64,000 nucleotides of DNA from Thermoleophilia bacterium. Its GTDB lineage: Bacteria > Actinomycetota > Thermoleophilia > Gaiellales > Gaiellaceae. Within the stretch, counting starts at the first letter, position 1. Each line of letters begins with the position of its first letter. Under the pieces are notes generated by a model. It was given only the letters and a program-made list of their open reading frames with translations. It ran no database searches and was not told where the DNA came from. The position numbers and the translations under genes are program-made. The stretch covers positions 1 to 64,000 of the forward strand of contig JADGPD010000002.1 in assembly GCA_017882615.1 (NCBI GenBank). Direction: 5' to 3'. This document shows positions 1 to 64,000 of this stretch, piece after piece.

Positions 1-122
1 TCGGCCGCGGCCAGCGCCTGCTCGCCGGTCGACGCCCACTCGACCTCGAATCCCTCGCGCTCGAGCCCCGCCAGGAGCGGCTCGGCGATTGTCTTCTCGT
101 CCTCTACGACCAGGATTTTCAT
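1..122 (-). CDS. Response regulator, N-terminal part of receiver domain (truncated by window edge)
   Basis: Reverse-strand translation MKILVVEDEKTIAEPLLAGLEREGFEVEWASTGEQALAAA is a typical receiver start. Confidence 0.8.
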   Translation of the reverse strand, partial: MKILVVEDEKTIAEPLLAGLEREGFEVEWASTGEQALAAA

Positions 123-167
123 GGGCTCATCTCGATCCGGCGCCACAGCGCCGCGCCGGTTGCAGGG

Positions 168-189
168 TCTTTACAGATTCTTATCCATC
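168..189 (+). promoter_or_regulatory. Candidate OmpR-type operator: TCTTTACAGAT|TCTTATCCATC (two 11-bp direct repeats)
   Basis: Direct repeat with 11-bp period; near-identical block at 3168-3189; lies between the divergent response regulator and the first redox-island gene. Confidence 0.5.
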
Positions 190-287
190 TTCGAGCACTC
201 CATTACACATCCCTGGGCATGATCTTGCGCTATATGGAGCAGGGTGTGTGTAGCGAAAGTATTGCGATCACTCAGGAGGTGGCCGAA

Positions 288-623
288 ATGAGAAAGATTT
301 ACGTGGTAATAGCGGCTCTCGTGGTGGCCATCGCTGTAGCGCTTGGCACCTACGCCGCCACGCTCTCCACCGCGCTCGGGCCGAGCTCGACGCCGACGAG
401 CAACGTGAGCAGCGTGCTCACTCAGAGCAACCAGCGACTGAACGCTGCAAACGCGGCGCTCAACACGGCACTGAGTCAGCGACCTCCGTCTGTGAACGGC
501 GGCCGCGTTCCCTTTGTCGCGCCGCACCAGGTTGTCGTGAACGTGACCGGCTCTGCCAGCGCGGTGGCCTTCACCGCCCCGGTGGGCCACTTCGGTGACG
601 ACGGGGGTGGTGGCGGTGACTAA
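288..623 (+). CDS. Small single-TM protein, module protein A1
   Basis: RBS aggagg at ~274; MRKIYVVIAALVVAIAVALGTYAATLSTALG; paralog of 3283-3687. Confidence 0.75.
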   Translation: MRKIYVVIAALVVAIAVALGTYAATLSTALGPSSTPTSNVSSVLTQSNQRLNAANAALNTALSQRPPSVNGGRVPFVAPHQVVVNVTGSASAVAFTAPVGHFGDDGGGGGD

Positions 624-1068
624 CGCCATCGGACGCTTCTGGGCGGTCGCCGTAGCGCTCGTCGTGTTCTTCATTCTCTGGGCCGTGCTGGCGGCGAAGC
701 CGTGGGTCTCCTCGTCGGGGGCACCCGCCGACCCGCGCCTGAGCGCTCTCCAGGCCCAGGAGCAGAAGGTGCAAAACCGAGCGATCGCGGCGCAGCAGAC
801 GCTGAACAAGCGCTGGGCCGCGTACCGGTCGGCGCTCCTGAAGCAAAAGGGCGCCCTGACGGCGCAGCAGCGAGCTCAACTCGCGGCGGCTCCGGCCGGG
901 CCCTCGGTGGTCGTGAAGGTCACCGGCGCAACGCCGGTCACCCACTCGACCAGCTCCAGGCCGGCCATTGTCCTTCCGTCGGTGCCCGGTGTGCAGCCGT
1001 CCACCGCGCCGGTTCAGGCGGCGAGCACGGGCCAGGGCGGTAACCAGGGCGGTAACGGAGGAGGATAG
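616..1068 (+). CDS. Single-TM protein, module protein B1
   Basis: GTG start overlapping A1 stop (GTGACTAAC); shares WAVxAAxPWV...DPRLxAL...KRWAxY with 3680-4105. Confidence 0.75.
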   Translation: MTNAIGRFWAVAVALVVFFILWAVLAAKPWVSSSGAPADPRLSALQAQEQKVQNRAIAAQQTLNKRWAAYRSALLKQKGALTAQQRAQLAAAPAGPSVVVKVTGATPVTHSTSSRPAIVLPSVPGVQPSTAPVQAASTGQGGNQGGNGGG

Positions 1069-1944
1069 TTGGCGCTAGATCTTCAATCTGAGCCACGCTT
1101 GAGATACGAGTTTCGAGCGATGGGGACGACGATCGAGCTTCTGCTCGACGCCGACGACGGAGAGCAGGCACAGTCTGCTCTCCGCGCTGTAGAGGAGGAG
1201 TTCGAGCGGCTCGAGGCGATGCTCTCGCGCTTCCGTCCCGAGTCCCAGCTCTCGCAGCTCAACCGCGACGGGCGAATCCTGGCGCCGCCCGACCTCGAGC
1301 GGGTGGTCGGGCTGGCGCTGGAGGCGCGCGAGCAAACCGCCGGGCGCTTCGATCCGACCGTCTACGACGCGCTGACCCGTGCCGGCTACGACCGCTCGTT
1401 CGAGCAGGTCGAGCCCGCCGCCGCCGCCGAGGACGACGGCCAGCAGAGCGCTCGCTGCGGCGGTTGGGTGACCATCGATACCGAGAACGGCGAGATAGAG
1501 ATCGAGCCGGGCTTCCACATCGATCTCGGGGGCATCGGCAAGGGCTACGCCGTCGACCGCGCGATCGAGATCCTGGCGGTCGAGGCACCGTGTTTGGTCA
1601 ACGCCGGCGGCGATCTGGCCGTGCGCGGCGACAAGCCCTGGCCCGTCGGCGTCGAGGACGGGCCGACGCTGGAGTTGACCCGCGGCGCCATCGCCACCTC
1701 GGGGCGCGACCGCCGGCACTGGCGCCGAGGCGACGAAGAGCGCCATCACCTGATCGACCCGTCCACCGGCCGCCCTGCCGCGACCGATCTCGTCCGCGTG
1801 ACCGTGGTCGCCCCGAGCGCGACCGAAGCCGACGTGCTGGCCAAGACTCTTTTCCTGAGCGGCGAGCAAGAGGCGGCAGCGGCCGGAGTGCCCGCTCTGC
1901 TCATTTGTGCCGACGGGCGCAAGCGACTGGTCGGCGGCCTCTAG
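1069..1944 (+). CDS. apbE: FAD:protein FMN transferase (ApbE family)
   Basis: TTG start; YEFRAMGTTIEL, HIDLGGIGKGYAVDRA, NAGGDLAVRG, HHLIDPSTGRPA motifs. Confidence 0.93.
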   Translation: MALDLQSEPRLRYEFRAMGTTIELLLDADDGEQAQSALRAVEEEFERLEAMLSRFRPESQLSQLNRDGRILAPPDLERVVGLALEAREQTAGRFDPTVYDALTRAGYDRSFEQVEPAAAAEDDGQQSARCGGWVTIDTENGEIEIEPGFHIDLGGIGKGYAVDRAIEILAVEAPCLVNAGGDLAVRGDKPWPVGVEDGPTLELTRGAIATSGRDRRHWRRGDEERHHLIDPSTGRPAATDLVRVTVVAPSATEADVLAKTLFLSGEQEAAAAGVPALLICADGRKRLVGGL

Positions 1945-1998
1945 GATCCAACCAAGTGCTTTTTACCTCCCTTTCTGGGAATATCGACTGAACGACCG

Positions 1999-2562
1999 AT
2001 GAAACACGACCCAACCTTCTGGATCCTCGCCCGCGCCAGCGGCCTCACGGCCTACATTCTCTTGACGCTCTCGGTGCTGGCCGGGATCGTCGTCAAATCC
2101 CGACCGTTCGGTAGCCGGGTCAGGCAGCCGGCGGCGATCGATACGCACCGCACGCTGGCCGCACTCGGCCTGGGAGCGCTGGTAATCCACGCGACGGCGC
2201 TCGTACTCGACAAGACCGTGCCGATGCCCGTATCGGCGGTCTTCATCCCCGGTCTTTCCCATTACCGGCCCGGCTCGGTGGCAATCGGCGTGCTGACCGC
2301 CGAGCTGATGGTGATCGTCTACGCCTCGTTCTCGCAGCGCCGAAGGATCGGCTTCAAGAACTGGCGCCGCCTGCACTGGTTGACCTATGCGCTGTTTGCG
2401 GGCGGAACGGCTCACGGGCTGCTATCCGGCTCGGACAGCCGTCGCGCCTGGGCGCTGGCCATCTACCTGGGAGCAATAGCTTCGGTCGCGGCAGCGACGA
2501 CATGGCGCGCTCTCGCCCCACTAACACAAGGAGAACAGAATGTTCCGAGTCGAGATCGATAG
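1999..2562 (+). CDS. Ferric reductase-like transmembrane (b-heme) protein
   Basis: Multi-TM with candidate heme histidines in DTHRTLA, VIHATAL, RRLHWLTY, GTAHGLL. Confidence 0.8.
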   Translation: MKHDPTFWILARASGLTAYILLTLSVLAGIVVKSRPFGSRVRQPAAIDTHRTLAALGLGALVIHATALVLDKTVPMPVSAVFIPGLSHYRPGSVAIGVLTAELMVIVYASFSQRRRIGFKNWRRLHWLTYALFAGGTAHGLLSGSDSRRAWALAIYLGAIASVAAATTWRALAPLTQGEQNVPSRDR

Positions 2563-2749
2563 CGACCTCTGCAGCGGCTTTGCCTCCTGCGTCGACGACG
2601 CACCCGGGATCTTCAAGCTCGACGACTCCGGCAAGGCGACAGTGCTGGTGCCCCAGACCGACGACGAGCGAGCGCTGAAGGCTGCCAAGGACTGCCCGAT
2701 GGCCGCAATCGCCGTATTCGACGCCGAAAGTGGTGGGCGTGTCGTCTGA
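2540..2749 (+). CDS. Small C-X5-C...CP ferredoxin (Fd1)
   Basis: LCSGFASCVDDAPGIF...DCPMAAIAVFD. Confidence 0.88.
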   Translation: MFRVEIDSDLCSGFASCVDDAPGIFKLDDSGKATVLVPQTDDERALKAAKDCPMAAIAVFDAESGGRVV

Positions 2750-3017
2750 GCGAAAAAGTCGCCTGCGTCCGTTCGCAGTGCGCTTCTGGCTCGTCGCGGC
2801 GCTGATTGCGCTCGTCTCGGCGCTGATCCTGGGAGCGAATCTGGCGTTGCTCGGATATGCCCAGCCGGGGAGCGACCCGGTGGGCCAGCTTACGCCCGCC
2901 CGCCTGATGCAGATCGAGCGCGAGCTCCCCGCCAGCTCGACCACGATCTCGACCGCCGTCACGCCGCCGCCGCCCCCGCACGACCATCACATCGCGGGCA
3001 ATCAAAGCGACGACTGA
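2730..3017 (+). CDS. Small single-TM protein with Pro/His/Asp-rich C-terminus
   Basis: TM FAVRFWLVAALIALVSALILGANLALLGYA; tail PPPPPHDHHIAGNQSDD; overlaps Fd1 end. Confidence 0.6.
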   Translation: MVGVSSERKSRLRPFAVRFWLVAALIALVSALILGANLALLGYAQPGSDPVGQLTPARLMQIERELPASSTTISTAVTPPPPPHDHHIAGNQSDD

Positions 3018-3167
3018 GGGCTTTTCCGGCCTCGGAGCGTGTGCCCGGCGTCGAGCTTCGGGCCCATCCACGGCCTCTTCAGCAGCCGTCAACCCGCTAA
3101 TACCTCCTGCAAAACAAGCACTCGGGCGCCCGGCCGCGGCTCAAAGGGCTGCATTCCCTGAAAAAGC

Positions 3168-3189
3168 TCTTAACCGATTCTTTTTCTTT
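3168..3189 (+). promoter_or_regulatory. Candidate OmpR-type operator: TCTTAACCGAT|TCTTTTTCTTT
   Basis: Shares CTTWACMGATTCTT with 168-189; 94 bp before module A2 start versus 99 bp for A1. Confidence 0.45.
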
Positions 3190-3282
3190 TCCAGGCGAAC
3201 GCTTGCCTTCGCTTGGCCCTCACCTAAGCGCAACGGGGGTACGTTCATCTAGTCGAAACAAACAGATGGGGGTCGATCCCGG

Positions 3283-3687
3283 ATGAAAAAGAGTCACGTT
3301 TTCGTATTGGCAGTGCTGATAGCGGTCGGCGCGACGCTTGGCACCTACGCTTTGACCCGCACCACCGAGCTCGGCGTCCAGGCCAGAACGGCCTCGAAGC
3401 AGAGCACCGACGCGGTTATTGCCGCGCGCGCTCGGCAGTTGAACGCTCTCGAGGTATCGCTGCGCAAGGCGCTTGCGAAAAAGCCGCCGTCGCTGCCGCC
3501 GCTGCCGAAGGTGAAGACTCAGCCGTCGCAACCGGCTCCGCCCGTATACGTATCGGCGCCCGTGACCAGATCCGCGCCGGCGCCTGCGGCGATCACGCGC
3601 GCCGCTCCGGCGCCTGTCAACCCAGTCAAACAAGCACCAGCGCATCAGAGCGAGCACCACTCCTCGGGAGGCGAGCAAGATGACTAG
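3283..3687 (+). CDS. Small single-TM protein, module protein A2
   Basis: MKKSHVFVLAVLIAVGATLGTYALTRTTELG; paralog of A1 (LGTYA, similar length and position). Confidence 0.75.
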   Translation: MKKSHVFVLAVLIAVGATLGTYALTRTTELGVQARTASKQSTDAVIAARARQLNALEVSLRKALAKKPPSLPPLPKVKTQPSQPAPPVYVSAPVTRSAPAPAAITRAAPAPVNPVKQAPAHQSEHHSSGGEQDD

Positions 3688-4105
3688 CGGTCTCGGCCGT
3701 ATCTACGCGATCTCGGCGGCAATCGTCGTCTTCTTCCTATCCTGGGCGGTCATCGCCGCCAGGCCCTGGGTGGAGGCGCCCACCGCCAAGGTCGACCCGC
3801 GCCTCGTCGCTCTCGACGCGCGCGAGCGCAACCTGCGCAAAGACGCAGTCCAGATCAGAGCGATCGTTCAGAAGCGCTGGGCGCTCTACCACACCCAGCT
3901 CGTCAGGCGGAAGCACCTGATCGCCGTTCGCAAGAAGGCGCAGGCGGCCGCGGCCCAGCAGGCGCTCATAGCCCAACGGTCGGTAGTTCGCTCGGTGCCT
4001 TCCTATTCGGCACCGTCTTCACACGTAGCTTCTGCACCCTCGGCGCCGATCGTGCGAGTCGCTCCTCCGGCCGCACCGCCGGCAACCCATACGAAGACTT
4101 CCTGA
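3680..4105 (+). CDS. Single-TM protein, module protein B2
   Basis: ATGACTAGC start overlaps A2 stop; paralog of B1. Confidence 0.75.
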   Translation: MTSGLGRIYAISAAIVVFFLSWAVIAARPWVEAPTAKVDPRLVALDARERNLRKDAVQIRAIVQKRWALYHTQLVRRKHLIAVRKKAQAAAAQQALIAQRSVVRSVPSYSAPSSHVASAPSAPIVRVAPPAAPPATHTKTS

Positions 4106-4134
4106 ATAAAGACGCGACCCGAAAGGAGTAAGCC

Positions 4135-4344
4135 ATGTATCGAATAGAGATCGACCGGCAGTTGTGTAGCGGCTTCGGCTCCTGTCTCGAGGCCGCGCCG
4201 AGGCTCTTCGAGCTCGATCGCTCGGGAATCGCCTCGCTGCTCGCCTCGGAGAGCGAGGACACCGCCGCGCTCGAAGCGGCCCGGTCATGCCCGATGGGCG
4301 CAATCGCCGTCTTTAACCGTGAGAATGGAGAGCAGGTGAGCTGA
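4135..4344 (+). CDS. Small C-X5-C...CP ferredoxin (Fd2)
   Basis: LCSGFGSCLEAAPRLF...SCPMGAIAVFN; paralog of Fd1. Confidence 0.88.
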   Translation: MYRIEIDRQLCSGFGSCLEAAPRLFELDRSGIASLLASESEDTAALEAARSCPMGAIAVFNRENGEQVS

Positions 4345-4345
4345 G

Positions 4346-5545
4346 ATGACACGTCGGCCGGAAAACATAGTGGTGGTAGGAGCCGGTCTCGCCGGACTGC
4401 GTAGCGCCGAGACCCTGCGCGCGCGCGGTTTCGACGGGCGCCTGACGCTGGTCGGGGATGAGACTCATCTCCCCTACGAGCGCCCGGCTCTGTCCAAGGA
4501 GCTACTGGCCGGTAAGCGCTCGCCCGAACAGCTCGCGCTCAGACAGCCGGAGTTCTTCCGCGAGCAGCAGATCGAGCTATTGCTCGGCCGGCGAGTCGAG
4601 AAAGTCTCGCCGAAGCATCGTACGGCGCTGCTCTCAGACGGGCGCGAGCTCCTCTGGGACGCGCTCGTGATCGCGACCGGCGCTCGCGCCCGGCGCATGC
4701 GTGGAGTCGAGACCCCGCCCGGCGTCCATTACCTTCGCACTCTCTCGGATGCGCTCGCACTCCGCAGCGAGCTCGTTCGCGGTAAGCGCCTGGCCGTTGT
4801 CGGAGCCGGTTTCATCGGCGCCGAGGTGGCCTCGACCGCAGTCGCCTTGGGCCTCGATGTGAGCGTGGTAGAGCCTCTGGCGGCGCCGCTCGAGCGCGTG
4901 CTCGGTACCGAGATCGGCATGCTGCTCGCCGAGCGCTACCGCGCCCAGGGTGTAGACCTGCGACTGGGAACCGGAGTAACCGACTTCGCTTGCGGCCCGG
5001 ACGGGCGCCTGCGAGCGCTCGAGCTATCGGACGGCAGCGAGATCGTCTGTGACGTAGCCGTGGTGGGAATCGGCGCCGAGCCGGCAGGCGAGCTACTCGG
5101 TGCGCCGGCGATAGAGACCGACGCCTCGGGTCGCACCGAGCACGAGGGCATCTACGCCTGCGGAGACGTCGCCAGTTCCTGGCGGCCTTCGCTGGGCCGG
5201 CACCTGCGAATGGAGCACTGGACGAGTGCGGCAGGGCAGGCCGCGGCGGTAGCACGCACCATCCTCGGCGAGGAGAGCGTGCACGACGATGTGCCCTTCT
5301 TCTGGTCCGATCAGTTCGGATTGCGGCTCCAGTACGTCGGCTTCGCCTCGGAATGGGCGAGCATCGATGTGGAAGACGACGGCGACACCTTCTCGGTGCG
5401 CTACCTCGGCGAAGACGAGCGTCTGCTGGCGGCACTGGTCGCGAACCGCCCCGGCGAATTGGCGGGGCTCCGCCGCGAGCTTGCCGCATCGGCCGTTGTC
5501 AGCCACACCACCTCTCGGGACGAGCGCGAGCTGGAGGCCGTCTAG
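4346..5545 (+). CDS. FAD-dependent NAD(P)H:ferredoxin reductase (putidaredoxin reductase-like)
   Basis: VVVGAGLAGLRSAETLR, VVGAGFIGAEVAS, GIYACGDVA. Confidence 0.92.
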   Translation: MTRRPENIVVVGAGLAGLRSAETLRARGFDGRLTLVGDETHLPYERPALSKELLAGKRSPEQLALRQPEFFREQQIELLLGRRVEKVSPKHRTALLSDGRELLWDALVIATGARARRMRGVETPPGVHYLRTLSDALALRSELVRGKRLAVVGAGFIGAEVASTAVALGLDVSVVEPLAAPLERVLGTEIGMLLAERYRAQGVDLRLGTGVTDFACGPDGRLRALELSDGSEIVCDVAVVGIGAEPAGELLGAPAIETDASGRTEHEGIYACGDVASSWRPSLGRHLRMEHWTSAAGQAAAVARTILGEESVHDDVPFFWSDQFGLRLQYVGFASEWASIDVEDDGDTFSVRYLGEDERLLAALVANRPGELAGLRRELAASAVVSHTTSRDERELEAV

Positions 5546-5580
5546 CTCCCTCTCGATCGCGGTGATAGCGCCTCGACCGT

Positions 5581-5970
5581 TTACTGCCGCGTTTGCGCGC
5601 TTGCGACCGCGCCGTGCACGGCGGCGACTATCTCGCCCAGCTCCTGATCCTTGGTCAGGCAGGCATACGCGCCGGCTTCGATCAGCGCCTGGCGCTCGCG
5701 CTCGGTGGCCAGTCCGGTCAGGCAGACGATCGCCAGCGAGCCGAAGCGCTCGAGCAGGATCTGAGTCGCCTCGACGCCGTCCAGTCCGGGAAGCCGGTAG
5801 TCGAGCAGCACAAGGTCGGGGCAGTCACGGGTACAGAACTCGAGCGCCGCCTCGGCGTCGGACACCGAGCCGGCTATCTCGACATCCGGGCGCAGCCCGA
5901 GCAGAAGCTCGAGCGCCTCGCGATAGATGGCGTTGTCCTCTACCAGCAGGATGCGTGGGATCTCGCTCAT
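5581..5970 (-). CDS. Stand-alone response regulator receiver domain
   Basis: ILLVEDNAIYREALELLL, DLVLLDYRLPGLDG, CLTKDQ; no output domain. Confidence 0.85.
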   Translation of the reverse strand: MSEIPRILLVEDNAIYREALELLLGLRPDVEIAGSVSDAEAALEFCTRDCPDLVLLDYRLPGLDGVEATQILLERFGSLAIVCLTGLATERERQALIEAGAYACLTKDQELGEIVAAVHGAVASAQTRQ

Positions 5971-6100
5971 CGTTCGGCGGCGCGGCCGGAGATCGTCCGG
6001 ATCATCGCTTGACTCTTCGCCGGCGCGGTTCCTTCGCCTTTTTCACGACGCATCGGAGAAGGAATCGGCATCAGCGAGCGCCGGCAATAGCCAGCGAGCT

Positions 6101-6784
6101 CTATGAAGAGACCAGCCTCAGCGCCGGCGCCTGCGACACGACGGGCTCGCCGGCGACCGCGCGGGCGATAGCCCGCAGGCAGACGAGCAGGCCGGCCGCA
6201 CCGGCATCGACAACGCCAGCCTCGCCCAGCGCCGGGTTTTGCTCGCGCGTTCGCGCGAGCGCCGCCTCGCCGCGCTCGACGAGCGCATCCAGACGCTGCT
6301 CGAGCGGCAACGCCTTACGCCTGCGCTTGTGCGCCTCGCCAGCCAGCTCGCGGATCAGGGTCAGGATCGTTCCCTCGGCGGGCTTGGCGACCGCCGAGTA
6401 GGCCGCATCGCGCGAGCGCTCCAGCATCGTCGCCAGCGCCCGCCCGGCGATCGGGCCCGAGACCGGAGCGGCCTCGACCGCGCCGCGAACGATCTGCGAG
6501 AGGATGACGCCCGACGTGCCGCGCGCTCTCATCAGCAGCACGCGGGCGAAATCTCGGCGAAACGCGGCCGGCCCGCTCGACGCCGTCGCGTCGAGCTCCT
6601 CGACCAGCGCGCGAACCGTGAGCACGAGATTCATTCCCGTGTCGCCGTCGGGAACGGGATAGACGTTCAGACCGTCGATCCGCTGCCGTTCTCGTTCCAG
6701 CGCCTCGAGCGCCGCGAGCGCCAGCCGGCGCACGAGCGCGAGCTCGACGCCCGCTACGCTCGACTCAGTCTCGAGATCGGACAT
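6101..6784 (-). CDS. DAK2/DhaL domain protein (N-terminal FakA/YloV-like), short
   Basis: INGLNVYPVPDGDTGMNL-type motif (DGLNVYPVPDGDTGMNL); 227 aa only. Confidence 0.85.
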   Translation of the reverse strand: MSDLETESSVAGVELALVRRLALAALEALERERQRIDGLNVYPVPDGDTGMNLVLTVRALVEELDATASSGPAAFRRDFARVLLMRARGTSGVILSQIVRGAVEAAPVSGPIAGRALATMLERSRDAAYSAVAKPAEGTILTLIRELAGEAHKRRRKALPLEQRLDALVERGEAALARTREQNPALGEAGVVDAGAAGLLVCLRAIARAVAGEPVVSQAPALRLVSS

Positions 6785-7118
6785 CGTCGATTCGCACCTC
6801 CACTCGAGCGACCTCCAGCCCGGTCACGCGCTCGACCTCGTAGCTCACGCGCGAGCGCACGGTCGCCGCCACCTCGGCCAGATTCAAGCCGTAGGCGATC
6901 ACGACCGAGAGCGTCAGCTCGATCCCGCCCTGCGCGCCCGGAATCACCTCGACGCCGTGCCGGCGCCTGAGCGCGAACGCCCGGCGAATGCGAGCACCGC
7001 GTCCAAGCCCGACGACGCCGTAGCACTCGTCCAGCGAGCGCTCGGCCACCTGGGCGATCGCCCGCGACGAGATGAACAGCTGCCCGAGCGCGGTCTTCTG
7101 TAGCTGTACGGCTTCCAC
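6765..7118 (-). CDS. Asp23/Gls24 family protein
   Basis: FISSRAIAQVAERSLDECYGVVGLG...; overlaps DAK2 start, as in asp23-fakA pairs. Confidence 0.85.
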   Translation of the reverse strand: MEAVQLQKTALGQLFISSRAIAQVAERSLDECYGVVGLGRGARIRRAFALRRRHGVEVIPGAQGGIELTLSVVIAYGLNLAEVAATVRSRVSYEVERVTGLEVARVEVRIDDVRSRD

Positions 7119-7247
7119 GAGTTCTTAGACCGGGCAACGAGGGATGCGGTTGCTTAGCGGACGAAAAACCATAAACGAGTTGCCCCGCGGATTAATAGTT
7201 GGGGATTACTCGGAGTCCGAGAAACAGCAGGTAGCTAGGCTAGCCAA

Positions 7248-7886
7248 GTGACTGCACTCGCCGTTGAAGACGCGCTCGCTTGGGCTCGCGAGATGATCAG
7301 CGAGCCACTGCGCAGCAGCGAGGTCGCCTATGCCGACGAGGATCGAACGACGCTGCGACTGGTATCCCGGCTCGGCACCATTGCCTACTTGAAGGTAGCC
7401 CCGGACATGGGCGGTGAGCGCGACCGACTCGCATGGGCTGCTGGGAAACTCCCCGTAGCGGAGGTCCTCGGGTTCCATCCTGGTGATGGCGTCGACTGGC
7501 TCCTCATGTCAGGATTGTCCGGCGAGCCACTCTCAAACCCCGAGCACACTGCCCAGCCAGAGCGTCTCGTCAATCGGCTCGCGGATGCACTCCATCGCGT
7601 TCACGCACTCGACCCGCATGGCTGCCCATTCGGCGATCTATCACATGGCGATGTTGTTATCCATGGCGATGCGTGCCTGCCGAACTTCCTCGCAACCGAC
7701 GACGGGCTCGCCGGCTACATCGACCTTGGTGGCCTTCGTCGCGCGTCGGTAGAGATCGATCTCGCGGCTGCCGTCTGGAGCTTGCAGTACAACCTCGGGC
7801 CGGGCTGGGGCGCACCCTTCCTCGCCGCCTACGGCTGGCCAAACGATGAGGAGACGGTCGAAGCGTTACGTCAGAGCTACGAATAG
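7248..7886 (+). CDS. Aminoglycoside phosphotransferase (APH(3')-like) family protein
   Basis: GTG start; VIHGDACLPNFL and GYIDLGG catalytic motifs; 212 aa. Confidence 0.82.
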   Translation: MTALAVEDALAWAREMISEPLRSSEVAYADEDRTTLRLVSRLGTIAYLKVAPDMGGERDRLAWAAGKLPVAEVLGFHPGDGVDWLLMSGLSGEPLSNPEHTAQPERLVNRLADALHRVHALDPHGCPFGDLSHGDVVIHGDACLPNFLATDDGLAGYIDLGGLRRASVEIDLAAAVWSLQYNLGPGWGAPFLAAYGWPNDEETVEALRQSYE

Positions 7887-7967
7887 CGGCGAAAGGCACT
7901 ACAACCGGCGATTTGAGCGCAGGAAACACCGCCGAGCCTGCGGCAGCGTCGTTCCGGTGCGGAGTTG

Positions 7968-8156
7968 CTAAGCCTTCTCGACCTTGCCCGAGCGCAAGCA
8001 GCGCGTGCAGACGTAGGCGCGGCGGGCGACTCCGCCCACCAGAATCCGCACCTTTTGCAGGTTCGGGTCGAAGCGCCGCCTGGTGGCGACCATCGAGTGG
8101 CTGCGGTTGTTTCCGAAAGCCGGACCCTTGCCGCAGACTGAGCAAACCTTGGACAT
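7968..8156 (-). CDS. rpmB: 50S ribosomal protein L28
   Basis: [37 protein letters not shown]. Confidence 0.97.
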
Positions 8157-8182
8157 AGCCGCGGCAGTTTAGCTGAGTCAAC

Positions 8183-8989
8183 CTACTTGAGTGCGGTTCC
8201 CTTGAAAAACGTGTAGGAGAACGTTCCGCCCGGATCCGTCGCCTTGTACATGTCGGCGATGCCCTTGTCCCAGCTCGCCTCGTCCATCAGGCCCAGATCG
8301 AGCGCCTGCTCGCGCACCCCTTCGACCATGGCGATGAAGGTGTTCTTGGAAAAGCCTTCGACCAGGTCGGGGCGGCTGTCATCCACGTAGACGAGCCTCG
8401 GGCTGACGTGGACGGTGTGAAATCCGGCTCCGGCGAGCAGCGGATAGAGGCGGCGTCCGATCAGGGCGTCTCCGCCATGACCGGCCTGGATCTCGACCAG
8501 GCATTCGACCGTTCGCTCGGCCTCGTGCGTGGAGGGATGGCAGTACCAGGATCCATGATCGCCCTCGATCGCCGTGATCGAGCCGCATTCCTTGAGCAGA
8601 CCTCGCAGCTGACCCAGCGCCCGCTCGGGCTCGGGTAGATGCTCGAGCAAGAAGCAGACGAAAACGTGGTCGAAGCTCTGCTCGGCGAAGGGAAGATCGT
8701 AGGCGTCCGCGATCTGGAAGCTGACGTTCGTATAGCCGGCGGTCTCGGTTCGCTCGCGCGCCCGCTCGAGATGCTCGGGGGAGATGTCAACCGAGACGAT
8801 CTCGGCCTCGGGGCTCGAGGCGGCGAGGTGCACGGTCTGCGCGCCCGTGCCGCAGCCGCACTCCAACACGCGCGCTCCGGCCGGGTAGTGGGTGCCGACG
8901 TGGAGCAGCTCGGCGAGCGTGTCGGCCTGGTCGGCGAGACGGGCTGCCTCGCGCAGGGAGTAACCGTGGACGTAACCGGGGTCGCTCAT
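8183..8989 (-). CDS. SAM-dependent methyltransferase
   Basis: VLECGCGTGAQTVHLA and class I methyltransferase pattern. Confidence 0.88.
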   Translation of the reverse strand: MSDPGYVHGYSLREAARLADQADTLAELLHVGTHYPAGARVLECGCGTGAQTVHLAASSPEAEIVSVDISPEHLERARERTETAGYTNVSFQIADAYDLPFAEQSFDHVFVCFLLEHLPEPERALGQLRGLLKECGSITAIEGDHGSWYCHPSTHEAERTVECLVEIQAGHGGDALIGRRLYPLLAGAGFHTVHVSPRLVYVDDSRPDLVEGFSKNTFIAMVEGVREQALDLGLMDEASWDKGIADMYKATDPGGTFSYTFFKGTALK

Positions 8990-9018
8990 CTACGAAAGCC
9001 TCATCGCCGCTCGGGAGG

Positions 9019-9729
9019 CTAGCCCCCCGCGACGACGCGCAGGCGACCGAAGGCGTCGGCCATCTCGAGCGCGCTCAAGACCGCCTCGGCGCCCTTGTCC
9101 AGCCGCGCCTGGGCCTGCTCGATCGTGTCCACCGTGAGAACGCCGAAGGCGACCGGCACGCCGGTTTCGATCCCGGCCAGAAGAAGACCGCTGGCCGCCT
9201 CGCTGGCGACGTATTCGAAGTGCGGCGTCTCGCCCCTGATCACACAGCCAAGCGCGACTACACAGCTGTAGCGTCGCGACTTCGAGAGCGCCATCGCCGC
9301 CAGCGGCAACTCGAAGGCGCCCGGCACCGGCATGATCGTGATCGCATCGCCGCCCACACCTAGGCGCCCGAGCTCGCTCAGGGCGCTCTCCAGCAGCCCG
9401 TTCGTGATCTCGCCGTTGAAGCGACTGACCGCGATCGCCACCGAGCGACCGACACCGGTCGGGAAGCCCTCGATCGTGCGGTAGCCGGCGGGAATGTTCA
9501 GTTCGCCGGCCGCATGCTCGCTCGGGTACTCGGGCTCGGCGCCGGGCTCAACCTGAGCGAAGGCGGGAGCGGCGTCACTCTCCGGGGCGGGCTCCTGCGG
9601 CAACTCGTTCTCCGGGCTGAGCGGAGGCCTGAGCGCCTCGTAGCCGGGCTGGCCCGGCCAAGGATTCTGATCGTGATCGAAAGGGCCCGATTGGCCCGGG
9701 TCGGGTGTCAGCGGTCCCTGTGTGCTCAC
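9019..9729 (-). CDS. ribH: 6,7-dimethyl-8-ribityllumazine synthase with long N-terminal extension
   Basis: AIAVSRFNGEITNGLLESAL, PGAFELPLAA, GCVIRGETPHFEYVASEAASGL. Confidence 0.96.
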   Translation of the reverse strand: MSTQGPLTPDPGQSGPFDHDQNPWPGQPGYEALRPPLSPENELPQEPAPESDAAPAFAQVEPGAEPEYPSEHAAGELNIPAGYRTIEGFPTGVGRSVAIAVSRFNGEITNGLLESALSELGRLGVGGDAITIMPVPGAFELPLAAMALSKSRRYSCVVALGCVIRGETPHFEYVASEAASGLLLAGIETGVPVAFGVLTVDTIEQAQARLDKGAEAVLSALEMADAFGRLRVVAGG

Positions 9730-10994
9730 TTCTCAGCCTCCAGCTCCGTGTCGAGGTGTAGCCCTTGATGGTGCAAACGATGCCCGAGCTTATCTCGTTT
9801 GGTCGCGAGGTAGCGCTCGTTCTCGGCGTTGGGAGGAATGACGACCGGCACCTGCTCAACGATGGTCAACCCGTAGCCGGCGATATTCAGCTTGCGCGGG
9901 TTGTTGGTGAGCAGACGGATGGTCGAGAGCCCGAGATCGACGAGGATCTGGTTGCCGATTCCCCACTCCCTTTCGTCGGCGCCGAAGCCAAGCTCCAGGT
10001 TGGCCTCGACCGTGTCGTATCCCCGCTCCTGCAGTTCATAGGCCTTGAGCTTGTTGAGCAGGCCGATGCCGCGCCCCTCCTGAGACATGTAGAGAAGCAC
10101 GCCGCTTTTCTCCTCGGCGATGCGAGCGAGCGCGTAGTCGAGCTGCTCGCCGCAGTCACAGCGCAGCGAGTGGAAGGTGTCGCCGGTCAAGCATTCGGAG
10201 TGAACGCGCACGAGCACGTTCTCGGCCCCGTCCACCTCGCCCATCACGAGCGCCAGGTGATACTTGCCGGTCAGCTTCTCGCGGTAGGCGACGCAGCGGA
10301 ACTCACCGAAGGCCGTGGGCATGCGCACAACGGTCACGCGCTCGACCAGCATCTCAGTGCCGCGGCGATACTCGATCAGATCGGCGATCGAGACGAGCTT
10401 GATCCCGTGCGCCGCGCAGTACTCGACCAGGTCGGGGACGCGCGCCATGGTGCCGTCTTCCTTCATCACCTCGCAGATCACGCCCGCGGGGACCAGCCCC
10501 GCCAGCCGCGCCAGGTCAACCGCGGCCTCGGTCTGCCCGGCGCGCTCCAGCACGCCGCCGGGACGGGCTCTGAGCGGGAAGACGTGCCCCGGCCGGACGA
10601 TGTCGGCGGCGTCCTTCGAGGGGTCGATCGCGACCTGGACGGTATGCGAGCGGTCGTGCGCCGAGATTCCGGTGGTAATTCCCTCGCGGGCTTCGATCGA
10701 GACGGTGAAAGCGGTTTGATTGGGCGCCTCGTTCCGCTCGGTCATCTGCTCCAGGCCGAGCGTGTCGCAACGTTCCGGCGTAAGCGCCAGACAGATCAGC
10801 CCGCGCGCGTTGGTGGCCATGAAGTTGATCGACTCGGGGGTGGCGAACTGAGCTGCGATCGTCAGGTCGCCTTCGTTCTCGCGGTCGGCGGCGTCCACGA
10901 CGACCACGAAGCGCCCGCTGCGAATCTCTTCGATCGCCTCCTCGATCGGGGTAAAGACGATGTCCAGGCCGCTTCCGCTCGCTTCCGGTGTCAT
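9726..10994 (-). CDS. ribBA: Bifunctional 3,4-dihydroxy-2-butanone-4-phosphate synthase / GTP cyclohydrolase II
   Basis: [40 protein letters not shown]; start set at MTPEASG overlapping ribE stop. Confidence 0.97.
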
Positions 10995-11590
10995 CTCTCC
11001 AACCTCCCGGGCAGCAGGCGCTCGACGTACTTGGCGATCACGTCGGCCTCGAGATTGACCGCGTCGCCGGGCTTTGCATCGCCGAGCGTCGTCACTTCGA
11101 GCGTGTGCGGAATCAGCGCGACGGCCAGTGCATCTTCTGTCAGCTCGGCGATGGTCAGCGACACGCCGGCGACCGTGAGCGAGCCCTTCTCGACGCAGTA
11201 GCGAATCACTTCGGGCGGAACCTCCAGCCACATGCGCACGCCCTCGCCCTCGGGCACGAGCGAGCGCACACGCCCGACCGCGTCGACGTGGCCCTGCACG
11301 TAGTGCCCACCGAGCGGCTCGCCGACACGAATCGCCGGCTCCAGGTTCGCGCCGCGTCCCGGCTCGAGCGAGCCGGCCGCGCTGCGCGAGATCGTCTCGG
11401 CGCTGAGATCGAAGGAGAGTGTCCCGTCCTGCCGGCCGACGACGGTCAGACAGCAGCCGTCAACGGCCACCGAGTCGCCGACCTCCAGCTCGGGAGCGAG
11501 CCCGGGCGCCGCGACAACGAGGCGCGCCTGCTCCCGGTCGCCTTCGAGCGAGACGACACGACCGAGCTCTCTGACAATGCCTGTGAACAC
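10991..11590 (-). CDS. ribE: Riboflavin synthase alpha subunit
   Basis: Likely GTG start VFTGIVRELGRV; GGHYVQGHVD; VAVDGCCLTV. Confidence 0.95.
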   Translation of the reverse strand: MFTGIVRELGRVVSLEGDREQARLVVAAPGLAPELEVGDSVAVDGCCLTVVGRQDGTLSFDLSAETISRSAAGSLEPGRGANLEPAIRVGEPLGGHYVQGHVDAVGRVRSLVPEGEGVRMWLEVPPEVIRYCVEKGSLTVAGVSLTIAELTEDALAVALIPHTLEVTTLGDAKPGDAVNLEADVIAKYVERLLPGRLER

Positions 11591-11943
11591 TCCAGCAAGG
11601 CTACTAGCAGCGCGTCCCTCGGGGGAAGAGGAGCGTGCCGAGGAGGGCCGGAACGAGATCCCGCAGCTCGAGCCAAAGAAGTCGCAACTTCTGGCTTGAA
11701 TGATCGGAGACTTCGCGGCACTCTCTGGAGCTCTTCTCGAGGCGCTCGCGCCCACGCTCGCTCGGCCTATTTTTGCGCGCCGGTTCGCGTATAGAACCAA
11801 GATGGCTCGCCTTTTACGGGGCTCACCTCGTCGCTTCTGAAATTGCCGCTTGGAAAAGTAGAAAGAAATGCGGAGAGAAATATAAATGACAGTTGACATC
11901 TAGTTGATCGATGACTTGACGCTGAGTGCTAGTCCCCGGTTGA

Positions 11944-13284
11944 ATGGAGTCCATGAACGACCCGAAGAGAGAGCCGACAGAGACGCTCGGTGAGCGACTG
12001 CGGCGGCTCCGAAAAGAGCGAGGCCTCTCGCAGCAGTCGATTTCGGGCCCAGGCCTGACGACTGCACACATCTCACGCATCGAGGCGGGCCTGCGGCGCC
12101 CGTCGGTACGAGCGATTCGAGCGCTCGCAAAAAAGCTCGATGTGACTCCCGAATACCTCGAGACCGGCACGCAGCTCGGACCGCGCGGCGATCTCGAGCT
12201 ACGAATCGCCGATGCCGAGCTGGAACTGCGTATCGGCACCGCCCAACCGGAGGCGACGGTCGAGAATCTACAGAGCCTCATCTCCGAAGCCCGTGTCCTC
12301 GGCGACCCGCTGATCACGGCCCGAGCCGCGGCCGCGTTGGGTGTCGCACTGACTGCAACCTCCTCCTACGCCCAGGCCATCCCACTACTCGAGGAAGCGA
12401 CCGCTTCCGCTTCGATCACAGCCACCCTACGACCCGATGTCTTCCTCGCCCTTGCACGCGCACACAGCGCTGCTGGGAGCATCGCGACGAGCATCAGCGT
12501 GCTCGAGGCGTCGCTCGATTACGTGCGCGAGTACGCAAACGAGCACGTCGGCGCCTATATGCGCTTCGCGGTCAGCCTCAGCTACGCACTCACCGACGCC
12601 GGACGTTTCGACGAGGCGCGAGCCTCGCTCGAGAAGGCGATGGAAGAGCACGGCGACGACTGCGACAGGCGCGCTCAGGTGTCGAACTACTGGACACTGG
12701 CGCGTATCACCGCGATGTCCGGCGAGACTCCCGTCGCGCTCGACCACTTGCGACGTGCGATCGCATTGCTCGAGGCCGACGAGGACCTGCTCGCCGTGGC
12801 CAAGGCTGAAGGCGCCTACGGCCAGCTCCTCGTCATTGAAGGTCGATTCGAAGAGGCGCGCGGTCCTCTGGACAAATGCGTGCGCACCCTCGAGGGTGCC
12901 GGACGAAGCGATGACCTCGGCCTGTTCGTCACCGACCAGGCCATCTGCGCCGCCGAGCTCGGCGACGCGGACGAGGCCGAGCGACTGGCCAACAAAGCAC
13001 TCGGGCTGCTCGAGCAGAGCCCGCGTGAACAGGGCGGAGCGATTGGCGCTCTGGCTCTATCTCGTGCCATCAAGAAGGACGCGGCGGGCGCTGAGCCGCT
13101 CTTCGCGCGAGCAGTCGATCTGCTCGAACAGGACAGCCAGTTCAAGCAAGCGGGTCGGTTCTGCCGTGCCTGGGCGTCGCTGCTGGGCGATCAAGATCGT
13201 CGGGACGAAGCAACCAAGCTGGTTGCCCGGGCCGACGAGCTCGAGAAACGAGCACGCCCACACTCGCTTCGCCCGTCGAGCTGA
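11944..13284 (+). CDS. XRE-family transcriptional regulator with TPR-like C-terminus
   Basis: LGERLRRLRKERGLSQQSIS...HISRIEAGLRRPS followed by alpha-helical repeats. Confidence 0.85.
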   Translation: MESMNDPKREPTETLGERLRRLRKERGLSQQSISGPGLTTAHISRIEAGLRRPSVRAIRALAKKLDVTPEYLETGTQLGPRGDLELRIADAELELRIGTAQPEATVENLQSLISEARVLGDPLITARAAAALGVALTATSSYAQAIPLLEEATASASITATLRPDVFLALARAHSAAGSIATSISVLEASLDYVREYANEHVGAYMRFAVSLSYALTDAGRFDEARASLEKAMEEHGDDCDRRAQVSNYWTLARITAMSGETPVALDHLRRAIALLEADEDLLAVAKAEGAYGQLLVIEGRFEEARGPLDKCVRTLEGAGRSDDLGLFVTDQAICAAELGDADEAERLANKALGLLEQSPREQGGAIGALALSRAIKKDAAGAEPLFARAVDLLEQDSQFKQAGRFCRAWASLLGDQDRRDEATKLVARADELEKRARPHSLRPSS

Positions 13285-13407
13285 CAGACCACACCTACGA
13301 AAGCCGCCGGCGATGAGCGGGCCGCGAGATTTGAATCGCGGCTCGTCTCTCGCACGCCCCGACTCGGGAGAAACGCGGACCAGGCCAGGCTCGCCAACGT
13401 CGCACCG

Positions 13408-13776
13408 GTGCTCGGCTTCGACGCGGTGGAGCATTACGAGAACGCCGAGCCGTTCGTCGCGCTCTATCGCGACAGCGTCGAGCTGGTCGTGGTGCAGGCC
13501 GCGCGGGGCCGCGTCGAGTCGAACTACGAGCGCTACGGCGCCGGCTACGACGCCTATCTCGATCCCGAGGACATCGCCGATGTCGATCTGATCTACGAGG
13601 AGTTGTGCGAAAAGGGCGCCCGCATCGCCGCCGCTCCTGCGACGACGCCGTACGGCAGCTACGAGTTCGTTCTGGAGGACGTCGACGGCAGGCGGATCGG
13701 GATCGGGCGCGTCAAGGACGAGGGCGTCTTCTTCAAGCGCAAGCCCTCATGGTCCCGATCTAGTGGAGCTTCTTGA
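13408..13776 (+). CDS. Glyoxalase/bleomycin-resistance (VOC) family protein, possibly N-terminally truncated
   Basis: APVLGFDAVEHYENA...YGSYEFVLEDVDGRRIGIGR; open frame extends upstream of GTG. Confidence 0.65.
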   Translation: MLGFDAVEHYENAEPFVALYRDSVELVVVQAARGRVESNYERYGAGYDAYLDPEDIADVDLIYEELCEKGARIAAAPATTPYGSYEFVLEDVDGRRIGIGRVKDEGVFFKRKPSWSRSSGAS

Positions 13777-14950
13777 GAATGGTGGACAGAGGCACGAAGA
13801 CGACGCGCCCGGACGCGCGCCCGCTCGGGTTGTTGTAGGCGTAGAAGAGTCCCACGGCCGCGATCTGAGCGCCCACGTAGTCCGCTCCTCCCGGCGGAGA
13901 GAAGGTCACGTCCTTCCCATCCGAGAGCCGCAGAACGTGGACTCTGAAGTCGACGTAGACCGCCAGCCCTTTCTGGAGCCCGTACAGCTGCGAGCCGCCA
14001 GGGACCGAGAACGTCTTCAGGGGCTTGCCCGAGAAGACGTTGAAGAGCTCGAGCTTGCCGCTGCGGATGGCGACGAACTGCGAGCCCTGCAGTGCAAACC
14101 CGGAGAACTTGCCGGGCTGGAGTGGGATCGATCGCACGACGGCACCGTCGGCCGAGTAGATGGTCACGCTGCCGTCGGGGAATCGGACAGCGACGTGTTT
14201 GGCGTCGACGGCGACCACGGCGGCGACCACGGCGACGGTGTTTTCGGGGGACGTGAATTTCGTCGCAGGGATTTGAACATCTGGCGCCGAGGCGATCTCG
14301 ACACCGTTGCCGCTCAAGATCCTGAGCAGCTTCTGCTGGCCGTAGAGCAGCACCGGATCGCTACCCTCAGCCGACTGGGGGCAGGTCGCTTGCGTCCAGC
14401 CCACCGGTATCTCCATGCACGCCGTCCAGCTGTTGTAGACGACAAGGTTCCCGGCGCCGAACAGGTTCCCGATGAAGTCGAACGGGCCGTAGAAGTCCTC
14501 CTTGTAGCCGTCAAGAGGATACGTACCGGTCGGCGACACGATCTCCGCCTTTTTCGCGCCAAGAACGTGACGGAATACCACGAGCTCGCGCCAGATGCCT
14601 CCGTCGGTTTGGAGCCAGAAGGTTGTGTTTCCCGCCAGCGCAAGCTGCTGAATGTCGTCGCCCGTCGACGAGTCGTTGCAGACAGGTGTTTTGAACGATG
14701 GGGAGGTCTTCTTTGTCGGGCTCCAGACGACGATTCTGTCGCAGACGCCCTCCTTCTGCGTGGTCGTTGCGACGGCGATGCGGGAGCCGTCGGCAGCGAT
14801 GAGCTTCACCGGCTGCCGTGTCCACAACACGCGGGCTGCGCCGGCCGAGGGAGACGCGGCGGCTCGAACATCGCCGTTCGAGGAAGAGGCGGCGACGAGA
14901 AGTAGACCGGCGGCGAGTAGAGCTGCAACTGCCAGCCAGGATCTCCTCAT
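13760..14950 (-). CDS. Secreted beta-propeller-like protein
   Basis: Signal peptide MRRSWLAVAALLAAGLLLVAASSS; repetitive propeller-like strands. Confidence 0.55.
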   Translation of the reverse strand: MRRSWLAVAALLAAGLLLVAASSSNGDVRAAASPSAGAARVLWTRQPVKLIAADGSRIAVATTTQKEGVCDRIVVWSPTKKTSPSFKTPVCNDSSTGDDIQQLALAGNTTFWLQTDGGIWRELVVFRHVLGAKKAEIVSPTGTYPLDGYKEDFYGPFDFIGNLFGAGNLVVYNSWTACMEIPVGWTQATCPQSAEGSDPVLLYGQQKLLRILSGNGVEIASAPDVQIPATKFTSPENTVAVVAAVVAVDAKHVAVRFPDGSVTIYSADGAVVRSIPLQPGKFSGFALQGSQFVAIRSGKLELFNVFSGKPLKTFSVPGGSQLYGLQKGLAVYVDFRVHVLRLSDGKDVTFSPPGGADYVGAQIAAVGLFYAYNNPSGRASGRVVFVPLSTILKKLH

Positions 14951-15028
14951 GACTCGAGTATCTCACCACTTGATAAGAGGCAAGAAAGCGGAGGGCCCGC
15001 AAGGCGCCTCGATGCCCCTAAACCCGGA

Positions 15029-16003
15029 TCAGGGCTCGTGGATGTAAGCGCCGATCAGCACGTCCTCGCCGATGCGCTCGGTGCTCACGCGGGAGAGCTC
15101 GAGCGGGCGAGTCAGGTCGCCGAAAAGCTTCGGCCCGGCACCGGCCAGATAGGGCGTCACGAACATCAGCAGCTTGTCCACCAGGCCGGCCTCGACGAAG
15201 GCGGTGGCCAGCGTCGGCCCGCCCTCGAGCAAGAGCGACTGCACTCCCTCGCGCGCCAGCGCCGCCAGCTCCTCGGCGATCGGGCCGGAGCGGAGCTCGA
15301 GCTCGGACTCCTCGGGCAGCGGCCCCTTTCCGAATGCCAGGCGCCGCGGTTGGCGCTCGGCGCCGACATCGCGAGCATCGAGCCGAGGCGAATCGGCCAG
15401 GACGGTGCCCATCCCGACGGCGACCGCGTCGGAGCCGGCTCGGAGCTCGTGTACTAGCCGGCGCGACGCTTCACCTGACAGCCAGCGCGACCCGGGGAGA
15501 GTGACCCGGCCGTCCAGTGTCGCCGCCACTTTGTAGGTGACGAAGGGACGCCCGGCGGCGATCCAGGTGCGCCAGGCCTCGTTCTGCCGGCGGGCGCGAA
15601 AGGCGAGCTCGCCTTCGGCCTGTTCGACCGTGAGGCTCGCCTCGCGCAATCTGCTCAAGCCGCGTCCCGAGACCTTTGGGTTCGGGTCTTCGGCCGCGAC
15701 GACGACGCGCGCGATGCCCGCCTCGATAATCCGCTCGCAACAGGGGCCGGTGAGGCCGGTGAAGCAACAGGGCTCGAGCGTGACGATCATCATCGCCCCG
15801 CGAGCCCGTTCGCCGGCCTGCTCCAGCGCGACGATCTCGGCGTGCGGCCCGCCCGCTCGCTCGTGCCAGCCCTCCCCCACCACCGCGCCTTCTTTGACAA
15901 CCAGCGCCCCGACGACGGGGTTCGGCTGCGTCTTTCCGCGCCCGTTCTCGGCCAGCTCGAGCGCCCGCTCGATCAGTTGCTCGACGCTCAGGCTCGGGTT
16001 CAA
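15029..16003 (-). CDS. ribD: Bifunctional riboflavin deaminase-reductase
   Basis: TQPNPVVGALVV, GGPHAEI, LEPCC...PCC, C-terminal reductase FVTYKVAATLDGRV. Confidence 0.95.
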   Translation of the reverse strand: MNPSLSVEQLIERALELAENGRGKTQPNPVVGALVVKEGAVVGEGWHERAGGPHAEIVALEQAGERARGAMMIVTLEPCCFTGLTGPCCERIIEAGIARVVVAAEDPNPKVSGRGLSRLREASLTVEQAEGELAFRARRQNEAWRTWIAAGRPFVTYKVAATLDGRVTLPGSRWLSGEASRRLVHELRAGSDAVAVGMGTVLADSPRLDARDVGAERQPRRLAFGKGPLPEESELELRSGPIAEELAALAREGVQSLLLEGGPTLATAFVEAGLVDKLLMFVTPYLAGAGPKLFGDLTRPLELSRVSTERIGEDVLIGAYIHEP

Positions 16004-16017
16004 CGTGGCACCGCCCT

Positions 16018-16710
16018 TCAGGCCAGCGCCGCGACCAGCCGGCGATAGGCTCGAACGATGTCCTCGCGGCCGAAGATGCTGGAGTCCGCGACGAACAGGT
16101 TCGCTCCCGCATCGAACGCCTGGCGAATGTTGTCGGGGCCGATGCCGCCGTCGACCTGAATGGGCATCTGCGCCGGAAGAAGCTCGCGCAGCTCACGGAT
16201 GCGGTCGAGCGCACCCGGCATGAACTTCTGGCCCGAGTAGCCGGGGTTGATGCTCATGCAAAGAACGAGATCGACGCCGGCCGCCATCGCCGCGGTCGCC
16301 GCGCTCGCCACCCGAGTTTCGGGGTTGAAGGCCAGCCCGACCTCCAGACCGTGCTCGCGCGCCTGGGCGACGACATCGCGCAGACGGTCGCCGACTACCT
16401 CGTAGTGCACGGTGACGCTGTCGCCACCGGCCTCGGCGAAGGCGGCGAAGTGGCGCTGGGGCTCGACGATCATCAGGTGGCAGTCGACGACGCCGCCGGC
16501 CGCGTGCACGATCGGAGCGATCGACTGCAGCACGATCGGCCCGGTGGTGATCGGCGCGACGAACTGGCCGTCGCCGACGTCGAACTGAAATATCCGCACC
16601 CCGCCCCTGAGCAGGATCTCGAGCTGCTCGCCGAGGCAGGAGAAGTCGGCGGCGTAGATCGAGGGCTCAATCTCGGCGGTGCGCATCCATTCCTTCCAGG
16701 ACATGGCCAC
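16018..16710 (-). CDS. rpe: Ribulose-phosphate 3-epimerase
   Basis: EPSIYAADFSCLGEQ, VDCHLMI, VLCMSINPGYSGQKFM, QVDGGIG. Confidence 0.96.
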   Translation of the reverse strand: MAMSWKEWMRTAEIEPSIYAADFSCLGEQLEILLRGGVRIFQFDVGDGQFVAPITTGPIVLQSIAPIVHAAGGVVDCHLMIVEPQRHFAAFAEAGGDSVTVHYEVVGDRLRDVVAQAREHGLEVGLAFNPETRVASAATAAMAAGVDLVLCMSINPGYSGQKFMPGALDRIRELRELLPAQMPIQVDGGIGPDNIRQAFDAGANLFVADSSIFGREDIVRAYRRLVAALA

Positions 16711-16728
16711 GATCTTAGTGAGACAGGA

Positions 16729-18246
16729 TCAGGGGATGAGTGCTTGACCGTAGATACCGGTCAGCTTCTCGCGCAGACGGGCAAGGAAGGGCTCGGGATC
16801 GATCGGGCCGCCGAGCACTCGTTCCTGCAACTCTTTGGGCATGAACTTCATCCCGTGCCGGTGCACGTTCTCGCGCAACCACTCGCGCAGCGAGCCGAAC
16901 TCGCCGCGGCCGATCTCCTCCGGAAGGTCCGGCAGCTCGCGACTAATGCGCTGCCAGAGTTGCGAGGCGCGCAGGTGGCCGAGCGTGTAGGTGGGGAAGT
17001 AACCGAGCGATCCGATCCCCCAGTGCACGTCCTGGAGCACGCCGAGCCGATCCTCGGGCACCTCGATGCCGAGGTAGTCGTGCATGCGCTGGTTCCAGGC
17101 GACGGGCAGCTCGCTCAGCGGCAGCTCGCCCGAGAGCATCTCCTGCTCCAGCTCGAAGCGCAGGATCACGTGCAGGCTGTAGGTCGTCTCGTCGGCCTCG
17201 ACGCGGATGAAGTCGGGGTGGACCTTGTTCACGATCGCGTAGATCTCGGCGGCGCCGAGCGAGCCGAGCTCGGGGAAGACGTCGACCAACTCGGGCGCGA
17301 ACCGCTCCCAGAAGGGTAGGCCGCGACCGATCAGGTTCTCCCAGAGCAGGCTCTGCGACTCGTGCCAGCCGAGCGAGGCGCCGCGGGCAAGCATGGTCGA
17401 GTCCAGCTCGGGCGCGATCTGGCGCTCGTAGAGGCCGTGCCCGAACTCGTGCACGCTCGAGAACAGGCTCTCCAGTCCCTCGACCTCGTAGCGCGTGGTC
17501 AGGCGAATATCTGAGATGGCGATAGCGGTCTCGAATGGGTGGACGGTCGGATCGAGGCGGAAGGCATCGGGATCGAAGCCGAAGCGGGCGAGCACCTGCT
17601 GCTCGATCTGCTGCAGCCCGGCGATCGGGAAGCGGCGGCGCAGCGGCGCATCGTCGACGGCGCCCGAGCTACCGACGGCGCGCACGAGCGGAATCAGCGC
17701 CTCCTTCAGGCGGGCGAAGATGGGCCGGATCTCGGCGGCGGTCGCTCCCTGCTCGAACTCGTCGAGTAGAGCGTCGTAGGGCTCGGTCTCGGGCGCCATG
17801 CACTCGATATAGCGCCGCTTCAGCTCGAGCGTCTTCTCCAGGTAGGGCTGGAAGCCGGCGAAGTCGCTGTTCTTCCGCGCCTCCACCCAGGCCACGTACG
17901 ACTCCGAGGCGGCCCGCGTCAGCTCGGCGCGCAGGTCCTGCGGCACCTTGACTTCCTTCTCGAACTCGTAGCGCGCGACTTTGACCAGCCTGGCGTCGTC
18001 GGAGTCGGGATCGAGCCCGGCTGCAACCGGCTCGGCCGCGTCGAGCAGCTTGCCCAGCTCGGGCGAGGTGGATCGCACGTGCATCAGCCGGCCGAGTGTC
18101 GAGAGCTGGTCGGCGCGAGCGGCGGCGCCGGCCGGCGGCATCATCACCTGCTGATCCCAGGCCAGAAGCGCGGCGATCCGGCCGAGATCCTTGAGCTCGC
18201 CCAGCTCGCGCTTCAGCTCGTCGAGAGTACTCGTTGCCGCAGACAT
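16729..18246 (-). CDS. M32 family metallocarboxypeptidase
   Basis: HEFGHGLYERQ (HExxH), LARGASLGWHESQSLLWEN. Confidence 0.96.
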   Translation of the reverse strand: MSAATSTLDELKRELGELKDLGRIAALLAWDQQVMMPPAGAAARADQLSTLGRLMHVRSTSPELGKLLDAAEPVAAGLDPDSDDARLVKVARYEFEKEVKVPQDLRAELTRAASESYVAWVEARKNSDFAGFQPYLEKTLELKRRYIECMAPETEPYDALLDEFEQGATAAEIRPIFARLKEALIPLVRAVGSSGAVDDAPLRRRFPIAGLQQIEQQVLARFGFDPDAFRLDPTVHPFETAIAISDIRLTTRYEVEGLESLFSSVHEFGHGLYERQIAPELDSTMLARGASLGWHESQSLLWENLIGRGLPFWERFAPELVDVFPELGSLGAAEIYAIVNKVHPDFIRVEADETTYSLHVILRFELEQEMLSGELPLSELPVAWNQRMHDYLGIEVPEDRLGVLQDVHWGIGSLGYFPTYTLGHLRASQLWQRISRELPDLPEEIGRGEFGSLREWLRENVHRHGMKFMPKELQERVLGGPIDPEPFLARLREKLTGIYGQALIP

Positions 18247-18346
18247 AGACGGAACACTATCTACGAGCCAAGATTATTGGTAGATGTCCTTTTGGGACAC
18301 GTGACGGCGAATCCCTAGCTGCGCGACACGCGAACCAGCGCGATAT

Positions 18347-19264
18347 CTAGAAAGGAACGATCCTCTTTGCGTGAGCGATGTCGTTAGCGTCGCCGACGTA
18401 GATGCCCGGCCTCTTGCCGGACATCGCGGAGAAGACGATCCGGCGACCGTCCGGCGCCCACGAGAGCGAGTCGCCGAACTCGAAACGAACGTTCGGTATT
18501 TTGATCTCTCGAGCTGCCCGCGTCTTGGCGTTCACGAAGACGAGGATGTCTTCCTCGCTGTAGGCGATGGTCTTACCGTCCGGCGACCAGGCCGGCTGAA
18601 CGGGGTTGGATCCGAACGAGTCCGATCTCAAGCTGTGCAGCCTCGTACCGTCCGGATGAACGACATACAGGCCGCTATCACCGGTAACCGCGAGCCATGT
18701 CCCGTTCGGTGACCACGCCGGCGTCCCTGGGCGAACCCCGTTTCTGATGACCGTGCCGACTCGCGTGCCGTGTCGATTCATCAGGTAGAGGGTCGACTCC
18801 AAAGTAGAGTCTTCTGGCCCTGGAAGGACTCCGTTTGAATAGGCGATCAGTCCGCTCTTCGGCGACAACGCCCCGCCGAAGGAGTACAGATCGCCGGATA
18901 TGCGAGTCCGAGCTTTCCCGTTCACGTCGATTACGGAAAGCCCGTCGAGGCTCGAGACGTACAGATGCCGGTCATCTGAAGACCAAAATGGAAGCTCGTC
19001 TCCGTCTCGTGAGGAAGCGAGTCTCTGTAGACCGCTGCCGTCAGGGTGGACGACGAAGACTTGGGTGTTACAGCGCCAATGCATGCCGAAGGCAATCGTC
19101 TTGCCGTCATGCGACCAGGTCGGCGCTGCATCGGTGCCGGCGCTGCAGTTCCACAAGTGGCCGATCCGTCCGGAAACATTTAGTGAGACAACCGCTAGGG
19201 CGATTGCTCCGAGCGTCGCCACGATCGCAAGCGCCGACAATACTTTCGCGACCCGAGAAGGCAT
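18347..19264 (-). CDS. TolB/WD40-like beta-propeller protein with signal anchor
   Basis: Repeated PxWSPDGKTIAY-type motifs. Confidence 0.8.
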   Translation of the reverse strand: MPSRVAKVLSALAIVATLGAIALAVVSLNVSGRIGHLWNCSAGTDAAPTWSHDGKTIAFGMHWRCNTQVFVVHPDGSGLQRLASSRDGDELPFWSSDDRHLYVSSLDGLSVIDVNGKARTRISGDLYSFGGALSPKSGLIAYSNGVLPGPEDSTLESTLYLMNRHGTRVGTVIRNGVRPGTPAWSPNGTWLAVTGDSGLYVVHPDGTRLHSLRSDSFGSNPVQPAWSPDGKTIAYSEEDILVFVNAKTRAAREIKIPNVRFEFGDSLSWAPDGRRIVFSAMSGKRPGIYVGDANDIAHAKRIVPF

Positions 19265-19303
19265 CGCCGCTTAGCCTAGTCCGCTCTTCTCACGCTTGAG
19301 CGC

Positions 19304-20563
19304 TCAAGGCACGCGCAACCGCGCCACAAAAAAACCGCTCGTGCGGTGCACGTGCGGCAAAGTGAGCAGAAACTCGGGATGGTGCGGGTGCGAGAACTCC
19401 GGCCAGAGCTCGCCCAGGGGCTCGGGCTCGAGGCCGGAGGCCGCGACGACGTCCTCGTTCTCCTCGCGGTTGATCGTGCAGACCGAGTAGGTGACGCTGC
19501 CGCCGGGGCGCACACGGGCGGCGGCGGCGCGCAGCAGCTCCAGCTGCAGCTCGGCCAGCGGGTGCGAGCGCCAGCGCAGGTCGGGGCGACTGGCGAGCAC
19601 GCCCAGCCCCGAGCAGGGCGCGTCCACCAGCGCCCGGTCGAAGCCGGCGAGCTCCGCGGGAAGATCGAGCGCGTCGGCGTTCAGGACGCGCACCGAGCCC
19701 GCGCCGAGGCGGCGACAGTTCTCGTCCAGCTCGCGCGCGCGGCCCTCGTGCTTTTCGATCGCGGTCACCTCGGCGCCGAGCGCGGCCAGCTGCGTCGTCT
19801 TGCCGCCCGGCGCCGCGCACACGTCGAGCACCCGCTCACCGTGCCGGGCGCCAACCGCCAGCCCGGCAAGTTGCGAGCCCCTACTTTGAGGCCAGACAAG
19901 CCCCTCCTTCAGGTTCTTCGCATCCACCCGCTTGACCACTAGAGCGCCCGGGATGAGTGGATCCGGATCGCCAACCGGCTCGCCGGCTACCTCGCCCGCG
20001 ATCAGTGTGTTTCTGCGCACCGCCGTCTCGGTCGCCTCGTTCTGGGCGCGCAGCAGCGCCGAGGCGTCGTCGGGGCCGAGCTCGCGCCAGAAGGTCTCGG
20101 CAATCCAGTCGGGGTAGGAGTAGCGCAGCGCCGCCTCGCGCGGCGTCCACTCCGGCAGGTTCTCGATCAGGGCGCGGGCGCCTTCGGACAGGCGGCGCAT
20201 GATCGCGTTCGTGAACTTGATCGCGTGCGGGGGCCCGTATTCGCGTACCAGCTCGACCGACTCGTTGACGGCGGCGTGCGCCGGGATGCCCGCCGAGAAG
20301 GCGAGCTGATAGGCGCCGAGCCGGAGCGCGGCGCGCACCGGAGGATCGAAGGTTCCGGGCGACTTCTTGCCCAGCTCGTTGATCGCGTGGTCGAGCGTGC
20401 GCACGCGCTGCACGGTGCCGTAGGCGAGCCTTTGCGCGAGCGCGCGGTCGCGATCGTTCAGCTTCCTGGCCTCGACGACGAAGGCGCGGTCGGCGTAGGC
20501 CTCCTGCTCGAAGACGCGCAGGATCGTCTTGAAGGCGGCGCGGCGTGCGGGCGAGACGCTCAT
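19304..20563 (-). CDS. rsmB: 16S rRNA (cytosine-C5)-methyltransferase RsmB
   Basis: N-terminal NusB-like domain; VLDVCAAPGGKTTQLAAL; DAPCSGLGVL. Confidence 0.95.
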   Translation of the reverse strand: MSVSPARRAAFKTILRVFEQEAYADRAFVVEARKLNDRDRALAQRLAYGTVQRVRTLDHAINELGKKSPGTFDPPVRAALRLGAYQLAFSAGIPAHAAVNESVELVREYGPPHAIKFTNAIMRRLSEGARALIENLPEWTPREAALRYSYPDWIAETFWRELGPDDASALLRAQNEATETAVRRNTLIAGEVAGEPVGDPDPLIPGALVVKRVDAKNLKEGLVWPQSRGSQLAGLAVGARHGERVLDVCAAPGGKTTQLAALGAEVTAIEKHEGRARELDENCRRLGAGSVRVLNADALDLPAELAGFDRALVDAPCSGLGVLASRPDLRWRSHPLAELQLELLRAAAARVRPGGSVTYSVCTINREENEDVVAASGLEPEPLGELWPEFSHPHHPEFLLTLPHVHRTSGFFVARLRVP

Positions 20564-20568
20564 CGCTA

Positions 20569-20730
20569 GTGCCCCTTCAAGTGATGTTTCCGAGTTGCTG
20601 GGTCGCTAGCACCAAGCGATGCTAGGACGCAGGGAGCGTTCGTACTGGATAGTACGGGCGCGACTGAGGACAACGCAGCGCGCCGCGTGGTAGCGGGCCA
20701 GAAACCGGAAGGTATCGCTTGACGGGGCAC
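20569..20730 (-). repeat. Structured intergenic element copy 1 (~162 bp)
   Basis: Highly similar to 33400-33562; imperfect terminal inverted repeats; nested hairpins. Confidence 0.9.
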
Positions 20731-20735
20731 AATCA

Positions 20736-21554
20736 CTAGCGCAGGCCGCGCAGATAGTCCGCGGCGGCCATTCGTTTCTTCCCTTCCGGCTGCACCTCGA
20801 GCAGCTCGAGCCCGCCGGCGACGAGCGCCGAGTCGGGCCCGGCCGGGCGCGCGCGCCAGACGAGCAGGCGGCGACCGTCCAGCTCGGCGCGGGCGCCGAT
20901 GTGCGGCGACAGCGCGCGGATGCGGTTCAGGTTTTCCTCGGGCGGACGGCTCCAGTCGAGCTCGCGGTCTTCCGGGCCGATCTTGGCCGCGTAGCAGGCG
21001 CCTTCTTCGGGCTGGGGCTGGAAGGCGGGCGCGGGCAGGATGCCGTCCAGCAGCGTGACCGCGAGCGAGGACGTCCTCTCGTAGACCGTTCCGGCGTCGT
21101 CCTCGGGCGTGAGCGGAAAGGCCGCCTGGGCCGCGATCGGGCCGGCGTCGAGCTCCTTGACCGTCTCGTGGATCGTCACGCCGGTCTCGGCGTCGCCGGC
21201 CATCAGCGCCCGCTCCACCGGCGCCGCCCCGCGCCAGCGCGGTAGTAGCGACGGATGGACGTTGAGCCAGAGCGCCCGCTCGAGCTGAGAGTCGGGGATC
21301 AGAACGCCGTAGGCGGCCAGCACGACGAGGTCGGCGTCGAGCTGGACAGAGGCGTCGAGCTTCTCGGGCTGGAGCACGGGGATGCCGAGGCGCTCGGCGA
21401 CCAGTTTCGCCGCCGGTGGACGGAGCTTGCGCCCGCGCCCGGCCGGGCGGTCGGGACGGGTGACGAGAAAGGCGATCTCGCGCCGGGCGGCCAATCCCTC
21501 CAGAACGTAGGCGCCGAAGGGCGCGGTCGCGGCGACGGCGAGGCGATCGGCCAC
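20736..21554 (-). CDS. fmt: Methionyl-tRNA formyltransferase
   Basis: LWLNVHPSLLPRWRGAAPVERALMAGDAETGVTI. Confidence 0.96.
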   Translation of the reverse strand: MADRLAVAATAPFGAYVLEGLAARREIAFLVTRPDRPAGRGRKLRPPAAKLVAERLGIPVLQPEKLDASVQLDADLVVLAAYGVLIPDSQLERALWLNVHPSLLPRWRGAAPVERALMAGDAETGVTIHETVKELDAGPIAAQAAFPLTPEDDAGTVYERTSSLAVTLLDGILPAPAFQPQPEEGACYAAKIGPEDRELDWSRPPEENLNRIRALSPHIGARAELDGRRLLVWRARPAGPDSALVAGGLELLEVQPEGKKRMAAADYLRGLR

Positions 21555-21560
21555 GGGGCT

Positions 21561-22133
21561 TTACCGGGGGCCGGCGAGAACCACCCGCGGGCGCAGTATG
21601 GCGAGAGCCTCGCGACGCGCCTCGGGAGTTGTGCGGTCGAAGGTCAGTTTTCCGTCGAGGTGATCGACCTCGTGCTGGACGGCGCGCGCCGCGAGCCCGT
21701 CCAGCTCCAGCGTCAGCTTCTTTCCGTCCACGCTCTGCCCCTCGAGGCGCACGGCGACCGCGCGCTCGACCGGAACCAGCACGCCGGGGATGGAGAGGCA
21801 GCCTTCGTCGTCGGTCTCGAGCTCGTCGCCGAGCGGGGTAATGGTGGGATTTACGATCGCCTGGGCCGCCTCGTCCTCGCCCAGCTCGATCGTGAACATC
21901 CTGAGCAGGCTGCCGACCTGATTCGCAGCCAGGCCGACGCCAATCGCGTCGTGCATCAGGGCGATCATCCGCACGGCCTGCCGCGCCAGCGCCTCGTCGA
22001 AGACCACGACCTCGCGGGCGCGCATGCGCAGCACCGGATCCGGATACTGACGGATCTGCGAGAGCGCCGTCCGTCGCCTGGCTTCGCGCTCGACGTCACG
22101 GTCGGTGTTCTTTGTCTGGGCGGTGTCTGCCAT
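21561..22133 (-). CDS. def: Peptide deformylase
   Basis: GVGLAANQVG, DEGCLSIPG, QHEVDHLDG; start set at MADTAQ. Confidence 0.96.
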   Translation of the reverse strand: MADTAQTKNTDRDVEREARRRTALSQIRQYPDPVLRMRAREVVVFDEALARQAVRMIALMHDAIGVGLAANQVGSLLRMFTIELGEDEAAQAIVNPTITPLGDELETDDEGCLSIPGVLVPVERAVAVRLEGQSVDGKKLTLELDGLAARAVQHEVDHLDGKLTFDRTTPEARREALAILRPRVVLAGPR

Positions 22134-22385
22134 CTGAAGGGATTCTACGCGTAGAGAGGGCTTTAGCCGCTGATGGGCGCCGGGAGGCTCGGTTCGCCAA
22201 TCGGCACGAAATCGTTGCGGCGCGCTGCTCCTTATTGCATGCCGGGACGGTACATTCGAACGACCCCGCGGGCGGGTGGATATTGAGCGCGGAGCGAAAC
22301 GAAGCACTCCACCGCCTGGCCGCGCTCGGTGGCGGGCGAATAGAGAATTGTCCCGGAAGTGGAATCTCCGAGTCGAGCGATTCCC

Positions 22386-24314
22386 TCAGAACCCCTGCGG
22401 GTCGACGTCCACCACGGCGCTCAGCTCGACGCGGCGCATGGCCGGGGCCGCGGCGGCCAGAAGCTCGGCGGCGCGCTGAGCGATCCGGCGCGGTTGGGAG
22501 CTCTTGGCGACCAGCTGAGCGCGGCTACGGCCGCGCAGGCGCAGCAGCGGGGCCGGCCCGATCAGGTTCTCGCCCGGAATGCCGCCCTTGATCTCTTCCA
22601 GCAGGCGCATCGCCTGAGCTTGATCGGGGCCCGCGGCAACGATGCGAACGAGGTGCTTGAAGGGTGGATAGTCGAGCTCTTGCCGGCGTTCCAGCTCGGC
22701 ACTGAGGAAGCCCTCGACATCGTGGCGGGCGGCAAAGCGGACCGATTCGCTGTCGGGCTGGAAGGTCTGGATCACCACGCGTCCCGGCGCCTCGCGGCCA
22801 CTGCGCCCGGCGAGCTGCGTCAAAAGCTGGAAGGTGCGTTCCTCGGCGCGAAAGTCGGGCTGAGCCAGGCCGGCGTCGGCGTCGACCACCGCGGCCAGGG
22901 CGACGCCCGGGAAGTGGTGGCCCTTGGCGATCATCTGCGTGCCGAGCAGCACCGCGCTCTGCACCGAGGCGAAGCGGGCGAGCGCCTCGGCGAGCGCGCC
23001 GGGGTGGGCGGTCGTGTCGGAGTCGAGCCGAATCCGCTCCAGCCCCGGGAAGAGCCGCGCCAGTTCGCGCTCGAGCTTCTGGGTGCCGGCGCCGATGCGG
23101 GAAAGCTCGGGCGAGCCGCAGGCCGGGCAAATCTCCGGCTCGGGCTCGGAGTGGCCGCAGTGATGGCAGTGCAGCGCGTCGTCTCTGTGCAGCACCAGAG
23201 CCACATCGCAATTCGGGCAGCGCGGTGTCAGGCCGCAGGCGCGGCAGTGCATGGCCGAGATGAGGCCGCGCCGGTTGAGCAGGAGGATCGCCTTGGCGTT
23301 CGCCTCGACCACCGCGTCCAGCTCCTCGATCAGCGGCGCCGAGAGCGGAAAGCCGCGCTCGCGACGCATGTCCACGACGCGAACCGGCGGCAGTTTCCCG
23401 ATCAGCCGCCCGCCAAGCTCGAGCCGCTCGAGCGCCCGCCAGGATTCCGGCCTCGGCGTGGCGCTGCCAAAGACGGCGACCGCACCCTCGAGCGCGGCGC
23501 GCTTGACCGCGACGGTGCGGGCGTCGTAGCGGGGATCGGATTCCTGCTTGAAGGACGAGTCGTGCTCCTCGTCGCAGACGATCAGCCCGAGATCCGCGAC
23601 CGGCGCGAACACCGCCGAGCGGGCGCCGATCACCACCCTCGCCTGGCCCAAGGCGATTCGCTCGCGCTCGTCGCGGCGCTCGGCGACGGTCAGGTGCGAG
23701 TGCAAGACGGCGATCTCCTCGCCGAAGCGCTGGCGGAAGCGACCGAGCGTCTGCGGCGTCAGCGAGATCTCGGGCACGAGCACGATGGCGCCCTTGCCGC
23801 GCTCGAGCGCGGCCGCGCAAGCCTGCAAATACACCTCGGTCTTGCCGCTGCCGGTAACGCCGTAAAGGAGGAAGGGGCTTCCTCCCCGGTCGAGCGACTG
23901 CACGATGCGCCGGATCGCTTCCTGCTGCGACGCGGTCAGCTTCTCCGGTGCCCGCTCGGCAACGAGCGCCTCTCGCTGCAGCGGACGAGCCCGCTCGCCG
24001 CGACGTCTCGGGGCCGCCGGCGCCACCAGTGCAAGCGCTCGGCCCGGCGTCGAGCCGTAGTAGTCCGCCAGCCAGAGCGCCAGCTCGACCAGCGGCGACG
24101 GAACGCTTTCTGCGAGCTCATCTATCTCCAGCAGCTCGATTCCCGCCGGCGGCGCGACGCCGACCTCGCTCACTACGCCGCGCACGCGCCTGCCGCCGAG
24201 TCGCACCCGAACCACCTGGCCAACCCGCACCTCGCTCGGAACGAGATAAGTGAACTCGTGCGCGAGCGCCCGTGCCGTCACGAGCGGGAAGATCGATGCC
24301 GGCCGCAAGTCCAC
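22386..24314 (-). CDS. priA: Primosomal protein N' (PriA helicase)
   Basis: LYGVTGSGKTEVYLQ, CDEEHDSSFKQE, zinc-binding CRACG...CPNCD. Confidence 0.96.
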   Translation of the reverse strand: MDLRPASIFPLVTARALAHEFTYLVPSEVRVGQVVRVRLGGRRVRGVVSEVGVAPPAGIELLEIDELAESVPSPLVELALWLADYYGSTPGRALALVAPAAPRRRGERARPLQREALVAERAPEKLTASQQEAIRRIVQSLDRGGSPFLLYGVTGSGKTEVYLQACAAALERGKGAIVLVPEISLTPQTLGRFRQRFGEEIAVLHSHLTVAERRDERERIALGQARVVIGARSAVFAPVADLGLIVCDEEHDSSFKQESDPRYDARTVAVKRAALEGAVAVFGSATPRPESWRALERLELGGRLIGKLPPVRVVDMRRERGFPLSAPLIEELDAVVEANAKAILLLNRRGLISAMHCRACGLTPRCPNCDVALVLHRDDALHCHHCGHSEPEPEICPACGSPELSRIGAGTQKLERELARLFPGLERIRLDSDTTAHPGALAEALARFASVQSAVLLGTQMIAKGHHFPGVALAAVVDADAGLAQPDFRAEERTFQLLTQLAGRSGREAPGRVVIQTFQPDSESVRFAARHDVEGFLSAELERRQELDYPPFKHLVRIVAAGPDQAQAMRLLEEIKGGIPGENLIGPAPLLRLRGRSRAQLVAKSSQPRRIAQRAAELLAAAAPAMRRVELSAVVDVDPQGF

Positions 24315-24392
24315 GCGGGCAAGACTAGTTGTGGGAGTCGCCGTACGTAGCCTGCGACTCGGGAGCCCGCTTGCGGGCGGCCCGTTCAGGCG

Positions 24393-26105
24393 CTAGTGGC
24401 CGAGTGCCAGCTTCTTTTTCACAATGATGACTCGGTGCTTGTGCGTCTGGGCGAATCTTCCGTGACCAACCAGAGTTAGCCGCTCGGCACCCGCAAGCAA
24501 TGCCTTGCCCCGCGCGTTGAGGACGAGCCTGATCTTCACGGTCTTTGCCCGCGGGAAGCTGGCGCTCGCGCGGGCGACCAGGACTCGCTTGTCGCCCAGT
24601 GCCTTCGATCCTCTGAGGTACCAGGAGACCCGCAGACGCCCGGCAGCCGGGGAGTGGAAGGAGAAGAGGTAGCCGCGATTCTTTAGTAGTGCGGAGATTC
24701 TGGCGGCCTTCCCGCGCGGGACGAGAGCTATCGACATGGCCTCTCGTATCTCAGGCAAGCTGGCGAGGCGAGGCGCTATCGGCCCGACGCGAGTGGACGG
24801 GGCCTGCGTATCGCCGGCGCTGTTGGTCGCAGTGACCAGCACCCGAACTGTTGAGCCTATGTCCGCGGCTATCAGCTTGTACGAGCGCCTGGTGGCTCCC
24901 GAGATGGCCGAGCAGCTCTGAACCGTCTCCTTGCATCGCTGCCAGCGGTAGGCAAAGGAAGTCGAGCCATTGCCCCAAACGCCGCGGGACGCCGAAAGAG
25001 TCCGACCCTGACGCGGATTGCCCGAGATCGACGGCATCGACGTGTTCGCCGGAAGCGCGATCTTTACCGCCGGTGTACTGACCGCCGGTGTGCCGGCCGG
25101 CGCCGCGCCTACCACGAGCACGGCTGTCCCGCTACGAGACTGACCGTTGCTGAGCCTGGCCGTGAGGGTCACCGAATAGGTCCCGGGGGCGGCTTGCGAC
25201 GGAACGGCTACGGACACGCCCACGATCTTGCTGCTGTCCGCGGCCGGCTCGAGCGTCGAGACCGACGGCGTTACCGTCGCGCCGGGAACGTTGGTCGTCG
25301 CCGCGAAGGAGAAGCTCGCGTCCGGGGTAGCTTTTCCGGCGTAGGCGAAGGTGAACGGCACGGCCACCGTGCCACCCTGCACGACCGATGCCGCCGCGCC
25401 GGACGTTATACCGGCGTCTCTCGTCTCGAGCGAGCTGTCGGTGTCGAGATCCTCTGGCGCCGGATCGTCGACGCAGATCCCCTCCGTAGCCGAACCCGGC
25501 CCACCCCAGTCAGTGGTGAGCGAATCCTGACAATCGATTGGCTCGGTCGGGTCCGTGCCGTACTGACGCCCGCCCACGACCGCCTGATAGGTGAACGGCC
25601 CAGCGAAAGGAGATCCGTCGGCGCGCTCGGGCAGACCAAAGTCGACGTCGGCGCTGAAGTTCTGCTCGCCCGAACCGGAGTTGTAGGTCACGTACTGCGA
25701 CGTGTAACCGAACCACTCCTTACCGACCGGGGCCGGATCGAGTCGTTGAAGCTCGCTCGTATAGGCGCTGCTCTTTGTGAACTGGAGCTGCGGGCCGCTA
25801 TCCGACGGGCCGGTGGCGGTGGAGCTGAAAGAAAGGGGAGCATTCGCTCCGCTCGGAACGCGGAAGCCCAGGAAAACTTGCTTCGCACCGCTGGACACAG
25901 GTTGGCCCGAGTTACCCCACCAGTCCATACAGGCGCCGTCCGCTCCGCCCGAGGCGCAGACCGTGAAGGAGATCCGCACCGAGCCGATCACCTGATTCTG
26001 ATCGGCGGTGGGCGGGCTCGCGAAGGTCGCGCAGCCGCTCAACACCAGCGCACTCGCGAGGAGCAGGAAAACCGTCAGGGCCGCATTTCTATACAGATGC
26101 TTCAT
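24393..26105 (-). CDS. Secreted lipoprotein with Ig-like/putative-Ig domains
   Basis: Lipobox LSGC; repeats like SGNPRQGRTLSASRGVWGNG. Confidence 0.7.
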   Translation of the reverse strand: MKHLYRNAALTVFLLLASALVLSGCATFASPPTADQNQVIGSVRISFTVCASGGADGACMDWWGNSGQPVSSGAKQVFLGFRVPSGANAPLSFSSTATGPSDSGPQLQFTKSSAYTSELQRLDPAPVGKEWFGYTSQYVTYNSGSGEQNFSADVDFGLPERADGSPFAGPFTYQAVVGGRQYGTDPTEPIDCQDSLTTDWGGPGSATEGICVDDPAPEDLDTDSSLETRDAGITSGAAASVVQGGTVAVPFTFAYAGKATPDASFSFAATTNVPGATVTPSVSTLEPAADSSKIVGVSVAVPSQAAPGTYSVTLTARLSNGQSRSGTAVLVVGAAPAGTPAVSTPAVKIALPANTSMPSISGNPRQGRTLSASRGVWGNGSTSFAYRWQRCKETVQSCSAISGATRRSYKLIAADIGSTVRVLVTATNSAGDTQAPSTRVGPIAPRLASLPEIREAMSIALVPRGKAARISALLKNRGYLFSFHSPAAGRLRVSWYLRGSKALGDKRVLVARASASFPRAKTVKIRLVLNARGKALLAGAERLTLVGHGRFAQTHKHRVIIVKKKLALGH

Positions 26106-26286
26106 CGGGGGGACAGATTCAGCCTACCCGGGCCAGGGGCACAAGCCCGTCCCTCTATCGCGGTATTTATAAGCACCCCATGCGCAAAGTGCTCGGCGAA
26201 CGGAATCAGCTCCTCAACCGGCGAGAATCTCCCGTCCGACCGGAACTCCAGGCGTAAGAACCGGCGGGACGGGTACTTGCTCCAGC

Positions 26287-26786
26287 ATGGTCGAAGGGAC
26301 GATCGAACGGCGGAGGAAGCCACGGCCGAGACCGGCCGTCATCGAGGTGGGTCAGGCCCGCCTCCTCCTGCTCGCAATCGCCGCCTGGGTCTGCTTCTGG
26401 GACCTGATCGTCAAGCTCACCGAGCCGACGAAGAGCGGCTTCTACCACAAGCGAACCGGTGCCGAGCTGGCGATCATTCTGTCCATCACCTTCACGCTCG
26501 CCTACGTCGCTCCGCTGATCCGCTCGCGCATGATCGTCGCGGGCGCCGGGCTGATGGTGGGCGGAGGGCTCGGCAATGGGCTCTCGATCGTCATCTTTCC
26601 GCAGGGCGTGCCGAACCCGTTCATGATCTCGCACGAGGGTTGGACGATTGCGCTCAACCTGGCCGACATCAGCGTCGCCCTCGGTTTCGCACTGGCAACG
26701 ATTGCCGTGCTGAGATTCGCCTCGGACATGCGAGGCGAATTACGCTATCCGATTGAGCGCCGAGCGACCTCCGCTCGACCGCCCGA

Positions 26787-26790
<4 letters not shown>
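26287..26790 (+). CDS. Signal peptidase II (LspA)-like membrane protein, likely inactive
   Basis: DLIVK (DxxxK), GGGLGN and [10 protein letters not shown] motifs resemble LspA; first catalytic Asp not found. Confidence 0.55.
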
Positions 26791-28019
<1,229 letters not shown>

Positions 28020-28145
28020 TACCGAATCTCCCTTCGAGTCGTTTGAGATAGCGAACTAGCTGGACTTTTGCGGCCGGAGCGGAGTGCATCTCCGGGCGCC
28101 GGACAGCCGGCTCGGGCAAACGAGACGCCGCCGCCGCAGAGAGAC

Positions 28146-28181
28146 GGGGCGTCGCCGCACTGAATCGGGCGGCGACGCCCC
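28146..28181 (-). terminator. 13-bp perfect GC hairpin downstream of 28194-29681
   Basis: GGGGCGTCGCCGC-N10-GCGGCGACGCCCC. Confidence 0.6.
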
Positions 28182-28193
28182 AATCGCATTCGC

Positions 28194-29681
28194 CTACTTG
28201 GTCGAGAGGAACGCCTTGACCTCGATCTTGTCGCCGCTCGCGGTGGCGTAGCCGAGCAGCGAGGACAGACTCCCGAGCTGACTCAGACTCGCCTTTGCGC
28301 TGCTCGAGCTGCCGAGGCTGCCGCTGAGACTGCCGACGATCGAGCTGCTGCTCTTGGAGAGCGCGGCCAGCTTGGCGAAGTCGACGTAGGCGACTCCGAG
28401 GTTGCTCGCCGGAATGGGCAGCTCCGTCGCGGCCGCGCTGTAGGCGGGGTCGCCGGAGAGCTTCGAGCTACCGGGCAGCGCCCCGGCGTCAGTGACGATG
28501 AAGAGGCTTCCATCCTTGACGCCGAAGTCGATCTTCGTCGTCCCAAAGGTCACCTCTGTGGCCTGGACGCCGCCGACCGAGACCGACTTGCTCGAGCCGT
28601 TCAGCTGCGCGGTCAGAAGCGCGACGACCTTGTCGAGCATGGTCTTCGACTTGGCCGCATCCGGCGCCTTGATCAGCAGCCCGATGCCCGACTCGGTTCC
28701 GTAGATCGACATCTCGCTGCCGGCGAGAGCCGCGAGGTCGTCGAGCTTGATGCCGAGCGCCGTCTCCATCTGTGGAATCTGGCTCCCGTACTTCTTGTTG
28801 TTACGCAGGTTCTTGACGGCCTTGTCGAGACCGAGCGCCTTTCCGTTCAGATCGACTGCGAACGAAGTTCCGCTCGGGAGCTGGTCGATCAGGGTCGACG
28901 TGGAGTTGGTCGCGCTCGTCTTGCCCTTGAAGACGCCGTCGATCGAGAGCCCCTTGGCTACGGCGCTGACGGTCACCGTCCCCCACTCCAGCTGGTTCTT
29001 CGCCAACGCGCTGTCGAGCGCCTTGGTCGCCGAGCTGGTAGTGGTGGTGGTGGTGGAGCCGAGAGAGGAAAGCGCAGAGGCGTTGATCGCCGAGCCCTTG
29101 AAGTAGGCCTTCACGAGCTCATCGGCCGGAACGCCCGCCGTGGCGGTCTTGAAGGCGCTGGAGTCGGAGAGCTTTCCGCTACCCGCGGCGGTCTTGAACT
29201 GATCGAGCGCGGCCTGCGTCTTGGCGATCGCAAGCCAGGAGCCGATCTCGGTAGTGACCGACTTCTCCTTCTTGTCCTTGGCCAGGATGCCCTTCAGCTT
29301 GCTGGAATCCGTCGGATTGGTGAGAACCACGTCTGTGGGCTTCGCCGACGTGCCCATGCTGACGACGACCGTGTTCGGGCCGAGCGCGCCCTCGACATCC
29401 GCAAGCGTGATGCCCGACTTCGAGAGGCTCTTGTCGAGACTCGTCTTCATCGACGGGATGCCGGCCAGGAGCTTCATGGCCTGCTTCCACTGCGCGCCGG
29501 TGCTGTCGGTATTGATCGAGGCGAAGGCGGTCACGCTGGCCGGCACGACGTCGGCGCCCATGATGCTCGGGTCACCCGACTTGGCGCTGGCAGAACTGCT
29601 CTTGCTGCTATTACCGCCGCAAGCCGCCAGCACGAGCAGGCAGCTGACAGCGAGAGCTAAGGCGAGAGAGATACGACGCAT
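28194..29681 (-). CDS. DUF3352-type lipoprotein
   Basis: Lipobox LAAC; DVVPASVTAFASINTDSTGAQWKQAMKLL. Confidence 0.75.
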   Translation of the reverse strand: MRRISLALALAVSCLLVLAACGGNSSKSSSASAKSGDPSIMGADVVPASVTAFASINTDSTGAQWKQAMKLLAGIPSMKTSLDKSLSKSGITLADVEGALGPNTVVVSMGTSAKPTDVVLTNPTDSSKLKGILAKDKKEKSVTTEIGSWLAIAKTQAALDQFKTAAGSGKLSDSSAFKTATAGVPADELVKAYFKGSAINASALSSLGSTTTTTTSSATKALDSALAKNQLEWGTVTVSAVAKGLSIDGVFKGKTSATNSTSTLIDQLPSGTSFAVDLNGKALGLDKAVKNLRNNKKYGSQIPQMETALGIKLDDLAALAGSEMSIYGTESGIGLLIKAPDAAKSKTMLDKVVALLTAQLNGSSKSVSVGGVQATEVTFGTTKIDFGVKDGSLFIVTDAGALPGSSKLSGDPAYSAAATELPIPASNLGVAYVDFAKLAALSKSSSSIVGSLSGSLGSSSSAKASLSQLGSLSSLLGYATASGDKIEVKAFLSTK

Positions 29682-29728
29682 TGAGATAAACCTCCGAGGC
29701 TGAGAGACCGGTGTGCCCGAAGCCTAGA

Positions 29729-30706
29729 TCAGACCGGCGGCGCTGACCACTCCCCGGTCGGTTTTCTTCCCATCAGCTCGACCACGAGGTCTTTCACCTC
29801 TCCGCCGGCAAGAACGGCGCAGACGGCCTCGGTGATCGGCAGCTCGACGCCGACCCGCTGCGCCATCTCGTTGAGAACGGGCGCCGCCGTCATGCCCTCG
29901 ACCGTGCCGATCTGCTCCCGCGCCTGCTCAGGCGTGACGCCGCGGCCGATCAGCTCGCCGGCGCGCCTGTTGCGCCCGTGCGGGTGCCAGCAAGTTGCGA
30001 TCAGATCGCCCATCCCGGCCAGGCCGGCGAAGGTGTCTGCCCGGGCGCCGCAGGCCAGGCCCAGACGGGTCATCTCGGCCAGACCGCGAGTCATCAGGGT
30101 GGCCTTGGCGTTGTCTCCCAGGCCCAGCCCGTCAACCGCGCCGGCAGCCAGTGCGATCACGTTCTTGGCGGCGCCGCAGAGCTCCACCCCAATCAGGTCG
30201 GGGTTCACGTAGACGCGAAAGGAGGCCGAGGCGATCTCGGCCTGAAGCCGCGCGGCCAGCTCGCCGTTCTTGCTGGCGACGACGGCGGCGGCGGGCAGGC
30301 CGGCGGCGATCTCCTCGGCGAAGTTGGGGCCCGAGAGAACGGCAAACGGCCGTTCGGCGACGAGCGTCGAGAGCCTGGCGCTGGAGAGCGGATCGAGCCC
30401 CTTGGTCAGGCTGAGCAGCGGTGAGGAGCCCGGCAGGCCGGCAACCGCGGCTGCAAAGGTGCGACTCGGCACCGCCACCACCAGCAGATCCACCAGCTCG
30501 AACAGCTCCGTGGCCTGTTCGACTTCGAGCGCCCCGATGCCCGTCAGCTCCAGCTCGGGCAGGTGGCGAAGATTCCTACCGCTCTCCACGAGCGAGCGGA
30601 CGGCGTCCGCGTCGCTGTCGACGAGAGTCACCTCGTGGCCGCGGCCGGCGAGCAGGTGAGCGAACGCCGTTCCCCACATCCCCGCGCCCAGTACCGCGAC
30701 CTTCAT
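29729..30706 (-). CDS. gpsA: Glycerol-3-phosphate dehydrogenase [NAD(P)+]
   Basis: VAVLGAGMWGTAFAHLLA; GVELCGAAKNVIALAAG. Confidence 0.96.
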   Translation of the reverse strand: MKVAVLGAGMWGTAFAHLLAGRGHEVTLVDSDADAVRSLVESGRNLRHLPELELTGIGALEVEQATELFELVDLLVVAVPSRTFAAAVAGLPGSSPLLSLTKGLDPLSSARLSTLVAERPFAVLSGPNFAEEIAAGLPAAAVVASKNGELAARLQAEIASASFRVYVNPDLIGVELCGAAKNVIALAAGAVDGLGLGDNAKATLMTRGLAEMTRLGLACGARADTFAGLAGMGDLIATCWHPHGRNRRAGELIGRGVTPEQAREQIGTVEGMTAAPVLNEMAQRVGVELPITEAVCAVLAGGEVKDLVVELMGRKPTGEWSAPPV

Positions 30707-30710
30707 GCCC

Positions 30711-32054
30711 TCACCGCCCGATGAAATCGATCGTTACCGGCACGCCTTCGAGCTTGAAGCGCTCGCGCAGCTCGTTCTCGACCCAGTAGCCGTAGTCGCG
30801 TGTAACGAGCGTCGAATCGTTGACGTGAATGCGGAAGCGCGGCGGGCGCACCTGCACCTGGGCGCCGTAGAGCATCTTGAGCCTGCGCCGGTCGCGGGCG
30901 GGCGCCTGGCGGGCCTCCGTCAAATCGCCCAAGAAGCGGTTCAGCTCGCCGGTGGTCACTCTGCCGTTGTAGCGGGCGAAGAGCTCCTCGATGTCGTCGA
31001 GCAGCCTGCCGACTCCCCGGCCCGTCTTCGCCGAGACGGCCCGCACAGTCGGACGCTGGCGAACCCGGCGCTGAATCTCGGGGCGCATCTCGTCGGCGAC
31101 GAAGCGGGAGATATCCCACTTGGCGAGCACGACCAGCGTTGCGCACTGCGCCTTTCGCGCAACGTCGGCGACGTTCAGGTCCTGCTCGACCAGCCCTTCC
31201 TCCGAGTCGATCAGCACCAGCGCCACGTCGGCCCGCTCGGCCGCCTCCAGTGCGCGCAGCTCCGAGTAGTACTCGATTCCCTGACGGTGCTTGCGCTTGC
31301 GCCTGAGCCCGGCGGTGTCGATCAGCAGGAACTCCTGCTCGCCGCGGATGAGGCGGGTGTCGATCGAGTCGCGGGTCGTCCCGGGAAGGTCGGAGACGAT
31401 CACCCGCTCCTGCCCGAGAAGGGCGTTGAGTAGCGACGACTTGCCCACGTTCGGGCGGCCCAGAATCGCCACCCTGATCGCGTCGGCGCCCGCTATCGGC
31501 GCGGTCTCGCCGGGCAGCAGCTCGACCATGCGATCGAGCAGGTCGCCCGAGCCGAGGCCGTGCAGAGCCGAGATCGGCAACGGATCGCCGAGGCCGAGGC
31601 GATGAAAATCGAGCGCTCGTATGTCCTGCGAAGGGTCATCGATCTTGTTCGCGGCCAGGAGAACCGGCTTGCGGGCGGTGCGCAGAATCTCGGCCACCTC
31701 CTCGTCGCCGGCCGTGACTCCGAGCGTCGCGTCGACGAGAAAGACGACCACATCGGCTTCGCCGATCGCGGCCCGCGCCTGCTCGGCAATGGCCCGCGTC
31801 AGCGGCGAAGAATCACCGAGGTCGACGCCGCCCGTGTCGATGAGCAGGAAGTTCTGTCCGTTCCAGTCGCAGAGGAGCTCCTTCCGGTCGCGCGTGACGC
31901 CGGAAGTCTCGTGCACCACCGCTGAACGGCTGCCGGTCAGACGGTTGACCAGAGTGGACTTGCCGACGTTCGGAAAGCCGACGATGGCCACTCTTCCCGC
32001 CAGGGGCCCGCCGAGCTCCGACGGCTCCTCGTCTCGCTTGTCTCTTTTCCTCAT
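30711..32054 (-). CDS. der: GTPase Der (EngA), two G domains
   Basis: [15 protein letters not shown] and [16 protein letters not shown]. Confidence 0.97.
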
Positions 32055-32073
32055 CAGCTGCCTCGTCGAGCTC

Positions 32074-32760
32074 TCAGTCTCTCGGCGGCACGGTCAAGCC
32101 GCGCGGCCGCCCCTGGGCCTGAACCTCGCCCAGCCAGGTCCAGAGACGATGGATCTCGCGTGCGATCTCCGCCGTCGCCTCGCGGTAGCCCTTGCTGTTG
32201 GCGGGTAGCCCGTCGAAGCTCATCGGTTGGCCCCAGGCGAGAGTGACCGGATGAAAATTCCAGGGCCGCCAGGACTCGCTGCCGCGCACCGCCGCCGGCA
32301 GCACCGGCACGTTCTCCTGCAGCGCGACCATGGCGGCGCCGGGCATCGCCTCGCCGGGCACACCGGTGTGCTGCCTCGTTCCCTCGATGAAGACGCCGAG
32401 CGCCTCGCCGGCGCGGGCGATCTCGCGCATCTTGCGCACCGCTTCGCGATCGGATTCGCCGCGTCGCACCGGGAAGGTGCCAAAGAAGCCGAGAAACTGA
32501 GACAGGCCCGGCGCGCTCATGACCTCGGTCTTGGCCAGGAAGTAGATGCGGCGCGGACAGCGGCCGCCGAAGGCGGGCGGATCGATCATCGAAAAGTGGT
32601 TGAAGGCAAGAACGAGCCCACCTTCCAAGGGCACGTTCTCGAGCCCGTAAGAACGCACGCGCCCGAAGACATGGGCGAGCGTGCCTACCGTCGCCTGGCC
32701 TATCGCCAAGCGACGTGGCGTGTAGCCGAACAGGTACTCCTTCTTCTCCCCCACGTTCAC
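32074..32760 (-). CDS. 1-acyl-sn-glycerol-3-phosphate acyltransferase family
   Basis: [10 protein letters not shown] (NHxxxxD), [10 protein letters not shown]. Confidence 0.92.
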
Positions 32761-33395
32761 CTCCCGCTCGGCAGCTTCTCGGTCACCAGCGCCTCGATTC
32801 TCTCCACAACCTGCTCGACGCTCAAGTCGGTGGTGTCGATGTGCACCGCGTCGGGCGCGGGCTGCATCTGAGGTGCGTCGCGCTCGTCGCGCCGTCGCAT
32901 GTCGGCTGCCAGAGCCTTGGCTGGGCTGCCCGGACGCTCGGCCAGGCGCCGTCCCGCGCGCACGCCTTCGTCGGCGACCAGATAGACCTTGACCTCGGCG
33001 CCGGGCACGACGACACTGCCGATGTCGCGACCCTCGATCACCGAATCGCCGAGCGCGGCCAGCTCGCGCTGGCGCTCGCGCATGATCAGGCGCACCTCGG
33101 CCTGGCGCGCTACGAGCGAGACGACGCGATCGACCTCCGGCCGCCGGATCGCCTCGGTCACGTCGATGCCGCCGATCCGCGTATGCCCCTCGCTATCGAA
33201 GTCGATCGGATTGGCACGCCCGAGCTCTGCCAGCAGCGCTTCGTCTTCGAGCTCGGCGCCGCGTTCCGAGGCCAGCCAGGTCAGCGCGCGGTACATCGCG
33301 CCGGTGTCGAGATAACGAAAGCCAAGCTTGGCCGCGAGGGCCCGGGCCACGGTGCTCTTGCCGGCTCCGGCCGGCCCGTCGATCGTCACGATCAA
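32757..33395 (-). CDS. cmk: Cytidylate kinase
   Basis: TTG start; IVTIDGPAGAGKSTVARALA. Confidence 0.96.
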   Translation of the reverse strand: MIVTIDGPAGAGKSTVARALAAKLGFRYLDTGAMYRALTWLASERGAELEDEALLAELGRANPIDFDSEGHTRIGGIDVTEAIRRPEVDRVVSLVARQAEVRLIMRERQRELAALGDSVIEGRDIGSVVVPGAEVKVYLVADEGVRAGRRLAERPGSPAKALAADMRRRDERDAPQMQPAPDAVHIDTTDLSVEQVVERIEALVTEKLPSGR

Positions 33396-33399
33396 AGCT

Positions 33400-33562
33400 G
33401 TGCCCTTTCAGGTGATGCTTCCGAGGTTCTGGGTCGCAAGCACCAAGCGATGCTAGGACGCAGGGAGCACCCGTAGCCGCCGGCTACGGGTGCGACTGAG
33501 GACAAAGCAGCGCGCCGCGTGATCGCGGACCAGAAACCGGAGGGTATCGCTTGAACGGGCAC
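33400..33562 (-). repeat. Structured intergenic element copy 2 (~163 bp)
   Basis: Highly similar to 20569-20730; terminal inverted repeats; perfect central hairpin ACCCGTAGCCG/CGGCTACGGGT. Confidence 0.9.
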
Positions 33563-33569
33563 GAACAGC

Positions 33570-34886
33570 TCATTCCTTTTCCGGGACAAAGTCGCGCCTG
33601 GCAACCTCGTCCAGGAGCTCGAAGAAGTCCGGGAAGCTTACTGCGACGATGTCCGGGTCATCGATCTCCACGCCTTCGCGGGAGAGAATGCCGGCGATTC
33701 CGGCGAGCATGGCGATGCGATGGTCGTCGTGGGTCTCGACCAATCCGCCCTTGAACCGCGTCGGAACGCCGCGCACCCAGAAGCCGTCGGGCTCCGCGTT
33801 GACATGGGCGCCGAGCCCGTTCAAAGCCTCGGTCGTCGACTGGATCCGGTCGGACTCCTTGGCCCGCAGCTCCTCGGCGCCGCGCACGCGGCTGACGCCG
33901 TGAGCCATCGACGCCGCGAGCGCGAACAGCGGCAGCTCGTCGACCACGTTGGGCACCTCGTGCGACTCGATCGTCGTCGCCGTCAGCTCGGCCGAGCGAA
34001 TCCCGAGACTGCCAACCGGCTCGCCGCCGGAGGAACGCCGGTCGTAGACCGTCGTGCGGGCGCCCATGCGCTCCAGCACGCCGAGAAAGCCGATCCGGGT
34101 CGGGTTCAAGTTGACGTCGTGGATGCGCAATTCGGAGCCGGTGAGGAGCGAGGCGCCAACCAGGAAAGGAGCGGCCGAGGAGAAGTCGCCCGGGATGTCG
34201 AGATCGAGCGGCGGGATGCGCTCGGCCGGCCAGACGCTGATCTCGCTGCCCTCGTGGCGCACGCGGACGCCCAGCGAAGTAAGCATGCGCTCGGTGTGAT
34301 CACGAGTCGGCACCGGCTCGACTACCGTCGTCGGGCCGCTCTTCGCGAACAGCCCGGCGAGCAGGATCGCCGACTTGACTTGGGCGCTCGCCACGGGCAA
34401 GACGTATGTGGTCGGCTCGAGCGACCCGCCCGAGATGGTCACCGGTGCCGAGCCGTTCGTTGTCTCGACCTCGGCGCCCATCTGCCTGAGCGGAATGGCG
34501 ATTCGCTCGTGCGGGCGGCTGGAGAGCGATTCGTCGCCCGTAAGGACGAAGCGACCTTCCTGACCGGCGAGTACGCCCGCCAGGAGCCTGAGCAAAGTGC
34601 CGGCGTTACGGCAGTCGATCGGATGATCGGGCGGCCGCAGTCCGCGCAGCCCGACGCCCTCGATCCTGATCGTCCCCGGGCTCGGCTCGCTCACCGTCGC
34701 GCCAAGCGAGCGCACGGCGTCGAGGGCCGCATCGGTGTCGGCCGCGTGCCCGAAGCCGCGGATCTCGCTGACGCCGTCGGCTACCGCGGCCAACAGCGCG
34801 GCCCGCTGGCAGAGGCCCTTCACCCCCGGCACGGCAATGTCGCCGACCAACGCCGCCGCCGGCTCGACTCGCCGAGTAGCGCTCAA
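33570..34886 (-). CDS. aroA: 3-phosphoshikimate 1-carboxyvinyltransferase
   Basis: NAGTLLRLLAG, KESDRI, ETHDDHRIAM. Confidence 0.97.
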   Translation of the reverse strand: MSATRRVEPAAALVGDIAVPGVKGLCQRAALLAAVADGVSEIRGFGHAADTDAALDAVRSLGATVSEPSPGTIRIEGVGLRGLRPPDHPIDCRNAGTLLRLLAGVLAGQEGRFVLTGDESLSSRPHERIAIPLRQMGAEVETTNGSAPVTISGGSLEPTTYVLPVASAQVKSAILLAGLFAKSGPTTVVEPVPTRDHTERMLTSLGVRVRHEGSEISVWPAERIPPLDLDIPGDFSSAAPFLVGASLLTGSELRIHDVNLNPTRIGFLGVLERMGARTTVYDRRSSGGEPVGSLGIRSAELTATTIESHEVPNVVDELPLFALAASMAHGVSRVRGAEELRAKESDRIQSTTEALNGLGAHVNAEPDGFWVRGVPTRFKGGLVETHDDHRIAMLAGIAGILSREGVEIDDPDIVAVSFPDFFELLDEVARRDFVPEKE

Positions 34887-36034
34887 GCGTCCTCCTCCAT
34901 GATGTCCGAGACGACGACGCCGTAGCCCTGAGCCGCGAGCAGATCGGCCGCCCGCTGCGCCTCGCTCTCACCGGCGATCACGATCGAAAGCGAGCCGCCG
35001 CGATCGGGCGAGACGTGCTGCATCTCCAGGTCTTCGATGTTGATCCGCTCGGCCCCCAACACCTGCGTGATACCGGCCAGCACCCCGGGCTGATCGGCCA
35101 CGTGCACGCGCAGGCGGAAGAGCCCGCCCACGCTCGGATAGACCTCGGCCAGCAGATGGCGGCGATACGTCCCGGCTTCGGCGATCCAGTGGCCGACGAA
35201 CGCGGCGTCGCCGCTCTCGAGCGCCAGCTCGAGCTGCTCGATCAGACGCCGGTGCTCGGCGAGGGCCTCGCGCAGCGGATCTGCGTTCTCGAGGAAGATG
35301 TCGACCCAGATGTGCGGGTTCGCGCCGGCCACGCGCGTCATGTCTCTGAGCGAGCCGCCCGCGCTGGCCAGCGGCTCGTGACCGCCCACTCTCGTCGTCC
35401 CGGCCTGGTTGACGAGCAGGTTGGAGAGCGCGTGAGGAAGGTGACTGGTCAGCGCAACGAGACGGTCGTGAGCGGCGGGATCGATCGCCACCGGGTGGGC
35501 GCCGAGCGAGGCCACGAAGCCGTGCAGCATGCGGTAGCGGTCGGGGTCGGTGATGACCTGCGGAGTCAGAAACCAGGTCGCGCCTTTGAAGATATCCGCG
35601 CTTGCATATTCGGGCCCGCTCGTCTCCGAGCCGCAGACGGGATGCCCGCCAATGAATCGATTGTCGTCGACGGCGGCCGCGCAGACGGCGCTCTTGGTGG
35701 AACCGACATCGGTCACGGTGCAGGAATGGTCGACCAGCTCGAGCGCCTCCAGCACGCGCTCGGGCAGGTGAGCGACCGGCGCGGCGACGATCACCAGCTC
35801 GGCGGAAGTGACCGCCTCGGCCAGCGTCTCCGCAGCGAGATCGATGGCGCCGCGCTCGCGCGCGACGCGGAGTGCGCCGGGATCCGGGTCGAAACCGGCA
35901 ACGTGTGCGGCGCCGGCCTGCTTCGCCGCAAGCCCGACCGAGGTCCCGATCAGGCCCGTGCCGACGATCGCCAGACGCGAGTGCCTCGCGCCGGGATGGT
36001 CTGTTTCTGTTGGCCGAACACTCATTTCCAGCAA
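34883..36034 (-). CDS. tyrA: Prephenate dehydrogenase with C-terminal ACT domain
   Basis: AIVGTGLIGTSVGLAA; GGHPVCGSE; ACT-like LRVHVADQPGVLAGIT. Confidence 0.93.
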   Translation of the reverse strand: MLEMSVRPTETDHPGARHSRLAIVGTGLIGTSVGLAAKQAGAAHVAGFDPDPGALRVARERGAIDLAAETLAEAVTSAELVIVAAPVAHLPERVLEALELVDHSCTVTDVGSTKSAVCAAAVDDNRFIGGHPVCGSETSGPEYASADIFKGATWFLTPQVITDPDRYRMLHGFVASLGAHPVAIDPAAHDRLVALTSHLPHALSNLLVNQAGTTRVGGHEPLASAGGSLRDMTRVAGANPHIWVDIFLENADPLREALAEHRRLIEQLELALESGDAAFVGHWIAEAGTYRRHLLAEVYPSVGGLFRLRVHVADQPGVLAGITQVLGAERINIEDLEMQHVSPDRGGSLSIVIAGESEAQRAADLLAAQGYGVVVSDIMEEDA

Positions 36035-36123
36035 GTCTAGTGGCGGAGCGCACCATCTCTCCGGCGCCTTGCGCTCCTGCTCATCTGGCGGCGAGCGCGC
36101 CCGCTCAGAGATAATCCCCCGCG

Positions 36124-37116
36124 ATGAAGATCTTCTCGGGCATCCAACCGACAGGCGCCAAGCATCTCGGCAACTACTCGGGCGGCTTCCGCCAGTACGC
36201 CGCGACGCAGGAACAGGGCGAAGCCTTCTTCTGCGTCGTCGACCTGCACTCGATCACCAACCCCCACGATCCTCAGGATCTGAGAGAGCGAACGCTCGAT
36301 CTGGCGGCGCTGATGTTCGCCACCGGGCTCGACCCCGAGCGCTCGACCGTGTTCGTGCAGAGCCACGTGACGGCGCACGCCGAGGCGGCCTGGCTGCTCT
36401 CCGCGGTGACAAGCTACGGCCAGCTCGGGCGCATGACCCAGTTCAAGGACAAGGCCGAGCAGCAGGAGTTCGTCTCGGCCGGGCTTTTCACCTACCCGGT
36501 ACTGATGGCCGGCGACATCCTTCTCTACCAGACCGACATCGTCCCGATCGGCGACGACCAGCGCCAGCACCTGGAGCTCTCGCGCGACGTGGCCGAGCGC
36601 TTCAACTCACGCTTCGGCGAGACCTTCACGGTGCCCCGCGGCGTCTATCCCGAGAGCGGCGCCCGGGTGATGGACCTGCAGCAGCCAGGTAACAAGATGT
36701 CCACCACCGGCGGCAACCCTCAGGGCACGATCTACCTGCTCGACCCGCCCGAGGTGGTGCGCAAGAAGGTCAAGACGGCGGTCACCGACTCCGGGCGCGA
36801 GATCGTGCACGACCTGAACGAGAAGGTCGGTATCTCGAACCTGATCGAGATCATGACAGTGGCCAGCGGCGAGTCGATCGCCGAGGTCGAGAAGCGTTTC
36901 CAGGGCGCCGGATACGGACAGTTCAAGAGCGAGGTGGCAGACGCCGTCGTAGCACTACTCGAACCGATCCAGGGCCGCTACCGCGAGCTGCGCGAAGACA
37001 CCGCCGAGCTCGAGCGGATGCTGGCGCGCGGCGCGGCCAAGTCGCGCGAGGCGGCGGCGCCCACCCTGGAGAAGATGTACGACCGTATGGGCTTCACCCG
37101 ACCAAAGGGAGTGTGA
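36124..37116 (+). CDS. trpS: Tryptophanyl-tRNA synthetase
   Basis: SGIQPTGAKHLGNYSG; NKMSTTGG (KMSxS-like). Confidence 0.97.
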   Translation: MKIFSGIQPTGAKHLGNYSGGFRQYAATQEQGEAFFCVVDLHSITNPHDPQDLRERTLDLAALMFATGLDPERSTVFVQSHVTAHAEAAWLLSAVTSYGQLGRMTQFKDKAEQQEFVSAGLFTYPVLMAGDILLYQTDIVPIGDDQRQHLELSRDVAERFNSRFGETFTVPRGVYPESGARVMDLQQPGNKMSTTGGNPQGTIYLLDPPEVVRKKVKTAVTDSGREIVHDLNEKVGISNLIEIMTVASGESIAEVEKRFQGAGYGQFKSEVADAVVALLEPIQGRYRELREDTAELERMLARGAAKSREAAAPTLEKMYDRMGFTRPKGV

Positions 37117-37120
37117 CCAG

Positions 37121-37441
37121 ATGCTGATTTCGACCATGAACGACGTTCCCGGCCACGAGATCACCGAAGTCATTGGTGAGGTCTTCGGACTGACGGTGCG
37201 CTCGCGCAACGTCGGCGCCCAGATCGGCGCCGGCCTGAAATCGATCCTCGGCGGCGAGCTGAAGGGAATGACCAAGCAGCTGATCGCGAGCCGCGAAGAA
37301 GCCATCGCCCGCTTGACCGAGGAAGCCGAGGCGAGAGGCGCGAACTGCGTTCTCGCCATGCGCTTCGATGTGTCCGACCTCGGTGGGAACACCATGGCGA
37401 GCGAGATCTGCGCCTACGGCACCGCGGTGAAGATCAACTAG
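37121..37441 (+). CDS. YbjQ/UPF0145 family protein
   Basis: LGG/GEVFGLTVRSRNVGAQIGAGLKSILGGELKGMTKQL. Confidence 0.9.
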   Translation: MLISTMNDVPGHEITEVIGEVFGLTVRSRNVGAQIGAGLKSILGGELKGMTKQLIASREEAIARLTEEAEARGANCVLAMRFDVSDLGGNTMASEICAYGTAVKIN

Positions 37442-37468
37442 ATCGGGGCAAGGCGAGAGGTTCGATTG

Positions 37469-37500
37469 GGCGCCCGCGACGAGCGGGCGCCTTTCGTTCT
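37469..37500. terminator. Rho-independent terminator-like hairpin
   Basis: GGCGCCCGC-gacga-GCGGGCGCC followed by TTTCGTTCT. Confidence 0.7.
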
Positions 37501-37522
37501 CGCGGCTCTTTCCTCCAAGGAA

Positions 37523-38278
37523 CTAGCCGGCGGCGAGGCCGGTCAGTTTCTTGAGCGCCTCGACCTCACCCCGGTCGAGCGCCCGCCATTTGCCTGCTGC
37601 CAGCCCGTCCAGGTCGAGCCCGGCATAGACGCTTCGATGCAGCCGCACGACCGGGCAGCCCACGGCGGCGCACATCAGCTTGACCTGGTGCTTGCGGCCT
37701 TCGTGAATGGAGAGCTCGATCAGCTTGGGCCCGAGCCGCCGCGCTTTGGCCGGCGCCGTACGCCCGTCCTCGAGCTCGATCCCCGCGGCCAGTGTGCGCA
37801 GCACGTCATCGGTCGGCTCACGCTCCAGCTCCGCCTCGTAGACCTTCTCGATCTCGTAGCGGGGATGAGCGAGGTGGTGTGCAAGCTGGCCGTCGTTGGT
37901 GAACAGAAGCGCCCCGGTCGTATCGGCGTCGAGCCTTCCCACCGGCACCACCCGCGGCGTCCGAGGCACCAGCTCGACCACCGTGCGCCTCTTCTGCGGG
38001 TCGCTGGCGGTAGTCACGAACCCCGCCGGTTTGTACAGGAGCAGGTAGGCGAGCTTCTGCTTGGCCACCGGCTTTCCGTCCACCTCGACCAGGTCGCGCG
38101 CGGCGACGAAGGTGTTCAGCTGGCCGGGCTCGCCGTTCACGCGCACGCGGCCGGCCTTGATCAGCTCGTCGGCGCCGCGGCGCGAGGCGACACCGGCACG
38201 GGCGAGGTAGGCGTTCAGGCGCACAAACGAAGTATCGACCGTCGAGCGGTTCGCGGCCGGCTCCACCCTCGCGTGCAT
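37523..38278 (-). CDS. rRNA pseudouridine synthase (RsuA/RluB family)
   Basis: S4-like VRLNAYLARAGVASRRGADELI; VGRLDADTTGALLFTNDG. Confidence 0.93.
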   Translation of the reverse strand: MHARVEPAANRSTVDTSFVRLNAYLARAGVASRRGADELIKAGRVRVNGEPGQLNTFVAARDLVEVDGKPVAKQKLAYLLLYKPAGFVTTASDPQKRRTVVELVPRTPRVVPVGRLDADTTGALLFTNDGQLAHHLAHPRYEIEKVYEAELEREPTDDVLRTLAAGIELEDGRTAPAKARRLGPKLIELSIHEGRKHQVKLMCAAVGCPVVRLHRSVYAGLDLDGLAAGKWRALDRGEVEALKKLTGLAAG

Positions 38279-38325
38279 GCGCGCCGGCGCAGAAGCGTTC
38301 GGTGGCGCTCGCCGCCGCGGTTTGG

Positions 38326-38751
38326 CTAGGCGAGCGCTCCGAGCGCAATCATCGAGAGCATCTCCGGATTGAATGGCTTGGCCAGGAAAGCGACAGCGCC
38401 GAGCCCGAGAGCGCGAGCTCGGTGGGCCTCATGGGCATAGCCGCTCATGAAGATGACTGGAATCTCCCGTGTGCTCTCATGGTCCCTGAGTGCTTCGACA
38501 AGCTCGAAACCGTCGCGCTGCGGCATGTCCACGTTCGTCACGATGAGATCAGGGCGCTCGGAACGGGCCAGCTCGAGCGCCTCGCCCCCGTCCGACGCCT
38601 CGATCACGAAGAACCCGTCCGCCTTCAGATTGACCGCGCAAATCATCCGGATCGCGGCGTCGTCGTCAACTACGAGTACGCGCCAGACGTGTCCGGCGGC
38701 GCCGGTCGATCCCGCGGCCATCGCCGGCGCGGAAGACGTGGAACCCTTCAC
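38326..38751 (-). CDS. Receiver-domain protein with Asp->Asn phosphoacceptor substitution
   Basis: VLVVDDDAAIRM...DLIVTNVDMPQRDGFELV...FMSGYA...FLAKPFN. Confidence 0.85.
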   Translation of the reverse strand: MKGSTSSAPAMAAGSTGAAGHVWRVLVVDDDAAIRMICAVNLKADGFFVIEASDGGEALELARSERPDLIVTNVDMPQRDGFELVEALRDHESTREIPVIFMSGYAHEAHRARALGLGAVAFLAKPFNPEMLSMIALGALA

Positions 38752-39072
38752 ATCGTCCCCTTTCGAGTAGGGAGTAAGGAACCATCGCCGACCGACGTAA
38801 GGCCGGTAGTGCTCTCAACCCGCTCTTCTGAGGGAAGATCTTCCGGAGCTACTCGTCTTGAGCTCCAGTTGCTGCAGTCGCCGGCGATTGGGGCGACGCA
38901 AGCGCCAGCTTATCACCTTGCTCGTCGCGTCCGGCAGATTTTCCGCGCAATGACCAGAAACGAAACTGGTGAGCGCCTCACCCACCTGGGCGTTCGATCG
39001 TGCCTCTCGATGATCGAGAAAGCATCTCGAGAGATGCCAAGCCGACCTGTGCGGCGTTTACTGTTTTGGGCG

Positions 39073-39786
39073 ATGGTGGTGCCGCTACTCCAAATCCACT
39101 ACCTGGGCCATTCGTCGTTTGTGCTGCGTTTCGCGAGTGGCGTCTCGCTTCTCACCGACTACGGCAAGTCGAATGCCTTCGGCACGGGCAGCCCGATCTA
39201 CGATCTTGGTGACCTTCAGCCCGACGTAGTCCTCTATTCACACCACGACGACGATCACGACCGGGGTGACGAGTTTCCGGGCGCCACGATCTTGGACGGC
39301 GCTCACCTGCACGAGGAGGTCGGTATCGACGGCGTCGTCTTCGAGCCGATCAGGACGAGCGAGCGCGCGCCCGGCGACAACACGAGCTTCCTGATCCTCT
39401 TCGAGGAGTTGCGGGTCATCTTCGCCGGCGACTGTCAGGGCGAGATCGAGGCAGTCGACCAGCCCGCGCAAAGAGAAAGAATCGCGGCGCTCTTTCCAGG
39501 GCGAATCGACCTCTTGTTCTTGCCGATCGACTGGACGCATCCGATCGCCGCCAAGGCGGCCTCCTTCGTCGAGCTTCTGCGGCCGCGCACCGTGATCCCG
39601 ATCCACTACTGGAGCCGGCAGGCGAAGACCGACTTCCTCTCTTTGCTGTCCGGGAAGAACGAGCCCGGGGCGAAGCAATTTCTGGTCGAAGAGCTCGATC
39701 GCCCCGACTACGCGATCGACAACGTCGGCAACGGCGCTGCCTCGACCCGAGTGATCAGCCTCGAGCCGGCGCCCTTCGAAAGCTGA
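39073..39786 (+). CDS. MBL-fold metallo-hydrolase
   Basis: IHYLGHSSFVLRF; YSHHDDDHDRG; IPIHYW. Confidence 0.85.
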   Translation: MVVPLLQIHYLGHSSFVLRFASGVSLLTDYGKSNAFGTGSPIYDLGDLQPDVVLYSHHDDDHDRGDEFPGATILDGAHLHEEVGIDGVVFEPIRTSERAPGDNTSFLILFEELRVIFAGDCQGEIEAVDQPAQRERIAALFPGRIDLLFLPIDWTHPIAAKAASFVELLRPRTVIPIHYWSRQAKTDFLSLLSGKNEPGAKQFLVEELDRPDYAIDNVGNGAASTRVISLEPAPFES

Positions 39787-39816
39787 CGCTACCTACACCC
39801 GTCGCCTGATTCGACT

Positions 39817-40422
39817 TCAAGCGCCGCGTTGCGCAGCCACCACGTGCAGGCGCTCGCGGATCGTTTCGGCGTCACCCTCGAAGTCGTCCAGACGAGGCAG
39901 CTCGGCCAGGCTCGCCAGCCCGAACACACGCTCGAAGAGCGGAGTGACGCGGTAGCGGATCGCTCCGCCGGGAGCGTCGTCGCGCCCGGCCTCGGCGATC
40001 AGCCCGCGCTCGAGCAGGTTGGCGACTGTGGCCTCGGCCGCGACGCCGCGGATGCGGGTGATCTCGGGTCGCGTGCAGGGCCCGAGATAGGCGACGATGG
40101 CCAGGGTCTCGAGCGCCGCCTGCGAGAGCGAGCGCTGAACGGGGCGCTCGAACAGGCGCGAGCACGCTCCAGCCGCCTCGCGAGAAGCACGAAACGCGTA
40201 ACCGCCGGCCACGTGCTCGAGCACGATTCCACTCCGACCCTCACTGTGACGCTCGCCAACCAGGCGCAGCGCCGCCTCGACGCGCTCGACGTCGTCATCC
40301 GCCGCGGCGGCCAAGTCTTCCAGCGGCAGCGGCGCCGACGCAACCACCAGCAACGCCTCGACGGTGCGCGCCAGCGCGTCGAGCGGACTCGAGGTGATCA
40401 GGCGGAGCGGGCGCTCGTCCAT
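39817..40422 (-). CDS. scpB: Segregation and condensation protein B
   Basis: VEALLVVASAPLPLEDLA; LSQAALETLAIVAYLGPCTRPEITRIRGV; start at MDERPLRL. Confidence 0.94.
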   Translation of the reverse strand: MDERPLRLITSSPLDALARTVEALLVVASAPLPLEDLAAAADDDVERVEAALRLVGERHSEGRSGIVLEHVAGGYAFRASREAAGACSRLFERPVQRSLSQAALETLAIVAYLGPCTRPEITRIRGVAAEATVANLLERGLIAEAGRDDAPGGAIRYRVTPLFERVFGLASLAELPRLDDFEGDAETIRERLHVVAAQRGA

Positions 40423-41189
40423 GCGGAACTCCTCTCTGTGTCTCTTCTCTCGACTCGGATGGGCGCGAAGGGTGCGGCCTGCTTGATTGCTACCTCGTCC
40501 AGCCTGCCGAGCTCCAGTAGCGCGAGGAAGGCGACGGCTTGCTCGACACGTGAAAGCTCTCCGAGCTCGTTCTCGAAGTCGAAGCGGCTGCGCCCGGCGA
40601 GCAGCGAGCGAAAACGCTGCACGAACTGCTCGAGCGGCGGGTAGCGAAGCGCCATGTGCGCCAGGGAAACCGCTTGCGGCGGCGTGGCAAGCACGCGCAA
40701 GGCGGCGGCCAGCGCAGCGGGATCGTGCGGGGCGACCGGACGGGAGACGGGCGGGCGCAGCGGGGCCGGCCCGAGCCGGAAAAAACGATCTTGCTCCTGC
40801 TCGAGCCTGCTTGTGAGCCAAGCCGCGGCCTCCTTAGTGCGCCGGTAGGCCGCCAGGCGGCGCGCCAGCTCCTCGGCGGCCTCCTCGGGCTCCAGCTCGG
40901 CCAGCTCCGCCGCCTCGTCGTCGAAGAGCAGCCGCGCTTTCAGCTCGAGCAGCGCCGAGACCAAAACGAGGAACTCGCCGCAAGCCTCCAGATCGCTCTC
41001 TCCCAGCTCGCACTCGTCGGCTCCGTTCTCGCTGCGATCGCGCCCGAGCAGCTCCTCGATGAAGGCGAGCACGATGCCGGCCACGTCGATCTCCGCGAGA
41101 TCGATCTCCTCCTTGAGCACAAGGGTCAGAAGGAGGTCGAGGGGACCCTCGAAGGCCTCGAGATCCAGCTCGAGCTCGGCGACACGCAT
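40398..41189 (-). CDS. scpA: Segregation and condensation protein A
   Basis: LDLEAFEGPLDLLLTLVLKEEIDLAEIDVAGI. Confidence 0.95.
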   Translation of the reverse strand: MRVAELELDLEAFEGPLDLLLTLVLKEEIDLAEIDVAGIVLAFIEELLGRDRSENGADECELGESDLEACGEFLVLVSALLELKARLLFDDEAAELAELEPEEAAEELARRLAAYRRTKEAAAWLTSRLEQEQDRFFRLGPAPLRPPVSRPVAPHDPAALAAALRVLATPPQAVSLAHMALRYPPLEQFVQRFRSLLAGRSRFDFENELGELSRVEQAVAFLALLELGRLDEVAIKQAAPFAPIRVERRDTERSSAWTSARSA

Positions 41190-41199
41190 CTCGGCGAGC

Positions 41200-42162
41200 C
41201 TAGCGGCCCGGCCGGACGCGCCCCTTGGGCACGCTCATGCGCGGGCCCTTGACCTTCACCGAGGGCTCTTTCTTCTTCTTTTCCTTCTTCGGCTTCTTCG
41301 GGCCGCGCTTGTTCGGGGGCTCGGTAGGCCCGGGCTCGGCCGGCCCTTCGGCCGCAGGGACGGCGGGCTTGCGGATCAGCTGCCACCAAACGAAGAATCC
41401 CCAGGCGCCGGCGAAGACGAAAATCGAGACCCAGGCATTCAGGCGGAGCCCCAGGAAATGGTGCGCGGGATCGATGCGCAGCAGCTCCATGAAGAAGCGC
41501 ACGAGCGCGTAGTAAGCGACGTAAAGAGAAAAAAGCGCAGGTGCTCGGAGCTTGAAGCGGCGCTCGAGCAGGAGCAGCAGGCCGATGCCGACGAGCGCGA
41601 GCAGAGACTCGTAGAGGAAGGTCGGCTGGAAAGTCGAGAAGCGCTCGTAGCCTGCCGGCCTGTTGACCGGATCGATGTGCAGGCCCCAGGGCAGGCTGGT
41701 CGGCTTGCCGAACAGCTCCTGGTTCCAGTAGTTGCCCCAACGGCCGATTGCCTGTGCGAGCAGAAGCCCGGGCGCAACGATTTCGAGCATCTTCGGGATG
41801 CTCTCGCCGGCTCGGCGGACAACGATCGCGCCGGCTCCTACCCCGAACAGAATCCCGCCGTAAATGCCGAGCCCGCCCTTCCAGACGGCGAACGGCGCCC
41901 ACCAGTGGTGAATCTGCGAGACCTCGTTCCAGCTGGTCGCGTCGTGGTACAGGCGCGCGCCGACGACACCCGCCAGCACGCCCCAGACAGCGACCTGGAA
42001 GATCAGGTCCCAGTTGCCGCCGCGGCGGACGTAGCGCTTCCCGGTCAGCCACATGGCGCCGGCGATGGCCAGCAGCAGCATCAGCCCGTAGAAATGAATC
42101 GTCACCGGTCCCAAACCGATGGTGCTGTGCTCGGGCGACGGAATCGAGCCGAGAAGCGTCAT
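41200..42162 (-). CDS. lgt: Prolipoprotein diacylglyceryl transferase with basic C-terminal tail
   Basis: IHFYGLMLLLAIAGA; AIGRWGNYWNQELFGKPT. Confidence 0.96.
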   Translation of the reverse strand: MTLLGSIPSPEHSTIGLGPVTIHFYGLMLLLAIAGAMWLTGKRYVRRGGNWDLIFQVAVWGVLAGVVGARLYHDATSWNEVSQIHHWWAPFAVWKGGLGIYGGILFGVGAGAIVVRRAGESIPKMLEIVAPGLLLAQAIGRWGNYWNQELFGKPTSLPWGLHIDPVNRPAGYERFSTFQPTFLYESLLALVGIGLLLLLERRFKLRAPALFSLYVAYYALVRFFMELLRIDPAHHFLGLRLNAWVSIFVFAGAWGFFVWWQLIRKPAVPAAEGPAEPGPTEPPNKRGPKKPKKEKKKKEPSVKVKGPRMSVPKGRVRPGR

Positions 42163-42208
42163 GCGCCAATCATCTCAGCTAATGCGGCGACCATGCCGGG
42201 TAGAAGCG

Positions 42209-43213
42209 TCAGCCCCCGCTGGCGAAGGAGCGGATCGATTGCCGGAGCGATCTCGTCGCGGCGGCCACCGCGGTCGGCTCGTAGCCGCAATGAGCGAGAC
42301 AGTTGGCGCAACGGGGGTCGCGGCCGCGGCCGAACTTCTCCCACTCGGTCGTCTCGAGCAGCTCGGCGTAGGAATCGACATAGCCGTCCGCCATCAGGTA
42401 GCAGGGACGCTGCCAGCCGAAGAGCGTGTAACACGGGATGCCCCAGGCCGTGCAATCGAACTCGGCCTTCCCTTCCAGGAAGTCGAGGAAGAGCGGTGTG
42501 TGGTTGAAGCGCCAGCGCTTCCGCGCGCCGTCCGAGAAGAGCTCGCGGAAGAGCTCGCGCGCCTCCTCGACGCCGGGGAAGTGCTGCTGATCGGGCGCCT
42601 GCTCGTAGGCGAAGGCCGGCGAGATCATCATCGAGTCGACGCGAAGCTCGTCGTTCAAGAAGTCGAGTAGCGCTCGTACGTCGGTGACGCTGTCGGCGCT
42701 CGAGACCGTCGTGTTGGTCGTCACCTTGAAACCGCGCCGCTTTGCCTCGCCGATCGCCTCGACGGCCTTGTCGAACACTCCCTCGCGACCGACCCCGGCG
42801 TCGTGCCGCTCACGCAGACCGTCCAAGTGAATGACCCAGGCGAAGTAGGGCGAGGGCCGGAAGAGGTCGAGCTTCTTCTTCAGCAGGATGCCGTTCGTGC
42901 ACAGGTAGACGAACTTCTTGCGCGCGATGAAGGCCCGAACCATCTGCCCGATCTCTGGATGGATGAGCGGCTCGCCGCCTGCGATCGAAACCATCGGGGC
43001 GCCCGACTCCTCGATCGCCTCGAGCGCCTGGGCGACCGGCATGCGCTGGCGCAGAACGTCGCTGGGATACTGGATCTTTCCACAACCGGCGCAGGCGAGA
43101 TTGCACTGAAAGAGCGGCTCGAGCTCTACCAGGAGCGGATAGCGCCGGCGCCCGCGCAGTCGCTGCGAGAACAGGTAGCTGCCCATCTTGAGGCTCTGCC
43201 GCAGGGGGATCAT
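42209..43213 (-). CDS. hpnH: Adenosyl-hopene transferase HpnH (radical SAM)
   Basis: CNLACAGCGKIQYP; WVIHLDGLRERHD; CTAWGIPCYTLFGWQRPCYLMADGY. Confidence 0.93.
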   Translation of the reverse strand: MIPLRQSLKMGSYLFSQRLRGRRRYPLLVELEPLFQCNLACAGCGKIQYPSDVLRQRMPVAQALEAIEESGAPMVSIAGGEPLIHPEIGQMVRAFIARKKFVYLCTNGILLKKKLDLFRPSPYFAWVIHLDGLRERHDAGVGREGVFDKAVEAIGEAKRRGFKVTTNTTVSSADSVTDVRALLDFLNDELRVDSMMISPAFAYEQAPDQQHFPGVEEARELFRELFSDGARKRWRFNHTPLFLDFLEGKAEFDCTAWGIPCYTLFGWQRPCYLMADGYVDSYAELLETTEWEKFGRGRDPRCANCLAHCGYEPTAVAAATRSLRQSIRSFASGG

Positions 43214-44715
43214 TGCTCGGTCAGTTCCCTAGGGAGGCGGAATTGAAGCGACTCGGTTGTGGCTCGCTCCTCGCTCACGGTCACATCGCCCATGCTACTG
43301 ATGACCTCGATCAGGCGGTCGACCAGCCGCTGCGGCGCCGAGGCTCCCGCGGTCACGCCAACCGTCCCCGCGCCCTTGAGCCAGGCAACGTCGACCTGGC
43401 TCTCGTCGTCGACGAGATACGCAGGTGTTCCCTCCCGCTGCGCCACCTCGACCAGCCGACGCGAGTTGGAAGAGGTGCGCGAGCCGACCACCAGCACCAC
43501 GTCGGAGTCGCGCGCGATCGCGCGCACAGCGTGCTGACGGTTGCCCGTCGCGTAACAGATGTCATCGGATCTCGGGCCTTGCAGGGCCGGGTAGCGGCGC
43601 CTCAAAGTCCCGACGATCTCGTTCGTCTCGTCGACGGCCAATGTCGTTTGCGTCAAGAAGCTGACCTTGTCGGGATCGGCGGCCAGGGCGCTCTCTGCGT
43701 CGGCCACGCCGCCGATCAGCACGATCGACTCGGACGCTTCGCCCTTCGTTCCCTCGACCTCCTCGTGCCCGGCGTGCCCGATCAGGAAGATCGTGTCGCC
43801 GCGAGCGGCGAATCGGCGCGCTTCAGCATGCACCTTGCTCACGAGCGGGCAGGTGGCGTCGATCACCTCGAGCCCGCGCTCTTTCGCCGCTCGCCTGACC
43901 GCCGGCGAGACGCCGTGAGCCGAGAAGATGACGACCGCGCCCTCGGGCACCTCGTCGAGCTCGTTCACGAAGACGGCGCCGCGGCTCTCCGCCTCGGCGA
44001 CGACGTGCTCGTTGTGGACGATCTGCTTGCGAACGTAGATCGGCGCCCCGCGCCGCTCCAGCACCAGGTTGACGATCTCGATCGCGCGCTCGACGCCGGC
44101 GCAGAACGAGCGCGGCGCAGCGAGCAGCACCTGCCTGGGCTCGATCGCATCCAGCCACTCGGGCAGGGCCGCGCCGGCCCGGCGCAGGTTGCGCAGGGCG
44201 CGCAGGCCCGCGAACGGAGTGCGCGGGCCGAGCAGGCGCTTTCCCGCCGCATCCACGACGACGCGGAGCACGGCCACGGGCCGGCCGTCCGCCGCCTCGG
44301 CCAGCCAGGCCGATTCCATGTCCGCCGCCACCACTCCCTGGGCCGCTAGCGCCTCGCGCTCGTCTCGACCGACGATGTGCTCGCTGGAGAAGATCGGGCC
44401 GGCGTGAACGCGCAGGCCGCGGCGGCGCAGTGCCGCGATCAAGAGAGCGCTCGCGGGCGTCGGAATCGGCTCGGCTCCGTCACGTCGCAGTTCGGTCGCG
44501 CAAACGATGTCACCCGCTCGCAGCTCGCTCGAGACGCCTGCGCAAAGCCCAACGATCGCCACTGCCTTGGCGTTCTCGACCGCCAGGCCGCGCGCCGCCG
44601 CGATCCGAGCCCGCTCGGCTCCCATGCCCGAGCGCAGTACTCGCCACTCGGGTCGCGCCTTGAGTGCAGCCTGCTCGACTCGCAACGGAGCGAAGACGAG
44701 CAGCGAGCTGCTCAT
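43210..44715 (-). CDS. Fusion of HpnG-like hopanoid phosphorylase and IspH (HMBPP reductase)
   Basis: Phosphorylase half from MSSSLLVFAP (VGLCAGVSSELRAGDIV, ADMESAWLAE); IspH half LLAAPRSFCAGVERAIEIV, QTTLAVDET, CYATGNRQ; single frame. Confidence 0.9.
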   Translation of the reverse strand: MSSSLLVFAPLRVEQAALKARPEWRVLRSGMGAERARIAAARGLAVENAKAVAIVGLCAGVSSELRAGDIVCATELRRDGAEPIPTPASALLIAALRRRGLRVHAGPIFSSEHIVGRDEREALAAQGVVAADMESAWLAEAADGRPVAVLRVVVDAAGKRLLGPRTPFAGLRALRNLRRAGAALPEWLDAIEPRQVLLAAPRSFCAGVERAIEIVNLVLERRGAPIYVRKQIVHNEHVVAEAESRGAVFVNELDEVPEGAVVIFSAHGVSPAVRRAAKERGLEVIDATCPLVSKVHAEARRFAARGDTIFLIGHAGHEEVEGTKGEASESIVLIGGVADAESALAADPDKVSFLTQTTLAVDETNEIVGTLRRRYPALQGPRSDDICYATGNRQHAVRAIARDSDVVLVVGSRTSSNSRRLVEVAQREGTPAYLVDDESQVDVAWLKGAGTVGVTAGASAPQRLVDRLIEVISSMGDVTVSEERATTESLQFRLPRELTEQ

Positions 44716-46577
44716 TCCTCCGCTCCCAGGATGCGACCGAGCGCCATCACCGGGAAGATCTGCCGGTAGAGGTGATAGTTGAGGTTGAAGTCCCAGGGGA
44801 AGCCCGTTCCTGTGAACTGAGGCTCGTCCCAGCCACCATCCGGCCGCTGCGCCTGCACCAGCCAGTCGACCGCGCGCCAGGCGGCCTCGTTCAGCTCGCC
44901 GGCGGCGTGGAAAGCAAGAAGCGCCCAGGCCGTCTGTGAGGCGGTCGAGTCGCCGCGGCCGCGCCAACTGGGATCGCTGTAGGAGCGCATGTCCTCGCCG
45001 AAGCCGCCGTCGGAGTTCTGGATCCGCTCGAGCCAGGCCAGCGCGCGGCGAACGCTCTCGTGCTCGGTCAGTCCCAGGGCGGCGAGCGCCGGCACCGCCG
45101 CGCCCGTCCCGTAGATGAAGTTCGCGCCCCAGCGCCCGAACCAGGATCCATCCGGTTCCTGCGCCTCGAGCAGCCAGTCGAGCCCGCGCCTCGTCTCGCA
45201 CAGATCGCCCATGCCTTCGCGCCCGAGCATCTCGAGCACGTGCGCGGTCACATCCGCGCTGGGCGGATCGGTGACGGCGCCGAAGTCGCAGAAGGGCAGC
45301 CTCGCGGCAAGCCGGCTCGTGTTGTCGACGTCGAAGGCCGCCCAGCCGCCGTCCTTGCTCTGCATGCCGAGCGTCCAGGCCAGGCCGCGTTCACAGGCGT
45401 CGTCCGACGGCTCGTCGCCGGGCAGCGCGCGGCGCAGGGCCGGGATGACGATTGCCGTGTCGTCCACGTCGGGGTAGTTGTCGTTGGCGAACTCGAACGG
45501 GAATCCGCCCGGCTCGAGCTTCCGCCGGCGTACCGACCAGTCGCCGCGGACGCGCACCTCGCAGGAAACCAGCCAGCGGGCGGCGCGCTCGAGCCGGGGG
45601 TCGATCGGCGCCAGGCTCGCGTCGAGCAGAGCCAGCACCGCCAGCCCCGTATCCCAGACCGGCGACTGGCAGGCCTCGATCCTCCGCCCCTGCTCGTCCT
45701 CGATCGTGAAGATGTCGAGACCCGAGAGCGCCTTCGCCAGAGCCGGGTCGTCGAGCGGGCGGCCGAGTGCGTGCAGGGCCACGATCGACCACACCCAGGG
45801 CGGCTGGATCCCGCCCCAGGAGCCGTCGTTCTCCTGGCGATCGAGTACCCAGCGCTCGGCGCGGCGCAGGGCGCGGCGGCGCAGCGCACCGACCGGTCGG
45901 CGCTCGTAGCGGTGAAGGGCACTGTCGAGCCCTACGAAAAGGCGATCCCAGACGTCGTTGATGCGCGGCGCCGAGCTGGCGCCCGTGCGCAGCTCGTCGA
46001 TCGCGAAGGGCGAGCCGGCCTGCGGCTTGAGCGCGCTGACGATCGAGAGGGCGACGATCGTCTGCCTCGCCCAGCAGCCGAAGGTGTAGACGCTGAACGG
46101 AGCGCGCGCGGGAAGCATGATCTGCTCGGGTGGCAGCATCGGCACGTCCTCCCACGACCAGAGCCCGAGCAGCGAGAGCCACATGCGCGTGAAGACGCGG
46201 CTGCGCTCGACGCCGCCGTTTGCGCGAATCAGGATCGCCGCCCGGCGCATGTGCTCGGCCTCGGGAGGATCGCCGGCGAAGCGCAGCGCCAGATAGGCCT
46301 CAACCGTGGTGGAGAGATCGAACGGGCCACCGTAGAAGGTCGCCCAGCTTCCGTCCTCGCGCTGCCGCGAGCGGATCCAGTGTGCGCTCGACTCTGTTTG
46401 CTTCCGATCGAGGATGTCGAGGTAGTAACGGAGGAAGAGATCCTCGGCGTCGATCGTGACGTTCGTCTCGAGCTCGCCCTTCCACCAGCCGTCGGGGTGT
46501 TGGAGATCGAGCAGGTGCGCGCGGGCACGCTCGAGCGTCGTCCGGGCGGACTCGAGAGCGGGAGCGGCTATCGCCAT
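44712..46577 (-). CDS. shc: Squalene-hopene cyclase
   Basis: YPDVDDTAIVIPAL (DxDD), multiple QW motifs such as GGWDEPQFTGTGFP. Confidence 0.97.
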   Translation of the reverse strand: MAIAAPALESARTTLERARAHLLDLQHPDGWWKGELETNVTIDAEDLFLRYYLDILDRKQTESSAHWIRSRQREDGSWATFYGGPFDLSTTVEAYLALRFAGDPPEAEHMRRAAILIRANGGVERSRVFTRMWLSLLGLWSWEDVPMLPPEQIMLPARAPFSVYTFGCWARQTIVALSIVSALKPQAGSPFAIDELRTGASSAPRINDVWDRLFVGLDSALHRYERRPVGALRRRALRRAERWVLDRQENDGSWGGIQPPWVWSIVALHALGRPLDDPALAKALSGLDIFTIEDEQGRRIEACQSPVWDTGLAVLALLDASLAPIDPRLERAARWLVSCEVRVRGDWSVRRRKLEPGGFPFEFANDNYPDVDDTAIVIPALRRALPGDEPSDDACERGLAWTLGMQSKDGGWAAFDVDNTSRLAARLPFCDFGAVTDPPSADVTAHVLEMLGREGMGDLCETRRGLDWLLEAQEPDGSWFGRWGANFIYGTGAAVPALAALGLTEHESVRRALAWLERIQNSDGGFGEDMRSYSDPSWRGRGDSTASQTAWALLAFHAAGELNEAAWRAVDWLVQAQRPDGGWDEPQFTGTGFPWDFNLNYHLYRQIFPVMALGRILGAEE

Positions 46578-47954
46578 CTAGCTCGATCCCTTCGAAAGAG
46601 GAGCAAGCTCGGGGCGTCCTCCGGCCGAGGAGGCGGCGGAGAGATCGGCGAGCGCGAGCTTCGCGGCCGCCAGCCCACTTCGAACGGCGCCTTCCATCGT
46701 CGCCGGCCAGCCGGTGTCTGTCCAGGCGCCGGCCAGGTAGAGGCCGGGCAGATCGGTGCCTGTGACCGGGCGCAGCCGCCGCGAGCCCGGAGTGGCGCGG
46801 AAGGTCGCACGCGGCTCACGCGTAACGGCAAGGTCGAGCAACTCGGCGCTCGCGGCGGCGGGTAGCAGGCGCGCGATCGCGGGCACGAAGCGCTCGCGCA
46901 GCGCCCGAAGCGGCAGGCGGATCTCATCTCGAGCGGCCGAGAGAGAGATCGTTACGAGCTGGCCGTGACTGACACGCGAAGCCGAGGTGCGATCGAACAT
47001 CCACTGCACGGGCGAGTCGAGCGCGGCGACCATCGGTTCGGCGAGCACCGTCCGATCGTAGTGCAGGTGGAGGTTGACGATCGGGCTCGCTCCGAGCCGC
47101 TCGAGGGCGTCGGCATCGACCGCGCCCGCGGGCAGAAGGCCAGGGGCAACCTGATGAGGGACGGCGCAGATGACGACATCGGCCTGCTCGGCACCCTGCT
47201 CCAGCTCCAGCCGAAAGCCGCTGCGCTCGCTTCCGACGGCGCGCACCGGGGCGCCAAGCTCGAGCCGCACTCCTGCGTCCGCGAGCGCCACCGCGGCCGC
47301 CTCGCCGTGCAGTTCTTGCAGCGGTACTGTCGCCGCGCCGATATCGCCCCCGTCCGTCGTCTCGAGCAGAGCGGTCCGAAAAACCTTGAGTGCGGAGGCG
47401 AGCGACGCTTCGGCGGCGCGAAGATTGAGCGTCGCGAGTGCGATCAGCTCCCAGAGCGCGGTGACGGAACGATCGGACTGCCCGTGCCCGTGCAGCCATT
47501 CAGCGAAGCTCTGCTCGTCCAGTGCCGGGCTGTCCGGATCGAGCCGGCGCATCGCAGCCGCGGCGCGCAGAGCCGCAAGGCGCTCTCCCAGCGTGAGCGG
47601 GCGGTAGCGCAGCAGGCTGGACACGAGTTGCAACGGGGCGGGCAGACCGCTGCGCCGCAAAAGCGCGAGCCGGCCCTCCTCGCGCAGAACGGGAACTCGC
47701 AGGCGCGGCTGCAGACTCACCAGCTCGCCGACGCCGAGCCGTTCGAGAAAGCCGAGATAGGCGCTGCAGGCGCGCACGAAAACGTGCTGGCCGTTGTCGA
47801 TCCAGTGGTCGCGGCGCCGGACCGAGAACGTGGCGCCGCCGAGCCGCGTTCGCGCCTCGTAGAGCGTCACGTCAGCGCCGGCGTCTGCACACTCGAGCGC
47901 CGCGGCCAAGCCGGCCAACCCACCGCCGACAACGGCGATCCGGTCGCCGCTCAA
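46578..47954 (-). CDS. hpnE: Hydroxysqualene dehydroxylase HpnE
   Basis: AVVGGGLAGLAAALECADAGADVTLYEAR; LYLAGAWTDTGWPATMEGAVRSG. Confidence 0.93.
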   Translation of the reverse strand: MSGDRIAVVGGGLAGLAAALECADAGADVTLYEARTRLGGATFSVRRRDHWIDNGQHVFVRACSAYLGFLERLGVGELVSLQPRLRVPVLREEGRLALLRRSGLPAPLQLVSSLLRYRPLTLGERLAALRAAAAMRRLDPDSPALDEQSFAEWLHGHGQSDRSVTALWELIALATLNLRAAEASLASALKVFRTALLETTDGGDIGAATVPLQELHGEAAAVALADAGVRLELGAPVRAVGSERSGFRLELEQGAEQADVVICAVPHQVAPGLLPAGAVDADALERLGASPIVNLHLHYDRTVLAEPMVAALDSPVQWMFDRTSASRVSHGQLVTISLSAARDEIRLPLRALRERFVPAIARLLPAAASAELLDLAVTREPRATFRATPGSRRLRPVTGTDLPGLYLAGAWTDTGWPATMEGAVRSGLAAAKLALADLSAASSAGGRPELAPLSKGSS

Positions 47955-48796
47955 AGAGCCGCCCTCACCAGGCTGCGTGCGAGCACCCAGGCCTTCTCGC
48001 TGCTGCGAAGCGACATGCGCCCCCGGAGCACCTTGGCCGGGTTCGAGGCGATTCGCTCGAGCAGGCGCCGGTATGCGCCCGCCATCGCGAGCACGCAGGC
48101 GGCGCTGCGCCGGTCGAGCAGCGGTACGAGCTCGAGGCCGTGCTCGTACCAGGCCAGCCCACGTTCAGCCTCGTACGCGACGACGAGCTCGATCGGCCCC
48201 TCCATCCGCCCCGCGATAATCCGGCACCCGAACCGCTCGAGATCCTCCTCGGGGAGGTAGCGGCGCCCGCGGCTGGTGTCCTCGCACAGATCGCGCAGTA
48301 TGTTCGTGATCTGAAGCGCGACTCCGAGATCGTCGGCGAGTGAGCTCGCCTTCTCGCGATCGTCCGTAATAAAGACTCCGAGCGAGAGCCGACCGATCGA
48401 GCCGGCCACGCAGCGGCAATACTCGACCAGTTCCGGGAAGCTGGCGTAGGTGCGCCCGCGCACGTCCATCTCGGCGCCGTCGATGAGTTCGCCGAAGGCC
48501 GTCAGCGGGATCGGATAGCGCTCGGCGGCGTCCGCCAGCGCGGCCAGCACGCGATCGTCTCTCTCCTCAGGGGAGCGCTCGAGTTGCTCTCGCAGCGAGT
48601 TCAGCTGTCCCAGCTTCTCGTCGCGCGGTAGAGCGCCGTCCGCGATGTCGTCGATCCGGCGCGCCAGCGCGTACACGGCGAAGATCGCCTCGCGCCTATC
48701 GGCCGGGAGAATGCGCATGCCCGCGTAGAAGCTGGAGCCGGAAGTGCGCACGAGCTTGCGGCAGTGCTCGTAGGCCTGTTCGGTAGCGACGCTCAT
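47951..48796 (-). CDS. hpnD: Presqualene diphosphate synthase HpnD
   Basis: SFYAGMRILPADRREAIFAVYALARRIDDIAD; LQITNILRDLCEDTSRGRRYLP. Confidence 0.93.
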   Translation of the reverse strand: MSVATEQAYEHCRKLVRTSGSSFYAGMRILPADRREAIFAVYALARRIDDIADGALPRDEKLGQLNSLREQLERSPEERDDRVLAALADAAERYPIPLTAFGELIDGAEMDVRGRTYASFPELVEYCRCVAGSIGRLSLGVFITDDREKASSLADDLGVALQITNILRDLCEDTSRGRRYLPEEDLERFGCRIIAGRMEGPIELVVAYEAERGLAWYEHGLELVPLLDRRSAACVLAMAGAYRRLLERIASNPAKVLRGRMSLRSSEKAWVLARSLVRAAL

Positions 48797-49662
48797 CTTC
48801 CCGTCCCGAACGCGCGCAGGATCAGTAGAGCGCGGCGGAGGCGGCTCACCGGCGGCGGCCCTGCAAGCACATCGAAGCCTTTGGCGGCGATGCCGTCGAG
48901 CGCCGCGCGACCGCCGCCGACGTAGCCGGCCACTGCCAGACGGGCACGGCCGCGCAGGCGCCCAACCAGCGGAGCGCCCTCGTCGAGCAGCGCGCGGGCG
49001 CGCTTCACCTCGAAGGCAAGGAGGCGGCGCAGGGCATCGTCCGCCTGCACAGCACCAAGCTCGATCGCCTCGACACCGAACTTCTCGAGATCTTCCGCCG
49101 GGATGTACACGCGTCGGCGGCCGTAGTCCTCGGCGACGTCCTGCCAGTGCTCGGCGAGCTGAAGCGCGCTGCAAATCCGGTCGGAGAGCTCGATTCGGTC
49201 GGTCGTCGCCTGCCGAAAGACGTACAGGACGAGCTCGCCGACAGGGTTGGCCGAGAGATCGCAGTAGGCGAGCAGCTCGTCGAAGGTCTCGTAACTCTCC
49301 TTCTCCTGGTCGCGCCGGTTCGCTTCGATCAGGCGCAGGAACGGGTCGCGGGGAAGATCCAGCGCTCGCACGGTAGGCGCGAGCCGTTTCAGGATCGGGT
49401 GCTCGGGCTCGCCCGAGAACGCCCGCTCGAGGTCCTGCTGGAGTCGGTCGAGCAGCGCGAGCCGGTCTCCCTCAAGCTCGTCTCCGATCTGGTCGGCCAG
49501 GCGCGCGAAGCCGTATATCGCCGTCAGGTGAGAGCGCGTCCTCGGTCCGAGCAGGAACATCGCCACGGGGAAGTTCTCGTCGGCGGCGAGCGGAAGGATC
49601 GCTCCCTCGCCCGGCAGGTCTCCAGCACGCTCCCCAGCTTCTCGGCCGAACGCTTCCGTCAT
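48793..49662 (-). CDS. hpnC: Hydroxysqualene synthase HpnC
   Basis: ENFPVAMFLLGPRTRSHLTAIYGFARLADQIGDE; LQLAEHWQDVAEDYGRRRVYIP. Confidence 0.93.
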   Translation of the reverse strand: MTEAFGREAGERAGDLPGEGAILPLAADENFPVAMFLLGPRTRSHLTAIYGFARLADQIGDELEGDRLALLDRLQQDLERAFSGEPEHPILKRLAPTVRALDLPRDPFLRLIEANRRDQEKESYETFDELLAYCDLSANPVGELVLYVFRQATTDRIELSDRICSALQLAEHWQDVAEDYGRRRVYIPAEDLEKFGVEAIELGAVQADDALRRLLAFEVKRARALLDEGAPLVGRLRGRARLAVAGYVGGGRAALDGIAAKGFDVLAGPPPVSRLRRALLILRAFGTGR

Positions 49663-50027
49663 CCGTCCCCAAAACCGTTCTCGCCCTCGCTGATGAGGAC
49701 GGCGCAGATTGTCTGTGGAAGGTAGATGAGCGCGATTCCGTTCTGCCCGCCGGCTCTCCCGATAGCGGCGCGATCGTCGGCCACGACGAGCGGCCGGGCA
49801 CCGCGCTCCGTGACGAGGTCGTGGTTTTCGAAACTAAACTTCAGCTCCGTCTCCCGGTTTCCCGCTGGTTTACTCTTTTCGGCTGAGCTCGCGTGCGGCC
49901 TTGGTCGAGCGTTCCCCTGTACTCCGGCGGTAAAACGCCTTGCAGTTTAGCCTCTTTCTGTGAGAAAACCCCTGCGGAATACCGGGTACGAAGCCGGTAG
50001 CCGACCCATTCGAGCTCATACGTCAAA

Positions 50028-51446
50028 ATGAAAGCGATGAGAGAGACGTCCAACGCGAGCGAAAGCAAGCCCTCCGAGGAAGCCTTCAACCTCGGAGCGC
50101 TGGTGGCACGCCGCCGCAAAGAGGCGACCGAGCTCTGGGCGAAGACGATCAATCCCCAGTTCGCTCGCGTCCTCAGGACGATCGGCTTCGATCGCGAGTG
50201 GGCGCGCGCCGAAGGCGCCTACCTCTGGGACGCCGACGGGAACCGCTACCTCGACATGCTGGGCGGGTTCGGAATGTTCAACGTCGGACGAAACAATCCG
50301 CGTATCCGCGCCGCCCTGATCGAAGCGCTCGAGCTGGACCTCCCCGGCTCGGTTCAGATGGGCACGACGGTGCTTCCGCCTTTGCTCGCCGAGGCTCTGC
50401 TGGCCCGAACGCCGGCGCGGCTCGAGCGCGTTCTTTTCACCAGCAGCGGCACCGAGGCAATCGAGGCGGCGATCAAGCTCGGCCGCGCCGCGACCAAGCG
50501 AGCGCGAGTCATCTCGGCCGAGCACGGTTTTCACGGCCTTACGCTGGGCTCGCTCTCGGTCAACGGCTGCCCCGAGTTCACCAGCAGGTTCGGACCGCTT
50601 CTGCCTGATTGCGAGCGCGTCCCATTCGGCGATCTCGAAGCGCTGGAGCGCGAGTTGCGGCGCGAGGACGTGGCCATCTTCCTGGTCGAGCCGATTCAGG
50701 GCAAGGGCGTCAACCTGCCGCCGCCGGGATACCTGGAGGGAGCGCAGGAGCTCTGCCGCCGCTACGACACTCTCTTCTGCGTCGACGAGGTGCAAACGGG
50801 CCTAGGCAGGACGGGGAAGCTGTTTGCCTTCGAGCACTGGGGCCTCGAGCCCGACATGGTGCCGGTGGCGAAGTCGCTTTCTGGCGGCTACGTGCCCGTC
50901 GGCGCGCTGATCATGTCCAAGGCCGTGCACGAGGCGGTTTTCGACGGCATGGAGAACGCTCTCAGCCACGGCTCGACCTTCGCGCCCAACGAGCTGGCCA
51001 TGGCAGCGGGCCTGGCGACCCTGCACGAGATCGACACGCAGAAGCTGGTCGAACGAAGCGAGCGGCTGGGCGAGATGCTGCTCGAGCTCGGCGGGCGCCT
51101 GGCAGCACGCCACGAGGTCGTCAAGGAGGTTCGCGGGCGCGGCCTGATGTGGGCGATCGAGTTCGCCGAGCCGCCTTCGGGGAGTCGCACCTACCGGGCT
51201 ATCGAGCGGATTCAACCGGGCCTGTTCGCCCAGTTTGTGATCGGCCCGCTCTTCTCGGAGCACCGCATCCTGTCGCAGGTCGCCGGTCACTCGATGGCGG
51301 TGATCAAGGTGCTCCCACCCCTGGTCGTCTCCGACGAGGACATCTCCTGGCTGGAAGACGCTCTGGACGACTCGATCGCCAAGGCTCAGCGCCTACCTCG
51401 TTCGCTGACGAGACTCGCGCTCGGCTCGCTGCGCGCATTCTCGTAG
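50028..51446 (+). CDS. Class III aminotransferase, HpnO-like candidate
   Basis: LFTSSGTEAIEAAIKLGRAAT, FCVDEVQTGLGRTGKLFA, KSLSGGYVPVGA; adjacent to the hopanoid operon. Confidence 0.8.
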   Translation: MKAMRETSNASESKPSEEAFNLGALVARRRKEATELWAKTINPQFARVLRTIGFDREWARAEGAYLWDADGNRYLDMLGGFGMFNVGRNNPRIRAALIEALELDLPGSVQMGTTVLPPLLAEALLARTPARLERVLFTSSGTEAIEAAIKLGRAATKRARVISAEHGFHGLTLGSLSVNGCPEFTSRFGPLLPDCERVPFGDLEALERELRREDVAIFLVEPIQGKGVNLPPPGYLEGAQELCRRYDTLFCVDEVQTGLGRTGKLFAFEHWGLEPDMVPVAKSLSGGYVPVGALIMSKAVHEAVFDGMENALSHGSTFAPNELAMAAGLATLHEIDTQKLVERSERLGEMLLELGGRLAARHEVVKEVRGRGLMWAIEFAEPPSGSRTYRAIERIQPGLFAQFVIGPLFSEHRILSQVAGHSMAVIKVLPPLVVSDEDISWLEDALDDSIAKAQRLPRSLTRLALGSLRAFS

Positions 51447-51486
51447 CTCTTCCCGCCTGCAGGTTCGGAGATCGAGCCCGGCAGTG

Positions 51487-51690
51487 CTAAAGGAGGATGC
51501 GAAGAGCGATCTCCGCCGGGCAGCCGCGCTTCACGAGATCGATCGCCTCGTGCAGGTCGACTTCCAGGTGGGCAGCCAGCGAAGCGGCGCCGTCGGATGA
51601 GTACCCGGCGCGCTCCAGTTCCTCGCTGCGCCAGCGCACGATGCGATCGAGCTCTGACTCAACGATTACGTTTGTATTGGCCGCAGTCAT
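51487..51690 (-). CDS. Small hypothetical protein
   Basis: 67-aa ORF MTAANTNVIVESELDRIVRWRSEELERAGYS... Confidence 0.5.
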   Translation of the reverse strand: MTAANTNVIVESELDRIVRWRSEELERAGYSSDGAASLAAHLEVDLHEAIDLVKRGCPAEIALRILL

Positions 51691-51849
51691 GGCTGTCCGT
51701 GTCTCCTTACTGTACTTGTCGGTTCACGGTAGCGCAGCTGGCTCCCTTTTTAGGGGGATATGGGGTCACTCAAAGCAACTCTTACGAAACTTTTACGGAG
51801 CGGGTTTTTCGCCCATTGCCGGCTTCCGCCGCGGGCGGGCCCGAAAAAG

Positions 51850-54800
51850 TCAGGCGACGACGCCGGCTTCGCCGAGAAGAGCCTTGGCCTCGGCGAAGAA
51901 ATCGCCGCTCGGTTTGACCTTGTAGGCCGGCCCGAGCCGAAGCTGCCTGGCGCCGTCTGAAGTCTCGACATCGAGCAGCACGGGCGAGTCGCCGGGGAAA
52001 TCGCGCACCAGCGCCGCGAGCTCGGAGACGATCCCGGCCGGCGCCCGGCGCGCATCCACCCGCAGACGCACCTCGCGCCGCTCGGGAACAGACTCGAATG
52101 CCTTGAGTTCCATCGCCAACAACTTGGATTCGCCCTCTTTGTGATCGATCCTTCCCTTCACGATCAGGACCTGGTCGGAGGAGCAAAGCTCGCGCGTCTG
52201 CGCGTAGACGGAGTTGAAGACGACGACCTCCGCCCCACCGCTCACGTCGTCCAAGCGCATGAAGGCCATCGGGTCGCCCTTCTTGGTGGTGAGCTGGCGC
52301 ACGTGACCGACGATCCCGCCTACGATCACGATCTCGCCGTCGCGGCGGCGGCCGAGATCGGACAGTCCACAGTCGGTCTTGCGCCTCAGCTGGTCGCGAA
52401 TCGCGTGCAGCGGATGCTCGGATACGTAGAGGCCGAGCACCTCCTTCTCGACCCGCAGCAGCTCGGGCTTGTCGAACTCCTCGCCCGCGATCTCGGGATG
52501 GTGTCGGGGATGCTGCTTTCCCCCGTCCCCGCCGAGGTCGAAGATGGAGCTCTGCCCGCTCATGCGGTCGGCCGAGCGTTTTTGCCCCCAGGCGACGATC
52601 TGGTCGAGCATGTCCAGCAGGCCTTTGCGCGAGGCGCCCGTCGAGTCGAAGGCGCCGCACTTCACCAGCGCCTCGAGCACTCGCTTGTTGACGCAGCCGC
52701 CATCGATCCGCTCGACGAAGTCCCAGACCGAGGCGAAAACTCCGCCCTCCTCGCGAGCGCTGACGATCGCTCGCGCCGCCCCCTCCCCTACGCCCTTGAC
52801 GGCGTTCAGACCAAAACGGATCTTCTCTTCGATCACCGCGAAGTCGGTTTGAGAGAAGTTGACGTCGGGCGGCAGCACCTCGATGCCCATCTCGTCGCAG
52901 GCGTTGACGTAGAAGGGAACCCTGTCTTTGGTGTTCATGACCGAGGAGATCAGAGCGGCCATGTACTGGCAGGGGTAGTGCGCCTTGAGCCAGGCGGTGC
53001 GATAGGCGATCAGCGCGTAGCAGGCGGCGTGCGACTTGTTGAAGGAATAGTCCTGCGCCTTCTCCATGTCCTCCCAGAGGCGGCGCGCAACCTTCGTCTC
53101 GACACCGTTTGCTCCGCAGCCGGCGATGAACTTCTCCTTGAGCGAAGCCATCAGCTCGTGAATCTTCTTGCCGATCGCCTTGCGCAGATCGTCCGCCTCG
53201 GCGGGGCTGAAGCCGGCCAGGTCCTTGGCGATCTCCATGTACTGCTCCTGGTAGATGCAGATGCCGTAGGTCGAGCCGGTGATCGGCTTCAGGCGCTCGT
53301 CGGCGAAACCGACCTGCTCCTTGTCGTGCTTGCGCTTGGCGTAGACGGGGATGTACTGCATCGGCCCCGGGCGATAGAGGGCGACGAGCGCGATCAGATC
53401 CTCGAACACCGTCGGCTTGACCTGGCGCAGCGCATCGCGCATCCCCGAGGACTCGAACTGGAAGACGCCGGTCGCGTCGCCGCGGGCGAGCATGGCGTAG
53501 GTCTTGGCGTCGTCGAGCTCTAACTGCGAGATGTCGAGGTCGCCGATCAGCTCGACCGCCGTGTCGATCACGTCGAGGTTGCGCAGGCCGAGAAAGTCCA
53601 TCTTGAGCAGTCCGAGCCGCTCCACGTCGCCCATCGGGAACTGGGTCACGACCTCCTGGTCGGCGCCCTTCTGCTGCAGCGGCACGATGTCGGTCAGCGG
53701 CTGAGCGCCGATGACGACGCCGGCGGCGTGGATCGAATCCTGGCGCACGAGCCCTTCGAGCGGCCTGGCCAGGTCGACGACCTCCTTGCAGAACGGGTCG
53801 GAGTCGTATGCGGCGCGGAGCTCCTGACCGGGCCTCAAGCACTCCTCGAGCATCTGGCCCGGACCTTCGGGGATCAGCTTGGCGAAGCGATCGACGGTTC
53901 CGTAGGGGATCTCGAGCACCCGCCCGGCGTCGCGCACCGCGGCCCTTGCGGCCATGGTGCCGAAGGTGATGATCTGAGCGACGCGATCGCGGCCGTACTT
54001 CTCGGCCACATAGTTGATCACGCGCTCGCGGCCTTCGACCGAGAAATCGATGTCGATGTCGGGCATCGACTTGCGCCCGGGGTTCAGGAAGCGCTCGAAC
54101 AGAAGGTCGTAGCGAATCGGGTCGATATCGGTGATATCCAGGCAATACGCGACGAGCGAGCCGGCCGCCGAGCCGCGGCCCGGTCCGACGCCGACGCCGT
54201 CTCGCCGGGCAAAGGCGATGAAGTCCCAGACGATCAGGAAGTAATCGGCAAAGCCCATTTCGCGAATCGTCTTCAGCTCGAAGCGAAGCCTCTCTTCCAG
54301 CTCGGGAGTCACCGTCTCGTAGCGGCGCTTCAGCCCCTCCTCGCAGAGCGAGACGAGGTACTCGAAGGCGTCTCGTCCCTCGGGGGTCGGGAACGAGGGC
54401 AGGAGAATCCGGCCCAGCTCGATCTCGACCGAGCAGCGCTCGGCAATCTCGAGCGTCGTGCGCATGGCGTCCTCGTGGCCGACGAAGTCGAGCGCCATCT
54501 CCTCGGGCGTCTTGAGCCAGAACTGGTCGGAGTCGAAGCGCCAGCGATTGGGGTTCTTGAGCGAGTCGCCCGACTGGATGCAGAGCAGCGCCTCGTGCGG
54601 AAGCGCGTCCTCGCGGCGCAGGTAGTGGACGTCGCCGGTGGCGACCAGCGGCATCTTCCTTCGCTGCGCCAGTTCGACGAGATTCGGATTGATTCGCTGC
54701 TGCACGTCGAGACCGGCGTTCTGTAGCTCGACGTAGACGTTGTCGCGCCCGAAGATCTGGACGAGCCGGTCGAGCTCGGCCTCGGCGTCCGAGGGACGGT

Positions 54801-55236
54801 TCTCCTCCAGCGCCTTGCAGACCCGCCCGGAAAGACAGCCGGAGAGCACGATCAAGCCCTTGGCGTGGCGCTCGAGCAGCTCCCAGTCGACGCGTGGGCG
54901 GTAGTAGTAGCCCTCCAGGTAGCCGAGCGAGGAGAGCTTGATCAGATTGCCGTAGCCCTCGTTCGAGCCGGCGAGCACGGTCAGGTGAGCGTTGCCCTTT
55001 TTCTGAACGCCGCGGTCGTCGCAGACATAGAGCTCGGAGCCGATCACCGGCTTGACGCCGTGCTTGGCGGCCTGGCGGTAGAACTCGACCGCCCCGGCCA
55101 GCGAGCCGTGGTCGGTGAGCGCCACGGCGGGCATCTCCAGCTCGGCCGCTCGCGCCGCCAGAGCCGGGACCCTGCACGCTCCGTCGAGGATCGAGTACTC
55201 GGAATGGACATGCAGATGGACGAACTCGGCGTTCAC
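51850..55236 (-). CDS. dnaE: DNA polymerase III alpha subunit
   Basis: PHP domain FVHLHVHSEYSILDGACR; PGRGSAAGSLVAYCLDITDIDP; PDIDIDF. Confidence 0.98.
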   Translation of the reverse strand: MNAEFVHLHVHSEYSILDGACRVPALAARAAELEMPAVALTDHGSLAGAVEFYRQAAKHGVKPVIGSELYVCDDRGVQKKGNAHLTVLAGSNEGYGNLIKLSSLGYLEGYYYRPRVDWELLERHAKGLIVLSGCLSGRVCKALEENRPSDAEAELDRLVQIFGRDNVYVELQNAGLDVQQRINPNLVELAQRRKMPLVATGDVHYLRREDALPHEALLCIQSGDSLKNPNRWRFDSDQFWLKTPEEMALDFVGHEDAMRTTLEIAERCSVEIELGRILLPSFPTPEGRDAFEYLVSLCEEGLKRRYETVTPELEERLRFELKTIREMGFADYFLIVWDFIAFARRDGVGVGPGRGSAAGSLVAYCLDITDIDPIRYDLLFERFLNPGRKSMPDIDIDFSVEGRERVINYVAEKYGRDRVAQIITFGTMAARAAVRDAGRVLEIPYGTVDRFAKLIPEGPGQMLEECLRPGQELRAAYDSDPFCKEVVDLARPLEGLVRQDSIHAAGVVIGAQPLTDIVPLQQKGADQEVVTQFPMGDVERLGLLKMDFLGLRNLDVIDTAVELIGDLDISQLELDDAKTYAMLARGDATGVFQFESSGMRDALRQVKPTVFEDLIALVALYRPGPMQYIPVYAKRKHDKEQVGFADERLKPITGSTYGICIYQEQYMEIAKDLAGFSPAEADDLRKAIGKKIHELMASLKEKFIAGCGANGVETKVARRLWEDMEKAQDYSFNKSHAACYALIAYRTAWLKAHYPCQYMAALISSVMNTKDRVPFYVNACDEMGIEVLPPDVNFSQTDFAVIEEKIRFGLNAVKGVGEGAARAIVSAREEGGVFASVWDFVERIDGGCVNKRVLEALVKCGAFDSTGASRKGLLDMLDQIVAWGQKRSADRMSGQSSIFDLGGDGGKQHPRHHPEIAGEEFDKPELLRVEKEVLGLYVSEHPLHAIRDQLRRKTDCGLSDLGRRRDGEIVIVGGIVGHVRQLTTKKGDPMAFMRLDDVSGGAEVVVFNSVYAQTRELCSSDQVLIVKGRIDHKEGESKLLAMELKAFESVPERREVRLRVDARRAPAGIVSELAALVRDFPGDSPVLLDVETSDGARQLRLGPAYKVKPSGDFFAEAKALLGEAGVVA

Positions 55237-55518
55237 AGCCAGACCATTCTAGGAGGGGTAGCGGCCGGTCACGGATTGCTCGGCGCCAAGCGGCGAATCC
55301 AGGGTCACTTTATACGGCAAGCTCGGTCTTACGCGTGCCCGAGCACCTTGTCGTCCCTCTAGTGACGGGCGCTTCTACGAGCGTGCGGAGATGAGCTTGC
55401 TTATGAGCCCGGGTGCACGAAGGCTCCGGCGCTTGCGCCGCGCCCATTCTCGTAGTGACGACGGCGGGCTTCGAACTCGCGCGGCGTCACCGAGGAGCCA
55501 AACGGTAGTCGACCGGTG

Positions 55519-55773
55519 CTAGCGCTTCCTCAGTAAACGAAAAGCGAGCAGGATGATCACCGCGCCAAGGATCGCAACAACAAGCGTCTTCAGATTAAAC
55601 CCGCTAATAGCGTTATGCACGTTGAATATCTTGCCCGCAAGCCAGCCACCCAACAGCGCGCCTACAACTCCGACGACGATGTCGCGAATCAGGCCGAGAC
55701 CCGATCCCTTCACGATTTTGCCTGCCACCCAACCGGCAATTGCACCGACGACGATCCACGTCAACAACCCCAT
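55519..55773 (-). CDS. GlsB/YeaQ/YmgE family membrane protein
   Basis: MGLLTWIVVGAIAGWVAGKIVKGSGLGLIRDIVVGVVGALLGGWL. Confidence 0.93.
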   Translation of the reverse strand: MGLLTWIVVGAIAGWVAGKIVKGSGLGLIRDIVVGVVGALLGGWLAGKIFNVHNAISGFNLKTLVVAILGAVIILLAFRLLRKR

Positions 55774-55951
55774 CTTGACCCTCTTTTCTGTCCGGATCAG
55801 ATCCGAACTCGCATGCGGCACGGCAATGACAAACACGCCGAATATCTCGTCAGTATCTGAGTAACCGTTCCCGATAGGCCGCGACGGGCAAACCCTCGCG
55901 CGAACACCCGGCGCTTGCCACAGGCGGCGGACCGCCCGCTTTCAGCTGCCC

Positions 55952-56452
55952 CTAGCCGGTTACGAAGTAGGCCATCAAGATCGCGTCCACGTACTCCTGA
56001 CCGCGGCGGTAATGGCGATTGCGGTAGCCCTCGCGCTCGAAGCCGAACGACTCGTAGAGCTTGATCGCGGCCTCGTTGTGCGGAAAAACGTGCAGCTCGA
56101 GCTTGCTCACGCCGCTGGAGCGAGCCCATTCGACCGCCGTCTCGAGCAGAGCTCGGCCGACTCCGCGGCGGCGGTAGCCGCTGGCCACCATCAGGCCTAT
56201 GTCGGCTACGTGCTGCGAGGAGGGGTGATGATCGCGCGTCAGCGAGAGGCGCCCGATGATGCCCTCGTCCGTCTCGGCGACGAAGATGGCGGCATCAGGA
56301 TGGCGGCGGAGAAGCCGAATCGCGCGGCGCTCGTCGGAGGTCGAGCGCCAGGTTCCGAGCGTCAGCAGCCAGCCTCCTGGCTCGGCCGCCACGTCGCGCG
56401 CCAGGCGCGAGAGAGCGTCGGCGTCGGAGGGAGCGGCGCGGCGAATTCTCAT
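55952..56452 (-). CDS. GNAT family N-acetyltransferase
   Basis: IRRAAPSDADALSRLARDV; VASGYRRRGVGRALLE. Confidence 0.9.
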   Translation of the reverse strand: MRIRRAAPSDADALSRLARDVAAEPGGWLLTLGTWRSTSDERRAIRLLRRHPDAAIFVAETDEGIIGRLSLTRDHHPSSQHVADIGLMVASGYRRRGVGRALLETAVEWARSSGVSKLELHVFPHNEAAIKLYESFGFEREGYRNRHYRRGQEYVDAILMAYFVTG

Positions 56453-56460
56453 TGTCTCGT

Positions 56461-58029
56461 TCACGCGACCACCACGCCGTGGCCGCCGCGCCTGGGATCC
56501 CCGGCCGCGGCCAGAGCGCCGTCGGGGCGAACCTCCACCGCCGAGACGCCGCCGAAGAAGAGATTGCGGTCGCGCCAGCGCACGAGCTCGTAGCCGAGCC
56601 GGTCGAGCCCGTCGAGCGCCGCCCGATCGACGTCCTCTCCCCCTTCGCACTGCACGATCGGCTCGTCGAGGTGCACGCGCGCCCGGTTCACGGCCTCCTC
56701 CACCGGCAGGCCGTGCCCGATCACGTTCACCACCGTCTGCATGATCGCTCCGCGCAAGCGCACCGAGCCCGCGCTGCCCAGCACCAGCCGCGGCCGCCCG
56801 TCCGCAAACACGATCGAGGGCGCCATCATGCTGGTCAGCCGCTCACCGGCACGCTCGTCGCCGCCCACCAGATCGTCCTCGCCCAGCATGTTGTTCAGGT
56901 GGATGCCGGTGCCGGGCACGAGCACGCCCGAGCTGGAGCCGAGCGAGCAGGTGAGCGAGGCGGCGTTCCCAGCCGAGTCGACGACCGAGATGTGACTCGT
57001 GCCCGTGGGCCGGCCGGGCTCGGGCTCTCCGGGCGCCGAGCGGCGGACGCGCGCCACGGCCTCCCGAACGGAATCGTCCGAGAGCAACTCGGCCGCAAGC
57101 CCACCCCGGCGAAGACAGCCGGCGTAGCCCTTGCCCGAACGGACGCGTGTCTGCTCGCGCATCACCTCGATCATTCGCGCCAGCGCCGGCACGCTGCCGG
57201 GCTCTCCGCCCTCGCCCAGCTCGTCCAGCAGGCGCAGCCCGTAGGCGACGAGAATCCCGCCCGAAGAGGGAGGTGGATTGGAGACGAACTCGCTACCGCG
57301 GTAGCGCGAGCGCACCTGCCGGCGCCAGACGACGCGGTAGCGCTCGATGTCCTCCAGGGTGATTCCTCCGCCTTCGTCCTGGATGTAGGCGACGAGCCGC
57401 CGGCCGAGATCGCCGCCGTAGAGCGCGCCTGCACCCTCTGCCGCGAGCTGCTCGAGCGTCTGGGCGAGAGCGGGAAGCCGCAGCACGTCGCCGGTCTGGT
57501 AGCGCCTCCCGTCCGTCTCGTAGACGCGGCGGCCCTCCGCGTTGTGGCGGAGGATCGGATCGAGAATCAGGTGCATGAAATCCTGCGCAGGCGTTATCTC
57601 GACCCCGGCGCGGGCCAGCTCGATCGCCGGCTGGGCGAGCTCCCGCCAGGGCAGCTTGCCGAAGCGGCGGTGCACCTCCTCGAGACCCTTCGGAGCGCCG
57701 GGCACGGCGCAGGACGCGGCGCCGATAGAGAAGGCCTGCGAGGAGTCGGGCTCGAAGGCGACGTCCACCTGCTGCATTCGGGCGCTCGCTCGCGGCCCGT
57801 CCCCCAGCCCGGGCACGCAGACGAAGAAGTCGGCCAGGCGCGTGCGTGCGCTCGCGGCCTCGTGCACGAGGAAGAAGCCGCCGGCGCCCGGGCCGGTGAG
57901 CATGCTCTCGGTCACCCAGGAGGCGAAGGAGGCGGCGATGCAGGCGTCCACGGCCGAGCCGCCTTCGGCCAGGACTCGAGCTCCCGCCTCGGCGGTCAGA
58001 GGATGTCCGGCCGCGATCGCGCCTCGCAT
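56461..58029 (-). CDS. ggt: Gamma-glutamyltransferase
   Basis: TGTSHISVVDSAGNAASLTCSLGSSSG; LNNMLGEDD; GGHGVVVA. Confidence 0.95.
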   Translation of the reverse strand: MRGAIAAGHPLTAEAGARVLAEGGSAVDACIAASFASWVTESMLTGPGAGGFFLVHEAASARTRLADFFVCVPGLGDGPRASARMQQVDVAFEPDSSQAFSIGAASCAVPGAPKGLEEVHRRFGKLPWRELAQPAIELARAGVEITPAQDFMHLILDPILRHNAEGRRVYETDGRRYQTGDVLRLPALAQTLEQLAAEGAGALYGGDLGRRLVAYIQDEGGGITLEDIERYRVVWRRQVRSRYRGSEFVSNPPPSSGGILVAYGLRLLDELGEGGEPGSVPALARMIEVMREQTRVRSGKGYAGCLRRGGLAAELLSDDSVREAVARVRRSAPGEPEPGRPTGTSHISVVDSAGNAASLTCSLGSSSGVLVPGTGIHLNNMLGEDDLVGGDERAGERLTSMMAPSIVFADGRPRLVLGSAGSVRLRGAIMQTVVNVIGHGLPVEEAVNRARVHLDEPIVQCEGGEDVDRAALDGLDRLGYELVRWRDRNLFFGGVSAVEVRPDGALAAAGDPRRGGHGVVVA

Positions 58030-58120
58030 GCGGAAAGCCTAGTGCGCTGCGTCGGCCGGCGCGCACAGCCGCGAGAGCGGACGTAGACAGCCGATAGCAC
58101 GTTTGCTATGGTCAATCCCG

Positions 58121-58633
58121 GTGGCCGATCTAGAGACACTGCCCCCGTTCGCACGCCGCTGGCTCCTTTACGTGGCGGTAGCGGCTGCCTTGACCGGCCC
58201 CTTGCTCGGCCTCGGACTGCTCGGCCCGAACAGCCTCTGGGTCGCCGCGACCGCGGCGACGGGCTGGCTCACCTGCGCGGGTGGATTGATCATCTGGTCG
58301 AGGCTGCCGGACGCCAAGGCGATGCGCTCCCGTCTCGGTTACGGCGCCGCGGCGTTTGCCTTCGCCATGGTCGCTCTGCTCGTGATCGGCTTCCCCACCG
58401 CCGTCTGGATCACCTACCGCTGCCCCGAGGGTGAGGGCGTCAGTTTCGTGCAGCGCCCGCTCAACCTGCTTGGCCTGCTCATCCCGGCGGTCTACTACGG
58501 GATCGGTTACTGGGGATTCCGGCGTCCACGCAGGCTGCTTTATGCCTGGCCGCTGGCGATCGCCGCCGGGCTCCTCGTTCTCGTCGTCCTCGAGCTGATC
58601 TGGAAAGCGAGCTCGGGCTGTAGCCCGGCTTAG
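58121..58633 (+). CDS. Hypothetical multi-TM protein
   Basis: GTG start; four hydrophobic segments. Confidence 0.6.
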   Translation: MADLETLPPFARRWLLYVAVAAALTGPLLGLGLLGPNSLWVAATAATGWLTCAGGLIIWSRLPDAKAMRSRLGYGAAAFAFAMVALLVIGFPTAVWITYRCPEGEGVSFVQRPLNLLGLLIPAVYYGIGYWGFRRPRRLLYAWPLAIAAGLLVLVVLELIWKASSGCSPA

Positions 58634-59466
58634 CCCGAGCGCTTCAGTTTTCCATGGCGCTTGGCGTAACGCTCGCCGCGGCGGAAGATCTCGAGCCCCA
58701 ACGGCACGGCGATAACACCGATCACGAGCATCGGCCAGATGTCGCCCCAGAGCGCATGCACGCCGGCGCCGTCGATGATCGAGCTGCGTAGCGCCCTGAG
58801 CGCGTAGGTCGCCGGCGAGATCCGCGCGAGGGCCTGCATCCAGCCGGGCAGGACGCTGACGTTGTAGTAGACACCGGAGACCACGAGCAAGAGCCCTTGG
58901 GCGATGTAACCCAACTGCACGCCCTTCTCGGGCGAGATCAGGGGTAGGACCGAGGTCATCATCCCGATGCCGATGAAGGAGATCGAGGCGACGAGCAGCA
59001 CGACCAGCGCCGCCAGGTAGTCGGCGCCGGGCAGGCTGAGATGGAAGAAGAAAGCGACCACGACGAACAGCGCCGCCGTTCTGACAAGCCCGTAGAGCAC
59101 GCCGAACAGGCCCGTCCCGAGCAGGTGCATCGAGCGCGACAAGGGCGCCATGAAGGTGTGCTCGATCGTGCCCTCCCAGCGCTCCCACTGCACCATCTCG
59201 ACCAGCAGCCCGAAGACCATGCCGAGGTAGCTCCAGACGAGCGCGCCGATCAGAAGCCAGCTGGTGGCCTTGTTGACGTCGATCCTGGCGCCCGTTTGCT
59301 GGAAGCCCTTGGCGATGAAGACGATCGAGAGCGTGTTGGCCAGCGTCCAGACGAACCAGGCCAGCTCCCACCAGATGTAGCGCCTGATGATGTAGGTGTT
59401 TCGCTCGACGATGCCCGAGAGGCCCATCAGCTCCGAGCGCAGCGCCGTCGCGGTTCCGCGCATCAC
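58630..59466 (-). CDS. ABC-2 type transporter permease
   Basis: Six-TM pattern; WERWEGTIEHTFMAPLSR. Confidence 0.88.
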   Translation of the reverse strand: MMRGTATALRSELMGLSGIVERNTYIIRRYIWWELAWFVWTLANTLSIVFIAKGFQQTGARIDVNKATSWLLIGALVWSYLGMVFGLLVEMVQWERWEGTIEHTFMAPLSRSMHLLGTGLFGVLYGLVRTAALFVVVAFFFHLSLPGADYLAALVVLLVASISFIGIGMMTSVLPLISPEKGVQLGYIAQGLLLVVSGVYYNVSVLPGWMQALARISPATYALRALRSSIIDGAGVHALWGDIWPMLVIGVIAVPLGLEIFRRGERYAKRHGKLKRSG

Positions 59467-60290
59467 TCTCTTGCCTCTTCCTCTTCGGTGAGAACGGCAC
59501 CGGTGGCAGAGAAGAAGGCCTCTTCCAGCGTCTCGGCCCCGTAGCGGCGCTTGAGCTCATCCGCCGGCGCCAGGCAGAGCAGCTCGCCGCGGTGCAGGAT
59601 GCCCACTCGCTCGGCCAGCTCTTCGGCCTCGGCCAGGTCGTGCGTACAGAGAAGGATGGTCGCGTCGTGGACGCGGCGTACCTCGCGGATGAAGTCCTGC
59701 ACCTCGAGCTTCGAGCGCGGATCGAGCCCGGTGGTCGGCTCGTCCAGCAGAAGCAATGCCGGCGACGTCAGGAGGGCTCGCGCCAGCGCGACCTTCTGCT
59801 GCATGCCGCGCGAGAGCTCTTCCATCGGCCCCGTCGCGCGCGCGAGCGGAAAACCGACGCGCTCGAGAATGCGCGGAATCTCCACGTTCGTGTCGCGGCG
59901 GCGCAGACCGTAGAAGCGAGCTGCGTAACTCAGATTTTCGATCGCCGAGAGGCGCTTGAAGAACGAGGCCTCTACCGAGACGCGGTTGATCAGCCGCTGC
60001 ACCCGCCGCGGCTCGCGAAAGACGTCGTGACCGAAGATGCGAGCTCCGCCCGCATCCTCGAGCAGAAGCGTCGAGAGCAGGCGGACCAGCGTCGACTTAC
60101 CCGAGCCGTTCTGGCCCAGGATGGCCACGCACTCGCCGCGCTCGATCGAGAAGGAAACCGGGCCCAGCACCGAAATGCGCCGGCGGCGCAGGCCTTCGCG
60201 ACGACGAAAGTCCTTGCGCAGGCAGGAGACTTCGACCGCTGGGCGGGCTCGATCGGAAACGGGTTGTGAGAAAGCGAAAGCGGATGACAT
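59463..60290 (-). CDS. ABC transporter ATP-binding protein
   Basis: LGQNGSGKSTLVRLLSTLL (Walker A), LSRGMQQKVALARALL, LLLDEPTTGLD. Confidence 0.95.
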   Translation of the reverse strand: MSSAFAFSQPVSDRARPAVEVSCLRKDFRRREGLRRRRISVLGPVSFSIERGECVAILGQNGSGKSTLVRLLSTLLLEDAGGARIFGHDVFREPRRVQRLINRVSVEASFFKRLSAIENLSYAARFYGLRRRDTNVEIPRILERVGFPLARATGPMEELSRGMQQKVALARALLTSPALLLLDEPTTGLDPRSKLEVQDFIREVRRVHDATILLCTHDLAEAEELAERVGILHRGELLCLAPADELKRRYGAETLEEAFFSATGAVLTEEEEARE

Positions 60291-60457
60291 TGCGACTCCT
60301 TACAGCGACGGAAGCGGAGAACCCCGGGGCGCGCTTCTAAGTGCCGGGGCTAAAGAGCCCGGCGGCGCGCGGCTTCGTCAAATACGAACGGTCAGGATCA
60401 TCGCGCTTCTAAGGTAGCAGCGACGCTCGGACATCGCCAGCGCGAAATAAAGGCGGC

Positions 60458-61240
60458 TCAGGCGGGCGAAAAGACGGTCTGGCGCAAGGACCAGACAATC
60501 TCGCCCTCGGCCTTCGATCCCGCCAGCTCGTCCAGCTCGCGCCCGATAACGCCCAGCTCGGTGGCGCTGGCGAAGCCTTCCAGACGACCGTCGGCACGCA
60601 TCGCACGCAGATTGAGCCGGAACATGGTCGCCACCTCGCCGGTCGGCGGCGCAACCCGAACCAGGTCGCTCGAGTGCTGGCGAAAGCCGGTTCCCTCGCG
60701 CAGAGCGTCGAGCCTTGGCCCGAGGTAGAGCTCGCCGCCACTCGCCCGAATTCTTCTTTCCGTCAGCGCGAGATAACGGGCGAACTGCTCCAGCCTCGTC
60801 TCGATTCGCTCGACCTCGTCGTTGAGTAACACGCCGTCCTGAGTCAGCTCGCCAACCCAGCGCGCAACCTGCTTTTCGGGCTCGGGCAGGTGGCTGAGAA
60901 GAAGCCGCGAGAAGATCAGGTCGGCGGGGCGGGCGGGAAAGGGTAGATCCGTCACGTCGTGCCGGACGAACTCGAGCCGCGACCCCGCCCGCTTTCGTGC
61001 GCGCTCGAGAAACTGCTCCGAGACGTCGAGGCCGACCGTCCGATCGGGGCAGGTCAGCACCGCCAGGGTCTCGGTCGTGTGACCCGGCCCGCAGCCCAGA
61101 TCGAGCGCCAGGTGCAGGTGTCGCGGTGCCGCTCGCTCGAGAAATTTCCGCATCGCCGGCTCGAACACGCGCGCCACGAGCGCGAGCCGCTCGGCGGCGA
61201 GCTCGCTGTCTCCGAAGCTGTACGCGCTCCCCTCTGTCAC
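60458..61240 (-). CDS. SAM-dependent methyltransferase
   Basis: LALDLGCGPGHTTETLA. Confidence 0.88.
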   Translation of the reverse strand: MTEGSAYSFGDSELAAERLALVARVFEPAMRKFLERAAPRHLHLALDLGCGPGHTTETLAVLTCPDRTVGLDVSEQFLERARKRAGSRLEFVRHDVTDLPFPARPADLIFSRLLLSHLPEPEKQVARWVGELTQDGVLLNDEVERIETRLEQFARYLALTERRIRASGGELYLGPRLDALREGTGFRQHSSDLVRVAPPTGEVATMFRLNLRAMRADGRLEGFASATELGVIGRELDELAGSKAEGEIVWSLRQTVFSPA

Positions 61241-61335
61241 GACGGCAAAGCGTACTCACGTCGCGCGGAAAAGACATGTCCGGCGCCAGGCGCGGAGACG
61301 TGACCGAGAAAGCCGGTTGATAGCATCGCCCTTCG

Positions 61336-62547
61336 ATGAGCACGGTCGAGCGACTTACCGCCTTGGGCGCCGCCGCCGAACGCGAGTTGCGCCAGGACAT
61401 ACTCCCCTTCTGGGCCGAGCGCACGATCGACCGCGAGAAGGGCGGCTTCTACGGCTTGATCGCGAACGACCTGAAGGTCGATACCGAGGCGCCCAAAGGC
61501 AGCGTCCTCAACACTCGCATCCTCTGGACATTCTCGGCCGCTCTTCGATCCTGGCCCGAGCCGCTCTACCGCGAGCTGGCCGACCGGGCTTACGCCTACC
61601 TGCTCGAGCACTTCTGGGACGATCGGCATTCCGGGCTCGTCTGGACGGTCGACAGCCAGGGCGCTTTCCTCGACGATCGCAAGCAGACCTACGGTCAGGC
61701 CTTCGGCGTCTACGCCTTCGCGGAGTATTTCCGCGCGACCCGCAGCAAGGAGTCGCTCGAGCATGCGATTCGCCTCTTCGAGAACATCGAGGCGCACGCC
61801 TTCGAGCCTGCGCACGGCGGCTACATCGAGGCGCTGGCGCGCGACTGGAGCCCGCTCGAGGACATGCGCCTGAGCCCGATCGATCTCAACGTGCCCTACT
61901 CGCAAAACACGCATCTGCACCTGCTCGAGGCTTACGCGGCGCTGCTTCGCGTCTGGCCCGAGCCCGCACTACGAAGTCGCCTGCAGGCCCTGTGGGAGAT
62001 CCTCGCCTTCCGCATCCGCGACGAGAAAACGAACAAGCTGATCCTGTTCCAGGACCGCGACTGGAAGCCACTTTCGGATGCCATCTCGCACGGTCACGAC
62101 ATCGAGGCCAGCTGGCTCCTGGGCGAGGCGGCAGACGTGCTCGGCGACGAGGCGATCAGCGAGCGCACGAAGGAGATCGGCCTGGCGATGGCCGATGACG
62201 TGCTTGTGGAGGGCTACGACCAGGCGCACGGCGGCGTCTGGGACGCGATCGACCACCACTCGCCGGTGCTCGGCAAGGAGTGGTGGCCGCAGGCCGAGGC
62301 CGTCGTCGGCTTCCTCAACGCCTTCGAGCTTTCGGGCAGGGACGATTTCCTCGAAGCCGCGCTCAAGAGCTGGCGTTTCATCGAGGAGTTCGTCGTCGAC
62401 CACACCTACGGCGAGTGGTACTACCGGGTCTCTCCCGAAGGTCGCCCCGAGCTCGATCTGGCGAAGGTCTCCCCCTGGAAGTGCCCGTACCACAACGCCC
62501 GGGCCGCACTCGAGATAATCGAGCGCTCAAACAGGCTCCGCAGCTAG
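61336..62547 (+). CDS. AGE family epimerase/isomerase (N-acylglucosamine 2-epimerase/cellobiose epimerase-like)
   Basis: LPFWAERTIDREKGGFYGLI; NTRILWTFSA; HDIEASWLLGEA; GEWYYRVSPEG. Confidence 0.92.
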   Translation: MSTVERLTALGAAAERELRQDILPFWAERTIDREKGGFYGLIANDLKVDTEAPKGSVLNTRILWTFSAALRSWPEPLYRELADRAYAYLLEHFWDDRHSGLVWTVDSQGAFLDDRKQTYGQAFGVYAFAEYFRATRSKESLEHAIRLFENIEAHAFEPAHGGYIEALARDWSPLEDMRLSPIDLNVPYSQNTHLHLLEAYAALLRVWPEPALRSRLQALWEILAFRIRDEKTNKLILFQDRDWKPLSDAISHGHDIEASWLLGEAADVLGDEAISERTKEIGLAMADDVLVEGYDQAHGGVWDAIDHHSPVLGKEWWPQAEAVVGFLNAFELSGRDDFLEAALKSWRFIEEFVVDHTYGEWYYRVSPEGRPELDLAKVSPWKCPYHNARAALEIIERSNRLRS

Positions 62548-62566
62548 GACGGCTGCGGAGCGGGAA

Positions 62567-62592
62567 GCGGGCGCCCCGATCGGGACGCCCGC
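62567..62592 (+). terminator. Terminator-like hairpin after the AGE epimerase
   Basis: GCGGGCG-CCCCGATCGGGA-CGCCCGC. Confidence 0.6.
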
Positions 62593-62637
62593 AACCGTTT
62601 CCTGACAGTCGTGAACAGAGGCCGAACGAAGCGCCGG

Positions 62638-63945
62638 CTAGCGCGCTCGGCGCATCTCGGGGACTCTCGACTTCTTGCCCTTGAGGGGTGGACGAGTCCT
62701 CGACCGGCCTGTCTTTCCGTCCTCCTCCAACTCCTCTTCCGCGAGCTCGGTCAACGTCATCGCCACGGCGCCTGCGCTCGCGAGAAGTGAGCCGACGAGT
62801 GCAAGCCAAGCTCCGCTGCGAAGGTCACCGAGGTGCTTGAACGCGTCTGCCACCGGAATGAAGAGCGCAATCCCAAGCAGGGCGAGAGACGCGGCCAGTA
62901 TCCACATGTTCAGAGCCGATAGCCGCGTGACCAGCACAGCGAGGAGAGCGACGATCGTCGAGGCGCCTAGCACCAGCATCAGGACGCCGAGCGAGCTGGC
63001 TGAGCTCCAGTACGTCTCGGCGGCCGTTGTTCCGGATTGCGCCAGTGTCGTGAGCCAGAGCGAGCCGAGCACTATCCCGCTTCCGATACCGGTCGCGAGC
63101 CAGGGGATCAAGCGCCTGAGGGTAATGCTCGGCAGGCGCCGGTTCCAGGCCGCCATGCTACGCAGCGAGACGGCGCTCAGGCCCATCAGAACCCCGCCGC
63201 TCAATCCCAACCAGGCGGCCGGTCCGAGCGTACCGAGATTATTGGGCGCGGCTTCGACCACGTAAGTGCCGAAATAGCCCGCCAGCATCCAGCCGAGGAT
63301 GCTCGCCCAAGCGGGCGCCCAGCTGCGCTTGTACGCGAAGCTGATCGCCACGAGCGCGCCGGAGATGGCGACGAGAAGGAACGGGAAGGAGGCCGTCGTC
63401 CCGTCAACCCAGAGCGACGTGCCCTGCGCTCCCGAGACGTTGGTCCAGGTTCCCGCCAACGCCAGACCGATGCCGCTCACAACGAGAAGCCTGGGGATCT
63501 CCAGCCCGCGCAGGTCCACTGCGCCGCGCTCGGCCGAAACGGCGGTCAGCGCCGCGGCAGTTGCCAGCAGTCCGCCTTCGATCGCGAGTCCTGCGCCGGT
63601 TGAAAGCGCGCTGATATTCACGAAACCGACGAGATAGCCCCACGGGTAGTAGATCGCCACGCCGAGCAACAGAAGCGAAGCTCCGAGCGCACACTTGCCC
63701 AGGGCCGGAATCTTCAGGGCAGCGTCGCCCAGGGCCATGACTATGGCGGCGATCGCGACCACGAGCATGAAGATGCCGAGCGCGTGACCGCCCGACAGGC
63801 CGACGGAACTCCAGTAGTGCGGGAAATTGGCGTTAATGCCAAGGCTGCGTCCCCCCGCGGTGTTCGTGATGGGGTTGGCGGCGGTCTCGCGCCAGAGCGA
63901 GACGATGACAAGAGCCAAACCGATAACCGCGATCGACCAGGTCAC
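62638..63945 (-). CDS. Hypothetical multi-TM protein; open frame continues to the window edge, true start may lie outside
   Basis: Many TM segments; basic RSRERRSLPFY precedes the annotated GTG without a stop. Confidence 0.6.
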   Translation of the reverse strand: MTWSIAVIGLALVIVSLWRETAANPITNTAGGRSLGINANFPHYWSSVGLSGGHALGIFMLVVAIAAIVMALGDAALKIPALGKCALGASLLLLGVAIYYPWGYLVGFVNISALSTGAGLAIEGGLLATAAALTAVSAERGAVDLRGLEIPRLLVVSGIGLALAGTWTNVSGAQGTSLWVDGTTASFPFLLVAISGALVAISFAYKRSWAPAWASILGWMLAGYFGTYVVEAAPNNLGTLGPAAWLGLSGGVLMGLSAVSLRSMAAWNRRLPSITLRRLIPWLATGIGSGIVLGSLWLTTLAQSGTTAAETYWSSASSLGVLMLVLGASTIVALLAVLVTRLSALNMWILAASLALLGIALFIPVADAFKHLGDLRSGAWLALVGSLLASAGAVAMTLTELAEEELEEDGKTGRSRTRPPLKGKKSRVPEMRRAR

Positions 63946-64000
63946 GTAGAACGGCAGACTGCGGCGCTCACGCGAGCGCTTCCAGGAGCCGAGAGCGCGC

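Follow-up and report, generated by a model that had tools for sequence, protein, structure and literature searches.

fmt and rsmB in the window

The window, the whole stretch of 64,000 nucleotides analysed here, carries fmt and, downstream of it on the minus strand, rsmB (Table 1). Of the 172 nt of spacer between the two genes, 162 belong to a near-palindromic element, here called copy 1, which begins 5 nt from the rsmB start codon (ATG, read as CAT at 20561–20563 of the + strand) and stops 5 nt short of the fmt stop codon (TAG, read as CTA at 20736–20738). The original prediction had described the element as making up the whole intercistronic gap and had placed the sequence GAAGGGG inside its terminal inverted repeat, and both statements agree with our reading of the repeats and of the minus strand. 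The terminal inverted repeats are 13 nt long with one mismatch. On the fmt side, 6 nt (CAATCA, 20730–20735) separate the repeat end GGGGCA from the CTAG that holds the stop codon.

Copy 1 is predicted to fold strongly on both strands, with −93.8 kcal/mol (z −7.5) for the + strand and −78.4 kcal/mol (z −6.0) for the minus strand, which is that of the mRNA; none of 200 shuffles equalled either value. The + strand is the structural strand of this copy and is antisense to fmt and rsmB.

Table 1. Features of the element copies and neighbouring genes, in window coordinates.
Feature	Position	Strand	Evidence
Element copy 1, type A ends, 162 bp	20569–20730	+	Terminal repeats, fold, family search, empty site in four relatives
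Left terminal repeat GTGCCCCTTCAAG	20569–20581	+	Direct reading; 12 of 13 bases complementary to 20718–20730
Right terminal repeat CTTGACGGGGCAC	20718–20730	+	Direct reading
Conserved hairpin core (model R1)	20609–20688	+	98.9 bits, E 1.1e-22 (copy 1 belonged to the R1 training set); covariation on 84 copies
SD-like GAAGGGG for rsmB, within terminal repeat, 8 nt before ATG	20572–20578	−	−5.6 kcal/mol with anti-SD
fmt, upstream gene	20736–21554	−	NCBIfam TIGR00460, E 1.5e-55, slightly under its cut-off
rsmB, downstream gene	19304–20563	−	NCBIfam RsmB models, E 2.9e-83, under cut-off; orthologues adjoin fmt in relatives
CTAG, possible target duplication, rsmB side	20566–20569		Direct reading; YTAR-like flanks in the family; inference for copy 1
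CTAG holding fmt stop codon, presumed insertion target	20736–20739		Direct reading; empty-site relatives keep TAG, then CC, then ATG
Element copy 2, type A, fills aroA-cmk spacer	33400–33562	+	DNA similarity and covariance searches; same orientation to its operon as copy 1

Copies and empty sites

Searches of the genome that contains the window recovered 15 matches by DNA similarity and at least 17 with R1, a covariance model of the core. Copy 2 lies 7 nt from the aroA stop codon (33570–33572) and 4 nt from the TTG start codon of cmk (33393–33395), and the aroA-cmk site is without an element in the relatives G002–G005. The original prediction had proposed a comparison of fmt-rsmB spacers among relatives, and here the outcome was the same: the junction is empty in these four genomes of the same genus, with 2–5 nt between the genes (TAG-CC-ATG in three, TAG-TGCCC-ATG in the fourth; empty junction sequence TAGCCATG), while the more distant genus represented by G017 carries a type-B element there, an independent insertion. 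Most copies of the genome are polymorphic, flank searches giving empty sites or internally deleted remnants in relatives. In three such remnants (L106, L139 and L144) the outer stem alone is left, the hairpin having been lost by internal deletion. Another site, L051 (G000:C66:43536), compared with L092, L114 and L118, has the element between genes that read from the sequence as dnaN-like and recF-like, both on the structural strand; no element is present there in G003, G004 and G005.

R1 copies were found in 21 of the 31 genomes compared, including that of the window, at 1 to 45 copies per genome at least, since the number of candidates scored may have capped these figures. In a wider sample across the class, 71 of 199 genomes and 44 of 95 genera gave R1 matches. 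G009, from the same family, has 17–24 matches to IS5-like transposases, yet no R1 element. The copies used for comparison were 132, plus 20 from G106, which belongs to another order; they are mostly 159–172 bp long and contain no transposase gene.

Structure of the core

The core is conserved among the compared copies and reads TAGGACGCAGGGAGCG...CGACTGAGGACAACGCAG on the structural strand. In an alignment of 84 copies, 92.8% of the cells are paired, and changes on both sides occur in 15 of 22 pairs; none of 500 shuffles did as well. Fitting the alignment to the structure raises the pairing to some degree, but slid controls were just 19–47% paired. The structural strand had the lower folding energy in all 107 copies in which it was compared with its complement (mean −27 kcal/mol), although these copies are related and the counts hence not independent. 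Mismatches in the variable outer arms, spread over most positions, comprise 613 G.T against 53 A.C on the structural strand. This excess could stem from selection acting on a single strand, in the form of RNA or of single-stranded DNA, or from strand-biased C-to-T mutation. In all copies the internal loop of the core (within 20609–20688 in the window) has AGGAC on both strands, so that GGAC faces GGAC, and on the structural strand tandem G.A pairs might arise there. Rfam gave no match at the gathering score in the window; for the element copies of L016, L281 and L037 there was likewise no match when hits up to E 1 were admitted.

Ends, partners and target sites

The outermost 12 bp or so of the copies fall into three main kinds, with minor variants: type A (AGTGCYCC...), found in the window copies, type B (GARCTCG...), and type C (CAGGCTGYTGA...), found in G106. 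All three carry the same core, and types A and B occur together within one genome. The arms are nearly perfectly complementary in most copies whatever the kind of ends, with pairing scores biased upward by an arm search that preferred complementary arms. Five loci of G106 (L295–L299) contain elements of types B and C, type B nested inside type C, where it sits in the core at CTAG, and a chimera of 216 bp, which suggests nesting plus recombination as a route of end exchange.

Possible autonomous partners were recovered for two of the three kinds. G106 has an insertion sequence of 1428 bp with type-C ends (L293:2271–3698) and a transposase of 444 aa matching NF033581 (IS5 family) above cut-off, and G006 has several insertion sequences of about 905 bp with type-B ends (GAACTCGAATCAGAATGA...) and parts of an IS5-family transposase, NF033580, again above cut-off. 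A remnant transposase of the NF033580 IS5 family is present in G003, which belongs to the genus of the window. For type A, 12 genomes yielded no autonomous element with such ends, and the window's own genome, which is 91% complete, yielded no transposase of the IS5_3 or IS5_4 kind.

The IS5 group targets YTAR. Type-C elements have YTAR flanks on the two sides in 18 and 19 of 28 cases, and exact 4-bp repeats in 7 against 4.1 expected (p 0.09). Type-B elements are flanked by 3-bp direct repeats in 12 of 53 cases, where 3.3 were expected (0 of 5000 shuffles), and TNA is common among them; targets of 3 nt have been described for IS1031/IS427-like IS5 elements (PMC2516522). Target duplications of type A were not significant when anchored by end type. 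The unanchored test found little, as palindromic targets merge with the repeats, and it was the anchoring by end type that resolved type B.

Placement between stop and start codons

Among 124 elements, 37 (30%) occupy a co-directional junction and leave no more than 20 nt of it unfilled, compared with 1.9% of insertion slots; the genes were called by a crude codon-usage method and their starts are predictions, which makes any single distance approximate. On the gene-sense strand, tight type-A junctions in several genera have the form T-AG-TGCCCCTCC...GGAGGGGCACT-gATG or similar. Both neighbours are antisense to the structural strand in 60 of the 124 copies and sense in 27, and the remaining 37 lie between convergent or divergent genes.

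The original prediction had suggested insertion targeted to operon junctions. In its effect this was borne out by the empty sites and by the enrichment just given, while as a mechanism a TNA/YTAR target explains the placement better. The window contains 83 YTAR sites, with only 22 in coding sequence, which makes up 89% of the DNA, 18 over a stop codon and 43 elsewhere. Stop codons thus account for 18 of the 61 non-coding sites, meaning that about 30% of the tolerable targets are stop codons, near the observed 30%, and a dedicated targeting of operons is not needed; the agreement is a rough one, as the targets of type B are TNA. In GC-rich DNA a TNA/YTAR target consists largely of stop codons, and this, together with the loss of insertions within genes, can explain the position between stop and start.

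Ribosome binding site of rsmB

The SD-like sequence supplied by copy 1 pairs with the anti-SD at −5.6 kcal/mol, whereas the rsmB starts of the four empty relatives reach −0.9 to −2.1 kcal/mol and other gene starts −3.4 kcal/mol on average. In tested gene pairs, reinitiation after termination drops steeply past about 20 nt (PMC10666635), and a spacer of 172 nt would therefore need its own SD or a bridging structure. Fold prediction agrees with the claim that the terminal stem sequesters the SD, and gives the same pairing repeatedly among type-A copies: in the modelled free RNA the mean unpaired probability of the SD is 0.18 over 30 junction copies, and 0.19 in copy 1. With a ribosome masking the stop codon in the model, the mean rises to 0.31 and that of copy 1 falls to 0.02. 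A model in which the ribosome opens the stem thus has weak backing overall and fails for copy 1. Damping or coupling of rsmB translation by the mRNA-strand hairpin is a possible consequence of the predicted pairing. An intrinsic terminator or attenuator was dropped as an explanation because polymorphic copies are found whatever the orientation of the neighbouring genes.

Nature of the element

We conclude that the fmt-rsmB spacer is probably a non-autonomous, hairpin-forming transposable element similar to a MITE, whose movement in trans is most likely due to DDE transposases of the IS5 family. It is short, has no transposase gene, ends in terminal inverted repeats and is one of a dispersed set of copies for which relatives offer empty sites. 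MITEs are usually A+T-rich, a common and not a defining property, but the core of copy 1 has a G+C content of 0.65, and the genome 0.67. Types B and C have most of the characters expected of IS5-type MITEs, and type A would join them by core homology only. From the shared core and the CTAG/CTAA/TTAG/TCAG-like flanks we infer that type A, with the fmt copy, would move as types B and C do, in the IS5 manner and through a YTAR-like target, in which case the CTAG with the fmt stop codon would have been the target of copy 1. As such targets are rare within the genes of a 67% GC genome and often coincide with stop codons, surviving insertions would come to lie between stop and start. The type-A end reads GRAGGGGCACT, and the insertion would thereby bring an SD to the downstream gene in place of the 2–5 nt spacing of the empty site; pairing of this new SD in the hairpin of the mRNA strand could then damp or couple rsmB. 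Against this interpretation stand a core whose conservation and structure go well beyond what a passive MITE would lead one to expect, the missing autonomous type-A partner and resident IS5_3 or IS5_4 transposase, the lack of significance of the type-A duplications, and the 6 nt between the CTAG and the repeat end in copy 1.

The structural strand of the core could also give rise to a structured RNA, or a hairpin of single-stranded DNA, that has a function of its own, the MITE ends being just a vehicle for it. One core with three kinds of ends, the covariation, the G.T excess and the better folding of the structural strand in every copy speak for such a function, to be set against the lack of an Rfam match, the relatedness of the copies and the fact that C-to-T change biased towards an exposed strand could yield the same excess, and on balance we hold it to be possible but unlikely. 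With similar reserve, as a tentative proposal, we suggest that the core is a functional, strand-specific RNA structure or hairpin which has persisted across a bacterial class and travels by swapping the ends of different IS5-family transposons, and that type-A ends have become suited to leaving behind a stop codon and a ribosome binding site, whereby operons tolerate the insertion. A cis-acting RNA regulator, in which the terminal stem hides the SD until a ribosome at the fmt stop codon, at the base of the stem, opens it, and which would be retained for its coupling or tuning of the downstream gene, appears less probable still. The mostly paired SD within the repeat would suit it, as would the many type-A copies with a stop codon at the 5′ base and a start codon at the 3′ base, and the one orientation common to 60 of the 87 co-directional copies; yet the element is polymorphic among close relatives, in which the gene pair works without it, 37 of the 124 copies have convergent or divergent neighbours, it is the antisense strand that folds better, and ribosome masking exposes the SD only slightly in the mean over copies and does not expose it in copy 1.

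A repeat of the REP/BIME kind mobilised by a RAYT (Y1 transposase) we regard as very improbable. The element is indeed intergenic, hairpin-forming and strand-asymmetric, and Y1_Tnp genes occur in 19 of the 31 related genomes, but ten RAYT-like loci had no convincing R1 match adjoining them (one weak match, E 0.017), three loci examined carry other short repeats, the window's own genome has no Y1_Tnp gene, and the type-B and type-C ends match DDE-type insertion sequences. The three loci (L248, L249 and L242, in G002, G003 and G018) are single-copy Y1_Tnp genes flanked by a different short repeat, of GTGTCTGACACC or GTGCCTGGCACC type.

Relation to known repeats and significance

We found no publication on this element family in the open-access literature searched. 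With IS5-derived bacterial MITEs (IS427/IS1031-like) it shares small size, the absence of genes, inverted repeats of IS5 type, TNA or YTAR flanks and many polymorphic copies, and it differs from them in having one covarying core with several kinds of ends, a high GC content and no type-A partner found. REP/BIME sequences with RAYT resemble it as intergenic hairpins with strand asymmetry, whereas the element here is about 160 bp long, has DDE-type ends and shows no link to the RAYT genes of these genomes. In translational coupling hairpins the SD is paired in a stem that spans an operon junction. The same arrangement is predicted here, with the difference that the stem is a mobile insertion and regulation only a possibility. 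The nearest published parallel is RUP of Streptococcus pneumoniae (PMC3049150). Like RUP and BOX of that species, the element is an intergenic hairpin repeat (about 100–200 bp in RUP and BOX) with ends as in resident insertion sequences, structure predicted in transcripts and an old proliferation (PMC3049150). RUP differs in being AT-rich and in having ends that resemble IS630-Spn1, and the filling of a stop-start junction with an SD in the repeat is not reported for RUP or BOX in that paper (PMC3049150).

If our interpretation is true, a mobile hairpin enters tight stop-start junctions without obvious damage, by means of a target that contains the stop codon and an end that bears a ribosome binding site. 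A covarying core with interchangeable ends in many genera would be an unusual modular parasite, or a passenger RNA, and the filled and empty operons of related genomes would be natural pairs for testing translational coupling.
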